A DNA stretch of 51,977 nucleotides from Candidatus Adlerbacteria bacterium RIFCSPLOWO2_01_FULL_51_16. GTDB lineage: Bacteria > Patescibacteriota > Minisyncoccia > Phycocordibacterales > SBAW01. The stretch's first letter is position 1, and every line of letters starts with the position of its first letter. The stretch is taken from contig MEWX01000026.1 in NCBI GenBank assembly GCA_001775485.1, positions 1 through 51,977 of the forward strand, written 5' to 3'. A program made the position numbers and the translations under genes. The notes beneath the pieces were generated by a model. The model saw only the letters and a program-made list of their open reading frames with translations, had not been told where the DNA came from and ran no database searches. This document shows positions 1-51,977 of this stretch, one piece after another.

Positions 1-1482
1 TTCCGTAAAGGCGGTAGTGTTTGCATTCAAATTCGCGGAGGCGGGCTGGAGTCCTTTTATCAGAAGTTCCGCCCGGACAATACCCGGCACATTGAATTGA
101 TACAGTAAGATGACGACCGCTACTCCGACAATCGGTGCGGCGATGGCGAGTGTCTTATCGCCCGTCGGGCGGGAGAGGAACATCCATGCCGGCAATTCTC
201 TGCGCGAGAGCCCGTGGGCAAACGCAAGCAGCATGAAGAAGTAGACGGCGCTTATGAGGTTGTCAAACACAAACATGCTGTGAAAAGCGTACGCGGCTAA
301 GAGCCCCAGGAGTGCCGCTTGCTCGGGAGGTTTTAGAGTATCGGTGCGAAAAATTGCCCACGCGGAAAGTAGAAAGAATGAAATAAAAAGCAAGAAAGCC
401 GGAAGCCCCGCGGCAATCAACCAATCAAGAAACTCGTTGTGGGCACGGTCGAACCATTGCTCCTGCGCGTACATGCGCGGGTCGTAGTATTTATTGAACA
501 CAAAGTTAAAGCTCTCCTGTCCCCAACCGACGATAGGCCGCTCCTGAAAACCCTGATACGCCATGTTCCAAATAAGGAAGCGCGACTGCGTCGTTCTGTC
601 CTCAAGCGAAATGGAGGCCAAGCGCGAGAGCGCGGGAGTATTTTTAATAAACGTTGTGTCTTTGACCCCGAAGAAAACAATGACAAGAACTGCTAATCCT
701 CCGAGAACCCCCCAGGAAATTTTGCGCAATGTTTTCCACTCCGGCGTCTTTGCTTGCCAGGCGATGTAGAGAGCCATAACAACAAGCCCGCCGAGAACTC
801 CTAAGATGGTGCCTCGTGTCTCGGTAAAAAAGAGGGCGATGAATTGCAAAAGGAGTGCCGAGCCGTAAAACGCTTGGAGCCACCCCGAGCGTCGCTCCCG
901 CATGAGCATAAAGAGCGTGAGGAAGATATTGAAGAGCATAAATACCGCGAGGTAGGTTGCGTTGCCGAACGTGGTGTCAACGCGTGGACCGCTCTGAGTA
1001 CTTATCGCGAGCCAGCCGAATACCTGAAACAAGGCGTAGAGCCCCTGGAGTAGGGAGACGCCGATTGAGGTCTGGAAGAAGCGTTCCCACAGGCGATCGG
1101 CGGTCAACACCGCTCCGGCAATAACAAAATAGACAAAAAGATGGAGCACCGTGGCATAGCCTTCCATGCGCTCAAAATTGCTCCAAAAACTTTTTGTGGG
1201 GTCAACGCTGAAAATGGTCGCAACACCTACCCACACGACAAACGCGAGCATCGCCCACATAAGGTAGGAGGAGCGTGGGCGGTATTTCGGCTCGCGGAGC
1301 GCCAAAAGAATATAGAGCCCCAAAAGAATTTCAATAAGAATGCGGAATGCAAAATTTTTCCCCGTAATGTAAGGGAAATACATCGCCGGGAACATCCCTC
1401 CGCTCGCGACAATAAAGGTAACAAACGGAATAAGAAAAAGCCCGGTCAGTGTGCTCCAGCGCAAGGAAGCGGTGTAATTCAT
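1..1482 (-). CDS. O-antigen ligase/polymerase-like membrane protein (partial, C-terminus beyond left edge)
   Basis: Open minus-strand frame from ATG at 1482 (MNYTASLRWSTLTGLFLIPFVTFIVASGG...) to the window edge; many hydrophobic segments; Wzy_C-like segment GWGQESFNFVFNKYYDPRMYAQEQWFDRAHNEFLDWLIAAGLPAF. Absent from the ORF track because it is truncated. Confidence 0.85.
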   Translation of the reverse strand, partial: MNYTASLRWSTLTGLFLIPFVTFIVASGGMFPAMYFPYITGKNFAFRILIEILLGLYILLALREPKYRPRSSYLMWAMLAFVVWVGVATIFSVDPTKSFWSNFERMEGYATVLHLFVYFVIAGAVLTADRLWERFFQTSIGVSLLQGLYALFQVFGWLAISTQSGPRVDTTFGNATYLAVFMLFNIFLTLFMLMRERRSGWLQAFYGSALLLQFIALFFTETRGTILGVLGGLVVMALYIAWQAKTPEWKTLRKISWGVLGGLAVLVIVFFGVKDTTFIKNTPALSRLASISLEDRTTQSRFLIWNMAYQGFQERPIVGWGQESFNFVFNKYYDPRMYAQEQWFDRAHNEFLDWLIAAGLPAFLLFISFFLLSAWAIFRTDTLKPPEQAALLGLLAAYAFHSMFVFDNLISAVYFFMLLAFAHGLSRRELPAWMFLSRPTGDKTLAIAAPIVGVAVVILLYQFNVPGIVRAELLIKGLQPASANLNANTTAFTE

Positions 1483-1515
1483 ACAGAAATACTATATCAC
1501 TCTGTCGCTCCTGCG

Positions 1516-2655
1516 CTACCGCCCAAGATGTTGCAGAAGATCCTCAATTTCTCTAACCACCGATTCTCGCGTGGTTGATTGTGCTTGTCGTCTTGCCTCT
1601 ACCCTGTCAATCATGGCCGCGTTCATGATGTGGAGCGCGGGCACCTTGCGCCCGGGAGGCACTACAACGCGATGTTTGGGGCCTCGGGGTGGTTGTTCAT
1701 TTTCATCCATGGGCCCGATAATATCCACTGTCGGAATGCCAAATGCCTCCGCGATATAGATGGGGCCCGTGTCGCTCGAAATAAAAAGACGTAACTGGCC
1801 TACGAGCGCTTTCAGCTCTTCAATAGAAAGTTTCCCTGCCGTATCGACAAGGCGCATACGGGGCGGTAGCGCCCTCTTCATCGCGTCTACTTCTTCTTTA
1901 TCGCCCGGAGAACCAACAAGAACAATGGTCGCGGCATGTTTACGCGTAAGCACATCCGCAAGGTAGGCAAAATGCTCCGCTCCCCATACTTTTATTTTAC
2001 TCCCCGCGCTGGGAGCAATACCAACAAGAAAATCCTTTTTAAAATCGCACCCTCTCTCAATAAGCATGCGCCGTATACGCTCAACAGTTTCCGGAGCCAC
2101 GGCAAGTTCTTTGCGGGTATCTTCGCTCATAATGCCAAGCGGTTCCAATAAACGTAGATATTCGCGCGGGGCGTATGAGCCCATGCGGTGAGGCACGACC
2201 GTCGCAAAGCGGGAGAGGATCCGGTACACCCGCGTGTTATACGACGACCATCCGTTCGTAATATACGGCACCGCAACCAGTGGAATCCGTGCACAAAGAA
2301 AAGCGGTGAGCATTTCCGGGTCGGGGCTTGTCATGCAGACGAAATCAAACTTCTCTTCGCGCAAAAACTTCAACAGCGCAAAAAACCCGGGAGGACGTAT
2401 ACGGTACATATCGATACGCGGATGCCCCGCGAGCAGTTCTTTATTGACGGCGTTCCCCATAACAGTGAGGTGCGAGTGCGGGTAGCGTTCCTTTACCGCA
2501 CGGAAGAGCGGAGTCGTGCATACCATATCGCCCAATTTTGATCCCTGTACCACAAGGATATGCCGCGGCACACCCGCCTTTTTGCGCAACATCCACGCAA
2601 CAGGAGTGACTAGGATAAAGAAGATGTTTTTTAGCAAGGCAAAAAAAGAATTCAT
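1516..2655 (-). CDS. Glycosyltransferase family 9 (heptosyltransferase-like)
   Basis: ORF 379 aa; ILVVQGSKLGDMVCTTPLFRAVKERYP and FISSDTGPIYIAEAFGIPTVDIIGP motifs. Confidence 0.85.
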   Translation of the reverse strand: MNSFFALLKNIFFILVTPVAWMLRKKAGVPRHILVVQGSKLGDMVCTTPLFRAVKERYPHSHLTVMGNAVNKELLAGHPRIDMYRIRPPGFFALLKFLREEKFDFVCMTSPDPEMLTAFLCARIPLVAVPYITNGWSSYNTRVYRILSRFATVVPHRMGSYAPREYLRLLEPLGIMSEDTRKELAVAPETVERIRRMLIERGCDFKKDFLVGIAPSAGSKIKVWGAEHFAYLADVLTRKHAATIVLVGSPGDKEEVDAMKRALPPRMRLVDTAGKLSIEELKALVGQLRLFISSDTGPIYIAEAFGIPTVDIIGPMDENEQPPRGPKHRVVVPPGRKVPALHIMNAAMIDRVEARRQAQSTTRESVVREIEDLLQHLGR

Positions 2656-2656
2656 G

Positions 2657-4474
2657 CTATAGCTCTACGCGATAGTGTCGCGCCCATACCTGGAAGGTCA
2701 GTATGGCCCAAAGTAGATGGAGGTGGTAGCCCCCGCTTTCGTGCTCCAAAAACATTTTTTGAACTTCCTGCCAATCAAAGAGTGCAGCGGTAGGCGCGTA
2801 GTACTCTGCGGTGAGCGCCTCTTGCGCAAATGAGCGGAAGGGTTCAGCTCTCAACCACTTTGCGCCGGGAGAAAACCATCCGCGCTTGGGCTGCGAAAAA
2901 AGGTATTTCGGCAATCTGTACGCGAACGCTTTCTTAAGAATCAGTTTGGTGCCCCCGAGCGACACCTTCTTACTTTGGGGAATTTGTGCGGCAAGTTCTA
3001 CAACTTTTTTCCCCAAGAGCGGCACGCGCGCCTCGAGCCCCGCGGACATCGTCATTGTGTCGGTCATTGCGAGCGACTCATCCGCAAGCCAGGTCTGCCG
3101 GTCAACTTCCATGAATTCGTTTTCAAATTCTTGAGAAGAGCCCGAAGAAAGATAGGGCGCAAAAACTTCTTCCACGGGTGGAAGCGTGACTCCCGAGGCG
3201 AGAGCGCGCTGTATCGTGCTTTTTTTCTGCGCCATAAAAAGAGCGATGCGTTCCGTCCCCTTTGTATTAAGTTTGCGGAATGGCCCGTAGGAGGCGAGTA
3301 TACGGCGCAGGAGTGAGGGGGTAAAACGCCGGTACATGCTCGCGATTAAACTCCGGCGGTAACGCTCGTAGCCGCCGAAGAGCTCGTCGCCCCCGTCTCC
3401 GCCCAAAACCACAACCGCGGTTTGCCTTGCGAATTGCGCGAGCGCGTACATAGGCAGTATCGTCGGATTTGCGATTGGTTCTCCCAAATGTGCGACCGCT
3501 TCAGGAAATATCCTGACCGCATCGGAAGCGGAAAACAGCACCTCGTGATGGCGGGCGCCATACAGCTGCGCGGTTCTCCGTGCAAGATCAAAGTCGGCGT
3601 TAAATTTTTCTTTTTGTTCTTCTTCCGTTAACTCAAACCCGACCGAAAATGTATTCACATTTTTGTGCACCCGGCAAACCGAGTCGAGCACGACGCTTGA
3701 ATCAATGCCGCCGGAGAGATAGACACCAACAGGGCGGTCGGAAATAAGTTGCCGCTTAACCGACTCATCTATTTCTTTCTCAACCCGCTCCCGCCATTCC
3801 CCCGCCGCAAGCGGCCGCTTGGTGTCCCGCGCGTTCCAATAGCGCTCAAATGTAAGCGCTCCGCTCCGGACATAACCGCGCGATGCAGCCGGAAGCTTCA
3901 TAACTCCCTCAATCATCCCCTCCGGAGAGGGAGGGTAGAGAAGCTGCAGATATAGCCCGAATGATTTTTTATTGAGCCGGCGCGGAATGGGGTGCACCAA
4001 AAGCCCCGCGATTTCAGAAGAAAAAATAAACTTACCCTCTTTCTGCCAATAAAAAAATGGTTTGATGCCCTGATGGTCGCGCGCAACAAAGAGTTCTTTT
4101 TTTTCTTTGTCCCATAGCGCAAGAGCAAACATCCCGTCAAAATGTTCAACACACTCCTTACCCCAGCGAGTGTAAGCCGCAAGTATCACCTCCGTATCCC
4201 CCGTTGTTTTAAACGGATAGGGCGCAAGTTCTTCCCGCAACTCTTTGAAATTATAAATCTGTCCGTTAAAAACGATTGCGTAGCGCCCGCTTGCGTCGTG
4301 CATCGGTTGGTTAGCTTCTGCGGAGAGGTCGAGTATTGCCAGGCGGTTGTGCGCAAGCGTGATACCTTCCTGCGTGTATATCGCGGTCGCGTCCGGGCCC
4401 CGGTGTTTGGTCGCCTCATTCATTGCTCTGCCTAGCGCCTCATCGCCCCAGGTAAAGCCATTTATTGAACACAT
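2657..4474 (-). CDS. asnB: Asparagine synthase (glutamine-hydrolysing)
   Basis: 605 aa; MCSINGF N-terminal nucleophile Cys, HRGPDA, VYLSGGIDSSVV PP-loop motif. Confidence 0.93.
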   Translation of the reverse strand: MCSINGFTWGDEALGRAMNEATKHRGPDATAIYTQEGITLAHNRLAILDLSAEANQPMHDASGRYAIVFNGQIYNFKELREELAPYPFKTTGDTEVILAAYTRWGKECVEHFDGMFALALWDKEKKELFVARDHQGIKPFFYWQKEGKFIFSSEIAGLLVHPIPRRLNKKSFGLYLQLLYPPSPEGMIEGVMKLPAASRGYVRSGALTFERYWNARDTKRPLAAGEWRERVEKEIDESVKRQLISDRPVGVYLSGGIDSSVVLDSVCRVHKNVNTFSVGFELTEEEQKEKFNADFDLARRTAQLYGARHHEVLFSASDAVRIFPEAVAHLGEPIANPTILPMYALAQFARQTAVVVLGGDGGDELFGGYERYRRSLIASMYRRFTPSLLRRILASYGPFRKLNTKGTERIALFMAQKKSTIQRALASGVTLPPVEEVFAPYLSSGSSQEFENEFMEVDRQTWLADESLAMTDTMTMSAGLEARVPLLGKKVVELAAQIPQSKKVSLGGTKLILKKAFAYRLPKYLFSQPKRGWFSPGAKWLRAEPFRSFAQEALTAEYYAPTAALFDWQEVQKMFLEHESGGYHLHLLWAILTFQVWARHYRVEL

Positions 4475-4545
4475 AGGACTACTATAACTCCCTGTACAAG
4501 TAAACGGTTAGCGTCCTAAACTCGTCTCTTCTAAATAGAGAGAAT

Positions 4546-5496
4546 TCATTCCGGATGCTTCACGGTTATATTTACGGAGTCCTCAACAATGTAGCGCGGA
4601 CGCCTCTTCACCTCATCAAAAATTGCTCCAATGTATTCTCCCAACACGCCCAAAAAGATCAACTGCACTCCGCCAAATATGGAGAGCAAAACCACAACCG
4701 TCGCCCAGCCGGCCGGCAAGGAGCTGCTGGTAAGAGATTGAATGACGGTAATAATGGCCACGATAAAGCCAATGAGCGCAAACAGTGCGCCAACAATAAT
4801 CGCTGCACGCAGCGGCACTTTGCTAAAAGATATAATACCCGCTACCGCAAGCTGCAGTAATCGCGCAAGAGAATATTTGCTTGCACCCGCATAGCGCCGT
4901 CCGGTGGTAAAGTGCACCTCCGATTGTTTGAAACCAACCCAGCGTATAATGCCGCGCAAGAACATGTTCCGCTCCCCTATATCGGAGCGGATAACCTCCA
5001 CCACCCGGCCGGACATGAGCCTAAAGTCGGATGCGTTCTCGCTTATGGGAACCTCTGACATCTTATTAAGAAACCAATAGAAGAGTTTGCCTATAATCCG
5101 GCGCAGTAGACCAACGCTCTCGGTATCGTTGCGCACTGTGTAGACAATATCGTTTCCCTTTTCATACTCAGCGATAAGTGCGGGTATAACCGAAGGCGGA
5201 TGTTGCAGATCAGAATCCATCGTAATGACGACATCTGAGAGCGCGTGGTCAAGACCGGCAAGAAGCGCCATTTGATGTCCAAAATTTCTTGAAAAGCGAA
5301 TAGCCCGCACGTGCGTATCGGACCGTGCGATATGACGTAAGGTCTCATACGTGTTGTCTTTGCTGCCGTCGTCGACAAAGAGAATGTACGAGTCGTAGTG
5401 AGAAAGCTTTGTAAGCTGTTCTTTAAGGACCGCCGCAAAGTGAGCGATGCCTTCCCCTTCGTTATACGCAGGGCACACTATGGTTAAGGTTTTCAT
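4546..5496 (-). CDS. Family 2 glycosyltransferase, polyprenyl-phosphate type with C-terminal TM helices
   Basis: TIVCPAYNEGEGI, FVDDGSKDNT, MDSDLQHPP; two C-terminal hydrophobic helices. Confidence 0.9.
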   Translation of the reverse strand: MKTLTIVCPAYNEGEGIAHFAAVLKEQLTKLSHYDSYILFVDDGSKDNTYETLRHIARSDTHVRAIRFSRNFGHQMALLAGLDHALSDVVITMDSDLQHPPSVIPALIAEYEKGNDIVYTVRNDTESVGLLRRIIGKLFYWFLNKMSEVPISENASDFRLMSGRVVEVIRSDIGERNMFLRGIIRWVGFKQSEVHFTTGRRYAGASKYSLARLLQLAVAGIISFSKVPLRAAIIVGALFALIGFIVAIITVIQSLTSSSLPAGWATVVVLLSIFGGVQLIFLGVLGEYIGAIFDEVKRRPRYIVEDSVNITVKHPE

Positions 5497-7709
5497 ATCG
5501 ATTTTTCTTTAACACGCATCCGCTCTTTTGAAACTTTAGAGACCGTGGGAATCTCTTCTGCAATGTAGATGCGGGGGACAATGCTCTTTCGTAACTTATT
5601 TTTGTCATAAGTCAATTCCTCATGTATTTTCTCTCCGGGCCGGATGCCTGTGATAGTAATGGGAATGTCAATGTAGGGCTCAAGCCCGTGGATGCGTATG
5701 AGGTTTATGGCAAAATCCAATATTTTTATAGGTTCTCCCATATCAAGCAGCAGGATCTGGCCGTTCTTTGCGATTATCCAGGAAAGAAGCACCAGTGAAA
5801 CCGCCTCGGGGATGGACATAAAATACCGCGTCATGTCTGCGTGTGTTATGGTGACGGCGCTGTGAGCGCGAATTTGACGCAGAAAAATCGGTAGCACGCT
5901 GCCCGATGAATTAAGCACGTTTCCGAAGCGTACCGCACAAAAGCGCTTGCCGGGGTTTTTTTGCGCGAACTCCTGCACAAGTAGCTCTGCTTTTCGCTTA
6001 CTGCTACCCATGACGCTCGAAGGATTGACCGCCTTATCGGTTGATACCAGGACAAAGTCGGCAATGTCGTATTTTTGAGCCAGATCCAGGACATTTTTTG
6101 TTCCGAGATAGTTCGTTTTATACGCTTCGTCGGAATTTTCTTCCATTAACGGCACATGTTTATAGGCGGCTGCATGTACGATGACATCAACGCGGTGATT
6201 TTTTAGTATTTCCTCTACACGCTCCCGATCGCGGATATTTCCGATGTACGCTTTAAGCAACGGTCGGTCGGCATCTTTGATCGCGCGTAGTGCTTCGAGC
6301 ATATTAAAAATCCCTTCCTCCCACGAATCGAGGATAATGACACATTTTGCTTTTGAGTCGTACAGTTGACGGACGATTTCGCTCCCGATAGAGCCTGCTC
6401 CACCCGTTACTAAAAAGGTCTTACCTTTAGCTTTTTGAGAGATGCGTTCCTGTTCGGTCTTGATAAGAGGCCTCCCCACCAGGTCGGACGGGTCAATGTC
6501 ACGCACATATGAAAAATCGACCTTCCCCAAGATGATAGAAGAGACGCTCGGCAAAACTTTGATGGATACGTGCACGGGCAGGAGGCTCGTAACCTGATTC
6601 ACCATTTCTTTACCGATCGAAGGGGTCGAAACAAGCACTTGTTCTATCGATTTTTCTTCTATTATATCCGGCAGATCGTTCACGGTGCCCAGCACCTTAA
6701 AACCGCTTATCAGTTTGCCCTGCTTCTTTTTATCGTCATCGACAAACCCGAGGACCAGAATATCGGTGCGGTTCTCCTTTTTGATCTCTTTGACGAGCAT
6801 TTCGCCGGCTACACCTGCCCCGACGATGAGCACCCGCTTTTTATTGCCCAACAGCGCGCGCACCCCTTCCTCAAGGGTTGTAGTCGCTTCCCATCCGAGC
6901 AGGCGCTTGGCTTTCGCCACATTCGCTATCGAACAGGTAAAAGTTTTTGAACCTTCGGTAATGGTGTACTCCTTATTCACGAGCGAGCCGAAGATCTTTA
7001 CCATATCGCCGAGTGTTGTTCCCCGCCCCGACCCTATGTTGATTATTTCATACCGGCCTCCCTTTTTTGTCTCAAGTGCCGCAAAAATTGCTTGCATAAT
7101 ATCCTCAAGCGCAACCAGGTCGCGGACATCGCGCTTGCTACCGATTTTTATTTCTCCGGTAAATGCAGGGCCGAACTGTTCAAACAGGGCTTCAAAAAGA
7201 GTCGGCCTGCCCGTAAGTCCCGGTGAGGATTGTTTTGGAAAACCCATCACGTTAAAGATCCGTAGCGTTTGCGTTTTTATCCGGTGCTTTTTTGCGAACT
7301 CCTTTATAAGTGCCGTTTGCGCGACCTTGCTTTGGCCGTAAACATTTACCGGTTTTTCCCTAGAGGTCTCTAAAAAAGGTTTGGGTCCGACTCCATATTC
7401 CGCGGCAGAGCCTATATGCACGAGACGCTTTATTGCCGTGTGTTTCTCAAGCACTTTTAAAAGCTTTTTTGTCTCCTCAACGTTCGCCGCATGATACAGG
7501 TCATCGTGCACTGTCCCTTTTTTTGTTTTCGAATACGGAGTCAAGCCAGCAAAATGGACAACTTCCGTAATATCGGAAGGTATGTCCTCCGGGTCTTTTC
7601 GATCATAGAGCACATAGGGAACAGCTTTTTTACGCAAAAAGGCCGCAAACGCGCCCCCCAAAAAGCCATTACCGCCCGTAATAAGCACCCTCCTGCCCTT
7701 CATCTCCAT
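5493..7709 (-). CDS. Fusion protein: N-terminal NAD-dependent epimerase (SDR) + CapD/FlaA1-like nucleotide-sugar dehydratase
   Basis: 738 aa; VLITGGNGFLG at N-terminus, KRVLIVGAGVAGEML in middle, FLVTGGAGSIGSEIVRQL at C-terminal domain. Confidence 0.88.
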   Translation of the reverse strand: MEMKGRRVLITGGNGFLGGAFAAFLRKKAVPYVLYDRKDPEDIPSDITEVVHFAGLTPYSKTKKGTVHDDLYHAANVEETKKLLKVLEKHTAIKRLVHIGSAAEYGVGPKPFLETSREKPVNVYGQSKVAQTALIKEFAKKHRIKTQTLRIFNVMGFPKQSSPGLTGRPTLFEALFEQFGPAFTGEIKIGSKRDVRDLVALEDIMQAIFAALETKKGGRYEIINIGSGRGTTLGDMVKIFGSLVNKEYTITEGSKTFTCSIANVAKAKRLLGWEATTTLEEGVRALLGNKKRVLIVGAGVAGEMLVKEIKKENRTDILVLGFVDDDKKKQGKLISGFKVLGTVNDLPDIIEEKSIEQVLVSTPSIGKEMVNQVTSLLPVHVSIKVLPSVSSIILGKVDFSYVRDIDPSDLVGRPLIKTEQERISQKAKGKTFLVTGGAGSIGSEIVRQLYDSKAKCVIILDSWEEGIFNMLEALRAIKDADRPLLKAYIGNIRDRERVEEILKNHRVDVIVHAAAYKHVPLMEENSDEAYKTNYLGTKNVLDLAQKYDIADFVLVSTDKAVNPSSVMGSSKRKAELLVQEFAQKNPGKRFCAVRFGNVLNSSGSVLPIFLRQIRAHSAVTITHADMTRYFMSIPEAVSLVLLSWIIAKNGQILLLDMGEPIKILDFAINLIRIHGLEPYIDIPITITGIRPGEKIHEELTYDKNKLRKSIVPRIYIAEEIPTVSKVSKERMRVKEKSI

Positions 7710-7776
7710 GGTGTGTAGCCTACCGTATTTCCCTATAGAACTCTAGATATGCCGGAGAGGTTATACATGAGGTACT

Positions 7777-9042
7777 ATGGACACCATAATGCCACCCGAA
7801 AATCGTAAAAAAGCGCTTCGCGTTCTGATTCTTACCTATGTATATACAGACGGTGACCCGCGCTACGGAGGAGAAGGCAGGGTGGTTTGGGAGACGACAC
7901 AGGCTCTTGCGCGCGCGGGAGTTAAGGTATTTGTCGTTACCTCAATGAAAAATCTTAAAACCTCTCCTTATCCCAATATCACACTTTACAAAATCCCCTT
8001 CGCCAAGAAAGATTTTCTTAATTTCAACCACGGAGAACTCTTAAAAATATTTTTGTTTTCTATTCCGCTCCTTTTCCTCAAGCGGATAGATATCATTCAT
8101 CATCTCCCCACCAACGGCCCGAATCCGTTCGCGCGTTTTAAATTCGGCAGAATCTTTGCGGAGAGCGCGGACCCGGCGTGGGATTATATGAACCCCAAGT
8201 TCGGCAAAGAGTTACAGCTCGATAACGCGCAAAAATCGCAAGCAGCCGGCTACACTACCACTCGACGCGACCTCTCATCCCGCATAGCGCTTAGGTTTTT
8301 TAACATAATCGGAGTTAATGAAAAATTCCCCAAGGGAACGGATATATTTTTCTACCGAGCGCGAAGTTTGCGCCCAACTCTTGAGGCCGTGCGGCCGGAA
8401 AGCGAGCTCAAATATGTCCCCAATGGCGTCGATACAAAAGAATTTTCGCCTGATAGAAAGCCTCTGTTTAGCCGCACTCAAAAGGGTCTCCGGTTCCTCC
8501 ACGTAGGAAGTGTCTCCCGCAGAAAGGGGGTGCACCATCTTATACATGCCTTTATTTCAGTTCTGCCGAAACACCCCGAGAGCGAGCTGTTTATCGTCGG
8601 GAGAGGTGAATCCGGTTTCGTCGATGAGCTGAAGAAAGCCGCCTCCGCCTACCCGCAGATCAAGTTTTTTGACAATGTTTCCAATAAAGACCTTCCGGGC
8701 GCGTACACATCGGCAGATGTCTTTTGCTTGGTGCCTCTTAGCGGCTCAACCCCGACAGTCATGGGCGAAGCGTTTGCGTCGGGACTTCCTGTTCTGGTAA
8801 CCAAAGAAAGCGGGAGCGGCGAAGCGGTCGAGGAGCACGATGCCGGTTTTTTGGTTGAGCCGGGCGATGAAAAAGACCTCGCGGAAATGATGACTCGCCT
8901 GATAGAAAACAAGGACTTGTCCCGCTCAAAGGGAAAGAACGCACTCCTCGCTTCACAATTTTTTTCTTGGGATTATATTGCGCGTGCACTCATCAGCGGA
9001 TACGAACATATCCTGCAGATCAGAAAAAATTCTTCCCTATGA
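7777..9042 (+). CDS. Glycosyltransferase family 4
   Basis: GT-B motifs FLHVGSVSRRKGVHHLI and GEAFASGLPVLVTKESGSGEAVEEHDAGFLVEPGD. Confidence 0.9.
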   Translation: MDTIMPPENRKKALRVLILTYVYTDGDPRYGGEGRVVWETTQALARAGVKVFVVTSMKNLKTSPYPNITLYKIPFAKKDFLNFNHGELLKIFLFSIPLLFLKRIDIIHHLPTNGPNPFARFKFGRIFAESADPAWDYMNPKFGKELQLDNAQKSQAAGYTTTRRDLSSRIALRFFNIIGVNEKFPKGTDIFFYRARSLRPTLEAVRPESELKYVPNGVDTKEFSPDRKPLFSRTQKGLRFLHVGSVSRRKGVHHLIHAFISVLPKHPESELFIVGRGESGFVDELKKAASAYPQIKFFDNVSNKDLPGAYTSADVFCLVPLSGSTPTVMGEAFASGLPVLVTKESGSGEAVEEHDAGFLVEPGDEKDLAEMMTRLIENKDLSRSKGKNALLASQFFSWDYIARALISGYEHILQIRKNSSL

Positions 9043-10313
9043 CGACCGTAAATACTCCGCGAGGCAAACTCCATTCGTTATTGCGTTGGAGCGAGAAATA
9101 TATGAAAACCGATATGGTGTATCTCGCCGAGGGCGGTTTTTGGATAAGTGTGGGGACCTTTGTCACCGCCTGTTCGTCTTTTGTCCTCTCCATCGCCTTC
9201 GCCAACCTGATACCGGTTACGGTATACGGTATCTACAAATACATTATTTCGATTGCGGCGATACTTAACGCCTTCACCTTAAACGGTCTTGATATTGCCG
9301 TGACCGCGGCCGTGTCGCGCGGAAAAGAGGGGGTATTGCGGCAAGCGTTTACTACAAACTTGTGGTGGAGCATCCCAAGCAGTGTCGTTGCAATTGGGGG
9401 TGCCTCGTACTACTTTATTAACGACAATTCAGTGTTCGGGATCGCCCTTTTGTGTATTGCGCTCTTGCAACCTCTTACCGTAAGCGTCAACTTCGGAGCG
9501 GCATATCTTGTGGGGAGGCGTTCATTCAAAGAGCTCGCCCTTTTTTATACGGTCGACAACATCATACCGACTCTCGCGCTCATCGGAGTCATGCAGGTTT
9601 CAAAAAGTGCCTTGGTCATCATCGTAACCTATTTTCTCTCCAATCTCGCGACAACCGCGGCCATGTATTGGTATGTGCTGTGGCGCTTCAAGCCAAATAC
9701 TGAAAAAGACGACCACGCTATCACGTACGGCAAACACCTCTCCGCAATGAACATACTCGCAAATGTCGCGGACAACTTTGACAAAATCCTCACTTTCCAG
9801 TTGTTGGGTCCCGCCGAGCTCGCTATATACTCCTTTGCGTTGGCGCTCCCCTCGCAGACAAAACTTATTACAAAGCCTCTTTTCAATCTTATCTTTCCAA
9901 AATTTTCGGTACGGCCGGAGGGGGAACTGCGTCAGAGCATGGGTGAAAAGACACTGCGCTTTTTTATCGCCGGGGTAGTACTCGCTACTGGGTACATACT
10001 CGTAGCACCTATCGCCTTTAAGATATTTTATCCCCAGTACGAAAGCGCGGTGTTCCTCTCCCAAATATTCGCCCTATCGATGCTTGCGGTTACCGCGACA
10101 CCCATGGGCACATTCATCAGCGCGAAGCGCAAAGTCCGCGCACAATACATTATGAACATCGGCATAAGCATCTTTCAGCTTGCCTCTGCGGTTGTGGGGA
10201 TACTATTTGCGGGTCTTCTCGGGCTTATTCTTGCGCGCGTAGCGACACGGTTCGTAGGCGCCTTTTCTGCCGTCTTTTTCTATTACACCGACCGAAGTGG
10301 AGAGACCCTATGA
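9039..10313 (+). CDS. Polysaccharide flippase (Wzx-like)
   Basis: Multi-TM protein; start chosen at MTTVNTPRGK (ATGA overlap with upstream GT) rather than the track start 8967. Confidence 0.85.
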   Translation: MTTVNTPRGKLHSLLRWSEKYMKTDMVYLAEGGFWISVGTFVTACSSFVLSIAFANLIPVTVYGIYKYIISIAAILNAFTLNGLDIAVTAAVSRGKEGVLRQAFTTNLWWSIPSSVVAIGGASYYFINDNSVFGIALLCIALLQPLTVSVNFGAAYLVGRRSFKELALFYTVDNIIPTLALIGVMQVSKSALVIIVTYFLSNLATTAAMYWYVLWRFKPNTEKDDHAITYGKHLSAMNILANVADNFDKILTFQLLGPAELAIYSFALALPSQTKLITKPLFNLIFPKFSVRPEGELRQSMGEKTLRFFIAGVVLATGYILVAPIAFKIFYPQYESAVFLSQIFALSMLAVTATPMGTFISAKRKVRAQYIMNIGISIFQLASAVVGILFAGLLGLILARVATRFVGAFSAVFFYYTDRSGETL

Positions 10314-11290
10314 TCAAACAACTTACAACGCCTGTTGCAATTATTGTCTTTAAACGCCTTGATGCTACCAAAAAGATGTTTGAAGCCGTGCGCGCGGCAC
10401 AACCACAGGAGTTCTACATCATCGCCGATGGATGGAGAAACGACGCGGAGAAAGAAAAGTGCCTGGCGGTGCGGAAATATCTTGAAGGTGCAGTCGATTG
10501 GCCGTGCGCAGTACGTAAAAATTATGCGGATGTAAATCTCGGCTGCAAAAAGCGCGTCGTCTCCGGTCTCGATTGGGTTTTCTCGGAAGTTGAAGAAGCA
10601 ATCATCCTTGAAGACGATTGCGTGCCGGACCAGAGCTTCTTCCCTTTTTGTGAAGAGATCCTTCTGAAATACCGCAACGAGCCGCGTGTGATGCAAATTG
10701 CAGGACTCAATGTCCAGCATAAGAACAGGTATTTCAACACCAACGGCGCAAGTTATTACTTCTCGCAATTCGGGGAAATTTGGGGGTGGGCCACCTGGCG
10801 CAGAGCTTGGAGTCTTTACGACGCAAAAATGGGGGCCTGGCCTCACGCAAAAGAAGCCGGATTATTACAAGAGCGCATTAAAGACCTCGGCATAGTAGAC
10901 TATTTCGAATATCGGTTTGATTTCGTGTATGGTGCGAGAGAAGACCGGAAAAAGTCCGATGTTTGGGGAGCACAGTGGATCTTTACACAATTATTACACG
11001 GTGGGCTTTCGATCGTTCCAAAAACTAATCTCATATCTAATGTGGGCGACAGTGACGACGCAACACACAAAAAGGCGGCAACTGCAGGGAGTGAGTTTTT
11101 AAGAATGAAGACTACCCCGGTTGTATTTCCTCTCGTACACCCGCAAACTATCGAAGCGGATGAGTTAGCCGACGCGTTTAGTCTGCGCGTCGGCTCCGGT
11201 ATTAAAAAAAGGCCTATCGAAAAAGGGCTTTTCTTTCTCAAACATCATGCGCCATTCCTCCACCGCGCACTCAAGTACTTAAAACAATGA
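10310..11290 (+). CDS. GT-A fold glycosyltransferase-like protein
   Basis: TPVAIIVFKRLDATKKMFEAVR, ILEDDCVPDQSFFPFCEEIL; ATGA overlap with upstream gene. Confidence 0.75.
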   Translation: MIKQLTTPVAIIVFKRLDATKKMFEAVRAAQPQEFYIIADGWRNDAEKEKCLAVRKYLEGAVDWPCAVRKNYADVNLGCKKRVVSGLDWVFSEVEEAIILEDDCVPDQSFFPFCEEILLKYRNEPRVMQIAGLNVQHKNRYFNTNGASYYFSQFGEIWGWATWRRAWSLYDAKMGAWPHAKEAGLLQERIKDLGIVDYFEYRFDFVYGAREDRKKSDVWGAQWIFTQLLHGGLSIVPKTNLISNVGDSDDATHKKAATAGSEFLRMKTTPVVFPLVHPQTIEADELADAFSLRVGSGIKKRPIEKGLFFLKHHAPFLHRALKYLKQ

Positions 11291-12024
11291 ACATAAAACC
11301 CCGAAGTAGAATACGGAATAAGATTTCTCACCTATTACTCAAAGCTCGTAAAAGAGTTGAAAATGAGATACGGGAAGATTTTGAAAAAAGCGGCGAATCC
11401 TACTTAATACACTCTATTGCCGAAGAATACGCCGGAGAAAAGATAACGGTATTTGATGTTGGAGCAAATATTGGCTCATGGAGCACTCTACTTGCTCGAG
11501 AAGTTTCCAAACACAAAAGCGTTCTCGATTTGCATGCTTTCGAGCCCGACGCAGATTATCATGGACCCGGCGAATTTATTAAAGCGGCCGTATCTTCAAC
11601 ACCAGGAACAGTGCAGATATATAAAAGAAAAGACAGTGATCAGTCGTCTTTGTACGAAAGAAGGCTGGCGCACTCAAAGCAGGGCGATGCAAAAATCCTA
11701 GAAATCCCTGCTATTCGCTTAGACGATTACATCAAGAAAAACAATCTACAGCATATAGACCTTTTAAAAATAGACGTAGAGGGGCATGAACTCTCTGTCT
11801 TAAAGAGCTTGGGTTCATATTTGAGACCATCTTTTGTTACTTACATACAGTTTGAATACGGCATCACTTATGTTGACGCGAGCACATACCTTCTGGATAT
11901 GTATGAGATTCTGAAAGAATACCGAATATGTAAACTCTTCCCTAACCACCTGGAGGAAACTCCCTACCAGAGCGATTTGGAGGATTTTATGTTTACGAAT
12001 TACGTCGCAGTAGCAAAAATCTAA
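11287..12024 (+). CDS. FkbM family methyltransferase
   Basis: VFDVGANIGSWSTLLA, HIDLLKIDVEGHELSVLKS. Confidence 0.9.
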   Translation: MNIKPRSRIRNKISHLLLKARKRVENEIREDFEKSGESYLIHSIAEEYAGEKITVFDVGANIGSWSTLLAREVSKHKSVLDLHAFEPDADYHGPGEFIKAAVSSTPGTVQIYKRKDSDQSSLYERRLAHSKQGDAKILEIPAIRLDDYIKKNNLQHIDLLKIDVEGHELSVLKSLGSYLRPSFVTYIQFEYGITYVDASTYLLDMYEILKEYRICKLFPNHLEETPYQSDLEDFMFTNYVAVAKI

Positions 12025-13235
12025 TAAAATTTTCCGTACTGCGCCAACTGCCGTTCAAGTGAAAATTCTTTTGTAAGTCGCGTGCGGCCTGCAGCACCAA
12101 ACCGTGCCGCTAGAGCTTCATCTTGCAGTAGTGTAGTAATTTTTTGAGCTAATAAATCAATATCGAGCGGATTGATAATAAAGCCGGTAACCCCATTTTC
12201 AACTACCTCGCAGGAACCGCCGAAACAGGTTGCGATAACCGGTTTGCCTGCCGCCATTGCTTCAAGATTAGCTGTGGGAAATGAATCAAAAATAATTGAG
12301 GGCACCGCGACAACAGAGGCCTTACAGTATTGTTCGGGCATTTGCGGATATGGGACTGGAGGATGAAGCACGATATTTTTTCTGATATCGAGTTCATCTA
12401 TAAGAGCATCCATCACCGGCTCTTTTTGACCCACAGGAAAACCAATAACATGCAGCTGCGCTTCAGGTATTTCTTCTACAACCTTAGCAAAGGCGCGCAG
12501 TGTTACATCCCTGCCTTTGTCCGGCGTAAAGCGTCCTACAAAAAGAACCGTTGGTTCGTTGTGCGGAGGACAGTTTTTAAATCGCTCACTGTCTATGCCA
12601 TTATGTACAACAGAAACATTGCCCTTAATGCCATTGTCTGCAAGTGCTTGTTTCAGCGCCTCGCTTACGGCAAAAATCTGATCAACCTGCTTTAGACACC
12701 TCCGGATAATAAAGTTACGGAGTGGGTTGTACCGCAGACGCGCGTCTTTGAGATTCACAAGCCACGGCACATGGTAGTTGAAAGCGGTGGGAATGGCAGT
12801 TGAAGAGTAATCTATAAAATTGTGGAGCTTTTGGTAGGCGAAACTCATAACGTCGTGCGCGGTCAGAAACACCTTTGCCCCGCTTCGTTTTGCGATTGTA
12901 ATGGAACGGTATGAAAAATAATGATGAATATTGTGAAAATGCACTATGTCGGGGCTAAATGCTTTCAATTCCTTTTCAAATGCTTTGGTCAATTCTCTAT
13001 TATTCAAACTCTTATACGCCCACCACCGCGGGAGATAATCAGTATAGAAAGTGTGTACTGAAATTCCTTCGTACATACTCGCGCCAATTGGCATATTTTT
13101 GTCTTGTGTCGTAGTAAAAACCTGCACCTCAAAACCCCGCTCGAGCAATCCCTTTGCATGCAGGTAGGCAATGGTGTTGGCTCCTCCCCACCCCCGCGGG
13201 GGGAACCCGTCATTTACAATAAGAACTTTTTTCAT
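12021..13235 (-). CDS. Glycosyltransferase family 4
   Basis: MKKVLIVNDGFPPRGWGGANTIAYLHAKGL, VLFVGRFTPDKGRDVTL, EAMAAGKPVIATCFGGSCEVVENGVTGFI; start reassigned to M22 of the track ORF. Confidence 0.9.
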   Translation of the reverse strand: MKKVLIVNDGFPPRGWGGANTIAYLHAKGLLERGFEVQVFTTTQDKNMPIGASMYEGISVHTFYTDYLPRWWAYKSLNNRELTKAFEKELKAFSPDIVHFHNIHHYFSYRSITIAKRSGAKVFLTAHDVMSFAYQKLHNFIDYSSTAIPTAFNYHVPWLVNLKDARLRYNPLRNFIIRRCLKQVDQIFAVSEALKQALADNGIKGNVSVVHNGIDSERFKNCPPHNEPTVLFVGRFTPDKGRDVTLRAFAKVVEEIPEAQLHVIGFPVGQKEPVMDALIDELDIRKNIVLHPPVPYPQMPEQYCKASVVAVPSIIFDSFPTANLEAMAAGKPVIATCFGGSCEVVENGVTGFIINPLDIDLLAQKITTLLQDEALAARFGAAGRTRLTKEFSLERQLAQYGKFY

Positions 13236-13236
13236 A
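13201..13236. repeat. 36-bp direct repeat copy 1 (5' end of GT4 gene)
   Basis: gggaacccgtcatttacaataagaacttttttcata, identical at 14367-14402. Confidence 0.95.
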
Positions 13237-13348
13237 CTAAAAGACACATAACAGTAGAACTGCTGCGCATCTTGAAGTGTAACAAACCTAATAATCAACG
13301 CGAGCTTTTGCTTTATGGTGCTGGTCGTGTTAGTTTTTGTGATGTTAT

Positions 13349-14278
13349 ATGAAATATATCGGAAGGAAATTAATTAGTCAGATTTTATACCACACCCACT
13401 CCGAAAAATATCAAAATATTTTGATGTGGCCTGTCGCTCGTCGGGTGCTGGGAGAGCAATATATAGAAACTGTGAATATCGGCGACGACATACGCATGCA
13501 TCTATATTCGGACATGCATGATATGGCAGTTAAATCACTACTATTTTACTCTGACCGCGTCCACTATGCGATGGAGCCGATCACTGCGCGGCTCTTTATT
13601 AAATTGGCAAAACATGCGTCCTGCATCGTGGCGGCAGGAGGGCATCTTGGTTATTATTCACTCATAGCAGCAAAACATAACCCATTAGCAAGCATCTATA
13701 CTTTTGAGCCGGTATCAAAAATATACGCCCGCTTAGTCGAAAACGCTAAGTTAAACAATTCCAATATTCATGCAGAACATAAGGCCCTTTCAGATACAGA
13801 AGGCGAGGTAATCATGAATGTCGATGATGGACAATCGTCAGTTCTATCTGGCAAGAAAAAAGTGCCGCAGGAGAAAGTCAGGGCTACAACTATGGACGCA
13901 TATTTCAGTCGACAAAAAAACTGGCCTAATCTTATACTTTTGGACGTGGAGGGTTACGAAGCAACCGTGCTCTCTGGAGCCAAAGAAACACTTGCGCATA
14001 AACCTGATTTGATAATGGAAATAAATCTACACATGATACGAGGTGCATACAAAGGAGAGATACAACTTACTCAAAATCTTAAAAATCTTGGGTATTCGCT
14101 CTACATTATTCGCGACAACTATAAGCATCTTTCCATGCTTACCACTCCCATGGAGGTGAGTGTGGCGCCGTTTAGGCCGGGTGATTCATCCCTATTTACA
14201 AGTACTTGGGCGAACATTTTTGCTACGATGAAGACGAGTGCAGAACTTGAAAAATTTGGTATTCAAATCACGGATTAA
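13349..14278 (+). CDS. FkbM family methyltransferase
   Basis: IVAAGGHLGYYSLIAAKHNP, LILLDVEGYEATVLSGAKETL. Confidence 0.85.
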   Translation: MKYIGRKLISQILYHTHSEKYQNILMWPVARRVLGEQYIETVNIGDDIRMHLYSDMHDMAVKSLLFYSDRVHYAMEPITARLFIKLAKHASCIVAAGGHLGYYSLIAAKHNPLASIYTFEPVSKIYARLVENAKLNNSNIHAEHKALSDTEGEVIMNVDDGQSSVLSGKKKVPQEKVRATTMDAYFSRQKNWPNLILLDVEGYEATVLSGAKETLAHKPDLIMEINLHMIRGAYKGEIQLTQNLKNLGYSLYIIRDNYKHLSMLTTPMEVSVAPFRPGDSSLFTSTWANIFATMKTSAELEKFGIQITD

Positions 14279-14311
14279 AAAATAAAAAATTAATCATTAG
14301 AGCATTATTGT

Positions 14312-14400
14312 AACTTTGCGATAGCAAGAAGTCCACTGTCCGTAACAAATCTTACATCCTTGTGGCGGGAACCCGTCATTTACAATAAGAACTTTTTTCA
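14312..14400 (-). pseudogene. Truncated 5' remnant of a GT4 gene
   Basis: Minus strand reads MKKVLIVNDGFPPQGCKICYGQWTSCYRKVTIML*; the first 12 codons are identical at DNA level to the start of the 12021-13235 GT gene, then homology ends. Confidence 0.7.
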
Positions 14401-14402
14401 TA
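14367..14402. repeat. 36-bp direct repeat copy 2
   Basis: Identical to 13201-13236. Confidence 0.95.
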
Positions 14403-14952
14403 AACGCTTTAAAATAAGACCGCGATTTATTGGATGTTTGGTAAAATCCGTCAAAGCATTTATGGAGTCAACATAGTGGGGACGGTCGGCATCGTCGAGT
14501 AGTATGGATCCCCCCCGTTTCACTTTTGTCCGTGCGTGTAGCAGGCATTGTGTACGACATCTGCCGTCTACGATGATGAGGTCGAAGTAAACATCGGGGT
14601 AAGAATCTATTGCTTCCACATATTTTTTATACGTTAGGTGTCCGTATTTCCCGCTACTCCGATACGGTTCCGTTTGTTTGGATTGTCGAGATGCGGGTTC
14701 GGGCAAAATAAGCTTCAAGCGGCAGTTGAATACGAGGTTAAAAATGACACTCAACAGAACTTTTATGTACCATCGTTTACTCGATTCAATAGTAATGATC
14801 GACTTTACACGCGGAGCTATAAACAGCGTGGAGCCACCGCTCCCCCACTCAAAAACACGCATATCTTTTGTGAGATGGCTGCCGAGCCAGTCAATCATCT
14901 CTTGGGGCATATAGGGTACTCTAGCCATCGATATATTCATATCGTCATTCAC
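14398..14952 (-). CDS. Class I SAM-dependent methyltransferase-like protein
   Basis: MRVFEWGSGGSTLFIAPRVKSIITIESS; DLIIVDGRCRTQC; stop overlaps ATG of the GT remnant (ATGA). Confidence 0.7.
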   Translation of the reverse strand: MNDDMNISMARVPYMPQEMIDWLGSHLTKDMRVFEWGSGGSTLFIAPRVKSIITIESSKRWYIKVLLSVIFNLVFNCRLKLILPEPASRQSKQTEPYRSSGKYGHLTYKKYVEAIDSYPDVYFDLIIVDGRCRTQCLLHARTKVKRGGSILLDDADRPHYVDSINALTDFTKHPINRGLILKRL

Positions 14953-16343
14953 GAATTGAATATAAATGAATACTCTTCTCCGTTTGGGGAGATATAAAAA
15001 ATCTTATATCCGGCTTCGTGTAGCTTCTCTATCGCCCCTTTTGTCTTATGTATACCAAGTCCTTTCCACCGATGATGAAACTCAACCAGGAGTTGTTTTG
15101 GAAATATTTTTGACGCGAACATATCGTCTATAACTTCATACTCTCCGCCTTCAATATCCATTTTGAGGACGTCAATATAAGTATGGCCAAGCTCGCGCAT
15201 GATGGTCTGTAGGCGCTTCACCGGTGCTTCTACTCCCTTGCCTTCACGCGCCGTCGAATATGAGACCCAGTGTGGTTTAAGTGGTTCTGCAAAATGTTGC
15301 ATTCCGTCTTGCGGACCGATTCCGTACTCATAAAAAATAAAATATTTTGGAAGCTTTTGTTCTTTAAGCCACACAATCGATTTCGGTGTCGGGTCAAACG
15401 CGTGCACTGTTAGATTATATTTTTCAATTAATACCTTATCCCACGAAATATCTTCTCCCACTCCAAACGAGTAAATAATGCTATCGGCAGTAAGATCTCC
15501 CCCGGTAACCCATGACCCGCCAATATGTTCGGACGGGATTACTGTCTCGATGGTCGGGAGTTCCGCGGCTGTAAGTAACTCGCTGTTCGTTACAAAACGG
15601 ATATTTTTGTGGCGTGCGATATAAGCGAGTAACTTTTCAAGATCGTCCCACATGCCGTACGCCTCAAGCTCCCACGAGTGGCCCCAAAGGTGGAATACTT
15701 CGCCGTGTTTTTGGGAATGATCAAAAGCGGATTTCGCAACCGAGAGCCAACTGGTCATACGGCTCCGCGGCACACCGAGCGCGCGGTAGAGCGAGTAGCG
15801 CTCCCGTAGCGGTTCCAGCAACCGCCGCCAATAATATCCCCCTCTCAAATTTTTTCTGAATGGGAACGGATAAACTTGGAGCGTTGTCGGCACTTCATAT
15901 GCACTCGTCGGGAGATCTATTTTTGAAGCAATCGTGGTGCGTGCCCCGCGAAAACCCGCTTCGCGGACGAGTTCTGCTGTTGCCTCATCAAAATATCCCG
16001 AAGGGTAGCAAAACATCGGGACTTCCCCGGCCGTGACACCCTGAAGCCATTCTTTGCTTCCTCGTATCTCGCGAACCTTCTCTTCTTTTAAAAGTTTGCA
16101 CAAGTCCGGATGTGTGAGCGTGTGCGCGCCCACTTCATGTGCTTTTGAAAGTACCCTGATCTCCTCTTCCGACAGACGCTCTTTTCTATACTCTTTGGCG
16201 ACATAAAAAGTCCCCTTCACGCCGTAGCGCGAAAGCAAACGGCCTAGCTTGCGGTCGAGCGTGTCGCCGTCGTCCCAGCTTGTCGTTACATATAGCATGG
16301 TGGCACAATCAAGAATATCACTCACAGGAATGCTTGCTAACAT
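14949..16343 (-). CDS. Fusion: polysaccharide deacetylase (NodB-like) + FkbM methyltransferase
   Basis: TTSWDDGDTLDRKL, VGAHTLTHPDL, FCYPSGYFDE; then HTYIDVLKMDIEGGEYEVIDDM in the C-terminal half. Confidence 0.87.
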   Translation of the reverse strand: MLASIPVSDILDCATMLYVTTSWDDGDTLDRKLGRLLSRYGVKGTFYVAKEYRKERLSEEEIRVLSKAHEVGAHTLTHPDLCKLLKEEKVREIRGSKEWLQGVTAGEVPMFCYPSGYFDEATAELVREAGFRGARTTIASKIDLPTSAYEVPTTLQVYPFPFRKNLRGGYYWRRLLEPLRERYSLYRALGVPRSRMTSWLSVAKSAFDHSQKHGEVFHLWGHSWELEAYGMWDDLEKLLAYIARHKNIRFVTNSELLTAAELPTIETVIPSEHIGGSWVTGGDLTADSIIYSFGVGEDISWDKVLIEKYNLTVHAFDPTPKSIVWLKEQKLPKYFIFYEYGIGPQDGMQHFAEPLKPHWVSYSTAREGKGVEAPVKRLQTIMRELGHTYIDVLKMDIEGGEYEVIDDMFASKIFPKQLLVEFHHRWKGLGIHKTKGAIEKLHEAGYKIFYISPNGEEYSFIFNS

Positions 16344-16388
16344 GGCTTAATATCGGTATAACTCTCGAGGATGGAAAAGGAGAACGCC

Positions 16389-17054
16389 ATGGCTACTCTT
16401 ATTATCGGCGGCACCCGCGGCCTCGGGTTTGAAATCGGCGTACTCCTTGCCAAAAGGGGTAGCCGCGTTTTCACGACCGGTAGGTCGCAGAGAGCAATCG
16501 AGGGGTTCACTACAGTTGAACTCCCGGTAAACGAAAAAGTTGCTGAACTTCAAGCGCGGCTCGACACCATCGTATCGGAGCTGCCGCACATAGACCTTCT
16601 TGTCTTCGCCGCAGGGTTCGGCGAACAGGGCACTATCGATGAGTTGAGCGACGAGCATGTCCTTGCAATGATCAACGTCGGTCTTGTATTGCCGGCGCTA
16701 CTTCTGCAGCGGATCCTCAAAAAACAAGGCGGACTCAAGGGGCTCATTGCGATAACCTCGACCTCGCAATGGATTCCGCGGAAGAAGGAGCCCGTCTACA
16801 CCGGTGTGAAGGCGGGGCTTGCGATGCTCGCAAATTCTGTTTCGCTTGACTCGCGGGTGAAGAAAACTCTAGTTGTGGGGCCTGCAGGCATGGACACCGG
16901 CTTTTGGGCTGGCTCCGGCCGCGACACCGCCGGTATGCTCTCTCCGCAGTTTGTCGCGAAGGAAGTGTTTAAGCTCTGGAACGAGAAGTTCGTCTACCGG
17001 CTTGCACGGATACTGCGAGACCCGCCCCGTGTTGAAGTACTGGAAGCAAGATGA
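16389..17054 (+). CDS. Short-chain dehydrogenase/reductase
   Basis: MATLIIGGTRGLGFEIGVLLAKRGSRVFTTGRS; strong SD AAAAGGAGAACGCC before ATG 16389. Confidence 0.85.
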   Translation: MATLIIGGTRGLGFEIGVLLAKRGSRVFTTGRSQRAIEGFTTVELPVNEKVAELQARLDTIVSELPHIDLLVFAAGFGEQGTIDELSDEHVLAMINVGLVLPALLLQRILKKQGGLKGLIAITSTSQWIPRKKEPVYTGVKAGLAMLANSVSLDSRVKKTLVVGPAGMDTGFWAGSGRDTAGMLSPQFVAKEVFKLWNEKFVYRLARILRDPPRVEVLEAR

Positions 17055-17083
17055 ACCGCCCTCCGTGAGGGCGGTTCTTTTTT
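17053..17083 (+). terminator. Intrinsic terminator
   Basis: GAACCGCCCTC-CGT-GAGGGCGGTTC followed by TTTTTT. Confidence 0.9.
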
Positions 17084-17138
17084 ATTCTCCTGTGGTAAAG
17101 TGGGCGCAGACGGACATCTACACAAGAGAGGTGAGACC

Positions 17139-18374
17139 ATGCAATCCTTCAGGATTGAAGATAGGCACGATTTCGCCTCTAAACTCCGGCAAGAGTCGGA
17201 GTTCGGGCGTATGCAGGCCTACATCAATTGGCAACGGGCGGTGCGCGACGCAAAAGTTAAGGGGCTTGAGGCCCCGCGGATGCCGCAGGGGTGGGGGCCG
17301 CTTTCCCTGAACCTCGACCTCACGACCGCCTGCAACTACGCGTGCACCCACTGCATCGATTGGGACATGCTGAACAGCAGGGCAAAATACGACCACGAGA
17401 TACTCATGAAATCTTTGTGGAATTTGATCGAGCGTGGCTTGCGTTCGGTCATCCTCATCGGCGGCGGTGAACCGACACTCTACCCGAAATTCGGGGACGT
17501 CGTGCGCTTCCTCAAAGAGCACGAGGTGCAGGTAGGCATCGTCAGCAACGGCTCCCGCAATGAGAAGATCTGTGAGATCGCTCCCGTCCTTGTGAAAAAG
17601 GATTGGGTGCGGTTTTCGCTCGACTCGGGCACGGAGAAAACCTTTGCAGCCATGCATCAGCCGAAGAAGCCCATTGGACTTGAGAAGATCTGCTCCTTTG
17701 TACCGCGTATCCGGGAGCTCAATCCCCTCATTGCGGTCGGCTTCTCCTACATCATCGTGTGGGGAGGTGCCGAGCGCGAGGCGCATGTGAAGATAATCCC
17801 GAACATCGGGGAGATGGTCGCTGCGGCAAAGCTCGCTCGCGAGCATAGCTTCACGTACATCTCCTTCAAACCGTTCCTAACCCGGCACCCGGACGGAGCG
17901 GAAGTGATGGATACAGCCGCGGTTTTGCAATTCAATGAAACCGTTGCCTCAATCCGGGAAGCGCTTTCCGAGGCGAAACTCCTCGAGACCGAGGGGTTCA
18001 AGGTCGTCGAAAGCACGAACTTGCGGGTACTGCTAGAAGGCAACTGGCGGGACTACACCCGCCAACCACACATGTGCCACATGATGGCCTTCCGGCAGGT
18101 GCTCTCGCCTTTGGGGCTCTACAATTGCCCGGCACACCGAGGTGAAACAAAGGCGCGTATGGGCGATCCGACCTCCTACCGGGACGAGAGCTCGATAACG
18201 GAGTTTGAGCGCTCAACCACGAGGATGCTTGAGACCTTTGATGCAATGCACGAATGCCGCGAGGTGACGTGCCTGTATCATTCCGCCAACCACATGTTGG
18301 AGGGGCTCATTGACGGCACGCTTAACGCCGCCGACGTTGAAGCGCTCCCCGACCGGGAAGATTACTTCTTGTAA
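17139..18374 (+). CDS. Radical SAM protein with SPASM-like C-terminal cysteines
   Basis: TTACNYACTHC (CxxxCxxC), LIGGGEPTLYP, C-terminal CHMMAF...YNCPAH...CREVTC; SD GAGAGGTGAGACC before ATG 17139. Confidence 0.9.
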   Translation: MQSFRIEDRHDFASKLRQESEFGRMQAYINWQRAVRDAKVKGLEAPRMPQGWGPLSLNLDLTTACNYACTHCIDWDMLNSRAKYDHEILMKSLWNLIERGLRSVILIGGGEPTLYPKFGDVVRFLKEHEVQVGIVSNGSRNEKICEIAPVLVKKDWVRFSLDSGTEKTFAAMHQPKKPIGLEKICSFVPRIRELNPLIAVGFSYIIVWGGAEREAHVKIIPNIGEMVAAAKLAREHSFTYISFKPFLTRHPDGAEVMDTAAVLQFNETVASIREALSEAKLLETEGFKVVESTNLRVLLEGNWRDYTRQPHMCHMMAFRQVLSPLGLYNCPAHRGETKARMGDPTSYRDESSITEFERSTTRMLETFDAMHECREVTCLYHSANHMLEGLIDGTLNAADVEALPDREDYFL

Positions 18375-18390
18375 TCGTCCCACGATCACG

Positions 18391-18424
18391 ACCCCTGGGC
18401 CTACGGCCCAGGGGTTATTTTTTT
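18391..18424. terminator. Intrinsic terminator
   Basis: ACCCCTGGGC-CTAC-GGCCCAGGGGTT + T-run; between convergent genes. Confidence 0.88.
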
Positions 18425-20157
18425 ATTGCATACAGTTTAAAGTCACCGCTCTCAACTACCGCCGGTTCTGTTATTAACCCCTTAAGCCGCCACTCCGGCT
18501 CCATTTTGAAGTCCCAAAGTATGAAGTCGATTTTGTGCGTCTTGATGGTCTGCGAGAGCGGTTGCGATAAGAACTTTTGATACTGCGGCACCAATGCATC
18601 AAGCACCGAGTCGGGGAAGCAACCATAGGACCCGCACAAATCGCGCCAGTAGGTTCCTATAAATAAGAGTGCGCCAACCTCATCTCTGTGTCCATATAGA
18701 TATGTCTGTACCTCGCCTGCGGCAACTCCCTGCAGCGCGAGCATGACAAAGTAGTCGTGCACGAGTTGACTCTTCGGCACCGCAAACGTTGCATCATAAC
18801 CGCCCATGTAGGTAAACCCTTGGGTATATATCGTCAGCCGTGTTGCAAGGTAGTAGTTGGTAAGGGTGACCGTGCCCGGCCCCTGTGCGCGCAGATATGC
18901 AAACATAGGCGCTAGCGCCTGATGTCTCGCAGAGTCCTCGCTGTGAGCCCTGTACGAGGCCACTTGTACACCGAGTGCAAACCATCCGCACACTACAACT
19001 AGAGCGACTACGGTAAGGACACGCCAGACCTTTGGTACGAGAGTCAACGACTCCATCGCCAAAAAGGTCATGGCGAGCACAAACATCGGAATATTGGTAA
19101 AGAAATGGAAGTGCTGTTGAAAGACGAGTTTGCCGGTTATCACTTGATGGTTTGAGACAATGACACCGGCGATCAAAAGAAGCAAAACAAAGAGATACTT
19201 TTGTGCAAACGCGGCAGCCCACTCTCCGACAACTCCCCGCCCGCGGCTCCACCAACCCCACAAAAAAATGATTGAGTAGAGAAAGAGTGGCAGGAGAATG
19301 ACTTTTTCAACAATAACGCGGTGCGTGGGAATCGCCTGCGTGAGTTGACTCCCACCCCCGTGTACAAATATAGACAAATTCGCGACCAAGAAAGGCATCA
19401 TTACAAGTGCGGCTACAAAGCCGCTTGCGCAAGTGGCAAAAAAGAGCGGCCAGTTGCGCATTGCAAGCGCATAGAGCCCCATAACGCCGAGTGCGACAAA
19501 AGCGAACATCCAAAAATAAGGGTAGATATAGGCGAGTATCCCTACACTCACACCCGCAAGTGCTATCGCCCACGCTGAACGAGGAGCGCGCAACAAATGT
19601 AGTAGCGCTCCGAGTGCGGCAAAGAAGAAAAGTCCGCTTACCTGCGGATTGACCGGGCGCGAGTAGGACAAGAATTCACTAAATTCGCCGCGAAAAATAA
19701 AATTGCGGAAAAGATTTGATATCCCATTGGGGTGCACTAGCTCGGTGCCGAGAAGCATCGCGGCTGCAACCGCAATCGCGGTAAGCCGACTCCCCGAGAT
19801 TCCATATGCGAACGCGTAAAGAAGCAGCGTGAGCAGGGCGGGGAAGAAAAATTCTGCTGCTATGGCCAGCTCATCTATGCGCAGACCGAGCGCCTTGCCC
19901 ACCTTGCCGAGCACAAATTCTATAGGAAAGTATTGAAACGGATTGCCACTGTCTCTGTATTCATAATGAAAAGGATCCCGCACTAACCCCCGGCTCTCGT
20001 AGCTTTTGTTGATGACAGTGAAGTAAAAGTCCGCGTCTCCCGAATCCGCCATGACAATGCCCTGATACCCCGGGGTATAGGTGTTATACACATCAGGGCC
20101 GACATATATCGCCCCCACAAAAAGTGCGAGTATGAATGCGGCAAAGTGTTTCTTCAT
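18415..20157 (-). CDS. Large multi-TM protein, GT-C glycosyltransferase-like
   Basis: 580 aa; N-terminal TM then DSGDADFY loop; about a dozen hydrophobic segments. Confidence 0.6.
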   Translation of the reverse strand: MKKHFAAFILALFVGAIYVGPDVYNTYTPGYQGIVMADSGDADFYFTVINKSYESRGLVRDPFHYEYRDSGNPFQYFPIEFVLGKVGKALGLRIDELAIAAEFFFPALLTLLLYAFAYGISGSRLTAIAVAAAMLLGTELVHPNGISNLFRNFIFRGEFSEFLSYSRPVNPQVSGLFFFAALGALLHLLRAPRSAWAIALAGVSVGILAYIYPYFWMFAFVALGVMGLYALAMRNWPLFFATCASGFVAALVMMPFLVANLSIFVHGGGSQLTQAIPTHRVIVEKVILLPLFLYSIIFLWGWWSRGRGVVGEWAAAFAQKYLFVLLLLIAGVIVSNHQVITGKLVFQQHFHFFTNIPMFVLAMTFLAMESLTLVPKVWRVLTVVALVVVCGWFALGVQVASYRAHSEDSARHQALAPMFAYLRAQGPGTVTLTNYYLATRLTIYTQGFTYMGGYDATFAVPKSQLVHDYFVMLALQGVAAGEVQTYLYGHRDEVGALLFIGTYWRDLCGSYGCFPDSVLDALVPQYQKFLSQPLSQTIKTHKIDFILWDFKMEPEWRLKGLITEPAVVESGDFKLYAIKK

Positions 20158-20159
20158 AT

Positions 20160-20864
20160 CTATTTTCTAAAACGCATATGCCAAGGAGCAAGGACCGCTT
20201 CCCCTATGACACCACTGGACATCTTTGAAGCTCCCTGGTGCCTGTCCTCGAGAAGAACGGGAATTTCTACAATCCGTGCACCCTTTTTCCATAACCTATG
20301 TTTGATCTCCATCATAAACGCGTGCCCCCGGGCATTGATATCCTGCAGATGGGCTTCGCGCATAAAACTCGCGCGCATCAAGATAAAGCCCGCAGTGCAA
20401 TCATTGATTGGCATACCGGTGATGGTGCGGCAATAGCGGTTGGCAAACCGGCTTAAAAGACGCCGCCACAAGACCCAACCCACCGTGCCGCCGCCTGTGA
20501 CATAGCGCGACCCGATAACCACGTCGGCTTTGTGCGAGGCGGCAATCATTTGCGGCAAGTATTTCGGATCGTGTGAGAAGTCGGCATCGAGCATCTGCAC
20601 CCACTCAACTTCCTGATCTTTCAGCACCTCGTCAAACGCATTGAGGTACGCTTTGCCTAAGCCCTCTTTGCCCTTGCGGGACAGAAGTTTTATATGAACA
20701 TCACCCGCTATGAGCGAGCGCACAATGCCTGCCGTACCATCCGGCGAGTTGTCATCGACAACAAGTATATCAATCGTCGGCTCAAACTCGCGCACGCGCG
20801 CAATAATAGGCGCAATATTTTGCGCCTCATTGTAGGTGGGGATTATAACCACAATTTTTTGCAT
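20160..20864 (-). CDS. Dolichol-phosphate mannosyltransferase-like GT2 (no TM extension)
   Basis: MQKIVVIIPTYNEAQNIAPII, VVDDNSPDGTAGIV, QMLDADFSHDPKYLPQM. Confidence 0.92.
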   Translation of the reverse strand: MQKIVVIIPTYNEAQNIAPIIARVREFEPTIDILVVDDNSPDGTAGIVRSLIAGDVHIKLLSRKGKEGLGKAYLNAFDEVLKDQEVEWVQMLDADFSHDPKYLPQMIAASHKADVVIGSRYVTGGGTVGWVLWRRLLSRFANRYCRTITGMPINDCTAGFILMRASFMREAHLQDINARGHAFMMEIKHRLWKKGARIVEIPVLLEDRHQGASKMSSGVIGEAVLAPWHMRFRK

Positions 20865-20932
20865 GTCTGTATACTGAAAATACAGCATTATAGCTTGCGG
20901 CGCAACGATAAAAAGAGTATGATTTTCCTGTT

Positions 20933-22189
20933 ATGAAGCGCGTTACCTGCCGTATTTCAGGCGAACTACTTGTAGAACTTTTTTCACTTGGCGACTTATA
21001 CATATCTGATTTTCTTCCCAAAGACAGTTCCCCCAGTTCAGCAAAAGTCCCCTTGACCATGATGCTTGCTCCAAAATCGGGATTGGTACAGCTTGCCCAC
21101 ACGGCATCCTTTGACGATATGTACAAGCAATACTGGTACCGCTCGGGTACAAACGAGTCAATGGTCGAAGAATTGAAGCAGATTGCAACGTCTTCAGTAA
21201 AACTCATGAATATGAAACCGGGCGACATATTTGTCGATATCGCCTGCAATGATGGAACACAATTCTCCTTTGTCGACCCGAGTATCGTCCGTATCGGTTT
21301 TGACCCAGCAAAAAATACATATAAAGAGGCAGACAAGACGCGATTTGATCTCTTTGTGAATGATTATTTCTCCGCAAAAGCATACCGCGAATCAAAATGG
21401 GGCTCAAAGAAAGCAAAAGTCATAACAACGATTGCAATGTTCTATGACCTGGAGGACCCGCACGTATTTGTTGAAGATGTAAAAGAAATTATGGACGACA
21501 ACGGGTTGTGGGTAGTGCAGATGAGTTATTTGCCGCTGATGTTAAAACAACTCGCATTTGATAATATTTGCCACGAGCACTTGGAGTACTACACGCTCCA
21601 ATCCTTTAAATACCTGCTCGACCAGCACGACATGCAAATAGTCGATTGCCAGCTCAACGACGTTAACGGCGGGAGTTTCCGCGTGTATATACGGAAAAAC
21701 AAAGCAGATCCCACAATCTTTGCGACCGCCCCCTATCGAGATGTTGCCAGGTACCGTGTCGAGTCAATTCTTACGCACGAAGAGACGCTCAAACTTAAAG
21801 ACCCGAAAACCTTTTTGAAGTTTTATAAAGACGCGTGCGACTTGCGCGACAAAACACTTGCCTTTATGAAGGCCGAGAAAGCGAAGGGTAAAAAAATTTG
21901 GGCCTACGGCGCATCAACCAAGGGCAACACTCTTTTGCAGTGGTGGGGCATCGACAATACGTTGCTTGACGGTATTGCCGAACGCCAGCCGATGAAATAC
22001 GGTCTCAAGACGGTCGGCACCAATATTCCTATTTTCTCCGACGAAGAGATGCGCAAAGCGGAGCCCGACTACTTGCTGGTACTGCCCTGGCATTTTATAG
22101 AATCTTTTGTGCGACGCGAACAGGAATTTCTAAACCGGGGAGGTAAATTCATTCTCCCCTGTCCCCATTTTGAAGTGATTGGGAAATAG
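20933..22189 (+). CDS. NDP-hexose C-methyltransferase-type SAM methyltransferase
   Basis: N-terminal CRISGE...LFSLGDLYISDF; DIFVDIACNDGTQFSF; C-terminal IWAYGASTKGNTLLQ and ERQPMKYGLKTVGT. Confidence 0.85.
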   Translation: MKRVTCRISGELLVELFSLGDLYISDFLPKDSSPSSAKVPLTMMLAPKSGLVQLAHTASFDDMYKQYWYRSGTNESMVEELKQIATSSVKLMNMKPGDIFVDIACNDGTQFSFVDPSIVRIGFDPAKNTYKEADKTRFDLFVNDYFSAKAYRESKWGSKKAKVITTIAMFYDLEDPHVFVEDVKEIMDDNGLWVVQMSYLPLMLKQLAFDNICHEHLEYYTLQSFKYLLDQHDMQIVDCQLNDVNGGSFRVYIRKNKADPTIFATAPYRDVARYRVESILTHEETLKLKDPKTFLKFYKDACDLRDKTLAFMKAEKAKGKKIWAYGASTKGNTLLQWWGIDNTLLDGIAERQPMKYGLKTVGTNIPIFSDEEMRKAEPDYLLVLPWHFIESFVRREQEFLNRGGKFILPCPHFEVIGK

Positions 22190-22846
22190 TTATTGGTCTT
22201 TCAGTTTCCGCATCTCAAGAAATACAATCCCCAAAGGAAGCGGTTGGAGTAAAAATACACGCGAGTGCGGAGTGATTGCCTTGCCTACCTCGAGCAGTTC
22301 TTTGCGATCAAAAAAGCGCTGCTCTGTCCACGGCCAAAAGCGGCGAAGCATTGTAGGGCGGGTACTTTTGTACCAGAGTGTGTGATAGGAGTATTTATAC
22401 GGGACACTAATGAGCGCCACACCGCCCGGAGCAAGTGCCTTATAGTGTTCGCGCGCGACACTCGTTGAATCCTCAAAATGTTCAATGAGCCCCTGACTCC
22501 AGACAAAATCAAACTTCTCTTGCAGATTGAGTTTCGTACAGTCATCCACTACAAACCGTGCGTTTGCAATGTTATGTTGTAGTGCATATTCGGTCGCTTG
22601 CCGCACCGCAACATCTGAAATGTCTACGCCCAAAAGGTTTTTTAATTCAGGAGCCAGAGAAAGCGAGAGAGACGCACGGCCGCAGCCCAATTCAAGCATC
22701 CGGGTTTCGCGGGTTATATACCGGCGATGTATCCGACGGAAGAATATATTGTATGTCGAGCGGCCGAGGTCGATGACTTTATCCAGCATCCCCCGCCGCT
22801 CCCAGATTTTTTGCCACTCCTCTGTCTGTTCGGTACTTTTTTGCAT
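22190..22846 (-). CDS. Class I SAM-dependent methyltransferase
   Basis: RMLELGCGRASLSLSLA, FDFVWSQGLIEHFED. Confidence 0.87.
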   Translation of the reverse strand: MQKSTEQTEEWQKIWERRGMLDKVIDLGRSTYNIFFRRIHRRYITRETRMLELGCGRASLSLSLAPELKNLLGVDISDVAVRQATEYALQHNIANARFVVDDCTKLNLQEKFDFVWSQGLIEHFEDSTSVAREHYKALAPGGVALISVPYKYSYHTLWYKSTRPTMLRRFWPWTEQRFFDRKELLEVGKAITPHSRVFLLQPLPLGIVFLEMRKLKDQ

Positions 22847-22877
22847 CTAGCCAGTATAACGGTCCGCATCCGCTTTC

Positions 22878-23012
22878 GCCATCAGCGTTGAGCGCCAACT
22901 GATAAAGTACGGCCTTAAAACCAATCGTTTGTGCTACACGAAAATGAATTTTTGGATAGGGGGCGGAAAATTTATTGTCCCTTGCCCCCGCTCCAAGGTT
23001 ATAGGAAAATAA
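22878..23012 (+). pseudogene. Decayed 3' remnant of a second C-methyltransferase gene
   Basis: Contains VERQLIKYGLKT, then in another frame HENEFLDR, then back to GGKFIVPCPRSKVIGK*; compare ERQPMKYGLKT, REQEFLNRGGKFILPCPHFEVIGK* in 20933-22189. Confidence 0.85.
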
Positions 23013-23016
23013 CACC

Positions 23017-23712
23017 ATGCAAGCGGTTATTTTGGCCGGAGGATTGGGCAACCGACTTCGGCCTATTACGCTTGAGATCCCCAAACCATTGGTACCGGTC
23101 AAAAAAAGACCTATACTTAACCACCATGTCGCATTTCTTATTAATGGAGGGGTTGAGGAAATTTTTGTCATTGTGAATATTGCAGAGGCAGCAGACTACG
23201 ATCGGTGGATAAAAACATGGAGCGACGAGCCGTGGATGGCTCGAGTGCGGGTTGTATATGAGAAAGAAAGTAGAGGGACATTTGGCTCCCTGCAAACAGT
23301 GCTTCCCATGCTTAATAAAGAGCGGCTCATAATAAGCAATGGCGATAGCCTGATGGATTTCGATATGCAGGAGCTAATACGCTCACACACCCAAGGCGGA
23401 ACATTAGTGACTACTGCACTTGGCACGACAGAGGACCCGTACGAGTACGGGGTAGCGATTATACAAGATGGACGGATTGAGCGATTTACAAAGAACCCCG
23501 CAGAGCCGAATAGTGGACACATTTCCATGGGACTCTATGTCGTAGAACCTGCTGTCCTGGAATTACTTGAGGACCGTATCCAAAGTTTTGAATATGATGT
23601 ATTGACCGCGCTATCCTTGCAAAAAGAGAATAATGGTGGTATAATGAAAAACAGTCGGTTCTACGAGTGCGGGACTCTCTCCCGTTGGGAACGAGCCATT
23701 AAGGAGTGGTAA
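23017..23712 (+). CDS. Sugar-phosphate nucleotidyltransferase
   Basis: MQAVILAGGLGNRLRPITLEIPKPLVPVKKRPIL. Confidence 0.92.
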   Translation: MQAVILAGGLGNRLRPITLEIPKPLVPVKKRPILNHHVAFLINGGVEEIFVIVNIAEAADYDRWIKTWSDEPWMARVRVVYEKESRGTFGSLQTVLPMLNKERLIISNGDSLMDFDMQELIRSHTQGGTLVTTALGTTEDPYEYGVAIIQDGRIERFTKNPAEPNSGHISMGLYVVEPAVLELLEDRIQSFEYDVLTALSLQKENNGGIMKNSRFYECGTLSRWERAIKEW

Positions 23713-24387
23713 ATGGACAGCGCATCGCGGGAGAAGACCCGCTATTTCTCGAAATTCGCGCTCGCCCACCTGCGGGAGATGCGAATTCTTAAAGCAGGAA
23801 AGATCCTCGGACCTGAAAGCGAAGGCTGGCGAAATGTTGCCCAGCATTGCCTAGCGGAGGCAGTCGGCGCGGATATACTGGCCGAACACCTTGGAGCAGA
23901 CCGGAGCAAGGTCGTGCGCGGAACATTACTCCACGACTGGTACAAGCGCGGCGAGATTGCGGCGCGGCGCGAGCACGGTGGAATGAAAGGGTACCTTCTT
24001 TCCTCTGCGGAGGACGAGCAATTGTTGGTACGGTTCGGGGTCACGGAGGATATCATTCGCATCGCTCACGCAAATATCCCCGAGACAGAGGATCTAGGTC
24101 GTCTTGCACAACGTCCGTTGGAGGAAAAGATCATGCACTTTATGGACATGATCACCGACCAATCCTCATTCATTGAGTCCGAGGAGCGGCTGCAGAAAGT
24201 CGAGAGAAATCCTATGACCCTGGAGTTTCTCGAATCCTTTAGGCCTAGGTATGGCGGCAAGCACCTCAATGAGATCCAACGAGAGGTGCTCACGCTCGAG
24301 CAGGCGGAGTTCGAGTCCATACTCGGCATCGAGCATGGCACGCTTGTTCCCTTTCTCAACCATGAAGTGCAAAAGAGAATAGGATGA
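23713..24387 (+). CDS. HD-domain (putative phosphohydrolase) protein
   Basis: NVAQHCLAEAVGADIL ... GTLLHDWYKRGE; SD AAGGAG directly upstream. Confidence 0.75.
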   Translation: MDSASREKTRYFSKFALAHLREMRILKAGKILGPESEGWRNVAQHCLAEAVGADILAEHLGADRSKVVRGTLLHDWYKRGEIAARREHGGMKGYLLSSAEDEQLLVRFGVTEDIIRIAHANIPETEDLGRLAQRPLEEKIMHFMDMITDQSSFIESEERLQKVERNPMTLEFLESFRPRYGGKHLNEIQREVLTLEQAEFESILGIEHGTLVPFLNHEVQKRIG

Positions 24388-24414
24388 GCGCACCGAGACC
24401 GGTTCCACTCATAG

Positions 24415-24456
24415 CCGTCGCAGGGAGTTTACTCTTTGCGACGGTTTTTATTTTTC
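24415..24456 (+). terminator. Intrinsic terminator
   Basis: CCGTCGCA...TGCGACGG followed by T-rich TTTTTATTTTT. Confidence 0.82.
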
Positions 24457-25386
24457 TAAATCGGCTTTGACCATCATTTCGACTAATTGTAAGAACGGGA
24501 CTTCGGGCCGCCAATTGAGATCTTTTTTTATTTTATTGTTCTCACCAAAGAATATTTTGCCTTCGCTTGGACGGTAAAATTCTTTTGAAACCTTCACGAT
24601 GACCCGTCCGTCTTCGGTCTTCCCGATTTCATTGATCCCCGTCCCGCTCCACGCAAGTTTCATACCAAGTGCTTGTGCCGCCGCTTCGACAAACTCTCGC
24701 ACGGTATGAACTTCCCCTGTAGCGATTACATAATCATTCGGTGCCTTTGCCTGAAGCATCAAATACATCGCGCGTACATAGTCACCTGCAAAACCCCAGT
24801 CACGTTTAGTGTCTAAGTTCCCGAGCGTCAGACAATCAAGTGTCCCTTTTTTAATTTTTGCGAGAGAGGAGGTAATTTTACGTGTGACAAAACGTTCGTG
24901 GCGGCGAGGCGACTCATGGTTATAAAGAATGCCGGAGACCGCAAATATTCCATGATTCTTTCGATAGCCCTCTATCGCTTGATGTGCAAGGAGTTTGCCG
25001 TATGCATAGGGTTTTTTAGGATGAAAGGGTGTTTGCTCATTCTGCGGACTTTCTACCGGCTCTCCGTACATCTCTGCCGAAGACGCTTGGAAGAAACGCG
25101 TCTTCGGTGAAAGAGAGCGAACTGCTTGAAGAAACAATAGCGGCACTTCCCCACAACTTCTCACCGTTCCTATTGGGTCTTCCCACGGATCTTGAACGGT
25201 CGAAACAGAAGCGAGATTATATATTTCATCAAATTTTTTTGAAACAAGGTTACTTATAAACAAAGGATCGAGCAGGTCGCCATCACTTCGGTCAACGCCG
25301 TGTACCTCGTACCCCTTCTCCGTAAGGAACTCCGCTAAGTAGGAGCCGTCTTGCCCAGCGACCCCCGTTATGAGTGCTTTTTTCAT
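24448..25386 (-). CDS. GDP-mannose 4,6-dehydratase-like SDR (paralogue of next gene)
   Basis: [51 protein letters not shown]. Confidence 0.88.
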   Translation of the reverse strand: MKKALITGVAGQDGSYLAEFLTEKGYEVHGVDRSDGDLLDPLFISNLVSKKFDEIYNLASVSTVQDPWEDPIGTVRSCGEVPLLFLQAVRSLSPKTRFFQASSAEMYGEPVESPQNEQTPFHPKKPYAYGKLLAHQAIEGYRKNHGIFAVSGILYNHESPRRHERFVTRKITSSLAKIKKGTLDCLTLGNLDTKRDWGFAGDYVRAMYLMLQAKAPNDYVIATGEVHTVREFVEAAAQALGMKLAWSGTGINEIGKTEDGRVIVKVSKEFYRPSEGKIFFGENNKIKKDLNWRPEVPFLQLVEMMVKADLEK

Positions 25387-26420
25387 TATTTATTACGCTT
25401 GGCCAATTCAGCGGAAACCATAATCCTTATCAGCTCTTTAAAAGTAGTTTTTGGCTTCCACTTCAATTCTCTGCGGGCCTTTGAGGCGTCCCCACGGAGA
25501 TACGCGACCTCATTGGGGCGGAAGTAATACGGGTCGATCCCTATGAGAGTTCTGCCGGTTTTTGCGTCAATGCCGCGCTCTTTTCTTCCTTTGCCTCTCC
25601 ACACGATAGTGATGCCTAGGCACTTGAACACTTCCTCGACTAATTCTCGGATTGAGTGCGTCTTCCCGGTGGCGATAACGTAGTCCTTGGGTTTTTTCCT
25701 CTGCAACATGCGCCATGTCGCCTCCATGTACTCCGGCGCATATCCCCAGTCGCGCTTGGCATCGAGATTGCCGAGTGTAATCTTCTGTCGAGATCCTAAA
25801 CTTACTCCGACCGCTCCCATAACTACTTTGCGGGTTACAAAGTTTTCGCCGCGACGCGGGCTCTCGTGATTAAAAAGGATCCCGTTAACCACAAACATGC
25901 CGTAACTTTCGCGGTAGATGCGGGCTATCTCTGCGGCATACAACTTAGCAACACCGTAGGGACTGCGGGGATGAAATGGCGTTTTTTCGTTTTGGGGAGC
26001 TTCTTCTTTGTCGCCGCTGTAGAGTTCGGACGTTGATGCCTGATATATCTTTGCCTTTGGAGAGACAGTGCGCACGGCCTCAAGGAGCGTGAGTACTCCT
26101 ATGGCATCGGATTGCGCCGTATAAAACGGTATATCAAACGACACGTGTACATGCGACTGTGCCGCGAGATTATACACTTCATGGGGTTTCACCCGGCGGA
26201 GTGTTGATATGAGAGAATGCATATCTGTCATATCTCCGTAATGGAGAAAAATCTTTTTGGAATATTTACTTTTGTGTAGATGCTCAATATTGTGCCGGTT
26301 AAAGGTGCTTGTGCGGCGGACAAGACCGTGGACCTCGTATCCTTTCTCGAGCAGAAGCTCCGCCAAATAGGAACCGTCTTGCCCGGTAATACCTGTGATG
26401 AGTGCTCGTTTTTTTGCCAT
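25386..26420 (-). CDS. gmd: GDP-mannose 4,6-dehydratase
   Basis: [69 protein letters not shown]. Confidence 0.95.
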
Positions 26421-26449
26421 AAGAAGCTACAGTAACAGAAAAAAATAAT

Positions 26450-27589
26450 TTACGAAAGCTTGATAAAAGAAAGAATTCTTTTCGTCCGCTCGTCCCAGCT
26501 GTACGCAAGGACATCTCTTTTTGCCTGACGCGCGAACTCTTGCGCACGCTCCGGATGCTTGAGCAGTTCTTCTATCGCTTGTGCAAGTGCGCTCGGATTA
26601 TCGGGAGGCACGAGCACTGCATTTTTTTCATTGAGCACCTCGCGTATGGTCGGTAAATCGGAGGCAATAATGGGTCGCCCGCCCGCCATATATTCAAACA
26701 TCTTCACCGGAGACATGTTGCTTCGGTAATGCGGTGTGTCGGGAAACGGCATGAGGGCTATGTCCGCTGCCCGCTGATACAGCGCAAGCGTTGCTTGAGG
26801 TGCAAAGCCCTTTAAGATAACTCTCGACTCAACGTGGAGGTTTTTTGCCTCTTCTGTATACCGCGCAAGATCTTTTTCACTACCCCCCACCGCGACAAAC
26901 AGTACCTTGGGAATATGCGAGAGTGAGCGTAGGATATCGCTGATGCCTTTGTCCTCCCCCATCGTGGTGAAGTTGCCGCTGTAGAGAATAATGGGCGAAT
27001 CAGGCGGGAGTTTGAGTGATTGCCGCGCAGTGTCCTGGGGCGTATCAAGAGCGAAGGTGGCGAGTTCAACGCCGCTTGGCTCAACTTGTATACGCTCCCC
27101 CTTAAATCCCGCTGAGATGAATTTTTGCCGGAGCGCTTGTGAGATGGTGATGATGCCTTTTGCCCGGCGCGCAAGCCAAAAATACATTCTCTGTTTTGCA
27201 AACACATGGTGACACTCCAAAACACTGGGGATGCCGAGTACGGTGAACAAAAGGAACGGCGTGTCACGCGTATAGATAACCGTATCCTTCTTTTTTGTCC
27301 GCGCCAGCAGAAAAAAGACACTTATATAAAAGGTGGTATAGGCAATAAAAAACGCAAGACGGCTCGATGAAAAGCGCAATGCATCGAGTGTCGGCATATA
27401 ATGGACATCAAAAGTGCGCGCAACTCCATAGGTCTCAAATAAATTCTTTTCAAACTGTGTTTTGCGGCGCGGCAATACGAGCGTTACTGTCGCACCCGCC
27501 TTGGCAAACGCTTCGCATCCCTTAACTATAGTGAGCCCGTGCGCTTTTTCTGTCGGGATCCGCGCGTTTGCTATGTAAAAAATTTTCAT
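26450..27589 (-). CDS. Glycosyltransferase family 4
   Basis: GVELATF, ILYSGNFTTMGEDKGI, MFEYMAGGRPIIASDLPTIREVL. Confidence 0.9.
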   Translation of the reverse strand: MKIFYIANARIPTEKAHGLTIVKGCEAFAKAGATVTLVLPRRKTQFEKNLFETYGVARTFDVHYMPTLDALRFSSSRLAFFIAYTTFYISVFFLLARTKKKDTVIYTRDTPFLLFTVLGIPSVLECHHVFAKQRMYFWLARRAKGIITISQALRQKFISAGFKGERIQVEPSGVELATFALDTPQDTARQSLKLPPDSPIILYSGNFTTMGEDKGISDILRSLSHIPKVLFVAVGGSEKDLARYTEEAKNLHVESRVILKGFAPQATLALYQRAADIALMPFPDTPHYRSNMSPVKMFEYMAGGRPIIASDLPTIREVLNEKNAVLVPPDNPSALAQAIEELLKHPERAQEFARQAKRDVLAYSWDERTKRILSFIKLS

Positions 27590-28020
27590 AGGAATTTTTG
27601 GTCTTTGAACACCAAAAACTTATAGCCCATAAAATTGCCACAGACCGATATCGGAATCGTAATAAGCACCGCTATGTTTGCCCACAAATGCGGGGAGATG
27701 CCTTGAGGTGCCCCGATGCCGTTTACTAACAACGAAATGACCCCCACGTTTACAAGAGCGACCGTGCCGGTAAGCACAAAAAAACGAATATACTCTTTGT
27801 GCGCCAAAGCGCGGTCGTGCGAATTAAATACAAAATATTTATTCCAAAAAAAGGAATGCGTGATAACAACGGCAAAAGTGACGGCAGAAAAAAGCGTGAC
27901 TAAGAGGCCCTGTGTAACGCCGGAGACAAAAATAAAAAAGTTGAATATACCGAAGCTCAACAGGGTATTGAGCACGCCTATCGCTCCGTAACGTATAAAC
28001 TGATAGAGGTGGTGTTTCAT
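27586..28020 (-). CDS. GtrA family membrane protein
   Basis: FIRYGAIGVLNTLLSFGIFNFF; 4 TM; NFMGYKFLVFK C-terminus. Confidence 0.88.
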   Translation of the reverse strand: MKHHLYQFIRYGAIGVLNTLLSFGIFNFFIFVSGVTQGLLVTLFSAVTFAVVITHSFFWNKYFVFNSHDRALAHKEYIRFFVLTGTVALVNVGVISLLVNGIGAPQGISPHLWANIAVLITIPISVCGNFMGYKFLVFKDQKFL

Positions 28021-28199
28021 CCTAGAGGTTTTTGGGTATCAGGCTATAGCGTGACCATACTGTCCTGCTTATAACACTCGAAAAGTCCGGAACGTTCCTT
28101 GTACATACGTAGCGTTAAGAGAACTTCTATAAAATGTGTCGTCAGTGTATACCAAGTTGCTTCCCCGGGCAAAGAATATACGGTATAACATACACAATA

Positions 28200-29660
28200 A
28201 TGTCAACGATTTTTGCACGATTCTACCCATGGCTGTCAGCACATTATGTGATCATCGTGGTATCTTGTGCCTTCTTGTTTCTTAACTTTTTTTCGATCCG
28301 CACACTGACAACACAGCCGGCATTTTGGTACGACGAGGGCATCAATGTTGAACTTGCGAGAAACTTTGCCTCTTCCGGAAATCTCGACATTATCGTCGCA
28401 CCCAACACCTTCTCACAGGAAGGTGCATTTTTAGGGTCGACAGGATACACGACAACCGTACCACTCGCGTGGTTTTACCGACTGTTTGGGTTTGGGCTCG
28501 AGCAATCGCGCTTGTATATGCTTTTGTGGATGAACTTGCTCTTGTTGACGGTTTTTTTGTTTGCGAAAAAGCAGTGGGGCGACTGGATAGCGGTGTGCAC
28601 GACAATCTTTTTTGTCACCTACCCTCCATTCTACGGCAACGGCCGGAGTGTCATGGGCGAAATACCCGGATTTTTCTTCCTACTGCTGTCGCTACAATTT
28701 TTTATAGAGAAGCGATCCACTGCGCTCGTAGGCTTACTCGCAGGGCTTGCCGCTGTCAGCAAACCATCAGTGTTCGTATTTGTACTACCGGCATATGCAC
28801 TACTGTGTCTTTTTGAAAAAAAATCAATTATAGAGTCGGTAAAAAAAATATTCTTTTTGGGTCTTGGGTCCGTCGCAGCGATCATTCCTTGGATTATCTT
28901 GTACCGCGACTATGCTCTCAGTGGTAGCACCTGGCAAAGACTTGCGGAGTTTTTTGCAAACCCTTATGCATCCGCCGGTTATTCAGTGCTCGAAAATATC
29001 CAGAAAAATCTTGGCACTTTCTTTTTTACAGGAACACTGCTGTATATGCTTGCTATTGCGGCGTGTATAGCCACAGCGGCATACCTCAAGCCGGAGTGGC
29101 GTCTGGGTAATCGCACCCTGTTGCTGTTCACACTCTTGTATAGTCCCGGTGCCCTGTTCTATTACCTGAAAAGCTTTGGTTACCTGCGCTATCTTATCGC
29201 TACCCAGTTTTTACTGCTATTGCTCGTTATTCCTGCGCTTGTTGCATTGATAGAAACTATGCGTCCAAAAATCAAGAACGGTCTGCTTATTATCGGCGTT
29301 AGTGCATTGTTGCTTTTTCAAGGCGTGTATTTGTTTACCGGCGCAAAATTATTTTACTCAAACCAAGTACAAACTGCGATTACTCATGTAGAGTCTCTTT
29401 TCCCAAATTCAACATACGGGGTGATTAACGTCCCTCCCATAGCAAGCTTGCTGCCCGCTGATAGAAAATATAATTTCATTTCAACCTACGGGGTCAAAGG
29501 CACCGGCGTCAATTTTACACTGCTACCGGAGGCGGAGTTGCCTGAAATCGCATTTATTAACGATAAAAATGACCCCGCTCTTGCTCCCCTCTTTGCGCGC
29601 CGCTACATACCACTTGAAGAAAACCCTACAGGCATAAAGATTTATAGATTGCAGAAATAG
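28200..29660 (+). CDS. GT-C/ArnT-like (GT39-type) multi-TM glycosyltransferase
   Basis: TTQPAFWYDEGINVELARNFA and repeated TM segments; start at M23 of the track ORF. Confidence 0.7.
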   Translation: MSTIFARFYPWLSAHYVIIVVSCAFLFLNFFSIRTLTTQPAFWYDEGINVELARNFASSGNLDIIVAPNTFSQEGAFLGSTGYTTTVPLAWFYRLFGFGLEQSRLYMLLWMNLLLLTVFLFAKKQWGDWIAVCTTIFFVTYPPFYGNGRSVMGEIPGFFFLLLSLQFFIEKRSTALVGLLAGLAAVSKPSVFVFVLPAYALLCLFEKKSIIESVKKIFFLGLGSVAAIIPWIILYRDYALSGSTWQRLAEFFANPYASAGYSVLENIQKNLGTFFFTGTLLYMLAIAACIATAAYLKPEWRLGNRTLLLFTLLYSPGALFYYLKSFGYLRYLIATQFLLLLLVIPALVALIETMRPKIKNGLLIIGVSALLLFQGVYLFTGAKLFYSNQVQTAITHVESLFPNSTYGVINVPPIASLLPADRKYNFISTYGVKGTGVNFTLLPEAELPEIAFINDKNDPALAPLFARRYIPLEENPTGIKIYRLQK

Positions 29661-29679
29661 CTGATACACTCAAGAAAAT

Positions 29680-30318
29680 ATGTCGGTTATTCGATTGTTA
29701 AGTTATCTACCGATAGATCTCGGCCAGGGTCAATACAAGCATTCGACAAAGGCGAAGCAAATTGCCTGGGAAAATGTTCCGCGCGCACGTGCCGGCGCGA
29801 CGGCACTCGATATTGGCTGCGGAGATGGATATTGGTCGGAGATGCTCAAAAGTAAGGGCTATGCGGTGACCTCTATCGATATCCCCAACGACCATTACCC
29901 GAATGTCGATGCCGATGCCCCATACGCACACATGATAGAGATGAATGCAAACGAAAAGCTCGCATTGCCTGGCGCGTCTTTTGATATTGTGTGGTCAACC
30001 GAGGTTGTGGAGCATCTTACCGGCTACCGCACAACGCTTGCGGAGATCCAACGCTTATTAAAACCCGGAGGGCAAGCAGTGCTTACAACGCCGAACTCTT
30101 ACTTTTGGCTGCATTATTTTCTAAAACTATTCGGGATGCGCAACGAGGATTGGCAAAACGAAGGTCACGTAAACTTTTTCTCTATCGACGATATTAAAAC
30201 TTTTTTCCCATCGCTAAAGATGTACGGCTACTTCTTTTATCTACCTCTCATGAAGTTCCGGATCTCCCGCGGCATATCACTCCTTTCGCCTTCATTTGTC
30301 ATTATCTATAAAAAGTAA
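29680..30318 (+). CDS. Class I SAM-dependent methyltransferase
   Basis: TALDIGCGDGYWSEML, FDIVWSTEVVEHL, LLKPGGQAVLTTPN. Confidence 0.88.
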   Translation: MSVIRLLSYLPIDLGQGQYKHSTKAKQIAWENVPRARAGATALDIGCGDGYWSEMLKSKGYAVTSIDIPNDHYPNVDADAPYAHMIEMNANEKLALPGASFDIVWSTEVVEHLTGYRTTLAEIQRLLKPGGQAVLTTPNSYFWLHYFLKLFGMRNEDWQNEGHVNFFSIDDIKTFFPSLKMYGYFFYLPLMKFRISRGISLLSPSFVIIYKK

Positions 30319-30339
30319 AAGTCGTTCGACAGTCCATGT

Positions 30340-31812
30340 TTACCGAACACTAAACGCGTAGGAAAGGGGAAATTTTTCGCGCCAGGCGGGGCGTGCGGCA
30401 AGCACAAGAGCATCAAGTCCGAGAATGAGCGGAAGGAGAAATAGTTTGAAGATGCGCGGGAGAATCAACTCGGTTTGTGCATACGCGGCACACAATGGTC
30501 CGCGGCCGATAGGAGAAATAGTTATGCGGACAAATCCGGCCATTTTGAAAAGCTTCATGAGCCCCTCCCCCGTCAGGCGAGTGTAATCATGCGGACTCGG
30601 ATGCACCCCAACAAGAAACGGGACGATACCCAAGAGCGTCCCGTCACGCCTTAACACGCGCCGGATGTTGCGGAGAAGTCGCTCGCGATTATGTACATGC
30701 TCAAGAACGTTAAACAGGAGCGCTGTATCAAAATGATTGTCAGGAAACGGTAAATCCCCCTTTTCGAGATCCACAAGAAAATCGGGCTTGGCCTTCGGGT
30801 CAATATCAAGCGTCGTCACGTTATGCCATCGCGCCTGACCCAAAAACCGCCAATAGCTTGCGTGCCCGTCTCCACCCACATCAAGCACACGCCCATAGGC
30901 CTCAAAATGACACACCGCGAGGTTCCCCAGTATCCGGTTAAGATCCTTCCCGCGAAGCGTCTCAACAAACAGTACATACCACGCCCGCGTCGCGAAATAA
31001 TTTTTTATGTCTCCAAACAAGACATAAAGGTGATAGCGTACGATAGTGAGCTCAATTGAGAGCGGCATAGAGTTTTTAAAGCCCCATCGCAAGTACATTG
31101 CGGGTAGGCGCCAGAGGAGATAGCCAAGAATCGTCTTTATTCTGCGATATACGCTCCAGTACAAAAACGAGGAGAGCGTTCCGTATTGTGCGGTTTGGAG
31201 CTCCCGTTTTGCATAGGTATGCAAATAATCCCAGTACCTCTCCACGCGCTCGCGCGGCCAGTGGAAATTGTAGAAATTCTGCATTTCTCCTATAGGAAAT
31301 TTTTTCTCATCAAACGCAAGTCGCTCGTGGACCGGTCCGCGGAAGTGCGCACCAACGCGCTCGTGCACCAGCCGCGTTTGGTAGGAAGGGTAGGTCGCTT
31401 CATGTTTTATTTCTCTACCGTCAATAAAAATACGGGTTGGCATGCGCCAAACAAAATGTTTCGGATTCGAATCCGAGACGATTGTCCTGATTTCTTCAAC
31501 CGCCTCTTTTGAAAGAGTATCGTCTGAATCCATAAAAAACCGCCACGGAAGTGTCGAGGAACTCATTGCACGCTCCCTAACCCTTGCCTTGTCCATAGCA
31601 CACGGGGTCTCGGGCTCGTCGGTATCGTATTGCTTAATAACGCGCGCGCCGAAGGCGCGTGCGATGTTTTGTGTTGCATCACTGGAGTTACCGTCACAGA
31701 CGATAATTTCCTCAAAATCCTTCAGTGACTCCAGACACGCCGAAAGCCCCCGAGCGCTATTGAGCGTCAGTAGTGAGACCGAGCACGGAATTTTCTTTCC
31801 CTGATTATTCAT
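30340..31812 (-). CDS. Fusion: family 2 glycosyltransferase + class I methyltransferase
   Basis: VSLLTLNSARGLSACLESL...VCDGNSSDATQNIA (GT2); GRVLDVGGDGHASYWRFL...DTALLFNVLEHVHNRERLLRNI (MTase). Confidence 0.87.
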   Translation of the reverse strand: MNNQGKKIPCSVSLLTLNSARGLSACLESLKDFEEIIVCDGNSSDATQNIARAFGARVIKQYDTDEPETPCAMDKARVRERAMSSSTLPWRFFMDSDDTLSKEAVEEIRTIVSDSNPKHFVWRMPTRIFIDGREIKHEATYPSYQTRLVHERVGAHFRGPVHERLAFDEKKFPIGEMQNFYNFHWPRERVERYWDYLHTYAKRELQTAQYGTLSSFLYWSVYRRIKTILGYLLWRLPAMYLRWGFKNSMPLSIELTIVRYHLYVLFGDIKNYFATRAWYVLFVETLRGKDLNRILGNLAVCHFEAYGRVLDVGGDGHASYWRFLGQARWHNVTTLDIDPKAKPDFLVDLEKGDLPFPDNHFDTALLFNVLEHVHNRERLLRNIRRVLRRDGTLLGIVPFLVGVHPSPHDYTRLTGEGLMKLFKMAGFVRITISPIGRGPLCAAYAQTELILPRIFKLFLLPLILGLDALVLAARPAWREKFPLSYAFSVR

Positions 31813-33035
31813 AGGGAGGAGAGCGCGTCCCGCACTATAGCATCAAGCGCTTGTTGTGAAAACAACGTTTCCGAACGGCTGCGAGCAGAGAGTGACAATT
31901 CTTTGCGCCGCGAGACACTGCGAAGCTGCAGTAGAGCCTCAACAAACTCATCCGCTGTTTTCGCCGCGATAAACTCCCTGCCGCTTGCGTATGCATATCC
32001 TGCGATTGCCCGCCGTGAGGTAATGGTCGGGATACCCCTGACAATCGGCTCAAATACTTTTTGTTGCATGCCCGCCCCCATGAGAGACGGCACAAGTGCC
32101 ACATCCATTGAAGAGAGAAACTCCTGAATGTTTTGCACATATCCCTCGTAGTGACATCCCTCTTGTTGTGCCGCACGGACAAGTCCATCGGGGAGTTTTG
32201 CTCCGAGAATATGAAAAGCAAATTCTCCCGGCGCGCGGCGATTAGCTTTGGGGATAATCTGGCGCAGAAAAAATTCTGCCGCTGCCTCGTTGTGGGTAAC
32301 ACTGTAGGAAGAACCCATAAAAAAGACATTGAGCGGCCGGTGTTCGCGGATATTCTGCAGCGGCGAAGCAAGAAATCGAGGAAGAGACCGGAGCGGCAAT
32401 ACCCCCGTACGACGAGCCCCGAGCTTGCGATACAGACGTTCTTCTTTTGGCGTTATTGCAAGGAGAGCGTCACTTAAACTGGCAGTTATAATCTCCCCTA
32501 AAAATTTTGGTACAAATTTCAAATAATTAAAAAGTGTATAGCCCCCTTCCTCCAAAAAATGTACCGGTTCAAAGTTATTGGAGCGGGTAATAATAGACAC
32601 TCCCGCTCTTCGCACCAATCTGTAGAGCGGCCAAAGGTATGTGTACTCAAACCATACGACATTAGGGCGAAATTCTTTGAGCTCTCTTGCGAGGGCCGCC
32701 CGGATTCCCGGCTCTGCATATTCGTACGCCGCGCCATCAAAGTAGAGCGGGTTGCGGAACTTTCCAAGAAATTTCCATACGCGCTCGCTTGGGGAAAGTT
32801 TTCGGTTGCTGTAGCGATACGGAACAGGCACGACTCTCACCCCCATCTCGCGCGCAGTGCGCTCAATGGCGCCCCGGTCTGCCCACTCCACTATCTTTGC
32901 AATAATCACGACCTCGCAGCCCAACCGCACAAGTTGCCGAATGCCATCCGCCCTGTCCATCTGCTCCGCCCCACTCTCAATTACAGGGAAGCTCGGGCAA
33001 ACCATGAGCACGCGTTTGTTCACAGGGTTAGACAT
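31809..33035 (-). CDS. Glycosyltransferase family 4
   Basis: RVLMVCPSFPVIESGAEQM; VFFMGSSYSVTHNEAAAEFF; FEPIVRGIPTITSRRAIAGY. Confidence 0.8.
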   Translation of the reverse strand: MSNPVNKRVLMVCPSFPVIESGAEQMDRADGIRQLVRLGCEVVIIAKIVEWADRGAIERTAREMGVRVVPVPYRYSNRKLSPSERVWKFLGKFRNPLYFDGAAYEYAEPGIRAALARELKEFRPNVVWFEYTYLWPLYRLVRRAGVSIITRSNNFEPVHFLEEGGYTLFNYLKFVPKFLGEIITASLSDALLAITPKEERLYRKLGARRTGVLPLRSLPRFLASPLQNIREHRPLNVFFMGSSYSVTHNEAAAEFFLRQIIPKANRRAPGEFAFHILGAKLPDGLVRAAQQEGCHYEGYVQNIQEFLSSMDVALVPSLMGAGMQQKVFEPIVRGIPTITSRRAIAGYAYASGREFIAAKTADEFVEALLQLRSVSRRKELSLSARSRSETLFSQQALDAIVRDALSSL

Positions 33036-33987
33036 AAAGGCCAAGAATTTTTGGTACAAGCCGCACGAGTGAGTGCCGCTCTTTAACGATCGTTGTCCGA
33101 TCCCGACTTTCCCGCTCGACTTTCAGTTCCTTTGCGATAGCTTCGGGTGTTGCCGGTACGATTTGTACCGGATAATCCCTGTATACATCACTTGTCGTAA
33201 CAACCGCGACATCTGTTGCAAGAGCTTCGAGGACCACTTTGTCCAAACTCCCGGTTTCACTCGTGTGTATCAAGAAGGATGCTTTCCGGTATTCGTCGCG
33301 TAACTGCCCTTGTGTAAGGCCGCCCAGAAAATGTACACGGGGCTTAATTGACTGCACAAGCGACTCAAGTATTTTACGCTCCGGCCCTTCCCCTATGATA
33401 TAGAGCTCTCTGTCTGCAAGTACTGCGGCGCGAATAGCCAAATCGTGCCTCTTGCTGGGCGAAAGTCTTCCAACTGAAAGTATCGCGTCGCCCCGTACAG
33501 TATTCGGGTCTGAAGTAAAAAAATCAGTGTCTATGCCGTGTCCGAGAACGGTAACTTTTTTGCTCTTGAGGCGAAAACTCTCTTTTGAGGCTGTTGCGAC
33601 GGCGTGTGCAAGTAGTGTTGCTATACGTAGTGCAAGCGTCACACTTTTGTGCGTATACCACAGCACTATTTTTTTATTCCACAAACGCCAAAATATGCCC
33701 CCGAGCACCACATATTCCGGGCTCATATGCACAAAGACCGCATCATGCTGTTTTCGAAGCACTACGATATACCGCAATGCCCGGATCCATCGCATCAACC
33801 GCGGAGTCCCTTTCTCTTTACCGAGAGAATGTACTTCAACATTTTTGGGGAGAGCGTGCTCCCCTTCCTGTAAACATATGACGACCACTTTCTCACAGTG
33901 TTTTGCAAACTCTTCTAACCAGCGGTGAAAAAACCCTAAGTCCGGGTCATTGCGATCGACGGTCTGCGTGCAAACTAAAAGACGCAT
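33028..33987 (-). CDS. Glycosyltransferase family 4
   Basis: AILSVGRLSPSKRHDLAIRA, VVLEALATDVAVVTTSDV. Confidence 0.85.
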   Translation of the reverse strand: MRLLVCTQTVDRNDPDLGFFHRWLEEFAKHCEKVVVICLQEGEHALPKNVEVHSLGKEKGTPRLMRWIRALRYIVVLRKQHDAVFVHMSPEYVVLGGIFWRLWNKKIVLWYTHKSVTLALRIATLLAHAVATASKESFRLKSKKVTVLGHGIDTDFFTSDPNTVRGDAILSVGRLSPSKRHDLAIRAAVLADRELYIIGEGPERKILESLVQSIKPRVHFLGGLTQGQLRDEYRKASFLIHTSETGSLDKVVLEALATDVAVVTTSDVYRDYPVQIVPATPEAIAKELKVERESRDRTTIVKERHSLVRLVPKILGLYV

Positions 33988-33989
33988 AG

Positions 33990-34823
33990 TTACTCACCGT
34001 AAACTCCGCTCAGCAGATCGGTGTCTTTACCGCTTGTTTTAAGCAGTTCGATATTTTTTTGCTCAAGAGCAGCGAGCACTGCGAGACCTTTAGTATCTTT
34101 GGGCAGAAGTTTTTTGTAGAGCTCCCGGAAGGCCGCAAAGTCCTTAATGAAGCACCCCCCACCCGCACCACGGCCGGTCTTATGCACCGGCTTGCCGTAG
34201 CGATTGGCGACATAGGGATCATGGTCAAGTGCCTCACGCACCTTCTCCCAATCGGCACTGAGTGTCTGTGCCGTGTCGTATAAAACGTTTGCAAGTATTA
34301 CTTGAAAATATCCGTTGAGGTTGTGCGAATATTTGATGAGCTCGGCTTCAGTCGAGGTGCATATCTGGACAAAAGGAGCCTCAGGTAAGACCGTTAGCAC
34401 TTTCTGTGCCGCTGCGCGATGCACCTCGTCATCAACGGAAAGTCCAACAATATTGGAGAAGGGATGTGCCGCATCGTACGCCGCGCTTCCCTCACTCAAG
34501 AACTCCGGCGCGTACAGCACAACTATGCCCGGATTTTGTTTTTGTAACTCTACCGTGCTTCCCGGGAGTACTGTCGATTTGATAACCGCTATTTTCCCCT
34601 TCCCGATGAGCGAGAGTGCCTCCTGCACGATACCGGGGTCAAAACCTTTGGGAGTAGTCGGTGTCGGCACCGCAACAAATACAATATCGCACTCTTTTAT
34701 TTTTTCTTTGTTCATGCGGTACGGCTCCTCAAGCGCGTAGCGCACGGTTTGATACCCGCGTTCTTCGAAATTGTCCGCATAGTTCTTCCCTATCCAACCC
34801 TGTCCGATGAATCCGATTGTCAT
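33990..34823 (-). CDS. UDP-glucose/GDP-mannose dehydrogenase-family protein, short form
   Basis: MTIGFIGQGWIGKNYADNF; VAVPTPTTPKGFDPGIV; VLYAPEFLSEGSA; GGGCFIKDFAAF catalytic-Cys motif; ends shortly after the central domain. Confidence 0.82.
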   Translation of the reverse strand: MTIGFIGQGWIGKNYADNFEERGYQTVRYALEEPYRMNKEKIKECDIVFVAVPTPTTPKGFDPGIVQEALSLIGKGKIAVIKSTVLPGSTVELQKQNPGIVVLYAPEFLSEGSAAYDAAHPFSNIVGLSVDDEVHRAAAQKVLTVLPEAPFVQICTSTEAELIKYSHNLNGYFQVILANVLYDTAQTLSADWEKVREALDHDPYVANRYGKPVHKTGRGAGGGCFIKDFAAFRELYKKLLPKDTKGLAVLAALEQKNIELLKTSGKDTDLLSGVYGE

Positions 34824-35707
34824 ATAAGAGTATTTTTCCAATTTTGCGCCCACGCTTCTTTATTAAGCAGGGGTAATTGTATCGCACCTCGTGCTCCTGA
34901 GCGAAGTATTTCGGCAACGCCCACGGCTATTTCCGAGTGTGCTTTCACTGTAGCGCCCGCCTCTTTTGCAATACCCACATCGGGCGAGACGACCGGCACC
35001 CCCGCCGCAAGGGCCTCTACAATGCTTACGCCGTAGCTTTCGTGTTTAGAGGTCGAGAGTACCACATCAGCTGTCGCGAGATAGAGGGCCGGGTCCTGCC
35101 AGCCCGGAAATTCAATCGGAAGTCCCTGCGCCCGCTCTCGCAATTTCTTCTCCGTACTTCCACTACCGAGCATCACGAGTTTTGCATCCAGCGTCTCTCG
35201 GATTTTTTCAAACACTTCAATTGCGTACATCGGATCTTTCTCGGGCTCAAAGCGCCCTATCCATAGGATTGTTTTTGTATCGTGTGGTTGGCGCGCAATA
35301 TTTTGAAAACGGCTTACGTCAACAAAAACAGGGAGTACACGGACCGGCACTTTGATACTCATACTCTCCACTTGTTTTTTTATTCTTTCCGACACCACTC
35401 GCACCGAATCGGCACGGCGCAGAACAATTTGCGCAAGAACACGGCGAACGAAAGGTTGCGCCGAGAGATCTGTGTGCACCTGGACATTGAGTTTCGCGCC
35501 CATGCGGCGCGCTATTAGCCATCCTATAAATCCGCGCCAAAACGGGTCTTGAGCGGTTACGACGTCAAATCTCCCGCTCGCAACGCTGGGCCACAGCGCA
35601 CCGCGACCCCAATACACAACCACGAGTGTTTCCACCTGTGCCCGCTGTAGTGCAAAACGCGGGCTTGTGGCAAAGTTTTTATCACCGGTGATCATGAGAA
35701 CTTTCAT
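34820..35707 (-). CDS. Glycosyltransferase family 4
   Basis: ILWIGRFEPEKDPMYAIEVF, SIVEALAAGVPVVSPDVGIAKEAGATV. Confidence 0.88.
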   Translation of the reverse strand: MKVLMITGDKNFATSPRFALQRAQVETLVVVYWGRGALWPSVASGRFDVVTAQDPFWRGFIGWLIARRMGAKLNVQVHTDLSAQPFVRRVLAQIVLRRADSVRVVSERIKKQVESMSIKVPVRVLPVFVDVSRFQNIARQPHDTKTILWIGRFEPEKDPMYAIEVFEKIRETLDAKLVMLGSGSTEKKLRERAQGLPIEFPGWQDPALYLATADVVLSTSKHESYGVSIVEALAAGVPVVSPDVGIAKEAGATVKAHSEIAVGVAEILRSGARGAIQLPLLNKEAWAQNWKNTLI

Positions 35708-36699
35708 ATAGTTTGCAAAAGGTCGATCAATTTGCCGAGCGTAGTATCGATCGAAAAGCGGGCTACTTTGATGCGGGCTTCCTCCGCCCGCGCACGGGCT
35801 GTCTCTCTATCCTGTTCTATTTTTTTGAGCGCGATATGTAGCGCATCGTCGTCTTTAGGCGGAATAAGCAACCCTTCGATGCCGTCGGTAATAAGTTCCG
35901 GATTGCCCCCCACAGCAGTCGCCACTATCGGCGTACCGAGAGACATGGCTTCCAGGAGCACGTGCGAGAGACCTTCGTAGGTTGAGTTGAGTACAAAGAC
36001 ATCGGCGGTTTTAACCCAACCGAGCGCTTGAGCGCGCGGAAGACCGTCTGCAACAAACAGATGCCAGCTTGGCTCCCGCCCAATGACGCGGGCAAGACCC
36101 TCAAACCCTTTCCACGGCACCTTACGCCCGACTGTAACAACTAAAAATCCGTTCGAGCGATTTTTGGGAAGTTCAACAGGCACCGGGAGCGCGATTCCGT
36201 TATATATAAGAACTGGCACCACCCCCCAACCAGAAACTATGTGCCGCATATACTCGCTCGGCACCACTACTGACCGTGCACTCCGTACAACAAATTTCTG
36301 CAGCGCGCGCAACACGCCAACCCGCCAACCATAGCTTTTGGGCTGAAACTCATCAAGAGAATCCATGACTCCCCACCGCCCCGATGCCTGCTCCCACGCG
36401 TAATCTCCCGGGACACGCACGATAAACTTCTTACCCAAGACGTGTGCGGCAAGTGCCGCCGGAAACCCAACGCTTACGGTGTCCTGCGCGAATATCACGT
36501 CAACCTTGCGCGCGAGCATAAGGCATTTCCATACATATACGAGATGACGGATCCCTTTTGGGAGGGACCTCACGGCGCGAAACGGTAGCACAGATACCCC
36601 AATCCCCCGAGCAGGCAGACGTTCTTCAAGTAATTTAGTATATGTCGCGGGCCCGCCAGTTTCTGGCGGATAGAGTCCGGTTGCTATAAGTATGCGCAT
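35704..36699 (-). CDS. Glycosyltransferase family 4
   Basis: YPPETGGPATYTKLLEERL, HVLLEAMSLGTPIVATAVGGNPELITDGIEGLLI. Confidence 0.9.
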   Translation of the reverse strand: MRILIATGLYPPETGGPATYTKLLEERLPARGIGVSVLPFRAVRSLPKGIRHLVYVWKCLMLARKVDVIFAQDTVSVGFPAALAAHVLGKKFIVRVPGDYAWEQASGRWGVMDSLDEFQPKSYGWRVGVLRALQKFVVRSARSVVVPSEYMRHIVSGWGVVPVLIYNGIALPVPVELPKNRSNGFLVVTVGRKVPWKGFEGLARVIGREPSWHLFVADGLPRAQALGWVKTADVFVLNSTYEGLSHVLLEAMSLGTPIVATAVGGNPELITDGIEGLLIPPKDDDALHIALKKIEQDRETARARAEEARIKVARFSIDTTLGKLIDLLQTI

Positions 36700-36751
36700 G
36701 TAGTCATAGTGTATAACCTTCGGTCCAAACTACCAGTTACAATGAGCATAT

Positions 36752-37654
36752 ATGAAAGTAGTCGTAACAGGTGGGGCGGGATTTATCGGCTCACATCTGG
36801 TCAAAGCTCTTCTTGAGCGTGGAGATGAGGTACACGCGGTGGACAACTTGGCGGGAGGGAAGCGAGCTGATCGCCTGCACAAGGGAGCTGTGTATCATGA
36901 TACGGATATCCGCGACACAGGGGCACTCGATACTATTTTTTCCGGAGCACAGCTTGTGTTCCACACAGCAGCGCTTCCCCGCGTGCAGTACTCTATAGAA
37001 CATCCTGAAGAAACAAACGACGTCAACATAGGAGGCACCTTGCGTGTGCTTATAGCAGCGCGTGATGCAGGGGTTAAACGAGTAATATACTCCGGTTCCA
37101 GTTCTGCCTATGGAGACCAAGAGGTTATGCCGCTTTCTGAAGACATGCCCGCGCGCCCGAAAAGCCCATACGGACTGCAAAAACACGTGGGAGAGCTGTA
37201 TTGCCGGGTGTTCAGCGAAGTATACGGGCTCCAAACCGTATCGCTGCGCTTCTTCAATGTATATGGCCCTGCGGCGGACCCAAACGGCGCTTATGCGCTC
37301 GTGGTCTCAAAGTTTATAAAGCAAGCGTTAGAGGGTAAACCCCTTACCATCACCGGCGACGGCGAACAGACACGTGACTTCACCCATGTGAGTGATGTCG
37401 TTCGCGCGAACCTGCTTGCGGCAGAAAGCCCGCTCGTTGGAAAGGGCGAGGTCCTTAATATTGGTGCAGGGCGTCCGGTATCGATTAACACACTAGCACA
37501 ACTCATTGGTGGTAAAACTGTCCATATCGAGGCACGACTTGAGCCAAGACACACGGCGGCAGACATTACGCGTGCACAAACACTCCTTGGGTGGAAGCCT
37601 GAAATCTCTATTGAGACAGGCATCGCCGAGCTCAAAACACTTGCTAAGCTATAG
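36752..37654 (+). CDS. NAD-dependent epimerase/dehydratase (UDP-glucose 4-epimerase-like)
   Basis: VVVTGGAGFIGSHLVKALLERGDEVHAVDNL, SPYGLQKHVGELY. Confidence 0.9.
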   Translation: MKVVVTGGAGFIGSHLVKALLERGDEVHAVDNLAGGKRADRLHKGAVYHDTDIRDTGALDTIFSGAQLVFHTAALPRVQYSIEHPEETNDVNIGGTLRVLIAARDAGVKRVIYSGSSSAYGDQEVMPLSEDMPARPKSPYGLQKHVGELYCRVFSEVYGLQTVSLRFFNVYGPAADPNGAYALVVSKFIKQALEGKPLTITGDGEQTRDFTHVSDVVRANLLAAESPLVGKGEVLNIGAGRPVSINTLAQLIGGKTVHIEARLEPRHTAADITRAQTLLGWKPEISIETGIAELKTLAKL

Positions 37655-38797
37655 AACCTTTTTAAACACCCGCTCTTGCATCTTACCTGCAATCAAGTTC
37701 CAATCATAGTTTTCAAACACAAGTTTCTGCGCATGTTCTGCCACTTTTTTTGTTTGTTCGGGGTTGTTGAGAATTTCTTGAACCGCTTGTACGATTTGCT
37801 CCGGCGAATCTGTATCAACCGCAAAACCGGTCTGCTCTTTTCCAGGATTTCTCTTTGCATCATATAGAAAATCGGCAATGCCTCCCTCTTGTGTTGCAAT
37901 GACCGGAATTCCCGCGGCCATCGCCTCAATAAAAGAGCTACCCATTCCTTCCGAACGGCTGGGGCGCACGAATATAGTTGATGCTTGAAGATATGCCGGG
38001 AGTTCTTTGTGTGTTATGTGTCCCAAGAACCGCACGCGACTTGCCACCCCGAGCTCTTTGGAAAGTTTTTTAAGCTTTATTTCTTCAGAGCCTTCGCCGA
38101 GCACCAAAAAATGAACGGCAGGAAGTTCCGGCAGAGCACGGAGCACGTCATCAATCGCGTTTTTATGCGCCAAACGCGAGGTTGTTATAAGAATTGTTTC
38201 ATTCTCGCGGATATTTAACGTCTTGCGTACTTCAAAACGCTCTTGTGGTTTAGCAAAACGCTCTATATCTACCCCGTTGGGAATAACTTCAATTGGTCCT
38301 TTGTAATCAAACGTGCGAGCCCAACCGAGGAGATATTGCGATATGGTTTGGATGACTGTCGCGTGGCGAAAGCCATATCGCAGAAGCGGCATGAGAAGCC
38401 GTATATAGAAACGCTTAAAGACTACTTCAAACGGATCGCCATCTTGGAGGGTGAGCACGTAGGGGGTCTTCACACCAATTGGGCGTGAAAGTACGAGGGG
38501 AAAAACCATATAACTCATCATCGCCCACACAGCGTCAAAGTGGTGCTTTCGATGCAGCCGGGCCGCTGCAAACGCGGCGATCGGCACAAAAAGAATTTTG
38601 GAGAAATACGACGCCCCCCCGCCTACCCTATGTACGTACACATTGCCTATCTTTTCTCTCCGCGGCTCGTTGCGAAAACGCAGGGTGATCAAATGAAATT
38701 CAATATCCGCAATGCGGTCAGTGATTTCTTTAATAGCAATCTCCGCTCCCCCCACATGGGGAAAGTACGCGAGCGAAAAAATAAGAACTTTTTTCAT
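37649..38797 (-). CDS. Glycosyltransferase family 4
   Basis: VIPNGVDIERFAKP, FVRPSRSEGMGSSFIEAMAAGIPVIATQEGGIADFL. Confidence 0.92.
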   Translation of the reverse strand: MKKVLIFSLAYFPHVGGAEIAIKEITDRIADIEFHLITLRFRNEPRREKIGNVYVHRVGGGASYFSKILFVPIAAFAAARLHRKHHFDAVWAMMSYMVFPLVLSRPIGVKTPYVLTLQDGDPFEVVFKRFYIRLLMPLLRYGFRHATVIQTISQYLLGWARTFDYKGPIEVIPNGVDIERFAKPQERFEVRKTLNIRENETILITTSRLAHKNAIDDVLRALPELPAVHFLVLGEGSEEIKLKKLSKELGVASRVRFLGHITHKELPAYLQASTIFVRPSRSEGMGSSFIEAMAAGIPVIATQEGGIADFLYDAKRNPGKEQTGFAVDTDSPEQIVQAVQEILNNPEQTKKVAEHAQKLVFENYDWNLIAGKMQERVFKKVL

Positions 38798-39639
38798 ATA
38801 ACGCTTCGTATATAGTCGGAAAGTTTTCGTTTTGGTGCCCAGCCGAGGGCCTCGGATTTTGCGGTGTCAAGAACTGAATCCATGCGGTTGCCTTTACGCC
38901 CAGGAAGCATCACTATTTCTCCACCAAACATTTTGGCGACTTCAAGTATTGAATAGGATTCCGAGGCGCCAAGACCAAACTCGTCTCCGATCCCCCCTTT
39001 TCCGACCAACATGAGACCATCTACTATATCGTCTACGTGCGTAAAATTTCTTTTTTGTGTGCCGGGAGAAACCACCGTAAGCTTTTCTCCGGCTTGCTTT
39101 TGGCGCCGGAATGTTTCTATCAGAGTGCCGTACTCGGATGCCGGCCTCTCGCGCGGGCCGTACACGTTATAAAAATAAGTGACAGCATACGGGAGTTCGT
39201 ACCATGCTCCATAATTTTGGACGAGCTCGGTGTTGCTTGCTTTTGCCCACGCATACGGACTCTGGAGGCGGCCGAGGCCTCCATCGCCAAATTTGGTGGA
39301 AGAGCCCGCGTAAATGAGCTTGCACTTTTTTGAGCGCCAAAATTCAACGACACCGAAGGTGCCATCTTTGTTGAGATTCCACACTAACGCGGGTTCAGTG
39401 AGCGAAATTTCCACCCGCGAGTACTCGCCAAGGTGGTAGATAATGTCGGGCGTTTCGGGAATATGTTTTGCAATATCTTTTGTGTGGCCCTCGCGGTACT
39501 CAACCCCCTTTATGTGGTTATCTTTGGAGCCGGTAAAATAATTATCAAGCGAAATAACCCGGTGCCCCTCGCCTGCGAGCCGTTCACAAAGATGCGAACC
39601 AATAAAACCGGCACCACCGGTTACCACAATAGTTTTCAT
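38794..39639 (-). CDS. NAD-dependent epimerase/dehydratase
   Basis: TIVVTGGAGFIGSHLCERLAGEGHRVISLDNY, SPYAWAKASNTELVQNYG. Confidence 0.9.
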   Translation of the reverse strand: MKTIVVTGGAGFIGSHLCERLAGEGHRVISLDNYFTGSKDNHIKGVEYREGHTKDIAKHIPETPDIIYHLGEYSRVEISLTEPALVWNLNKDGTFGVVEFWRSKKCKLIYAGSSTKFGDGGLGRLQSPYAWAKASNTELVQNYGAWYELPYAVTYFYNVYGPRERPASEYGTLIETFRRQKQAGEKLTVVSPGTQKRNFTHVDDIVDGLMLVGKGGIGDEFGLGASESYSILEVAKMFGGEIVMLPGRKGNRMDSVLDTAKSEALGWAPKRKLSDYIRSVI

Positions 39640-40223
39640 TCGTTTATTATTTCAAACTCATCTGCAGAGGAGAAAGTTGCTCTTTGCATTTCAGAAGTTC
39701 GTGCATAAAAGACGGCTGCAACACCAAGAACAATAATCGCCACGAGACCGAGTGCGTAGGCCATAACCGTTGATTCTGCTTGAGGCATCTCGCGCGATGT
39801 GAACACAGCGGCCTCCTGTTGTACCTTTTGTTTTGGCTCGGTAAGCGGCAAGGGCGGCGATGTCTCAACGGCGGAGCTTGCGGGAGCAGACCTCGGCGGA
39901 GCCGGCGAAACAACCGGTGCAGACGGCGGGAGCGGCTCAACACTGCCGACCGTTATCTGCTCTTTAATAGCCGCAAAGGTGACTGTACCAATGCCTTTCA
40001 CCTGCATAATATCTTCTACTTTTCTGAACGGGCCATTGTACGTGCGATAGTCGATGATTGCTTGCGCTTTTACTTCGCCAATGCCATACAGCTCTGTTAG
40101 CATCGCCCTGTCGGCGGTATTGATGTTTATAAGATCGGCAGCATAAAGCGGCGTCCACGCGCAAACCAACAGCATAAGCGCCCAAACAATAAAGAGAGGG
40201 GTGTTGCTACTCTTCGGTTTCAT
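39636..40223 (-). CDS. ComEA-like helix-hairpin-helix protein with signal peptide and C-terminal TM helix
   Basis: From MKPKSSNTPLFIVWALMLLVCAWTPLYA: LININTADRAMLTELYGIGEVKAQAIIDYRTYNGPFRKVEDIMQVKGIGTVTFAAIKEQI; C-terminal VMAYALGLVAIIVLGVAAVFYA. Confidence 0.85.
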   Translation of the reverse strand: MKPKSSNTPLFIVWALMLLVCAWTPLYAADLININTADRAMLTELYGIGEVKAQAIIDYRTYNGPFRKVEDIMQVKGIGTVTFAAIKEQITVGSVEPLPPSAPVVSPAPPRSAPASSAVETSPPLPLTEPKQKVQQEAAVFTSREMPQAESTVMAYALGLVAIIVLGVAAVFYARTSEMQRATFSSADEFEIINE

Positions 40224-41997
40224 CGACCGCAAGCATCTCACGAAGTACTTTTTCTGGCAACTCCGCGGGCTTCCGTTGCGAAGGAGAAGCTTGGGGAGCA
40301 AAAGTCTGGCCGTCCGGGGAACGGAGATCCGAGGACTTTTGCGAAGCAAGTTTCTCCGAAGCATTGGGAGCAATTTTGCCGAGCGCCTCCTTAAGGTCTG
40401 GGGCGTGCCCTGTGCCACTGGAGGAGTTATTTTTTACTACTTGTTGAAGCGCCTCGCGTAAGCTGGTAGCCCCGCCAAGGGGTGGGCGCTCGGGCTTCTC
40501 CTTCGTGGAGTGATGATGGGCTTCGTTCTTCGGCTTGTGGCTGGGAGGAACTTCCTGGTGCCTTGGAAGTTCCTGTGGGGGGGTATGCTGGGGGACCACC
40601 AGAGAAGGAATCGGCGTTGTGTGTACCAGCATTCGATGAACAGGAGTCTCTCGCCGCGGTTCTGCATGTTTATCCTTCTTTACCACAACACGGGGCGCTT
40701 CTCTATCATTTTCGTGCCACTTAGCGATTGAAGCTTCCACTTCCGCGCGGGGTTTGCTGAATTGCGTGCGGGAACTTTCTATAACTTTCGCGACAAATTT
40801 TTGCGGCGGCGGGTCAAAGGGTGGAAGTGCTGTCGCAGAGAAGGGCGGTGATCCTACCCCATCTATCATGAGGGTTAGGTACAGCTGATACGCGCCGAGG
40901 TTCACAAGGTCGGTCGCCTCAAATTGCGGGGCAAATATCACTTCCAGGGTTTCCGCGTCAAAAGGCCCGACACGGAAAGCGACGGTCGTGCCGACATTCC
41001 CGAAGACCGCGTCGCGCACCTCTTCTTCCATCTGCTCCACATACTGGTGCGCGATAATGAGGTTCAATTTATATTTGCGCGCCTCCGAGAGTATGTCCGC
41101 AAAACTCTGGTTGGCGAAACTCTGAAACTCATCAACATAAAAATAGAATGAGGGCAGGTTTTTCATAACCTGCATTGAGGCGTCCGCACGCGACATCGCC
41201 GCCAGGTAAATTTTGGTGACCAACATTGAGCCGAGGAGTGTCGCATTGACTTCCCCCACCCGGCCCTTCGAGAGGTTCATGATGATGATCTTCTTTTCAT
41301 CCATCATCTTGCGGATATCGAAGGATGATTTTGGCTGGCCGATAATATTGCGAATCAAGGGGTTGTTGGTAAACTGTCCGACTTTGTTTTGTATCGCAGG
41401 AGTCGCCTCTTGGGTATAGCGGTCAGTGTAGACGGCAAACTCCTCGACCCAAAAGGCCTTTACGGTCGGGTCTTTCACATTTTCAACCACTTTTTTACGG
41501 AATATTTTATTAACGAGCATGCGATTAACATCCAAAAGTGTCGCGTCCGGATACTCCAAAAGCGCGAGGAGTGTGTTTGAAAGGATATACTCCATGCGTG
41601 CGCTCCAGGCATCCACCCAAATTTTTCGGAATGCGGAGAGAAGCCCCGAGACAACCAAGTGCCGCTTGTCGTAGCCGACATCCTCCATGACGTTGAAGGC
41701 AATGGGGTGCTCCATATCAAACGGAGCAAAGTACACCACATCTTTGATGCGGTGCTCGGGCACGTACTCCATTATTCTGTCGGCAGTCGAGCCGTGCGGG
41801 TCAATGAACGCGAGCCCTTCGCCGTTGCGGATATCCTGGATTGCCATGTTTTCCAGCAAGGTGGATTTGCCCATGCCGGTCTTTCCGATGACATACATGT
41901 GACGCTCCCTATCTTTGCGCTTGATACCAAAGGGGGTGTTCGCCCCGCGCGAGTTCGTCGAGGCAAAATAGGTTATTTTCGCGGGATCTTCCTTCAC
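40207..41997 (-). CDS. TraD/VirD4-like coupling-type ATPase with Pro-rich C-terminal tail
   Basis: MYVIGKTGMGKSTLLENMAIQDI (Walker A), FYFYVDEFQSFANQSFADILSEARKYKLNLIIAHQYVEQM (Walker B/sensor). Confidence 0.87.
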   Translation of the reverse strand: MKEDPAKITYFASTNSRGANTPFGIKRKDRERHMYVIGKTGMGKSTLLENMAIQDIRNGEGLAFIDPHGSTADRIMEYVPEHRIKDVVYFAPFDMEHPIAFNVMEDVGYDKRHLVVSGLLSAFRKIWVDAWSARMEYILSNTLLALLEYPDATLLDVNRMLVNKIFRKKVVENVKDPTVKAFWVEEFAVYTDRYTQEATPAIQNKVGQFTNNPLIRNIIGQPKSSFDIRKMMDEKKIIIMNLSKGRVGEVNATLLGSMLVTKIYLAAMSRADASMQVMKNLPSFYFYVDEFQSFANQSFADILSEARKYKLNLIIAHQYVEQMEEEVRDAVFGNVGTTVAFRVGPFDAETLEVIFAPQFEATDLVNLGAYQLYLTLMIDGVGSPPFSATALPPFDPPPQKFVAKVIESSRTQFSKPRAEVEASIAKWHENDREAPRVVVKKDKHAEPRRETPVHRMLVHTTPIPSLVVPQHTPPQELPRHQEVPPSHKPKNEAHHHSTKEKPERPPLGGATSLREALQQVVKNNSSSGTGHAPDLKEALGKIAPNASEKLASQKSSDLRSPDGQTFAPQASPSQRKPAELPEKVLREMLAVDETEE

Positions 41998-42013
41998 TTC
42001 TTAATTATACTCT

Positions 42014-43288
42014 CTATTGCACGGTTGCGGTTGCTGAAAGTACCGAGCGGAGCGAGGTATATTTGTTGGCCGCATCCCAAAAGAGGTACGACTCAATCCC
42101 CGCATCGTTTGTGGCTTCTATTTGGGCGCTGACCATCTCGGGCGAGTAATGGACTGGGTAATCAAACCCCTGTAGCCAGGGGATGACTTTGCCGGAGTAT
42201 ACGGGTTTCTCGTAGAGCTGGGGAGAGGTGGAGGCGATCGGAATGAACGCAAAACTCGGCTGTCGAGTAGTGGTCGCTACTTCCCGTAGAACGGCTCCCA
42301 CAAGCGAGGTATACACAACTTTGTATGGGTCGCTGTTTACATCTGCAAGTCCCGTGAAGCCATTGTTGTAATGGGAGGGATAGACCATCGGGTAGATGTA
42401 ATCGAAATACGGCAACCCCCGCTCAAGTACTTGACCGATACCGAGATCATCTTGGTGGACGGTGACATACCCAAACAAGTCGGCAGACAAGACAGGGACT
42501 TGTCCCGAGCTTATCGAGGGAGAGCGCAAGTTTTCGGTGAGATATTTATAAAATTCCTCAAGAGCTTGCGCTTTGCTCTTGCCCGCACTCCAAGTGTAAT
42601 CAGCTTCTGCCATATTGCCGTCGGAGGGAAAACGTATGTAGTCGAAATTAAGTTCATCAAATCCAAGTTCGTAAGATTCTTTTCCAAGCTCAACCATATA
42701 GTCCCAAAAGGGCTTCGCACCTACATCGACAAACGCGAGTCCTTTGTGATCCTTCCACACACCACCGCTCTTTTTTTGTACGGCCTGTTCGGGGTGAACG
42801 CTTGTATAGTGGGGGTCCTGAAACACAGTGATGCGTCCGATGACATAAATATTTTTTGCATGGAGACGCTCCACAAACTCTTTCATATCGGAAGCCCCGC
42901 ACTCATCTGAAACCGCGCCCGCGAGTATCGCATTCTCGGTTGGGAAAGCAATGCCACCGGAAAAATCTTTAATATCGATGACGACTGCGTTGAGTGCGGT
43001 GTCGTCGATAAATTTTACGAGCGAGTCACGGAAGGAGGGTGTCCCTGCAACGCACTGCGACATATAAATTGCCTTCAGCGGTTTCGGGGTCGGGAGATGC
43101 TGTACGTATGGTGCGGCGACAACATTAGGAGAACTTGTTGCACCCAAAATATTCGCGGAATATGAAACCGAGAGAAGCGTGGGGAGCGTAACATATGCAA
43201 GTGAAACAACTGCAACAACAGCAACAGTCGCCGCCACCGCGTAGGACAGAAAATATTTAATTGAGAGGGGTGAGTCGGTTTCTTTGCT
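42014..43288 (-). CDS. Putative glycoside hydrolase (DUF4015-type), membrane anchored
   Basis: LKAIYMSQCVAG, AVVIDIKDFSGGIAF, IYVIGRITVFQDP, GFDELNFDYIRFPSDG; N-terminal TM helix. Confidence 0.8.
   Translation of the reverse strand, partial: SKETDSPLSIKYFLSYAVAATVAVVAVVSLAYVTLPTLLSVSYSANILGATSSPNVVAAPYVQHLPTPKPLKAIYMSQCVAGTPSFRDSLVKFIDDTALNAVVIDIKDFSGGIAFPTENAILAGAVSDECGASDMKEFVERLHAKNIYVIGRITVFQDPHYTSVHPEQAVQKKSGGVWKDHKGLAFVDVGAKPFWDYMVELGKESYELGFDELNFDYIRFPSDGNMAEADYTWSAGKSKAQALEEFYKYLTENLRSPSISSGQVPVLSADLFGYVTVHQDDLGIGQVLERGLPYFDYIYPMVYPSHYNNGFTGLADVNSDPYKVVYTSLVGAVLREVATTTRQPSFAFIPIASTSPQLYEKPVYSGKVIPWLQGFDYPVHYSPEMVSAQIEATNDAGIESYLFWDAANKYTSLRSVLSATATVQ
42502..42521. repeat. REP-like palindromic element inside the DUF4015-type CDS
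   Basis: GTCCCGAGCTTATCGAGGGA; preceded by gacagggactt; read in frame as SPSISSGQVP on minus strand. Confidence 0.65.
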
Positions 43289-43514
43289 CATGCGAGACAT
43301 CTGGGTTTGCGGGGGCGCCATTTTCTACAAAGTGATGGCGGGGGGTCCTCCGCGAGCCGCCCGAGAGTGCTTCGGCCCGCAAAATAAATCCTATAACAAT
43401 AAGAGCGATGCCGGAGAGTACAATAATCGCCGTGCGCCAGGAACCGGGGATCCCGAGTTGGGTGGTAATGACGACCAAGCCACCAAGTGCAATAACAATA
43501 GCTTCCTTAGACAT
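43257..43514 (-). CDS. Small membrane protein, two predicted TM helices
   Basis: IVIALGGLVVITTQLGIPGSWRTAIIVLSGIALIVIGFIL. Confidence 0.6.
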   Translation of the reverse strand: MSKEAIVIALGGLVVITTQLGIPGSWRTAIIVLSGIALIVIGFILRAEALSGGSRRTPRHHFVENGAPANPDVSHEQRNRLTPLN

Positions 43515-43523
43515 ACAACAATA

Positions 43524-44165
43524 CTACCTGCCTTCTACAATTACGACAAACTCCCCCCGTTGTTTTTCTGGCGTCAGCTTTTGCAGGAGCTCCTGCGGCA
43601 CGTCAACAAGATGCTCCTCGTATATTTTGGTAAGCTCGCGGAAGAGGCCAACTCGACGCCCGGGTGAAGCTTTGGAAAGAGACGTCAGGGTCTTGAGGAT
43701 CCGGTGAGGTGACTCAAAAAATATACTTGCCCGTTCATCCTTTGCGATAGACGCAAACAATTTTTCTCTTCCTTTTTTGGGAGGGAGAAATCCGTAAAAA
43801 GTGAAGCTCGGTGCCTTGAGGCCTGCAACTGCAATCGCCGCCGTGAGCGATGAAGCCCCGGGGATCGTCTCGATTTTTGTTCCACTCTCGCGGGCGTTTG
43901 AAACAATCTCAAGCCCCGGATCGGAGACCCCAGGGACCCCCGCGTCCGATACCAACGCCACATGCTTGCCCGCCTCCAGAAATTTTTCAATCTGTTTAAG
44001 ATTAACCGCAGGAGTTTTGATACCAAAATGGGACAGGAGCTTGCGCGTCATCCGCGTGTCTTCGCACGCGACATAATCCGCTTCTTTTAAAATACGGAGC
44101 GCGCGCAGAGTGATGTCTTCAAGATTCCCTATCGGGGTCGCAACGACAGAAAGTTTACCAACCAT
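43524..44165 (-). CDS. rsmI: 16S rRNA (cytidine1402-2'-O)-methyltransferase
   Basis: LSVVATPIGNLEDITLRALRILKEADYVACEDTRMTRKLLSHFGI; SDAGVPGVSDPG. Confidence 0.95.
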   Translation of the reverse strand: MVGKLSVVATPIGNLEDITLRALRILKEADYVACEDTRMTRKLLSHFGIKTPAVNLKQIEKFLEAGKHVALVSDAGVPGVSDPGLEIVSNARESGTKIETIPGASSLTAAIAVAGLKAPSFTFYGFLPPKKGREKLFASIAKDERASIFFESPHRILKTLTSLSKASPGRRVGLFRELTKIYEEHLVDVPQELLQKLTPEKQRGEFVVIVEGR

Positions 44166-44245
44166 GACTTCAACACCCTAGCACAATTCAGAAAAATATT
44201 GTATGTACATGAGTAGTCGTTGGCTCTTGCGCAGGAGATTTGTGC

Positions 44246-44452
44246 ATGAACTCCTTAACCGGCAACAAGGTATCCGAAGAGGAACGGGAGAAGATGCGCC
44301 AACAGTGGCGCAAACAGGTGGAGTTTGCCTGCCGCACATGCGGAGGAAGTGCCTATGCAGAGCGCGAGGGGTCCTGCCGATGGGGGTGCCCCAAGTGCGG
44401 CTTCTCCACTTTCACCCCTTCTCTGTTCTTCAAGGAATCGGCTGTCGCCTAG
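44246..44452 (+). CDS. Small zinc-ribbon protein
   Basis: CRTCGGSAYAEREGSCRWGCPKCGF; SD AGGAG upstream of ATG 44246. Confidence 0.6.
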   Translation: MNSLTGNKVSEEEREKMRQQWRKQVEFACRTCGGSAYAEREGSCRWGCPKCGFSTFTPSLFFKESAVA

Positions 44453-44465
44453 CGCGATAGCTGAG

Positions 44466-44495
44466 AAAGGCCGCTCGCAAAAGCGGCCTTTTTCT
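44466..44495 (+). terminator. Intrinsic terminator
   Basis: AAAGGCCGC-TCGCAAAA-GCGGCCTTTTTC. Confidence 0.88.
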
Positions 44496-44556
44496 TTCCC
44501 CCGCCCTCGCGTATACTGCGGGCAGATTCGATCTTCTCAAAACAAAGGGCAACCAC

Positions 44557-45894
44557 ATGTGCGGATTCTTCGGCATTTACAACAAAAGGAAAGCTGCCGA
44601 GTTGGCCGTCATTGGTCTCCACGGCATTCAGCATCGAGCACGAGAATATGCAGGAATCGCCTCAAGCGACGGGTTCAATATCTTTCGAGAAGTCGGTAAC
44701 GGAATCGCCCGCGAAGTCTTCGCCGATACCGATAAACTCAACCGTTTACATGGTCGGCATGCTCTCGGGCATGTGCGTTACTCGACCACACTTCGGCAGG
44801 AGAACGATCGATATCGCGACAACACCCAACCGGTAATTGGTTGGTATAGCGGGCGGAAATTCGCACTCGCTCACAACGGGAATCTCACAAATCTCGATGA
44901 GCTTCGCCAACTGCTGCACGATCGACCGATGGAAACCACGATGGATACTGAATTCATCGTTCGTCTTATTGAGCAGCACGATACCGGAAAACTAGAATCC
45001 GATCTCGCGCGGGTTTTTGGACTGCTCCGAGGGAGTTACGAGCTTGGTATTCTCTTTCCGGACCGTCTTGTTGCCGTGCGGGACCCCCAAGGAAATCACC
45101 CTCTCTCTATCGGCAAAATGGAAGAGAGCTTCTTCATCTCATCGGAAACTACCGGCTTCAGCGGCGTGGGTGCACAGTTTGTCCGCGACGTGGAACCTGG
45201 AGAAATGGTCCTGATTGAGAACGGAGGAATCTTCTCTCGACGTTTTGCCAAGGCAACACCGAAAAAATGTCGATTCGAGGGAAATTACTTCTCCCACCCC
45301 GCGAGCCTTATCTTTGGCGAAGCGGTCGACGACTATCGTATCCGTTTAGGGCGTACCCTTGAGCAGTGTTGTCCAGCACTTGGTGCTGACATCGTAACTC
45401 CTGTGCCGGACAGCTCTAACTACATCGCCATGGGATATGCTGAAAACCAACGCTCGGGCATATACCGTCCAGTTATCGTCCGCAGTCATTACGGACGTTC
45501 ATTCATCGCTGCGACACAAGTGGAGCGTGATGAAACGGTGGCACTCAAGTTCCACTTTACTGGGCATGCGATCAGGGGTAAAAGTGTGGTAATCGTGGAC
45601 GATTCCATAGTCCGCGGCACAACACTCACCAAGGTTATCGCGGAGATACGTCGCTACGAACCACGCGAAGTACACGTCCGTAGTGGTACGCCGATGATTA
45701 AGTACCCCTGCGTCTACGGCATCGACATGCAGGAGAAAGAGAGGCTTATTGCAGCTACCCACACGAATGCAGAAATCTGCAAAAAACTAGGGGCGGACAG
45801 TGTTGAGTTCCTCCCGCTCGATGTTCAAAAACAAATGTCCCCTAACCCAGAGAGTTTCTGCTTTGCTTGCATGGACGGCAGGTACTGGCATTAG
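44557..45894 (+). CDS. purF: Amidophosphoribosyltransferase-family protein (PurF-like)
   Basis: MCGFFGIYN with Cys2 nucleophile; HALGHVRYST, LAHNGNLTNLDEL; PVPDSSNYIAMGYA; VVIVDDSIVRGTTL PRPP motif; CFACMDG tail. Confidence 0.85.
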   Translation: MCGFFGIYNKRKAAELAVIGLHGIQHRAREYAGIASSDGFNIFREVGNGIAREVFADTDKLNRLHGRHALGHVRYSTTLRQENDRYRDNTQPVIGWYSGRKFALAHNGNLTNLDELRQLLHDRPMETTMDTEFIVRLIEQHDTGKLESDLARVFGLLRGSYELGILFPDRLVAVRDPQGNHPLSIGKMEESFFISSETTGFSGVGAQFVRDVEPGEMVLIENGGIFSRRFAKATPKKCRFEGNYFSHPASLIFGEAVDDYRIRLGRTLEQCCPALGADIVTPVPDSSNYIAMGYAENQRSGIYRPVIVRSHYGRSFIAATQVERDETVALKFHFTGHAIRGKSVVIVDDSIVRGTTLTKVIAEIRRYEPREVHVRSGTPMIKYPCVYGIDMQEKERLIAATHTNAEICKKLGADSVEFLPLDVQKQMSPNPESFCFACMDGRYWH

Positions 45895-45904
45895 CAAAAT
45901 GGGC

Positions 45905-45937
45905 GAGGCCGCGGTTTCCCGCGGCCTCTTCACTTTT
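45905..45937 (+). terminator. Intrinsic terminator
   Basis: GAGGCCGCGG-TTTC-CCGCGGCCTC followed by TTCACTTTTT. Confidence 0.8.
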
Positions 45938-45963
45938 TAAACGACGGGGATTTCGTTAAGGTT

Positions 45964-47199
45964 TCAGGGTTTGTCCTGAGCCTTACGAAGGGCCGCTTCT
46001 CCTGCTTTATAAATATCCCCCGCTCCCATAGTGAACACAACCGTATCAGAGGAAAATGTTTTAAGCTTTTGAGCAGCCTCCTCAAGCCCCCCGAGGGCAG
46101 TTGCCTGTCCTCCTCTTTTATTAGTGGCTTCCGCAAGCGCGGTATTTGAGACGGTCCCGTCGTACTCCTCGCGAGCGGCATAGACCGGCAACACATAGGC
46201 CTCGTCCGCCCCGGCAAGTGCCTCGGCAAAATCCTGAAACAAATCCCGAGTACGGCTGTAGAGGTGAGGGTGGAAGAGCACGACTATTTTTTTGTTAGGG
46301 AACTTCTCTTTTGCCGCCTCAATGGTTTTCCTTATCGCAGTCGGGTGGTGTGCGTAGTCATCGTAAAGCAGGGCGCCTCCCGGTAGCACTCCTTTATATT
46401 CAAACCTCCGCCAGGAGCCTTTAAATAATTTCAGGGATTTATCCATATCCGCTTCAGAAATATCGGGGGCGATGGCCCGCGCCGCAGCCTTCGCGGCGCG
46501 GGCGTTTTCTTTATTAAACTCACCCGGCACAAGAAGCTCCGGCACCGATTCATTTCCGTATTGTTCCTTTTCTATCACAATTCTCGCCTGTCCTCTTGCT
46601 TCGTTAAACGCTACGGCGAGTTCCTCCGGAGATTTGAAGTAGTCGGTGTGGTCCCACTCGATATTGGTAATGACAAGCACTTCGGGACAAAAAGTGAGGA
46701 AGTGCCTTCGATACTCGCACGCCTCAACGACGACAATGTCACTCTTGCCGGCGTGGAAATTGCTGCCAAAGTCTGTAACAATACTCCCCACAATAACTGT
46801 CGGGTCGAAACCGGCGTCAATTAAAATTTTGCCGAGCATGGCGGTTGTCGTCGTTTTACCGTGTGTGCCGGAAACCGCCACTACCCTTTTGCCTTCAACC
46901 GCTTTTCCCAATGCTTCAAAATAAGAATGTTCCGGAATCCCGAGTTCTTTACCGCGAGCGCGCTCCGGATTCTCTGCCGGCACCGCATCGCTATAGACCA
47001 GCAAATCCGCATCCGGAGGAACCTGTTCCGTTTTTTGCTCGAGACATACCTGAATCCCCTTTTTTGAGAGCATGTCTGTTGTGGGCGACGACGCTCTGTC
47101 AGAGCCCGAGACACGCGCGCCTTGTGCGGCATAAAACTGGGCGAGTGCCGACATACCAACACCGCCAATCCCGACCATGTATATTTTTTTACTGTTCAT
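45964..47199 (-). CDS. murC: UDP-N-acetylmuramate--L-alanine ligase
   Basis: KKIYMVGIGGVGMSALAQFYAAQGARVSGSD; VAVSGTHGKTTTTAMLG; DDYAHHPTAIRKTI; start at M40 of the track ORF. Confidence 0.95.
   Translation of the reverse strand: MNSKKIYMVGIGGVGMSALAQFYAAQGARVSGSDRASSPTTDMLSKKGIQVCLEQKTEQVPPDADLLVYSDAVPAENPERARGKELGIPEHSYFEALGKAVEGKRVVAVSGTHGKTTTTAMLGKILIDAGFDPTVIVGSIVTDFGSNFHAGKSDIVVVEACEYRRHFLTFCPEVLVITNIEWDHTDYFKSPEELAVAFNEARGQARIVIEKEQYGNESVPELLVPGEFNKENARAAKAAARAIAPDISEADMDKSLKLFKGSWRRFEYKGVLPGGALLYDDYAHHPTAIRKTIEAAKEKFPNKKIVVLFHPHLYSRTRDLFQDFAEALAGADEAYVLPVYAAREEYDGTVSNTALAEATNKRGGQATALGGLEEAAQKLKTFSSDTVVFTMGAGDIYKAGEAALRKAQDKP
45972..45993. repeat. REP-like palindromic element at the murC 3' end
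   Basis: TGTCCTGAGCCTTACGAAGGGC; encodes C-terminal ..RKAQDKP of MurC. Confidence 0.6.
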
Positions 47200-48526
47200 T
47201 GGCAACGAGTGCGTTAAATTGTTCTCCACGATCGTACTCATTTTTAAACATCCCGAAGGAGGCAAAAGCAGGGCTAAAGAGCAAAATATCGCCTGGTTGA
47301 GCCAGTTTAAAGGCATCCTTCACAGCGTCAACGACAGTATGATATATCATACTGTCGCGCAGATCGTTTTTAATCCGGTCGGTACCAGTGCCTGCAAGCA
47401 AGAGTACTTTTTTACAATATTTTGGAATCTCCTGAAGTAACTCTCTCATATCAAGCCTCTTGTCTGCCCCGCCCAAAATCAGAATAATATTCTGATTTTG
47501 CCCTGAGTCCGATCGAAGGGCACGCAGTGCCGCAATAGTGGCTTCCGGTACTGTCGCGGTCGTATCGTTGTATACTTTGACTCCGCGAATTTCTTTTATT
47601 AACTGAAGACGCCCCGGGACCCCTTCAAACGACTCGATGCCGTGTTTGCTGTGCTCCTCTTCAATACCAAGCATCTGTGCTACGGCCAAAGCTATCCCCG
47701 CGTTGTAGCGATTGTGCTCACCCGGAATCTTCAATACCCATGTGAGGGGCAGGTCGCTCCCTCTCGCCACCGTCAGGTGCGCTTTGATTGCCGGTTGGTA
47801 CCCATATTTCTTTATAAACGGTGCTGCCTGCTCTCCCACAATTAAAAAATCGTCTGCCTTCTGATTCACAAAAATATTCGCCTTGTCGGCAAAGTATGCG
47901 GCGAGATCATCGTGATAGTAGTTCAGATGATCCGGCATAAAAGTAGTAAAGACCGCCACGTGAGGACTTGTGTGCGCTTCGCCAAACCCCTGCAGCTGCC
48001 AGGAATCAAGTTCCAAAACCGCGATCGCGTCTTGGGTAACCTGCGGAAGAAGCGCGAGAGTCGAGACACCGCGCACATTACCACCCAAAAGCATTTTTCT
48101 GCCGGCAGTTTTGAGAATATGTGCAATAAGGTGCGCAACCGTTGACTTGCCGCGTGTCCCGGTAACTCCGACCGTTGAGATACCGGAGAGTTCGGCAAAC
48201 AAGTCAGCGCTCATTCGAACAGGAATATTATTTTTGCGGGCTTCGGCGATAAAGGGCGAGTTAAGCGGCACCCCCGCGGCTTTTATAATCAAATCGCGGT
48301 TTTGAAAATCCTCAAACCGGTGGCCGCCAAGATGATAGGTAATATTCGGAAATGCTTCGAGCTGGCTTACGGAAGATCCGAGCTCTACTGAAGGCTTAAG
48401 ATCAGTCACTATAAGGTCGGCTCCGCACTCGGCAAGAAAACGTGCGTCCCCCACCCCGCGCCCCAAAAGACCCAACCCCATGAGGGTTATCCGCTTGCCC
48501 TCAAAAAATGCCTTATATGCTTCCAT
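47189..48526 (-). CDS. murD: UDP-N-acetylmuramoylalanine--D-glutamate ligase
   Basis: RITLMGLGLLGRGVGDARFLAECGADLIVTDLK; VGVTGTRGKSTVAHLI; IPGEHNRYNAG; IILILGGADKRLDM; 11-bp overlap with murC. Confidence 0.93.
   Translation of the reverse strand: MEAYKAFFEGKRITLMGLGLLGRGVGDARFLAECGADLIVTDLKPSVELGSSVSQLEAFPNITYHLGGHRFEDFQNRDLIIKAAGVPLNSPFIAEARKNNIPVRMSADLFAELSGISTVGVTGTRGKSTVAHLIAHILKTAGRKMLLGGNVRGVSTLALLPQVTQDAIAVLELDSWQLQGFGEAHTSPHVAVFTTFMPDHLNYYHDDLAAYFADKANIFVNQKADDFLIVGEQAAPFIKKYGYQPAIKAHLTVARGSDLPLTWVLKIPGEHNRYNAGIALAVAQMLGIEEEHSKHGIESFEGVPGRLQLIKEIRGVKVYNDTTATVPEATIAALRALRSDSGQNQNIILILGGADKRLDMRELLQEIPKYCKKVLLLAGTGTDRIKNDLRDSMIYHTVVDAVKDAFKLAQPGDILLFSPAFASFGMFKNEYDRGEQFNALVANEQ
47332..47357. 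repeat. 26-bp perfect palindrome within murD
   Basis: CGACAGTATGATATATCATACTGTCG equals its own reverse complement. Confidence 0.97.
47476..47522. repeat. Adjacent inverted repeats within murD
   Basis: AAAATCAGAAT-AAT-ATTCTGATTTT (11-bp arms) followed by TGCCCTGAGTCCGATCGAAGGGCA (REP-like). Confidence 0.85.
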
Positions 48527-48553
48527 TTCGCTCTATCATGCGATACTTGAGGC

Positions 48554-48775
48554 ATGTACGTCAAAGTGCGGGTGAAGGCGGGGGCAAAAAAAGAAACGGT
48601 GCTTGAGGTGTCTAAAATTCATTTTGAGATCGCCGTGCGAGAGGAAGCAAAACAAAACCTCGCTAATAAACGCGTTATTGCGCTTGTTGCCGGACACTTC
48701 CGCGTGCCTATTAAGCAGGTGCGCATCGTGAGCGGGCACCGAAGCCCTTCAAAAATACTTTCCTTGCCTGGTTGA
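48554..48775 (+). CDS. DUF167 (YggU) family protein
   Basis: MYVKVRVKAGAKKETVLEV...EEAKQNLANKRVIALVAGHFRVPIKQVRIVSGHRSPSKIL. Confidence 0.88.
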   Translation: MYVKVRVKAGAKKETVLEVSKIHFEIAVREEAKQNLANKRVIALVAGHFRVPIKQVRIVSGHRSPSKILSLPG

Positions 48776-48876
48776 TTGAAGAAAGAGAGTATTTGGTATA
48801 TACTCGTGATGGAAGTGTTTTTGTATTGCGTGAGCGGTAAAATTGGAAGTCAACCCAAACAAAGAGGCGTGGAACG

Positions 48877-49050
48877 ATGACAATAAAGAAGGTTTTTCCC
48901 ATGGACAAAGCCTCGCAGATGCCCAGCCACAAGCGTCCGGACACTATGCTCAGCCGAGACGCCGGCATCAACAACCCCACCAAAGTGCCGGGTCAAGCCC
49001 ATCTTGATTCTGACGACCAGGGAGGCGCCCCTACCATCACCTCACGCTGA
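48877..49050 (+). CDS. Small ORF, 57 aa, unknown function
   Basis: MTIKKVFPMDKASQMPSHKRPDTMLSRDAGINNPTKVPGQAHLDSDDQGGAPTITSR; SD-like AAGAGGCG upstream; terminator downstream; below the ORF-track length cutoff. Confidence 0.5.
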   Translation: MTIKKVFPMDKASQMPSHKRPDTMLSRDAGINNPTKVPGQAHLDSDDQGGAPTITSR

Positions 49051-49073
49051 ACCATAAGTACCGCGCCGCATCA

Positions 49074-49103
49074 AAACCCCCGGAAATCCGGGGGTTTGCT
49101 TTT
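49074..49103. terminator. Intrinsic terminator
   Basis: AAACCCCCGGAAATCCGGGGGTTTGCTTTT between convergent ORFs. Confidence 0.82.
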
Positions 49104-49536
49104 AGAAAAGTTTTTGTCCGTGAGCGCTCCAGCGTTGATGGAGATAGATAGCGGAGACAACATACAGGCCGGCGACAACCACAAACACAATGTAGTTTGA
49201 ACTAATTGACATGCCGATGTTTTGGCCAAGGAGCCCCACAAACCCCAAATTGAGACCCGAGACCACCATAACCGCAAAGGCGGCGCTGTCCCACGTATCT
49301 TTTTTCCCAAATAATGTTCTGTGCTCCGCCCAGCGATAGAGAAGATATGCCGCCGAGAGGCCCGAAATAATCCAACAGAGCTTGAGGCCGAGTAATACCA
49401 AAGGAAGAGCCCCGGGAATGTTTACCGCCAAAGACAACGCCGGCGGCACCCCGCCGATAAATAATGCAACCGCCGCTATGAGTAACCGCACCTCCGACCA
49501 CACAAAACTCCACCACAGAAGCTTATCGTGATTCAT
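49102..49536 (-). CDS. Membrane protein, about 4 TM helices, unknown function
   Basis: 144 aa, strongly hydrophobic segments. Confidence 0.65.
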   Translation of the reverse strand: MNHDKLLWWSFVWSEVRLLIAAVALFIGGVPPALSLAVNIPGALPLVLLGLKLCWIISGLSAAYLLYRWAEHRTLFGKKDTWDSAAFAVMVVSGLNLGFVGLLGQNIGMSISSNYIVFVVVAGLYVVSAIYLHQRWSAHGQKLF

Positions 49537-49598
49537 AATGCCCTCAATTATACATCCAAACCTGAAGCCCTCATGAATGTGCGGGCAAGAGTTATGGG

Positions 49599-49682
49599 TG
49601 CCGGAGAGAGGATTTGAACCTCCAAGCCCTTGCGAGCACTACGACCTGAACGTAGCGTGTCTACCAATTTCACCACTCCGGC
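49599..49682 (-). tRNA. tRNA-Leu(CAG)
   Basis: Reverse complement GCCGGAGTGGTGAAATTGGTAGACACGCTACGTTCAGGTCGTAGTGCTCGCAAGGGCTTGGAGGTTCAAATCCTCTCTCCGGCA: acceptor stem pairs, anticodon loop TTCAGGT, long variable arm; CCA not encoded. Confidence 0.95.
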
Positions 49683-49708
49683 GATGCACGCATTGTAGAC
49701 ATTTCTAA

Positions 49709-50113
49709 CTATTCAAGCAAAGATTGCTTGACAGCCGCGCAGTCGTCGAACATGGGTAGGTTTTTTAATTCTTCTTTTGGGACCCACTGCCATTCCTCTA
49801 CCTCAGTAGGATCAATAACGAGATCGAGGGTGTCACAGGTGCAGGTATACGCGATAAACACCTGATGCATATTGCTTTTGTAGTGAAAGGAGGGTTCGAC
49901 TCGAAACGGTTTTACATTTTTAATATCAAGACCAAGCTCTTCCTTAATCTCGCGAACTATCGACTCTTCAGGAGCTTCGCCGGCATGGAGGCGACCACCG
50001 GGAAACTCCCAGACAGTGTCTCCTATACCACGGCAAACCAAAATTTTTCCATCGCGTATGATGATCGCCTTCTGCGCAACATTACCAACAAAAAGTTCTT
50101 TATTAATTGCCAT
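49709..50113 (-). CDS. Nudix hydrolase
   Basis: Nudix box GGRLHAGEAPEESIVREIKEELGL. Confidence 0.9.
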   Translation of the reverse strand: MAINKELFVGNVAQKAIIIRDGKILVCRGIGDTVWEFPGGRLHAGEAPEESIVREIKEELGLDIKNVKPFRVEPSFHYKSNMHQVFIAYTCTCDTLDLVIDPTEVEEWQWVPKEELKNLPMFDDCAAVKQSLLE

Positions 50114-50114
50114 G

Positions 50115-50186
50115 TGCGAGCGGAAGGGATCGAACCTTCGGCCTTCCCCTTATCAGAGGGATGCTCTACCACTGAGCTACGCTCGC
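50115..50186 (-). tRNA. tRNA-Ile(GAT)
   Basis: Reverse complement GCGAGCGTAGCTCAGTGGTAGAGCATCCCTCTGATAAGGGGAAGGCCGAAGGTTCGATCCCTTCCGCTCGCA: anticodon loop CTGATAA; CCA not encoded. Confidence 0.94.
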
Positions 50187-50265
50187 GTGTGAAAAATATT
50201 AGCAAATATAACGATTATCCGCCAGCGAAGAAATTTCTTGTAAAAATAAATTTTTGGAAGAAATC

Positions 50266-50285
50266 TTGTCCACAGGTTATACACA
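50266..50285 (+). promoter_or_regulatory. Pair of DnaA-box-like motifs in AT-rich intergenic region
   Basis: TTGTCCACA (50266-50274) and TTATACACA (50277-50285), same orientation, 11-bp period; AT-rich tract follows to 50431. Confidence 0.5.
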
Positions 50286-50431
50286 GTTTTGAGTTGTCAA
50301 AAAGTATTGCGCTCTCGTCCATAGACGCTACTATAAATCTCTATTGTCAGTTTTTGTCCGTTTATCCTTTCTTAAGAAAAAAGAAAGACCCGGGCAAAAA
50401 ATTAATTAATACAAGAAATATAAACTAAGAA

Positions 50432-50878
50432 ATGGAAACTCAAAGTGCGCTTCCGAAAATCAAAAGCGCCGCACTAGACGCTCTTGAAGGAGGCGACGCT
50501 GCTATACGCAGCGAGTATGAAAAAAGTGGTGCATGGGGGATGTTGACCTCTATAGACATCCACGGGTGCAACCCGGAGACCATCCGCTCTGCGGATGAGA
50601 TAAAGCGGTTCGTTGTGGAGCTATGTGACCTCATCAAAATGAAGCGCTTCGGCGAGTGCACGGTTGTAAATTTCGGTGAGGATGAAAAGGTGGCCGGTTT
50701 CTCGATGGTTCAACTTATCGAGACCTCCTGCATCAGCGCCCACTTCGCAAACCAAACAAACACGACCTACCTAGATATCTTCTCGTGCAAGTGCTACAGC
50801 CCCGTAGAGGCGGCAGAGTTTGCCAAAGAGTTCTTCGGCGGCTCCGACTACACGATGACCTACACCCTCCGAAAGTAG
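50432..50878 (+). CDS. S-adenosylmethionine decarboxylase (SpeD/SpeH)-family pyruvoyl protein
   Basis: GMLTSIDIHGCNPETI...LIETSCISAHFANQTNTTYLDIFSCKCYSPVEAAEFAKEFFG: Ser/His/Cys catalytic pattern in place of canonical ESHISIH...DIFTCG. Confidence 0.8.
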   Translation: METQSALPKIKSAALDALEGGDAAIRSEYEKSGAWGMLTSIDIHGCNPETIRSADEIKRFVVELCDLIKMKRFGECTVVNFGEDEKVAGFSMVQLIETSCISAHFANQTNTTYLDIFSCKCYSPVEAAEFAKEFFGGSDYTMTYTLRK

Positions 50879-50900
50879 ACTCTTGGACATAGGAAATTGA

Positions 50901-50930
50901 AAACCCCGACCGCAAGCGGTCGGGGTTTAC
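50901..50930. terminator. Bidirectional intrinsic terminator
   Basis: AAACCCCGACCGCAAGCGGTCGGGGTTT between convergent ORFs. Confidence 0.87.
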
Positions 50931-51109
50931 TCTATTTTGTGCAACCACCAGAATGGCGGTGGCATATAGAAAAGAGGGTTCGCAGCGGCAAACCACAGAC
51001 GCCAGAGCTGCTCGGTGTTGCTCGTTGTCACGCTGAACCACATTGAAAGAAAGTCAATTCCTGGGGCTTGCTGATGCAGGCCCGCCGTAGCGAACTCATC
51101 CTGCGTCAT
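50927..51109 (-). CDS. Small ORF, 60 aa, unknown function
   Basis: MTQDEFATAGLHQQAPGIDFLSMWFSVTTSNTEQLWRLWFAAANPLFYMPPPFWWLHKIE; strong SD GGAGGTTTGTC before ATG 51109; start internal to the track ORF. Confidence 0.6.
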   Translation of the reverse strand: MTQDEFATAGLHQQAPGIDFLSMWFSVTTSNTEQLWRLWFAAANPLFYMPPPFWWLHKIE

Positions 51110-51150
51110 GACAAACCTCCGTTCTGTCCACTCTAATCGTAGCACGCAAA

Positions 51151-51180
51151 AAAGGAACGCCGACCTCGCGGTCGGCGCTT
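51151..51180 (-). terminator. Intrinsic terminator (minus strand)
   Basis: CGCCGACC-GCGA-GGTCGGCG then TTCCTTTTTT on minus strand. Confidence 0.85.
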
Positions 51181-51214
51181 TTTGTATTTCCGATTGTAAG
51201 TAGCCGAGGATTGC

Positions 51215-51418
51215 TCAGTCCCACCACTTCGCGTTTTTAAGCTTGGGCATCGTGAGCGTAAAACGGACAACGGTCCATACAACGGGAACGAGCATGATCG
51301 TCAGGATGATCCCCGCAAACCAGGTCGCCGCCGTATTGCCTTCGCCTATTTCAGCAGCCAAAGGCGGAATCCAGAAGAGCATCGCGATAGGGCCTATGAC
51401 TCCCAAAAGATAAGTCAT
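51215..51418 (-). CDS. Small membrane protein, 67 aa, two TM helices
   Basis: MTYLLGVIGPIAMLFWIPPLAAEIGEGNTAATWFAGIILTIMLVPVVWTVVRFTLTMPKLKNAKWWD; SD GGGAGGTTGTC before ATG. Confidence 0.65.
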   Translation of the reverse strand: MTYLLGVIGPIAMLFWIPPLAAEIGEGNTAATWFAGIILTIMLVPVVWTVVRFTLTMPKLKNAKWWD

Positions 51419-51470
51419 GACAACCTCCCTTTCTGTCGAGACTATACCACAAGCACGATAAAACCGCCCC

Positions 51471-51506
51471 TACATTAACTTTACGCTATAGTGTAAAGTT
51501 AATGTA
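51471..51506. repeat. 14-bp perfect inverted repeat
   Basis: TACATTAACTTTAC-GCTATAGT-GTAAAGTTAATGTA; flanked by AAAACCGCCC direct repeats at 51460-51469 and 51513-51522. Confidence 0.93.
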
Positions 51507-51511
51507 TACGG

Positions 51512-51537
51512 CAAAACCGCCCGATGTGGGCGTTTTG
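51512..51537 (-). terminator. Putative terminator of the 16S transcript (minus strand)
   Basis: Minus strand AAAACGCCCACATCGGGCGGTTTT: GC stem with T-run. Confidence 0.65.
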
Positions 51538-51806
51538 ATTGAGCATTGACACACTTTCAGAGAATTATCCTTCACCCCAAGGGGTTCAGGATCGTCTAGA
51601 AGACGACCTTTCTCTTGTTCCGTTCGGCTTCGCGTTCCTCCCGTTGTACTCAACGGGTACTGGCGAAACCTCTAGTCCCTAACGGTTGGGGGGGCGTACC
51701 GAGTGCAATTTGGGATTAGCACTATCATCCGAGTATCTTGCGATACCCATCGCCATTCAGTTCTATCGTCAATTGAGCGATAGAACGCATTTCATTTGAA
51801 TTATTC
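51538..51806 (-). ncRNA. Hairpin-rich region immediately 3' of 16S helix 45 (trailer, insertion or intron-like; unclassified)
   Basis: Minus strand hairpins: GTTCTATCG/CGATAGAAC (9 bp), GGGTATC-GCAA-GATACTC, GGTTTCGC/GCGAAGCC, CCCGTT/AACGGG, GGTCGTC/GACGATC, ATCCTGAACCCCTTGGGGTGAAGGAT. Confidence 0.5.
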
Positions 51807-51977
51807 CACGACCAGCTTCCGCTAGCCGTGCCTTGTTACGACTTACTCCCTGTCACCGAGTTTACCGTGGTCCCCCTAAGGGAACTTCGGGCACTCCCGG
51901 CTTCCTTGAGTTGACGGGCGGTGAGTACAAGACTTGAGAACGTATTCACCGCGGTATAGCTGACCCGCGATTACTAG
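51807..51977 (-). rRNA. 16S ribosomal RNA, 3' portion (partial; gene continues beyond right edge)
   Basis: Reverse complement CTAGTAATCGCGGGTCAGCTATACCGCGGTGAATACGTTCTCAAGTCTTGTACTCACCGCCCGTC ... AGTCGTAACAAGG, then helix 45 CACGGCTAGC-GGAA-GCTGGTCGTG (51807-51830). Confidence 0.95.

Follow-up and report, generated by a model that had tools for sequence, protein, structure and literature searches.

The anti-Shine-Dalgarno (anti-SD) sequence of 16S rRNA is among the most conserved of bacterial sequences, and the locus described here raises the question of why a 16S rRNA gene with an intact helix 45 should end without one. The window (the whole stretch of DNA analysed, 51,977 nucleotides) is contig C26 of a genome of 608,701 bases in 30 contigs, estimated to be 92% complete, and on its minus strand helix 45 is followed by GAATAATTCAAATG where GATCACCTCCTT would be expected. 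The initial annotation set this against strong SD motifs before several genes of the window and offered four explanations: a ribosome lacking the anti-SD, RNA processing that restores it, another 16S copy, or an assembly junction.

Results

The 16S rRNA gene is genuine and ends without an anti-SD

The Rfam model RF00177 matched positions 51977-51794 of the minus strand with 141.7 bits, the match being cut by the contig end, and it agreed poorly with the model only at the final 13 positions, which are the anti-SD tail. The 10-bp helix 45 stem with its GGAA loop, as first described, was confirmed by folding and by this match (fold z-score of -3.5 for the stretch 51786-51850 that contains it), and the bases directly 3' of it are GAATAATTCAAATGAAATGCG. 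The reported lack of an anti-SD was borne out by the sequence itself, by the mismatch to the RF00177 tail and by relatives: CCTCC stands at the 13-nt tail position in none of the 144 helix-45-matched Paceibacteria (Parcubacteria) 16S ends listed, and CTCC in one (a set of at least 144 loci, selected by helix 45 sequence and not a census). Exact TCACCTCCT is absent from the window and its one-mismatch matches number 7 compared to 6.9 expected, as by chance. This is thus a genuine Paceibacteria 16S rRNA gene whose 3' end has no anti-SD; the features of the locus are collected in Table 1.

Table 1. Features at and downstream of the 16S rRNA 3' end in the window
Feature	Position	Strand	Basis
3' part of 16S rRNA gene, to the end of helix 45	51807..51977	-	RF00177 match and 16S DNA search
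Helix 45, 10-bp perfect stem with GGAA loop	51807..51830	-	fold
13-nt anti-SD tail position, GAATAATTCAAAT replacing GAUCACCUCCUUA, without CCUCC	51794..51806	-	sequence; relatives
H-type pseudoknot, GGAT/ATCC and AGTGC/GCACT	51702..51730	-	covariation and pattern search
3' arm of pre-16S processing stem, GAACGGAACAAGAGAAA	51609..51625	-	17-nt perfect complement to TTTCTCTTGTTCCGTTC
Likely intrinsic terminator of the 16S transcript, AAAACGCCC ACAT CGGGCGGTTTT	51512..51537	-	read from sequence
67-aa ORF, GGGAGGTTGTC before ATG, rare SD-like start	51215..51418	-	no confident family
60-aa ORF, CGGAGGTTTGTC before ATG	50927..51109	-	no family
tRNA-Ile(GAU)	50186-50115	-	
tRNA-Leu	49682-49599	-	

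The gene is split in the assembly, a 16S DNA search of the genome placing its first ~340 nt at C12:412-1 and its 3' part at C26:51794-51977, with the middle (about 940 nt) missing. The end of contig C12 carries a repeat of a 71-nt piece (query 267-337), and no third 16S region besides these was found by this search of the ~92% complete genome, which also yielded a single match to the 16S-end pattern. RF00177 gave no match when run on the whole genome, a limit of sensitivity, and it was the 16S DNA query that recovered both halves. In several genomes of the same genus the 16S match stops near model position 873-902, mostly close to a contig end. In two loci, L020 (G028) and L021 (G038), the 16S matches span 2360 and 2883 bases and so these genes would carry large internal insertions or introns.

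Helix 45 is followed by a pre-16S trailer

The DNA 3' of helix 45 is a pre-16S trailer, as indicated by the leader-complementary block that ends it, and it is made up of variable hairpins, an H-type pseudoknot and this leader-pairing segment. The 3' arm has its partner in the leader of the 16S gene of the same genome, on contig C12, and the 17-nt complementarity between C12 and C26 thus links the two pieces of this gene, arguing strongly against a misjoin at 51806. In 38 complete relatives the longest perfect leader-trailer complement has a median of 16 nt (120-nt leader), and a complement of at least 13 nt was found in 29 of them compared to 1 of 380 shuffled leaders. In the relatives, a block that ends in (A)ACGGAACAARAKAAAG and is reverse-complementary to a portion of the 16S leader lies about 110-270 nt 3' of helix 45, often followed by a terminator-like hairpin, and terminators similar to that of Table 1 lie downstream in many of them.

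In E. coli the leader-trailer stem of pre-16S is cut by RNase III. The stem found here is the usual pre-16S processing stem, with complementarity flanking 16S as in E. coli (10-25 nt), and since RNase III is likewise encoded in the genome (C23:17615-17343) we infer that it cuts this stem; the mature 16S end would probably be trimmed to a few nucleotides from helix 45. Where the trailer differs from that of E. coli is in its length (about 180 nt) and in its conserved H-type pseudoknot, and no intron or other RNA family was matched in it.

The pseudoknot reads GGAT-GAT-AGTGC-TA-ATCC-CAAATT-GCACT (51730-51702). Across 13 congeners 96.6% of its cells are paired, with 17 double-change cells compared to 4.6 in shuffles, and pairing falls sharply when the register is slid. 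A strict search for patterns of this kind had matches in 98 of 132 trailers, compared to 75 of 396 shuffled ones, some of the matches being ordinary hairpins misread, and a similar element could be read by eye in some anti-SD-keeping relatives. Our guess is that it acts in maturation of the 3' end.

SD-guided initiation is not detectable in the genome

The SD motifs pointed out in the initial annotation (GGAGGT before 51109 and 51418, AAGGAG before 16389 and 23713) are present in the window, but they did not stand as a sign of SD use, being not above chance genome-wide. Among 343 ATG-started long ORFs over 559 kb of the genome, with starts called mechanically, SD 4-mers precede the ATG in 10% compared to a background of 9%, so that genome-wide scoring, which had been suggested as a check, gave no enrichment (33/343 versus 32 expected). 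In another comparison the fraction was 11.2% in the genome and 12.0% in shuffles, and GGAGG at -15..-4 was seen in 2 of 295 ORFs, while the same method applied to E. coli gave 41% versus a background of about 10%. SD-guided initiation is thus not detectable in this genome, and the apparent paradox of a missing anti-SD beside strong SD motifs in the window dissolves. A replacement anti-SD was considered and rejected, as 5-mers complementary to GAATAATTCAAATGAAATGCG show no consistent enrichment before starts.

Anti-SD-keeping members of the class barely exceed background themselves (10.4% versus 8.2%), which suggests that SD use was probably lost first and that the CCUCC core decayed afterwards.

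When every ORF of 40 aa or more was taken, GGAGG preceded the ATG 57 times compared to a mean of 43.8 and a maximum of 52 for permuted motifs, and this slight excess may reflect a small set of SD-like genes. The 67- and 60-aa ORFs (50927-51418, minus strand) are adjacent and share a near-identical leader, GACAGAA(A/C)GG(G)AGGTT(T)GTCATGAC, and they count among the genome's few SD-like starts of textbook form; the larger has a weak CrgA-like match (E 0.009). Small ORFs separate helix 45 from the two tRNA genes, which are located about 1.6-2.1 kb downstream. The 23S match falls on a different contig, C12, indicating that the rRNA genes are not in the usual compact operon.

A -10 box is positioned as expected for leaderless transcription

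Enrichment before starts is seen for TATAAT-like motifs. A -10 box starting at -15..-12 was found in 59 of the 343 ORFs compared to 5.0 expected (Poisson p about 1e-41), so that 17% of long ORFs have the box 12-15 nt from the ATG versus 1.5% background. In a run over 295 ORFs the peak was exactly at -12 (23/295 ORFs versus 1.3 per position). With a box at -12, transcription would begin on the A of the ATG and yield a leaderless mRNA, suggesting that many genes are probably read as such. Candidates in the window are at 4474 and 22846 (minus) and at 20933 and 36752 (plus); ORFs with a box were not clearly more concentrated at the head of gene runs.

In anti-SD-less genomes the signal reaches 16.6% versus 2.5% background, and in class members that keep the anti-SD it reaches 9.3% versus 4.0%, a difference between the groups (Fisher p 2e-4) to be read with the genomes not being independent and their AT content differing. 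Two anti-SD-keeping relatives (G518, G117) also have the leaderless-type signal.

Loss of the anti-SD is lineage-wide

The alignment with 16S ends of relatives proposed in the initial annotation gave no canonical tail among the helix-45-matched relatives listed, which on GTDB contigs include Nomurabacteria, Kaiserbacteria, Zambryskibacteria, Adlerbacteria, Taylorbacteria, Lloydbacteria and others. One match is labelled Gastranaerophilales, yet is of the same sequence type as the Parcubacteria ones.

For the class as a whole a pattern with the tail left free was run on 157 genomes, 109 of which yielded a 16S end: 36 have the CCTCC core, 15 a remnant (CATCTCC or TTTCTCC, for example) and 58 none, the relatives here and in our other counts not being statistically independent. 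By family (56 in this sample) the anti-SD is kept in 18, missing in 30, and present as remnants or a mixture in 8. Every sampled member of the window's order is without it, apart from a second 16S end in G229, a genome which has one end lacking the anti-SD and one that is canonical; the canonical end, whose helix 45 differs, is probably contamination. The loss is lineage-wide and no artefact.

In other classes of the phylum GGATCACCTCCTTT is mostly kept among the matches listed. Genomes of family f102 in another class (G134, G177, G298, G315 and others) have an eroded anti-SD, GGAACACTTCCTTACCAGGGAA, and the hairpin that follows carries a matching change on its other side; this is perhaps a second lineage drifting from CCUCC.

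Three further ideas were set aside. A hairpin directly after helix 45 is not a universal element, being only weak in anti-SD-less genomes (a stem of at least 5 bp in 31% versus 16% of shuffles, compared to 69% versus 7% in anti-SD-keeping ones). Loss of Era, which binds GAUCACCUCC and is missing from most CPR (PMC10582724; PMC12641178), does not discriminate, as there was no clear Era in 24 of 25 genomes tested with and without the anti-SD alike, and the lone match over the cut-off (G105) combines two GTPase domains in a single frame and resembles Der. Nor does loss of bS21, with weak matches in both groups.

Discussion

We consider it very probable that the anti-SD has been genuinely lost after SD use was abandoned, with initiation now leaderless or SD-independent. 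Once SD-guided initiation had been abandoned the anti-SD would decay, starts would be recognised on leaderless mRNAs or otherwise without an SD, and genes lacking a -10 box would presumably use some other SD-independent route. The first option of the initial annotation, a ribosome lacking the anti-SD, is supported by its absence from the sampled order and from over half of the sampled class and by the lack of SD enrichment.

That the structured trailer is instead retained, giving a mature 16S with a ~200-nt 3' extension whose pseudoknot replaces the anti-SD tail, would fit the covariation of the pseudoknot across many Parcubacteria and seemingly (by eye) its presence in anti-SD-keeping relatives. 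It is unlikely, however, as the end segment is perfectly paired with the leader, which is typical of processing stems removed by cleavage, as the hairpins vary widely in length and sequence, and as such an extension would probably block the mRNA exit site. A second, canonical 16S gene might hide in the portion missing from a genome about 92% complete, and relative G229 does show such a gene, but the search of our genome returned only the two halves of one gene and the 71-nt repeat at a contig end, the G229 copy, with its different helix 45, looks like contamination, and SD use is absent regardless; this suggested explanation found no copy to sustain it and is very unlikely.

Processing that restores the anti-SD, by intron splicing or by trans-ligation of an anti-SD exon to helix 45, draws on the frequency of 16S introns in CPR (PMC12641178). 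Against it no intron family was matched even at relaxed thresholds, the genome holds just two copies of TCACCTCCT, a number not exceeding that of a reversed-pattern control and with surroundings that do not resemble 16S, there is no SD enrichment that would require an anti-SD, and an ordinary processing stem ends the trailer, making this earlier proposal extremely improbable. An assembly chimera or contamination fusing a 16S fragment to unrelated DNA might be suspected from a contig that ends within the 16S gene and from a gene in two pieces with a gap, but the junction first suspected is hardly credible when more than 140 assemblies continue past helix 45 into the same type of sequence and when a 17-nt match links the trailer arm to the leader in its own genome. 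Genuine loss after the abandonment of SD use thus remains our preferred reading.

Mycobacteria keep an anti-SD. As in leaderless lineages such as mycobacteria (PMC4633059) and Haloferax (PMC3986360), the -10 box of this genome would place the transcription start at the ATG, although archaeal leaderless promoter elements differ from a -10 box and here leaderlessness is suggested by promoter positions; Nanoarchaeia are a leaderless lineage too, according to a 2024 survey (PMC10783764). Like those of Bacteroidota (PMC6847099), these ribosomes leave SD motifs unused and an A-rich stretch precedes the starts, but Bacteroidota mostly retain the anti-SD (PMC6847099) that is gone here. Bacteria without a CCUCC anti-SD have been described before, in 128 organisms (PMC6107228) and, in the 2024 survey, in 112 "SD-scarce" organisms including Campbellbacteria and Wolfebacteria, both Parcubacteria (PMC10783764), so that the loss itself was already known in two members of the group. 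Known CCUCC-less bacteria likewise have an intact helix 45, no CCUCC tail and no SD enrichment, in common with their relatives; what differs here is that the loss is order-wide in our sample, extends to more than half of the sampled class and forms a graded series of erosion, and that there is a leaderless promoter signature, whereas the accessible part of the survey gives its two single Parcubacteria without mention of leaderless promoters (PMC10783764). Incomplete annotation of the 16S 3' end is common in CPR (PMC12641178), and our literature search, outside which many subscription journals lay, found no report of the extent of anti-SD loss, of leaderless transcripts in CPR or of the trailer pseudoknot.

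A wider proposal, which we put forward as possible but tentative, is that a large part of the Paceibacteria has switched from SD-guided to mostly leaderless or SD-independent initiation, that the anti-SD was lost probably several times, and that the trailer meanwhile evolved its conserved pseudoknot, which guides 3'-end maturation without Era. As canonical, eroded and absent anti-SDs coexist in the Paceibacteria, the order of loss and replacement can be tested by comparison within the class, and errors may arise across this large group both from gene callers that rely on SD motifs and from annotating 16S genes as far as a CCUCC.

Follow-up and report, generated by a model that had tools for sequence, protein, structure and literature searches.

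A conserved pseudoknotted RNA domain follows helix 45 in a 16S rRNA gene of the Adlerbacteria lineage that lacks the anti-Shine-Dalgarno sequence

The 16S rRNA 3' end and its trailer

The window, by which we mean the whole 51,977-nt stretch of Candidatus Adlerbacteria DNA analysed here, terminates within a 16S rRNA gene on the minus strand, the 5' part of which lies on a different contig of this genome (G000:C12:1-410, minus strand). The 3' end of the gene is recognised at 51794-51977 on the minus strand by the Rfam model RF00177 with 141.7 bits, in a match that runs through the last position of the model. The gene can be followed through helix 45 (51807-51977, minus strand), and helix 45 (h45; 51807-51830) is intact and normal. 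Directly 3' of h45 the sequence reads GGAAUAAUUCAAAUG in place of GGAUCACCUCC, and the post-h45 sequence GAAUAAUUCAAAUGAAAUGCG (51786-51806, minus strand), the start of which is conserved within the order, occupies the site where the anti-Shine-Dalgarno GAUCACCUCC is expected. An initial annotation had remarked that no CCTCC is visible here, correctly, as none follows h45.

The trailer, read along the minus strand, consists of a hairpin P1, a GGCGAU element, a hairpin P2, an H-type pseudoknot, further hairpins, the 3' arm of a helix formed with the 16S leader, and a terminator hairpin. P1 (UUCUAUCG...CGAUAGAA; 51761-51785) is made up of the covarying helices 1 and 2. The conserved GGCGAU element (51749-51754), which takes the form GUCGAU or GUCGGU in other members of the order, is followed by P2 (GGGUAUC-GCAA-GAUACUC; 51731-51748), or helix 3, which carries double changes in all five of its pairs. 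The pseudoknot (51702-51730) has the stems S1 (GGAU/AUCC) and S2 (AGUGC/GCACU) and a loop 3 of sequence CAAAUU, and is seen in covariation, in a class-wide alignment and in a shuffle test. The short hairpin P3 (CCC-AACCGUUA-GGG; 51677-51690), placed by the genus alignment and by inspection, has a similar CGU-A loop across the genus, and P4 (GGUUUCGC...CCCGUUG-AGUA-CAACGGG...GCGAAGCC; 51626-51670), supported by the fold and by helix 6, is present in part of the genus only. The 3' arm of the leader-trailer helix (CCGAACGGAACAAGAGAA; 51610-51627) pairs with the leader on contig C12, and a terminator-like hairpin, CAAAACGCCC-ACAU-CGGGCGGUUUUG (51512-51537, minus strand), judged by its sequence, would end the 16S unit. 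The terminator stem is nearly symmetrical and one listing places it on the plus strand; position 51538, the end point of the region first annotated, directly adjoins it.

The P1 and P2 hairpins (51761-51785, and the tails in alignments A1 and A2) often end in the palindromic octamers UCAAUUGA, UCGAUCGA and UCGUACGA, which could make loop-loop contacts; UUCG and GCAA loops are the other frequent ends.

Fold and covariation

The 269 nt of minus strand at 51538-51806 fold with an MFE of -85 kcal/mol, as against -70.05 +/- 4.97 for shuffled sequences (z = -3.01), and none of 200 shuffles folds as well. In an alignment of 24 tails of the same genus, six helices including the H-type pseudoknot were proposed, in which 91.6% of cells are paired compared with 72.4% in shuffles and 33-52% with the partners slid, a control that somewhat favours the structure because the latter was partly derived from the same 24-tail alignment; the size of the pairing signal is far beyond this bias. 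Double-change cells number 148 against 47.7 in shuffles, changes on both sides are found in 25 of the 29 proposed pairs, and the observed covariation values were reached by 0 of 500 shuffles. Within the pseudoknot, S1 is paired in 95.8% and S2 in 99.2% of cells. The dense nested hairpins first read from the minus strand are borne out by these results, and the relatives, where an unrelated and unstructured spacer would have spoken against that reading, carry a conserved, covarying structure. A proposed pairing of GUCGAU with an AUCGAC site in the 16S was discarded: the 16S site is invariant and the element varies, so there is no covariation.

The pseudoknot extends beyond the genus. An alignment-free test detects a pseudoknot of this kind in 96% of the genus and 90% of other tails of the order compared with 39-40% of shuffles; the same test on longer class-wide windows gives 79-90% against 70-73% shuffled, which is not significant. 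In 19 trailers of other families of the class, chosen via a sequence anchor and not via pairing, the same pseudoknot is 75.8% paired (62.4% in shuffles) with 34 double-change cells (14.5 in shuffles). Beyond the order it is the anchored alignment, not the shuffle test, that supports the class-wide pseudoknot. The order-wide alignment (A1) misplaces stems, and a free search for pseudoknots, with the loop left unconstrained, is confounded by ordinary hairpins. Other families of the class have the pseudoknot with or without an anti-Shine-Dalgarno; where CACCUCC is intact, a GUCGAU element and a hairpin lie 3' of it, joined in several cases by the same pseudoknot. More distant CPR have kept the anti-Shine-Dalgarno, and the trailers of several contain GGUCGA or GGUCGGU elements, which resemble the GGCGAU element, and a hairpin with no obvious pseudoknot. 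The trailer domain has no match in Rfam.

Pairing of trailer and leader

The leader immediately upstream of the 16S 5' end has its complement in the conserved sequence CGGAACAAGAGAA near 51610-51627. In the window's genome 16 of 18 positions of this leader-trailer helix are paired, and all 47 loci compared pair at least 13 of 18, often 18 of 18, where shuffled leaders average 11.5. Several positions covary; position 15, for instance, is G-C in 22, U-A in 12 and C-G in 7 loci. Judged from these sequences, this is a predicted pre-16S processing helix, and since the 3' part of the stretch pairs with the 16S leader, the stretch itself is best read as a pre-rRNA trailer. The 23S gene lies 12-27 kb from the 16S in three relatives with long contigs (G003, G024 and G037), and the leader-trailer helix, the terminator hairpin that follows it and the distant 23S together point to the trailer of a stand-alone 16S transcript. 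The genome encodes an RNase III (G000:C23, 137 bits); Era is not recognised, with 25 bits against a cut-off of 116, as is the case in most CPR (PMC10582724, PMC12641178).

Absence of the anti-Shine-Dalgarno in relatives

Of 60 related genomes searched at the DNA level, 51 yielded the 16S end. The 29 loci that were read (L002-L030) all lack the anti-Shine-Dalgarno after h45 and all have a structured tail, and the motif is absent from every inspected same-order 16S that bears such a tail. Among the same-order genomes listed, seven of seven have the tail without CACCTCC. One same-order assembly, G244, holds two 16S ends (G244:C2:172185 and G244:C6:258), one without and one with CACCTCC, of which the second may be contamination. 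The signature of h45 followed by GTGGAA occurs in Adlerbacteria, Kaiserbacteria, Nomurabacteria, Taylorbacteria, Zambryskibacteria, Vogelbacteria and others, a set that was chosen by this very signature and says nothing on frequency. Across the class, roughly 40 of about 117 rows listed keep CACCTCC, some have CATCTCC, and the remainder are degenerate or without it; outside the class, nearly all of the CPR 16S ends among those listed finish in ACCTCC. Matches to the ribosomal protein bS21, compared with the loss of the anti-Shine-Dalgarno, are weak and scattered. The domain as a replacement for the anti-Shine-Dalgarno is a weakened proposition, since CACCUCC-bearing families also have the domain.

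In other CPR classes (L230-L249) AAGGAG or AGGGAG often stands directly after CCTCCTTTCTA and could pair with the anti-Shine-Dalgarno in the precursor. One of the 60 relatives (L016:771-860, on G034:C3) has, downstream of its tail, a fragment that combines ACAAGGTAGCCGTAG with GGATCACCTCCTTTC about 65 nt further on; the two match neighbouring parts of a canonical 16S 3' end.

Translation initiation

Two genomes of the order show no enrichment of Shine-Dalgarno motifs before starts: in the window's genome (G000) they are found at 8.2% of starts against 8.8% of internal positions, and in the complete genome G037 at 7.5% against 8.7%, fractions that are rough and probably too low because starts were crude, mechanically taken ORF starts. 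The words enriched before starts are TATAC, GTATA and ATAAT. A TAnnnT peak lies 12 nt before the ATG in G037 (19% against 1.6%) and is broader, from -15 to -12, in G000; such a -10 box near -12 would place the start of transcription at or near the ATG. Taken together, a -10 box at this distance and the absence of Shine-Dalgarno enrichment in the two order genomes suggest leaderless mRNAs. The anti-Shine-Dalgarno-bearing comparison genome G391 has no such box, but almost no Shine-Dalgarno enrichment either, which makes it a weak contrast. A few strong GGAGG motifs remain, including one before the ATG at 51418 on the minus strand, where (51418-51445) a strong GGGAGG precedes the ATG of a 67-aa ORF by 6 nt, in a genome with no overall Shine-Dalgarno enrichment and a 16S without its partner.

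Interpretation and alternatives

The stretch is probably the 3' trailer of a monocistronic 16S precursor, with a conserved domain that organises maturation and is then removed, in a lineage that has lost its anti-Shine-Dalgarno. The transcript would run from the leader through the 16S and the trailer to the terminator, with leader and trailer pairing in a long helix that is probably cut by RNase III. Between h45 and this helix would lie the RNA domain (P1, the GUCGAU element, P2, the H-type pseudoknot and further hairpins), which most likely organises the folding of the precursor and the trimming of its 3' end before it is removed; loss of the anti-Shine-Dalgarno from the mature 3' end would fit with translation starting on leaderless mRNAs. 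In several families of the class the domain follows an intact CACCUCC and there lies outside the expected mature 16S, from which we infer that it belongs to the precursor. Conservation this strong is, as a counterpoint, unusual in a discarded spacer, and where the anti-Shine-Dalgarno is gone, the ribosome could retain the domain.

A permanent 3' extension of the mature 16S that acts in the ribosome instead of the lost anti-Shine-Dalgarno is an unlikely alternative, to which the strong structural conservation, the loss of the motif in every inspected case of the order's version of the domain and the want of any DNA mark of a mature 3' end ahead of the domain all lend something; in other families, however, this domain is found 3' of an intact CACCUCC, and it is enclosed by the leader-trailer helix as a spacer would be. 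We are equally doubtful that in this order the pseudoknotted trailer stays on the mature 16S as a new 3' domain that has replaced the lost anti-Shine-Dalgarno tail, an extra RNA element for leaderless initiation. It seems very improbable that the 16S 3' end is generated by the pseudoknot domain acting as a new self-cleaving ribozyme: the domain is compact and adjoins that end, and the canonical maturation set is seen only in part (Era falls below its cut-off), but beyond GUCGAU and loop 3 there is no strictly conserved core of catalytic appearance, the stem sequences vary freely, and no similarity to the ribozymes of Rfam was found.

The initial annotation had offered the region as either a structured non-coding RNA or an intron-like insertion after h45, and only the former has stood. 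A self-splicing intron, be it group I, group II or degenerate, with an anti-Shine-Dalgarno exon downstream, is hardly credible. The 16S genes of close relatives do contain introns, as that annotation had stated for CPR, but these belong to group II and sit further upstream: in a positive-control scan of insertions in the 16S of four relatives, three match group II introns, L252 (511-592) and L255 (892-968, minus strand) over the gathering score and L254 (968-1037, minus strand) below it. These insertions measure about 600-1000 nt and interrupt the 16S near the h44 region. At 51300-51977 the Rfam group I and II models give no match at E<=10; none of the 29 inspected loci has an uninterrupted GGAUCACCUCC after h45; a 3' exon with CCUCC was not found; and GGATCACCTCCTTTC is absent from 59 of 60 relative genomes, the sole match (G034) being the separate downstream fragment described above. 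The pairing TGGCGA/TCGCCA once suggested as P3 is not conserved, as GGCGAU is and its TCGCCA partner is not, and the string ACAAGAGAAAGG that had resembled J8/7-P7' in the supposed 3' core is the 3' arm of the leader-trailer helix. We give just as little credence to a separate RNA that would provide the anti-Shine-Dalgarno in trans, for which the fragment in G034 might speak; it is confined to 1 of 60 genomes, and there is no Shine-Dalgarno enrichment that would require it.

Significance

Scattered loss of the anti-Shine-Dalgarno in Parcubacteria has already been published: loss of the CCUCC core together with scarce Shine-Dalgarno sequences is known from Campbellbacteria and Wolfebacteria (PMC10783764), and organisms without the core are generally without Shine-Dalgarno motifs (PMC6107228). 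No description of the trailer domain or of an order-wide loss was found in the open-licence literature. A 2025 survey reports that CPR 16S 3' ends are often incompletely annotated and that introns are frequent (PMC12641178). Those of the present clade may be mis-annotated, and these findings supply a concrete reason. Few bacterial sequences are as well conserved as the 3' end of 16S rRNA. In this large clade the anti-Shine-Dalgarno appears to have been dropped, many genes appear to start without leaders, and a covarying domain with no Rfam match appears to have been kept directly after h45. The clade offers a natural test of bacterial initiation without Shine-Dalgarno pairing, and of 16S precursor maturation without a recognisable Era. 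Were the domain retained, the bacterial small subunit here would carry an integral additional RNA element serving leaderless initiation.

Comparison with known systems

In bacterial pre-16S rRNA such as that of the E. coli rrn operons, leader and trailer pair into a helix processed by RNase III. The arrangement here shares the one long helix that encloses the 16S, and the RNase III gene is present; it differs in that h45 and the helix are separated by 130-250 nt of conserved, pseudoknot-containing structure, and in that the unit has neither tRNA nor 23S. The cyanobacterial 16S-23S spacer contains the conserved D1-D1' and box B helices, likewise folded elements of a transcribed rRNA spacer, whereas the present trailer differs in sequence and fold, contains an H-type pseudoknot, belongs to a monocistronic 16S and is without a counterpart in Rfam. 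Group II introns of CPR 16S genes occur in near relatives, yet theirs is an upstream position near h44 and a length of about 600-1000 nt, and the region after h45 bears no such signature. With the Flavobacteriia, Hodgkinia, Carsonella, Campbellbacteria and Wolfebacteria the order shares the missing anti-Shine-Dalgarno and, in the two genomes analysed, the missing Shine-Dalgarno enrichment; unlike in those CCUCC-lacking bacteria, the loss here runs through every inspected 16S of the order, and a structured trailer follows directly after h45.
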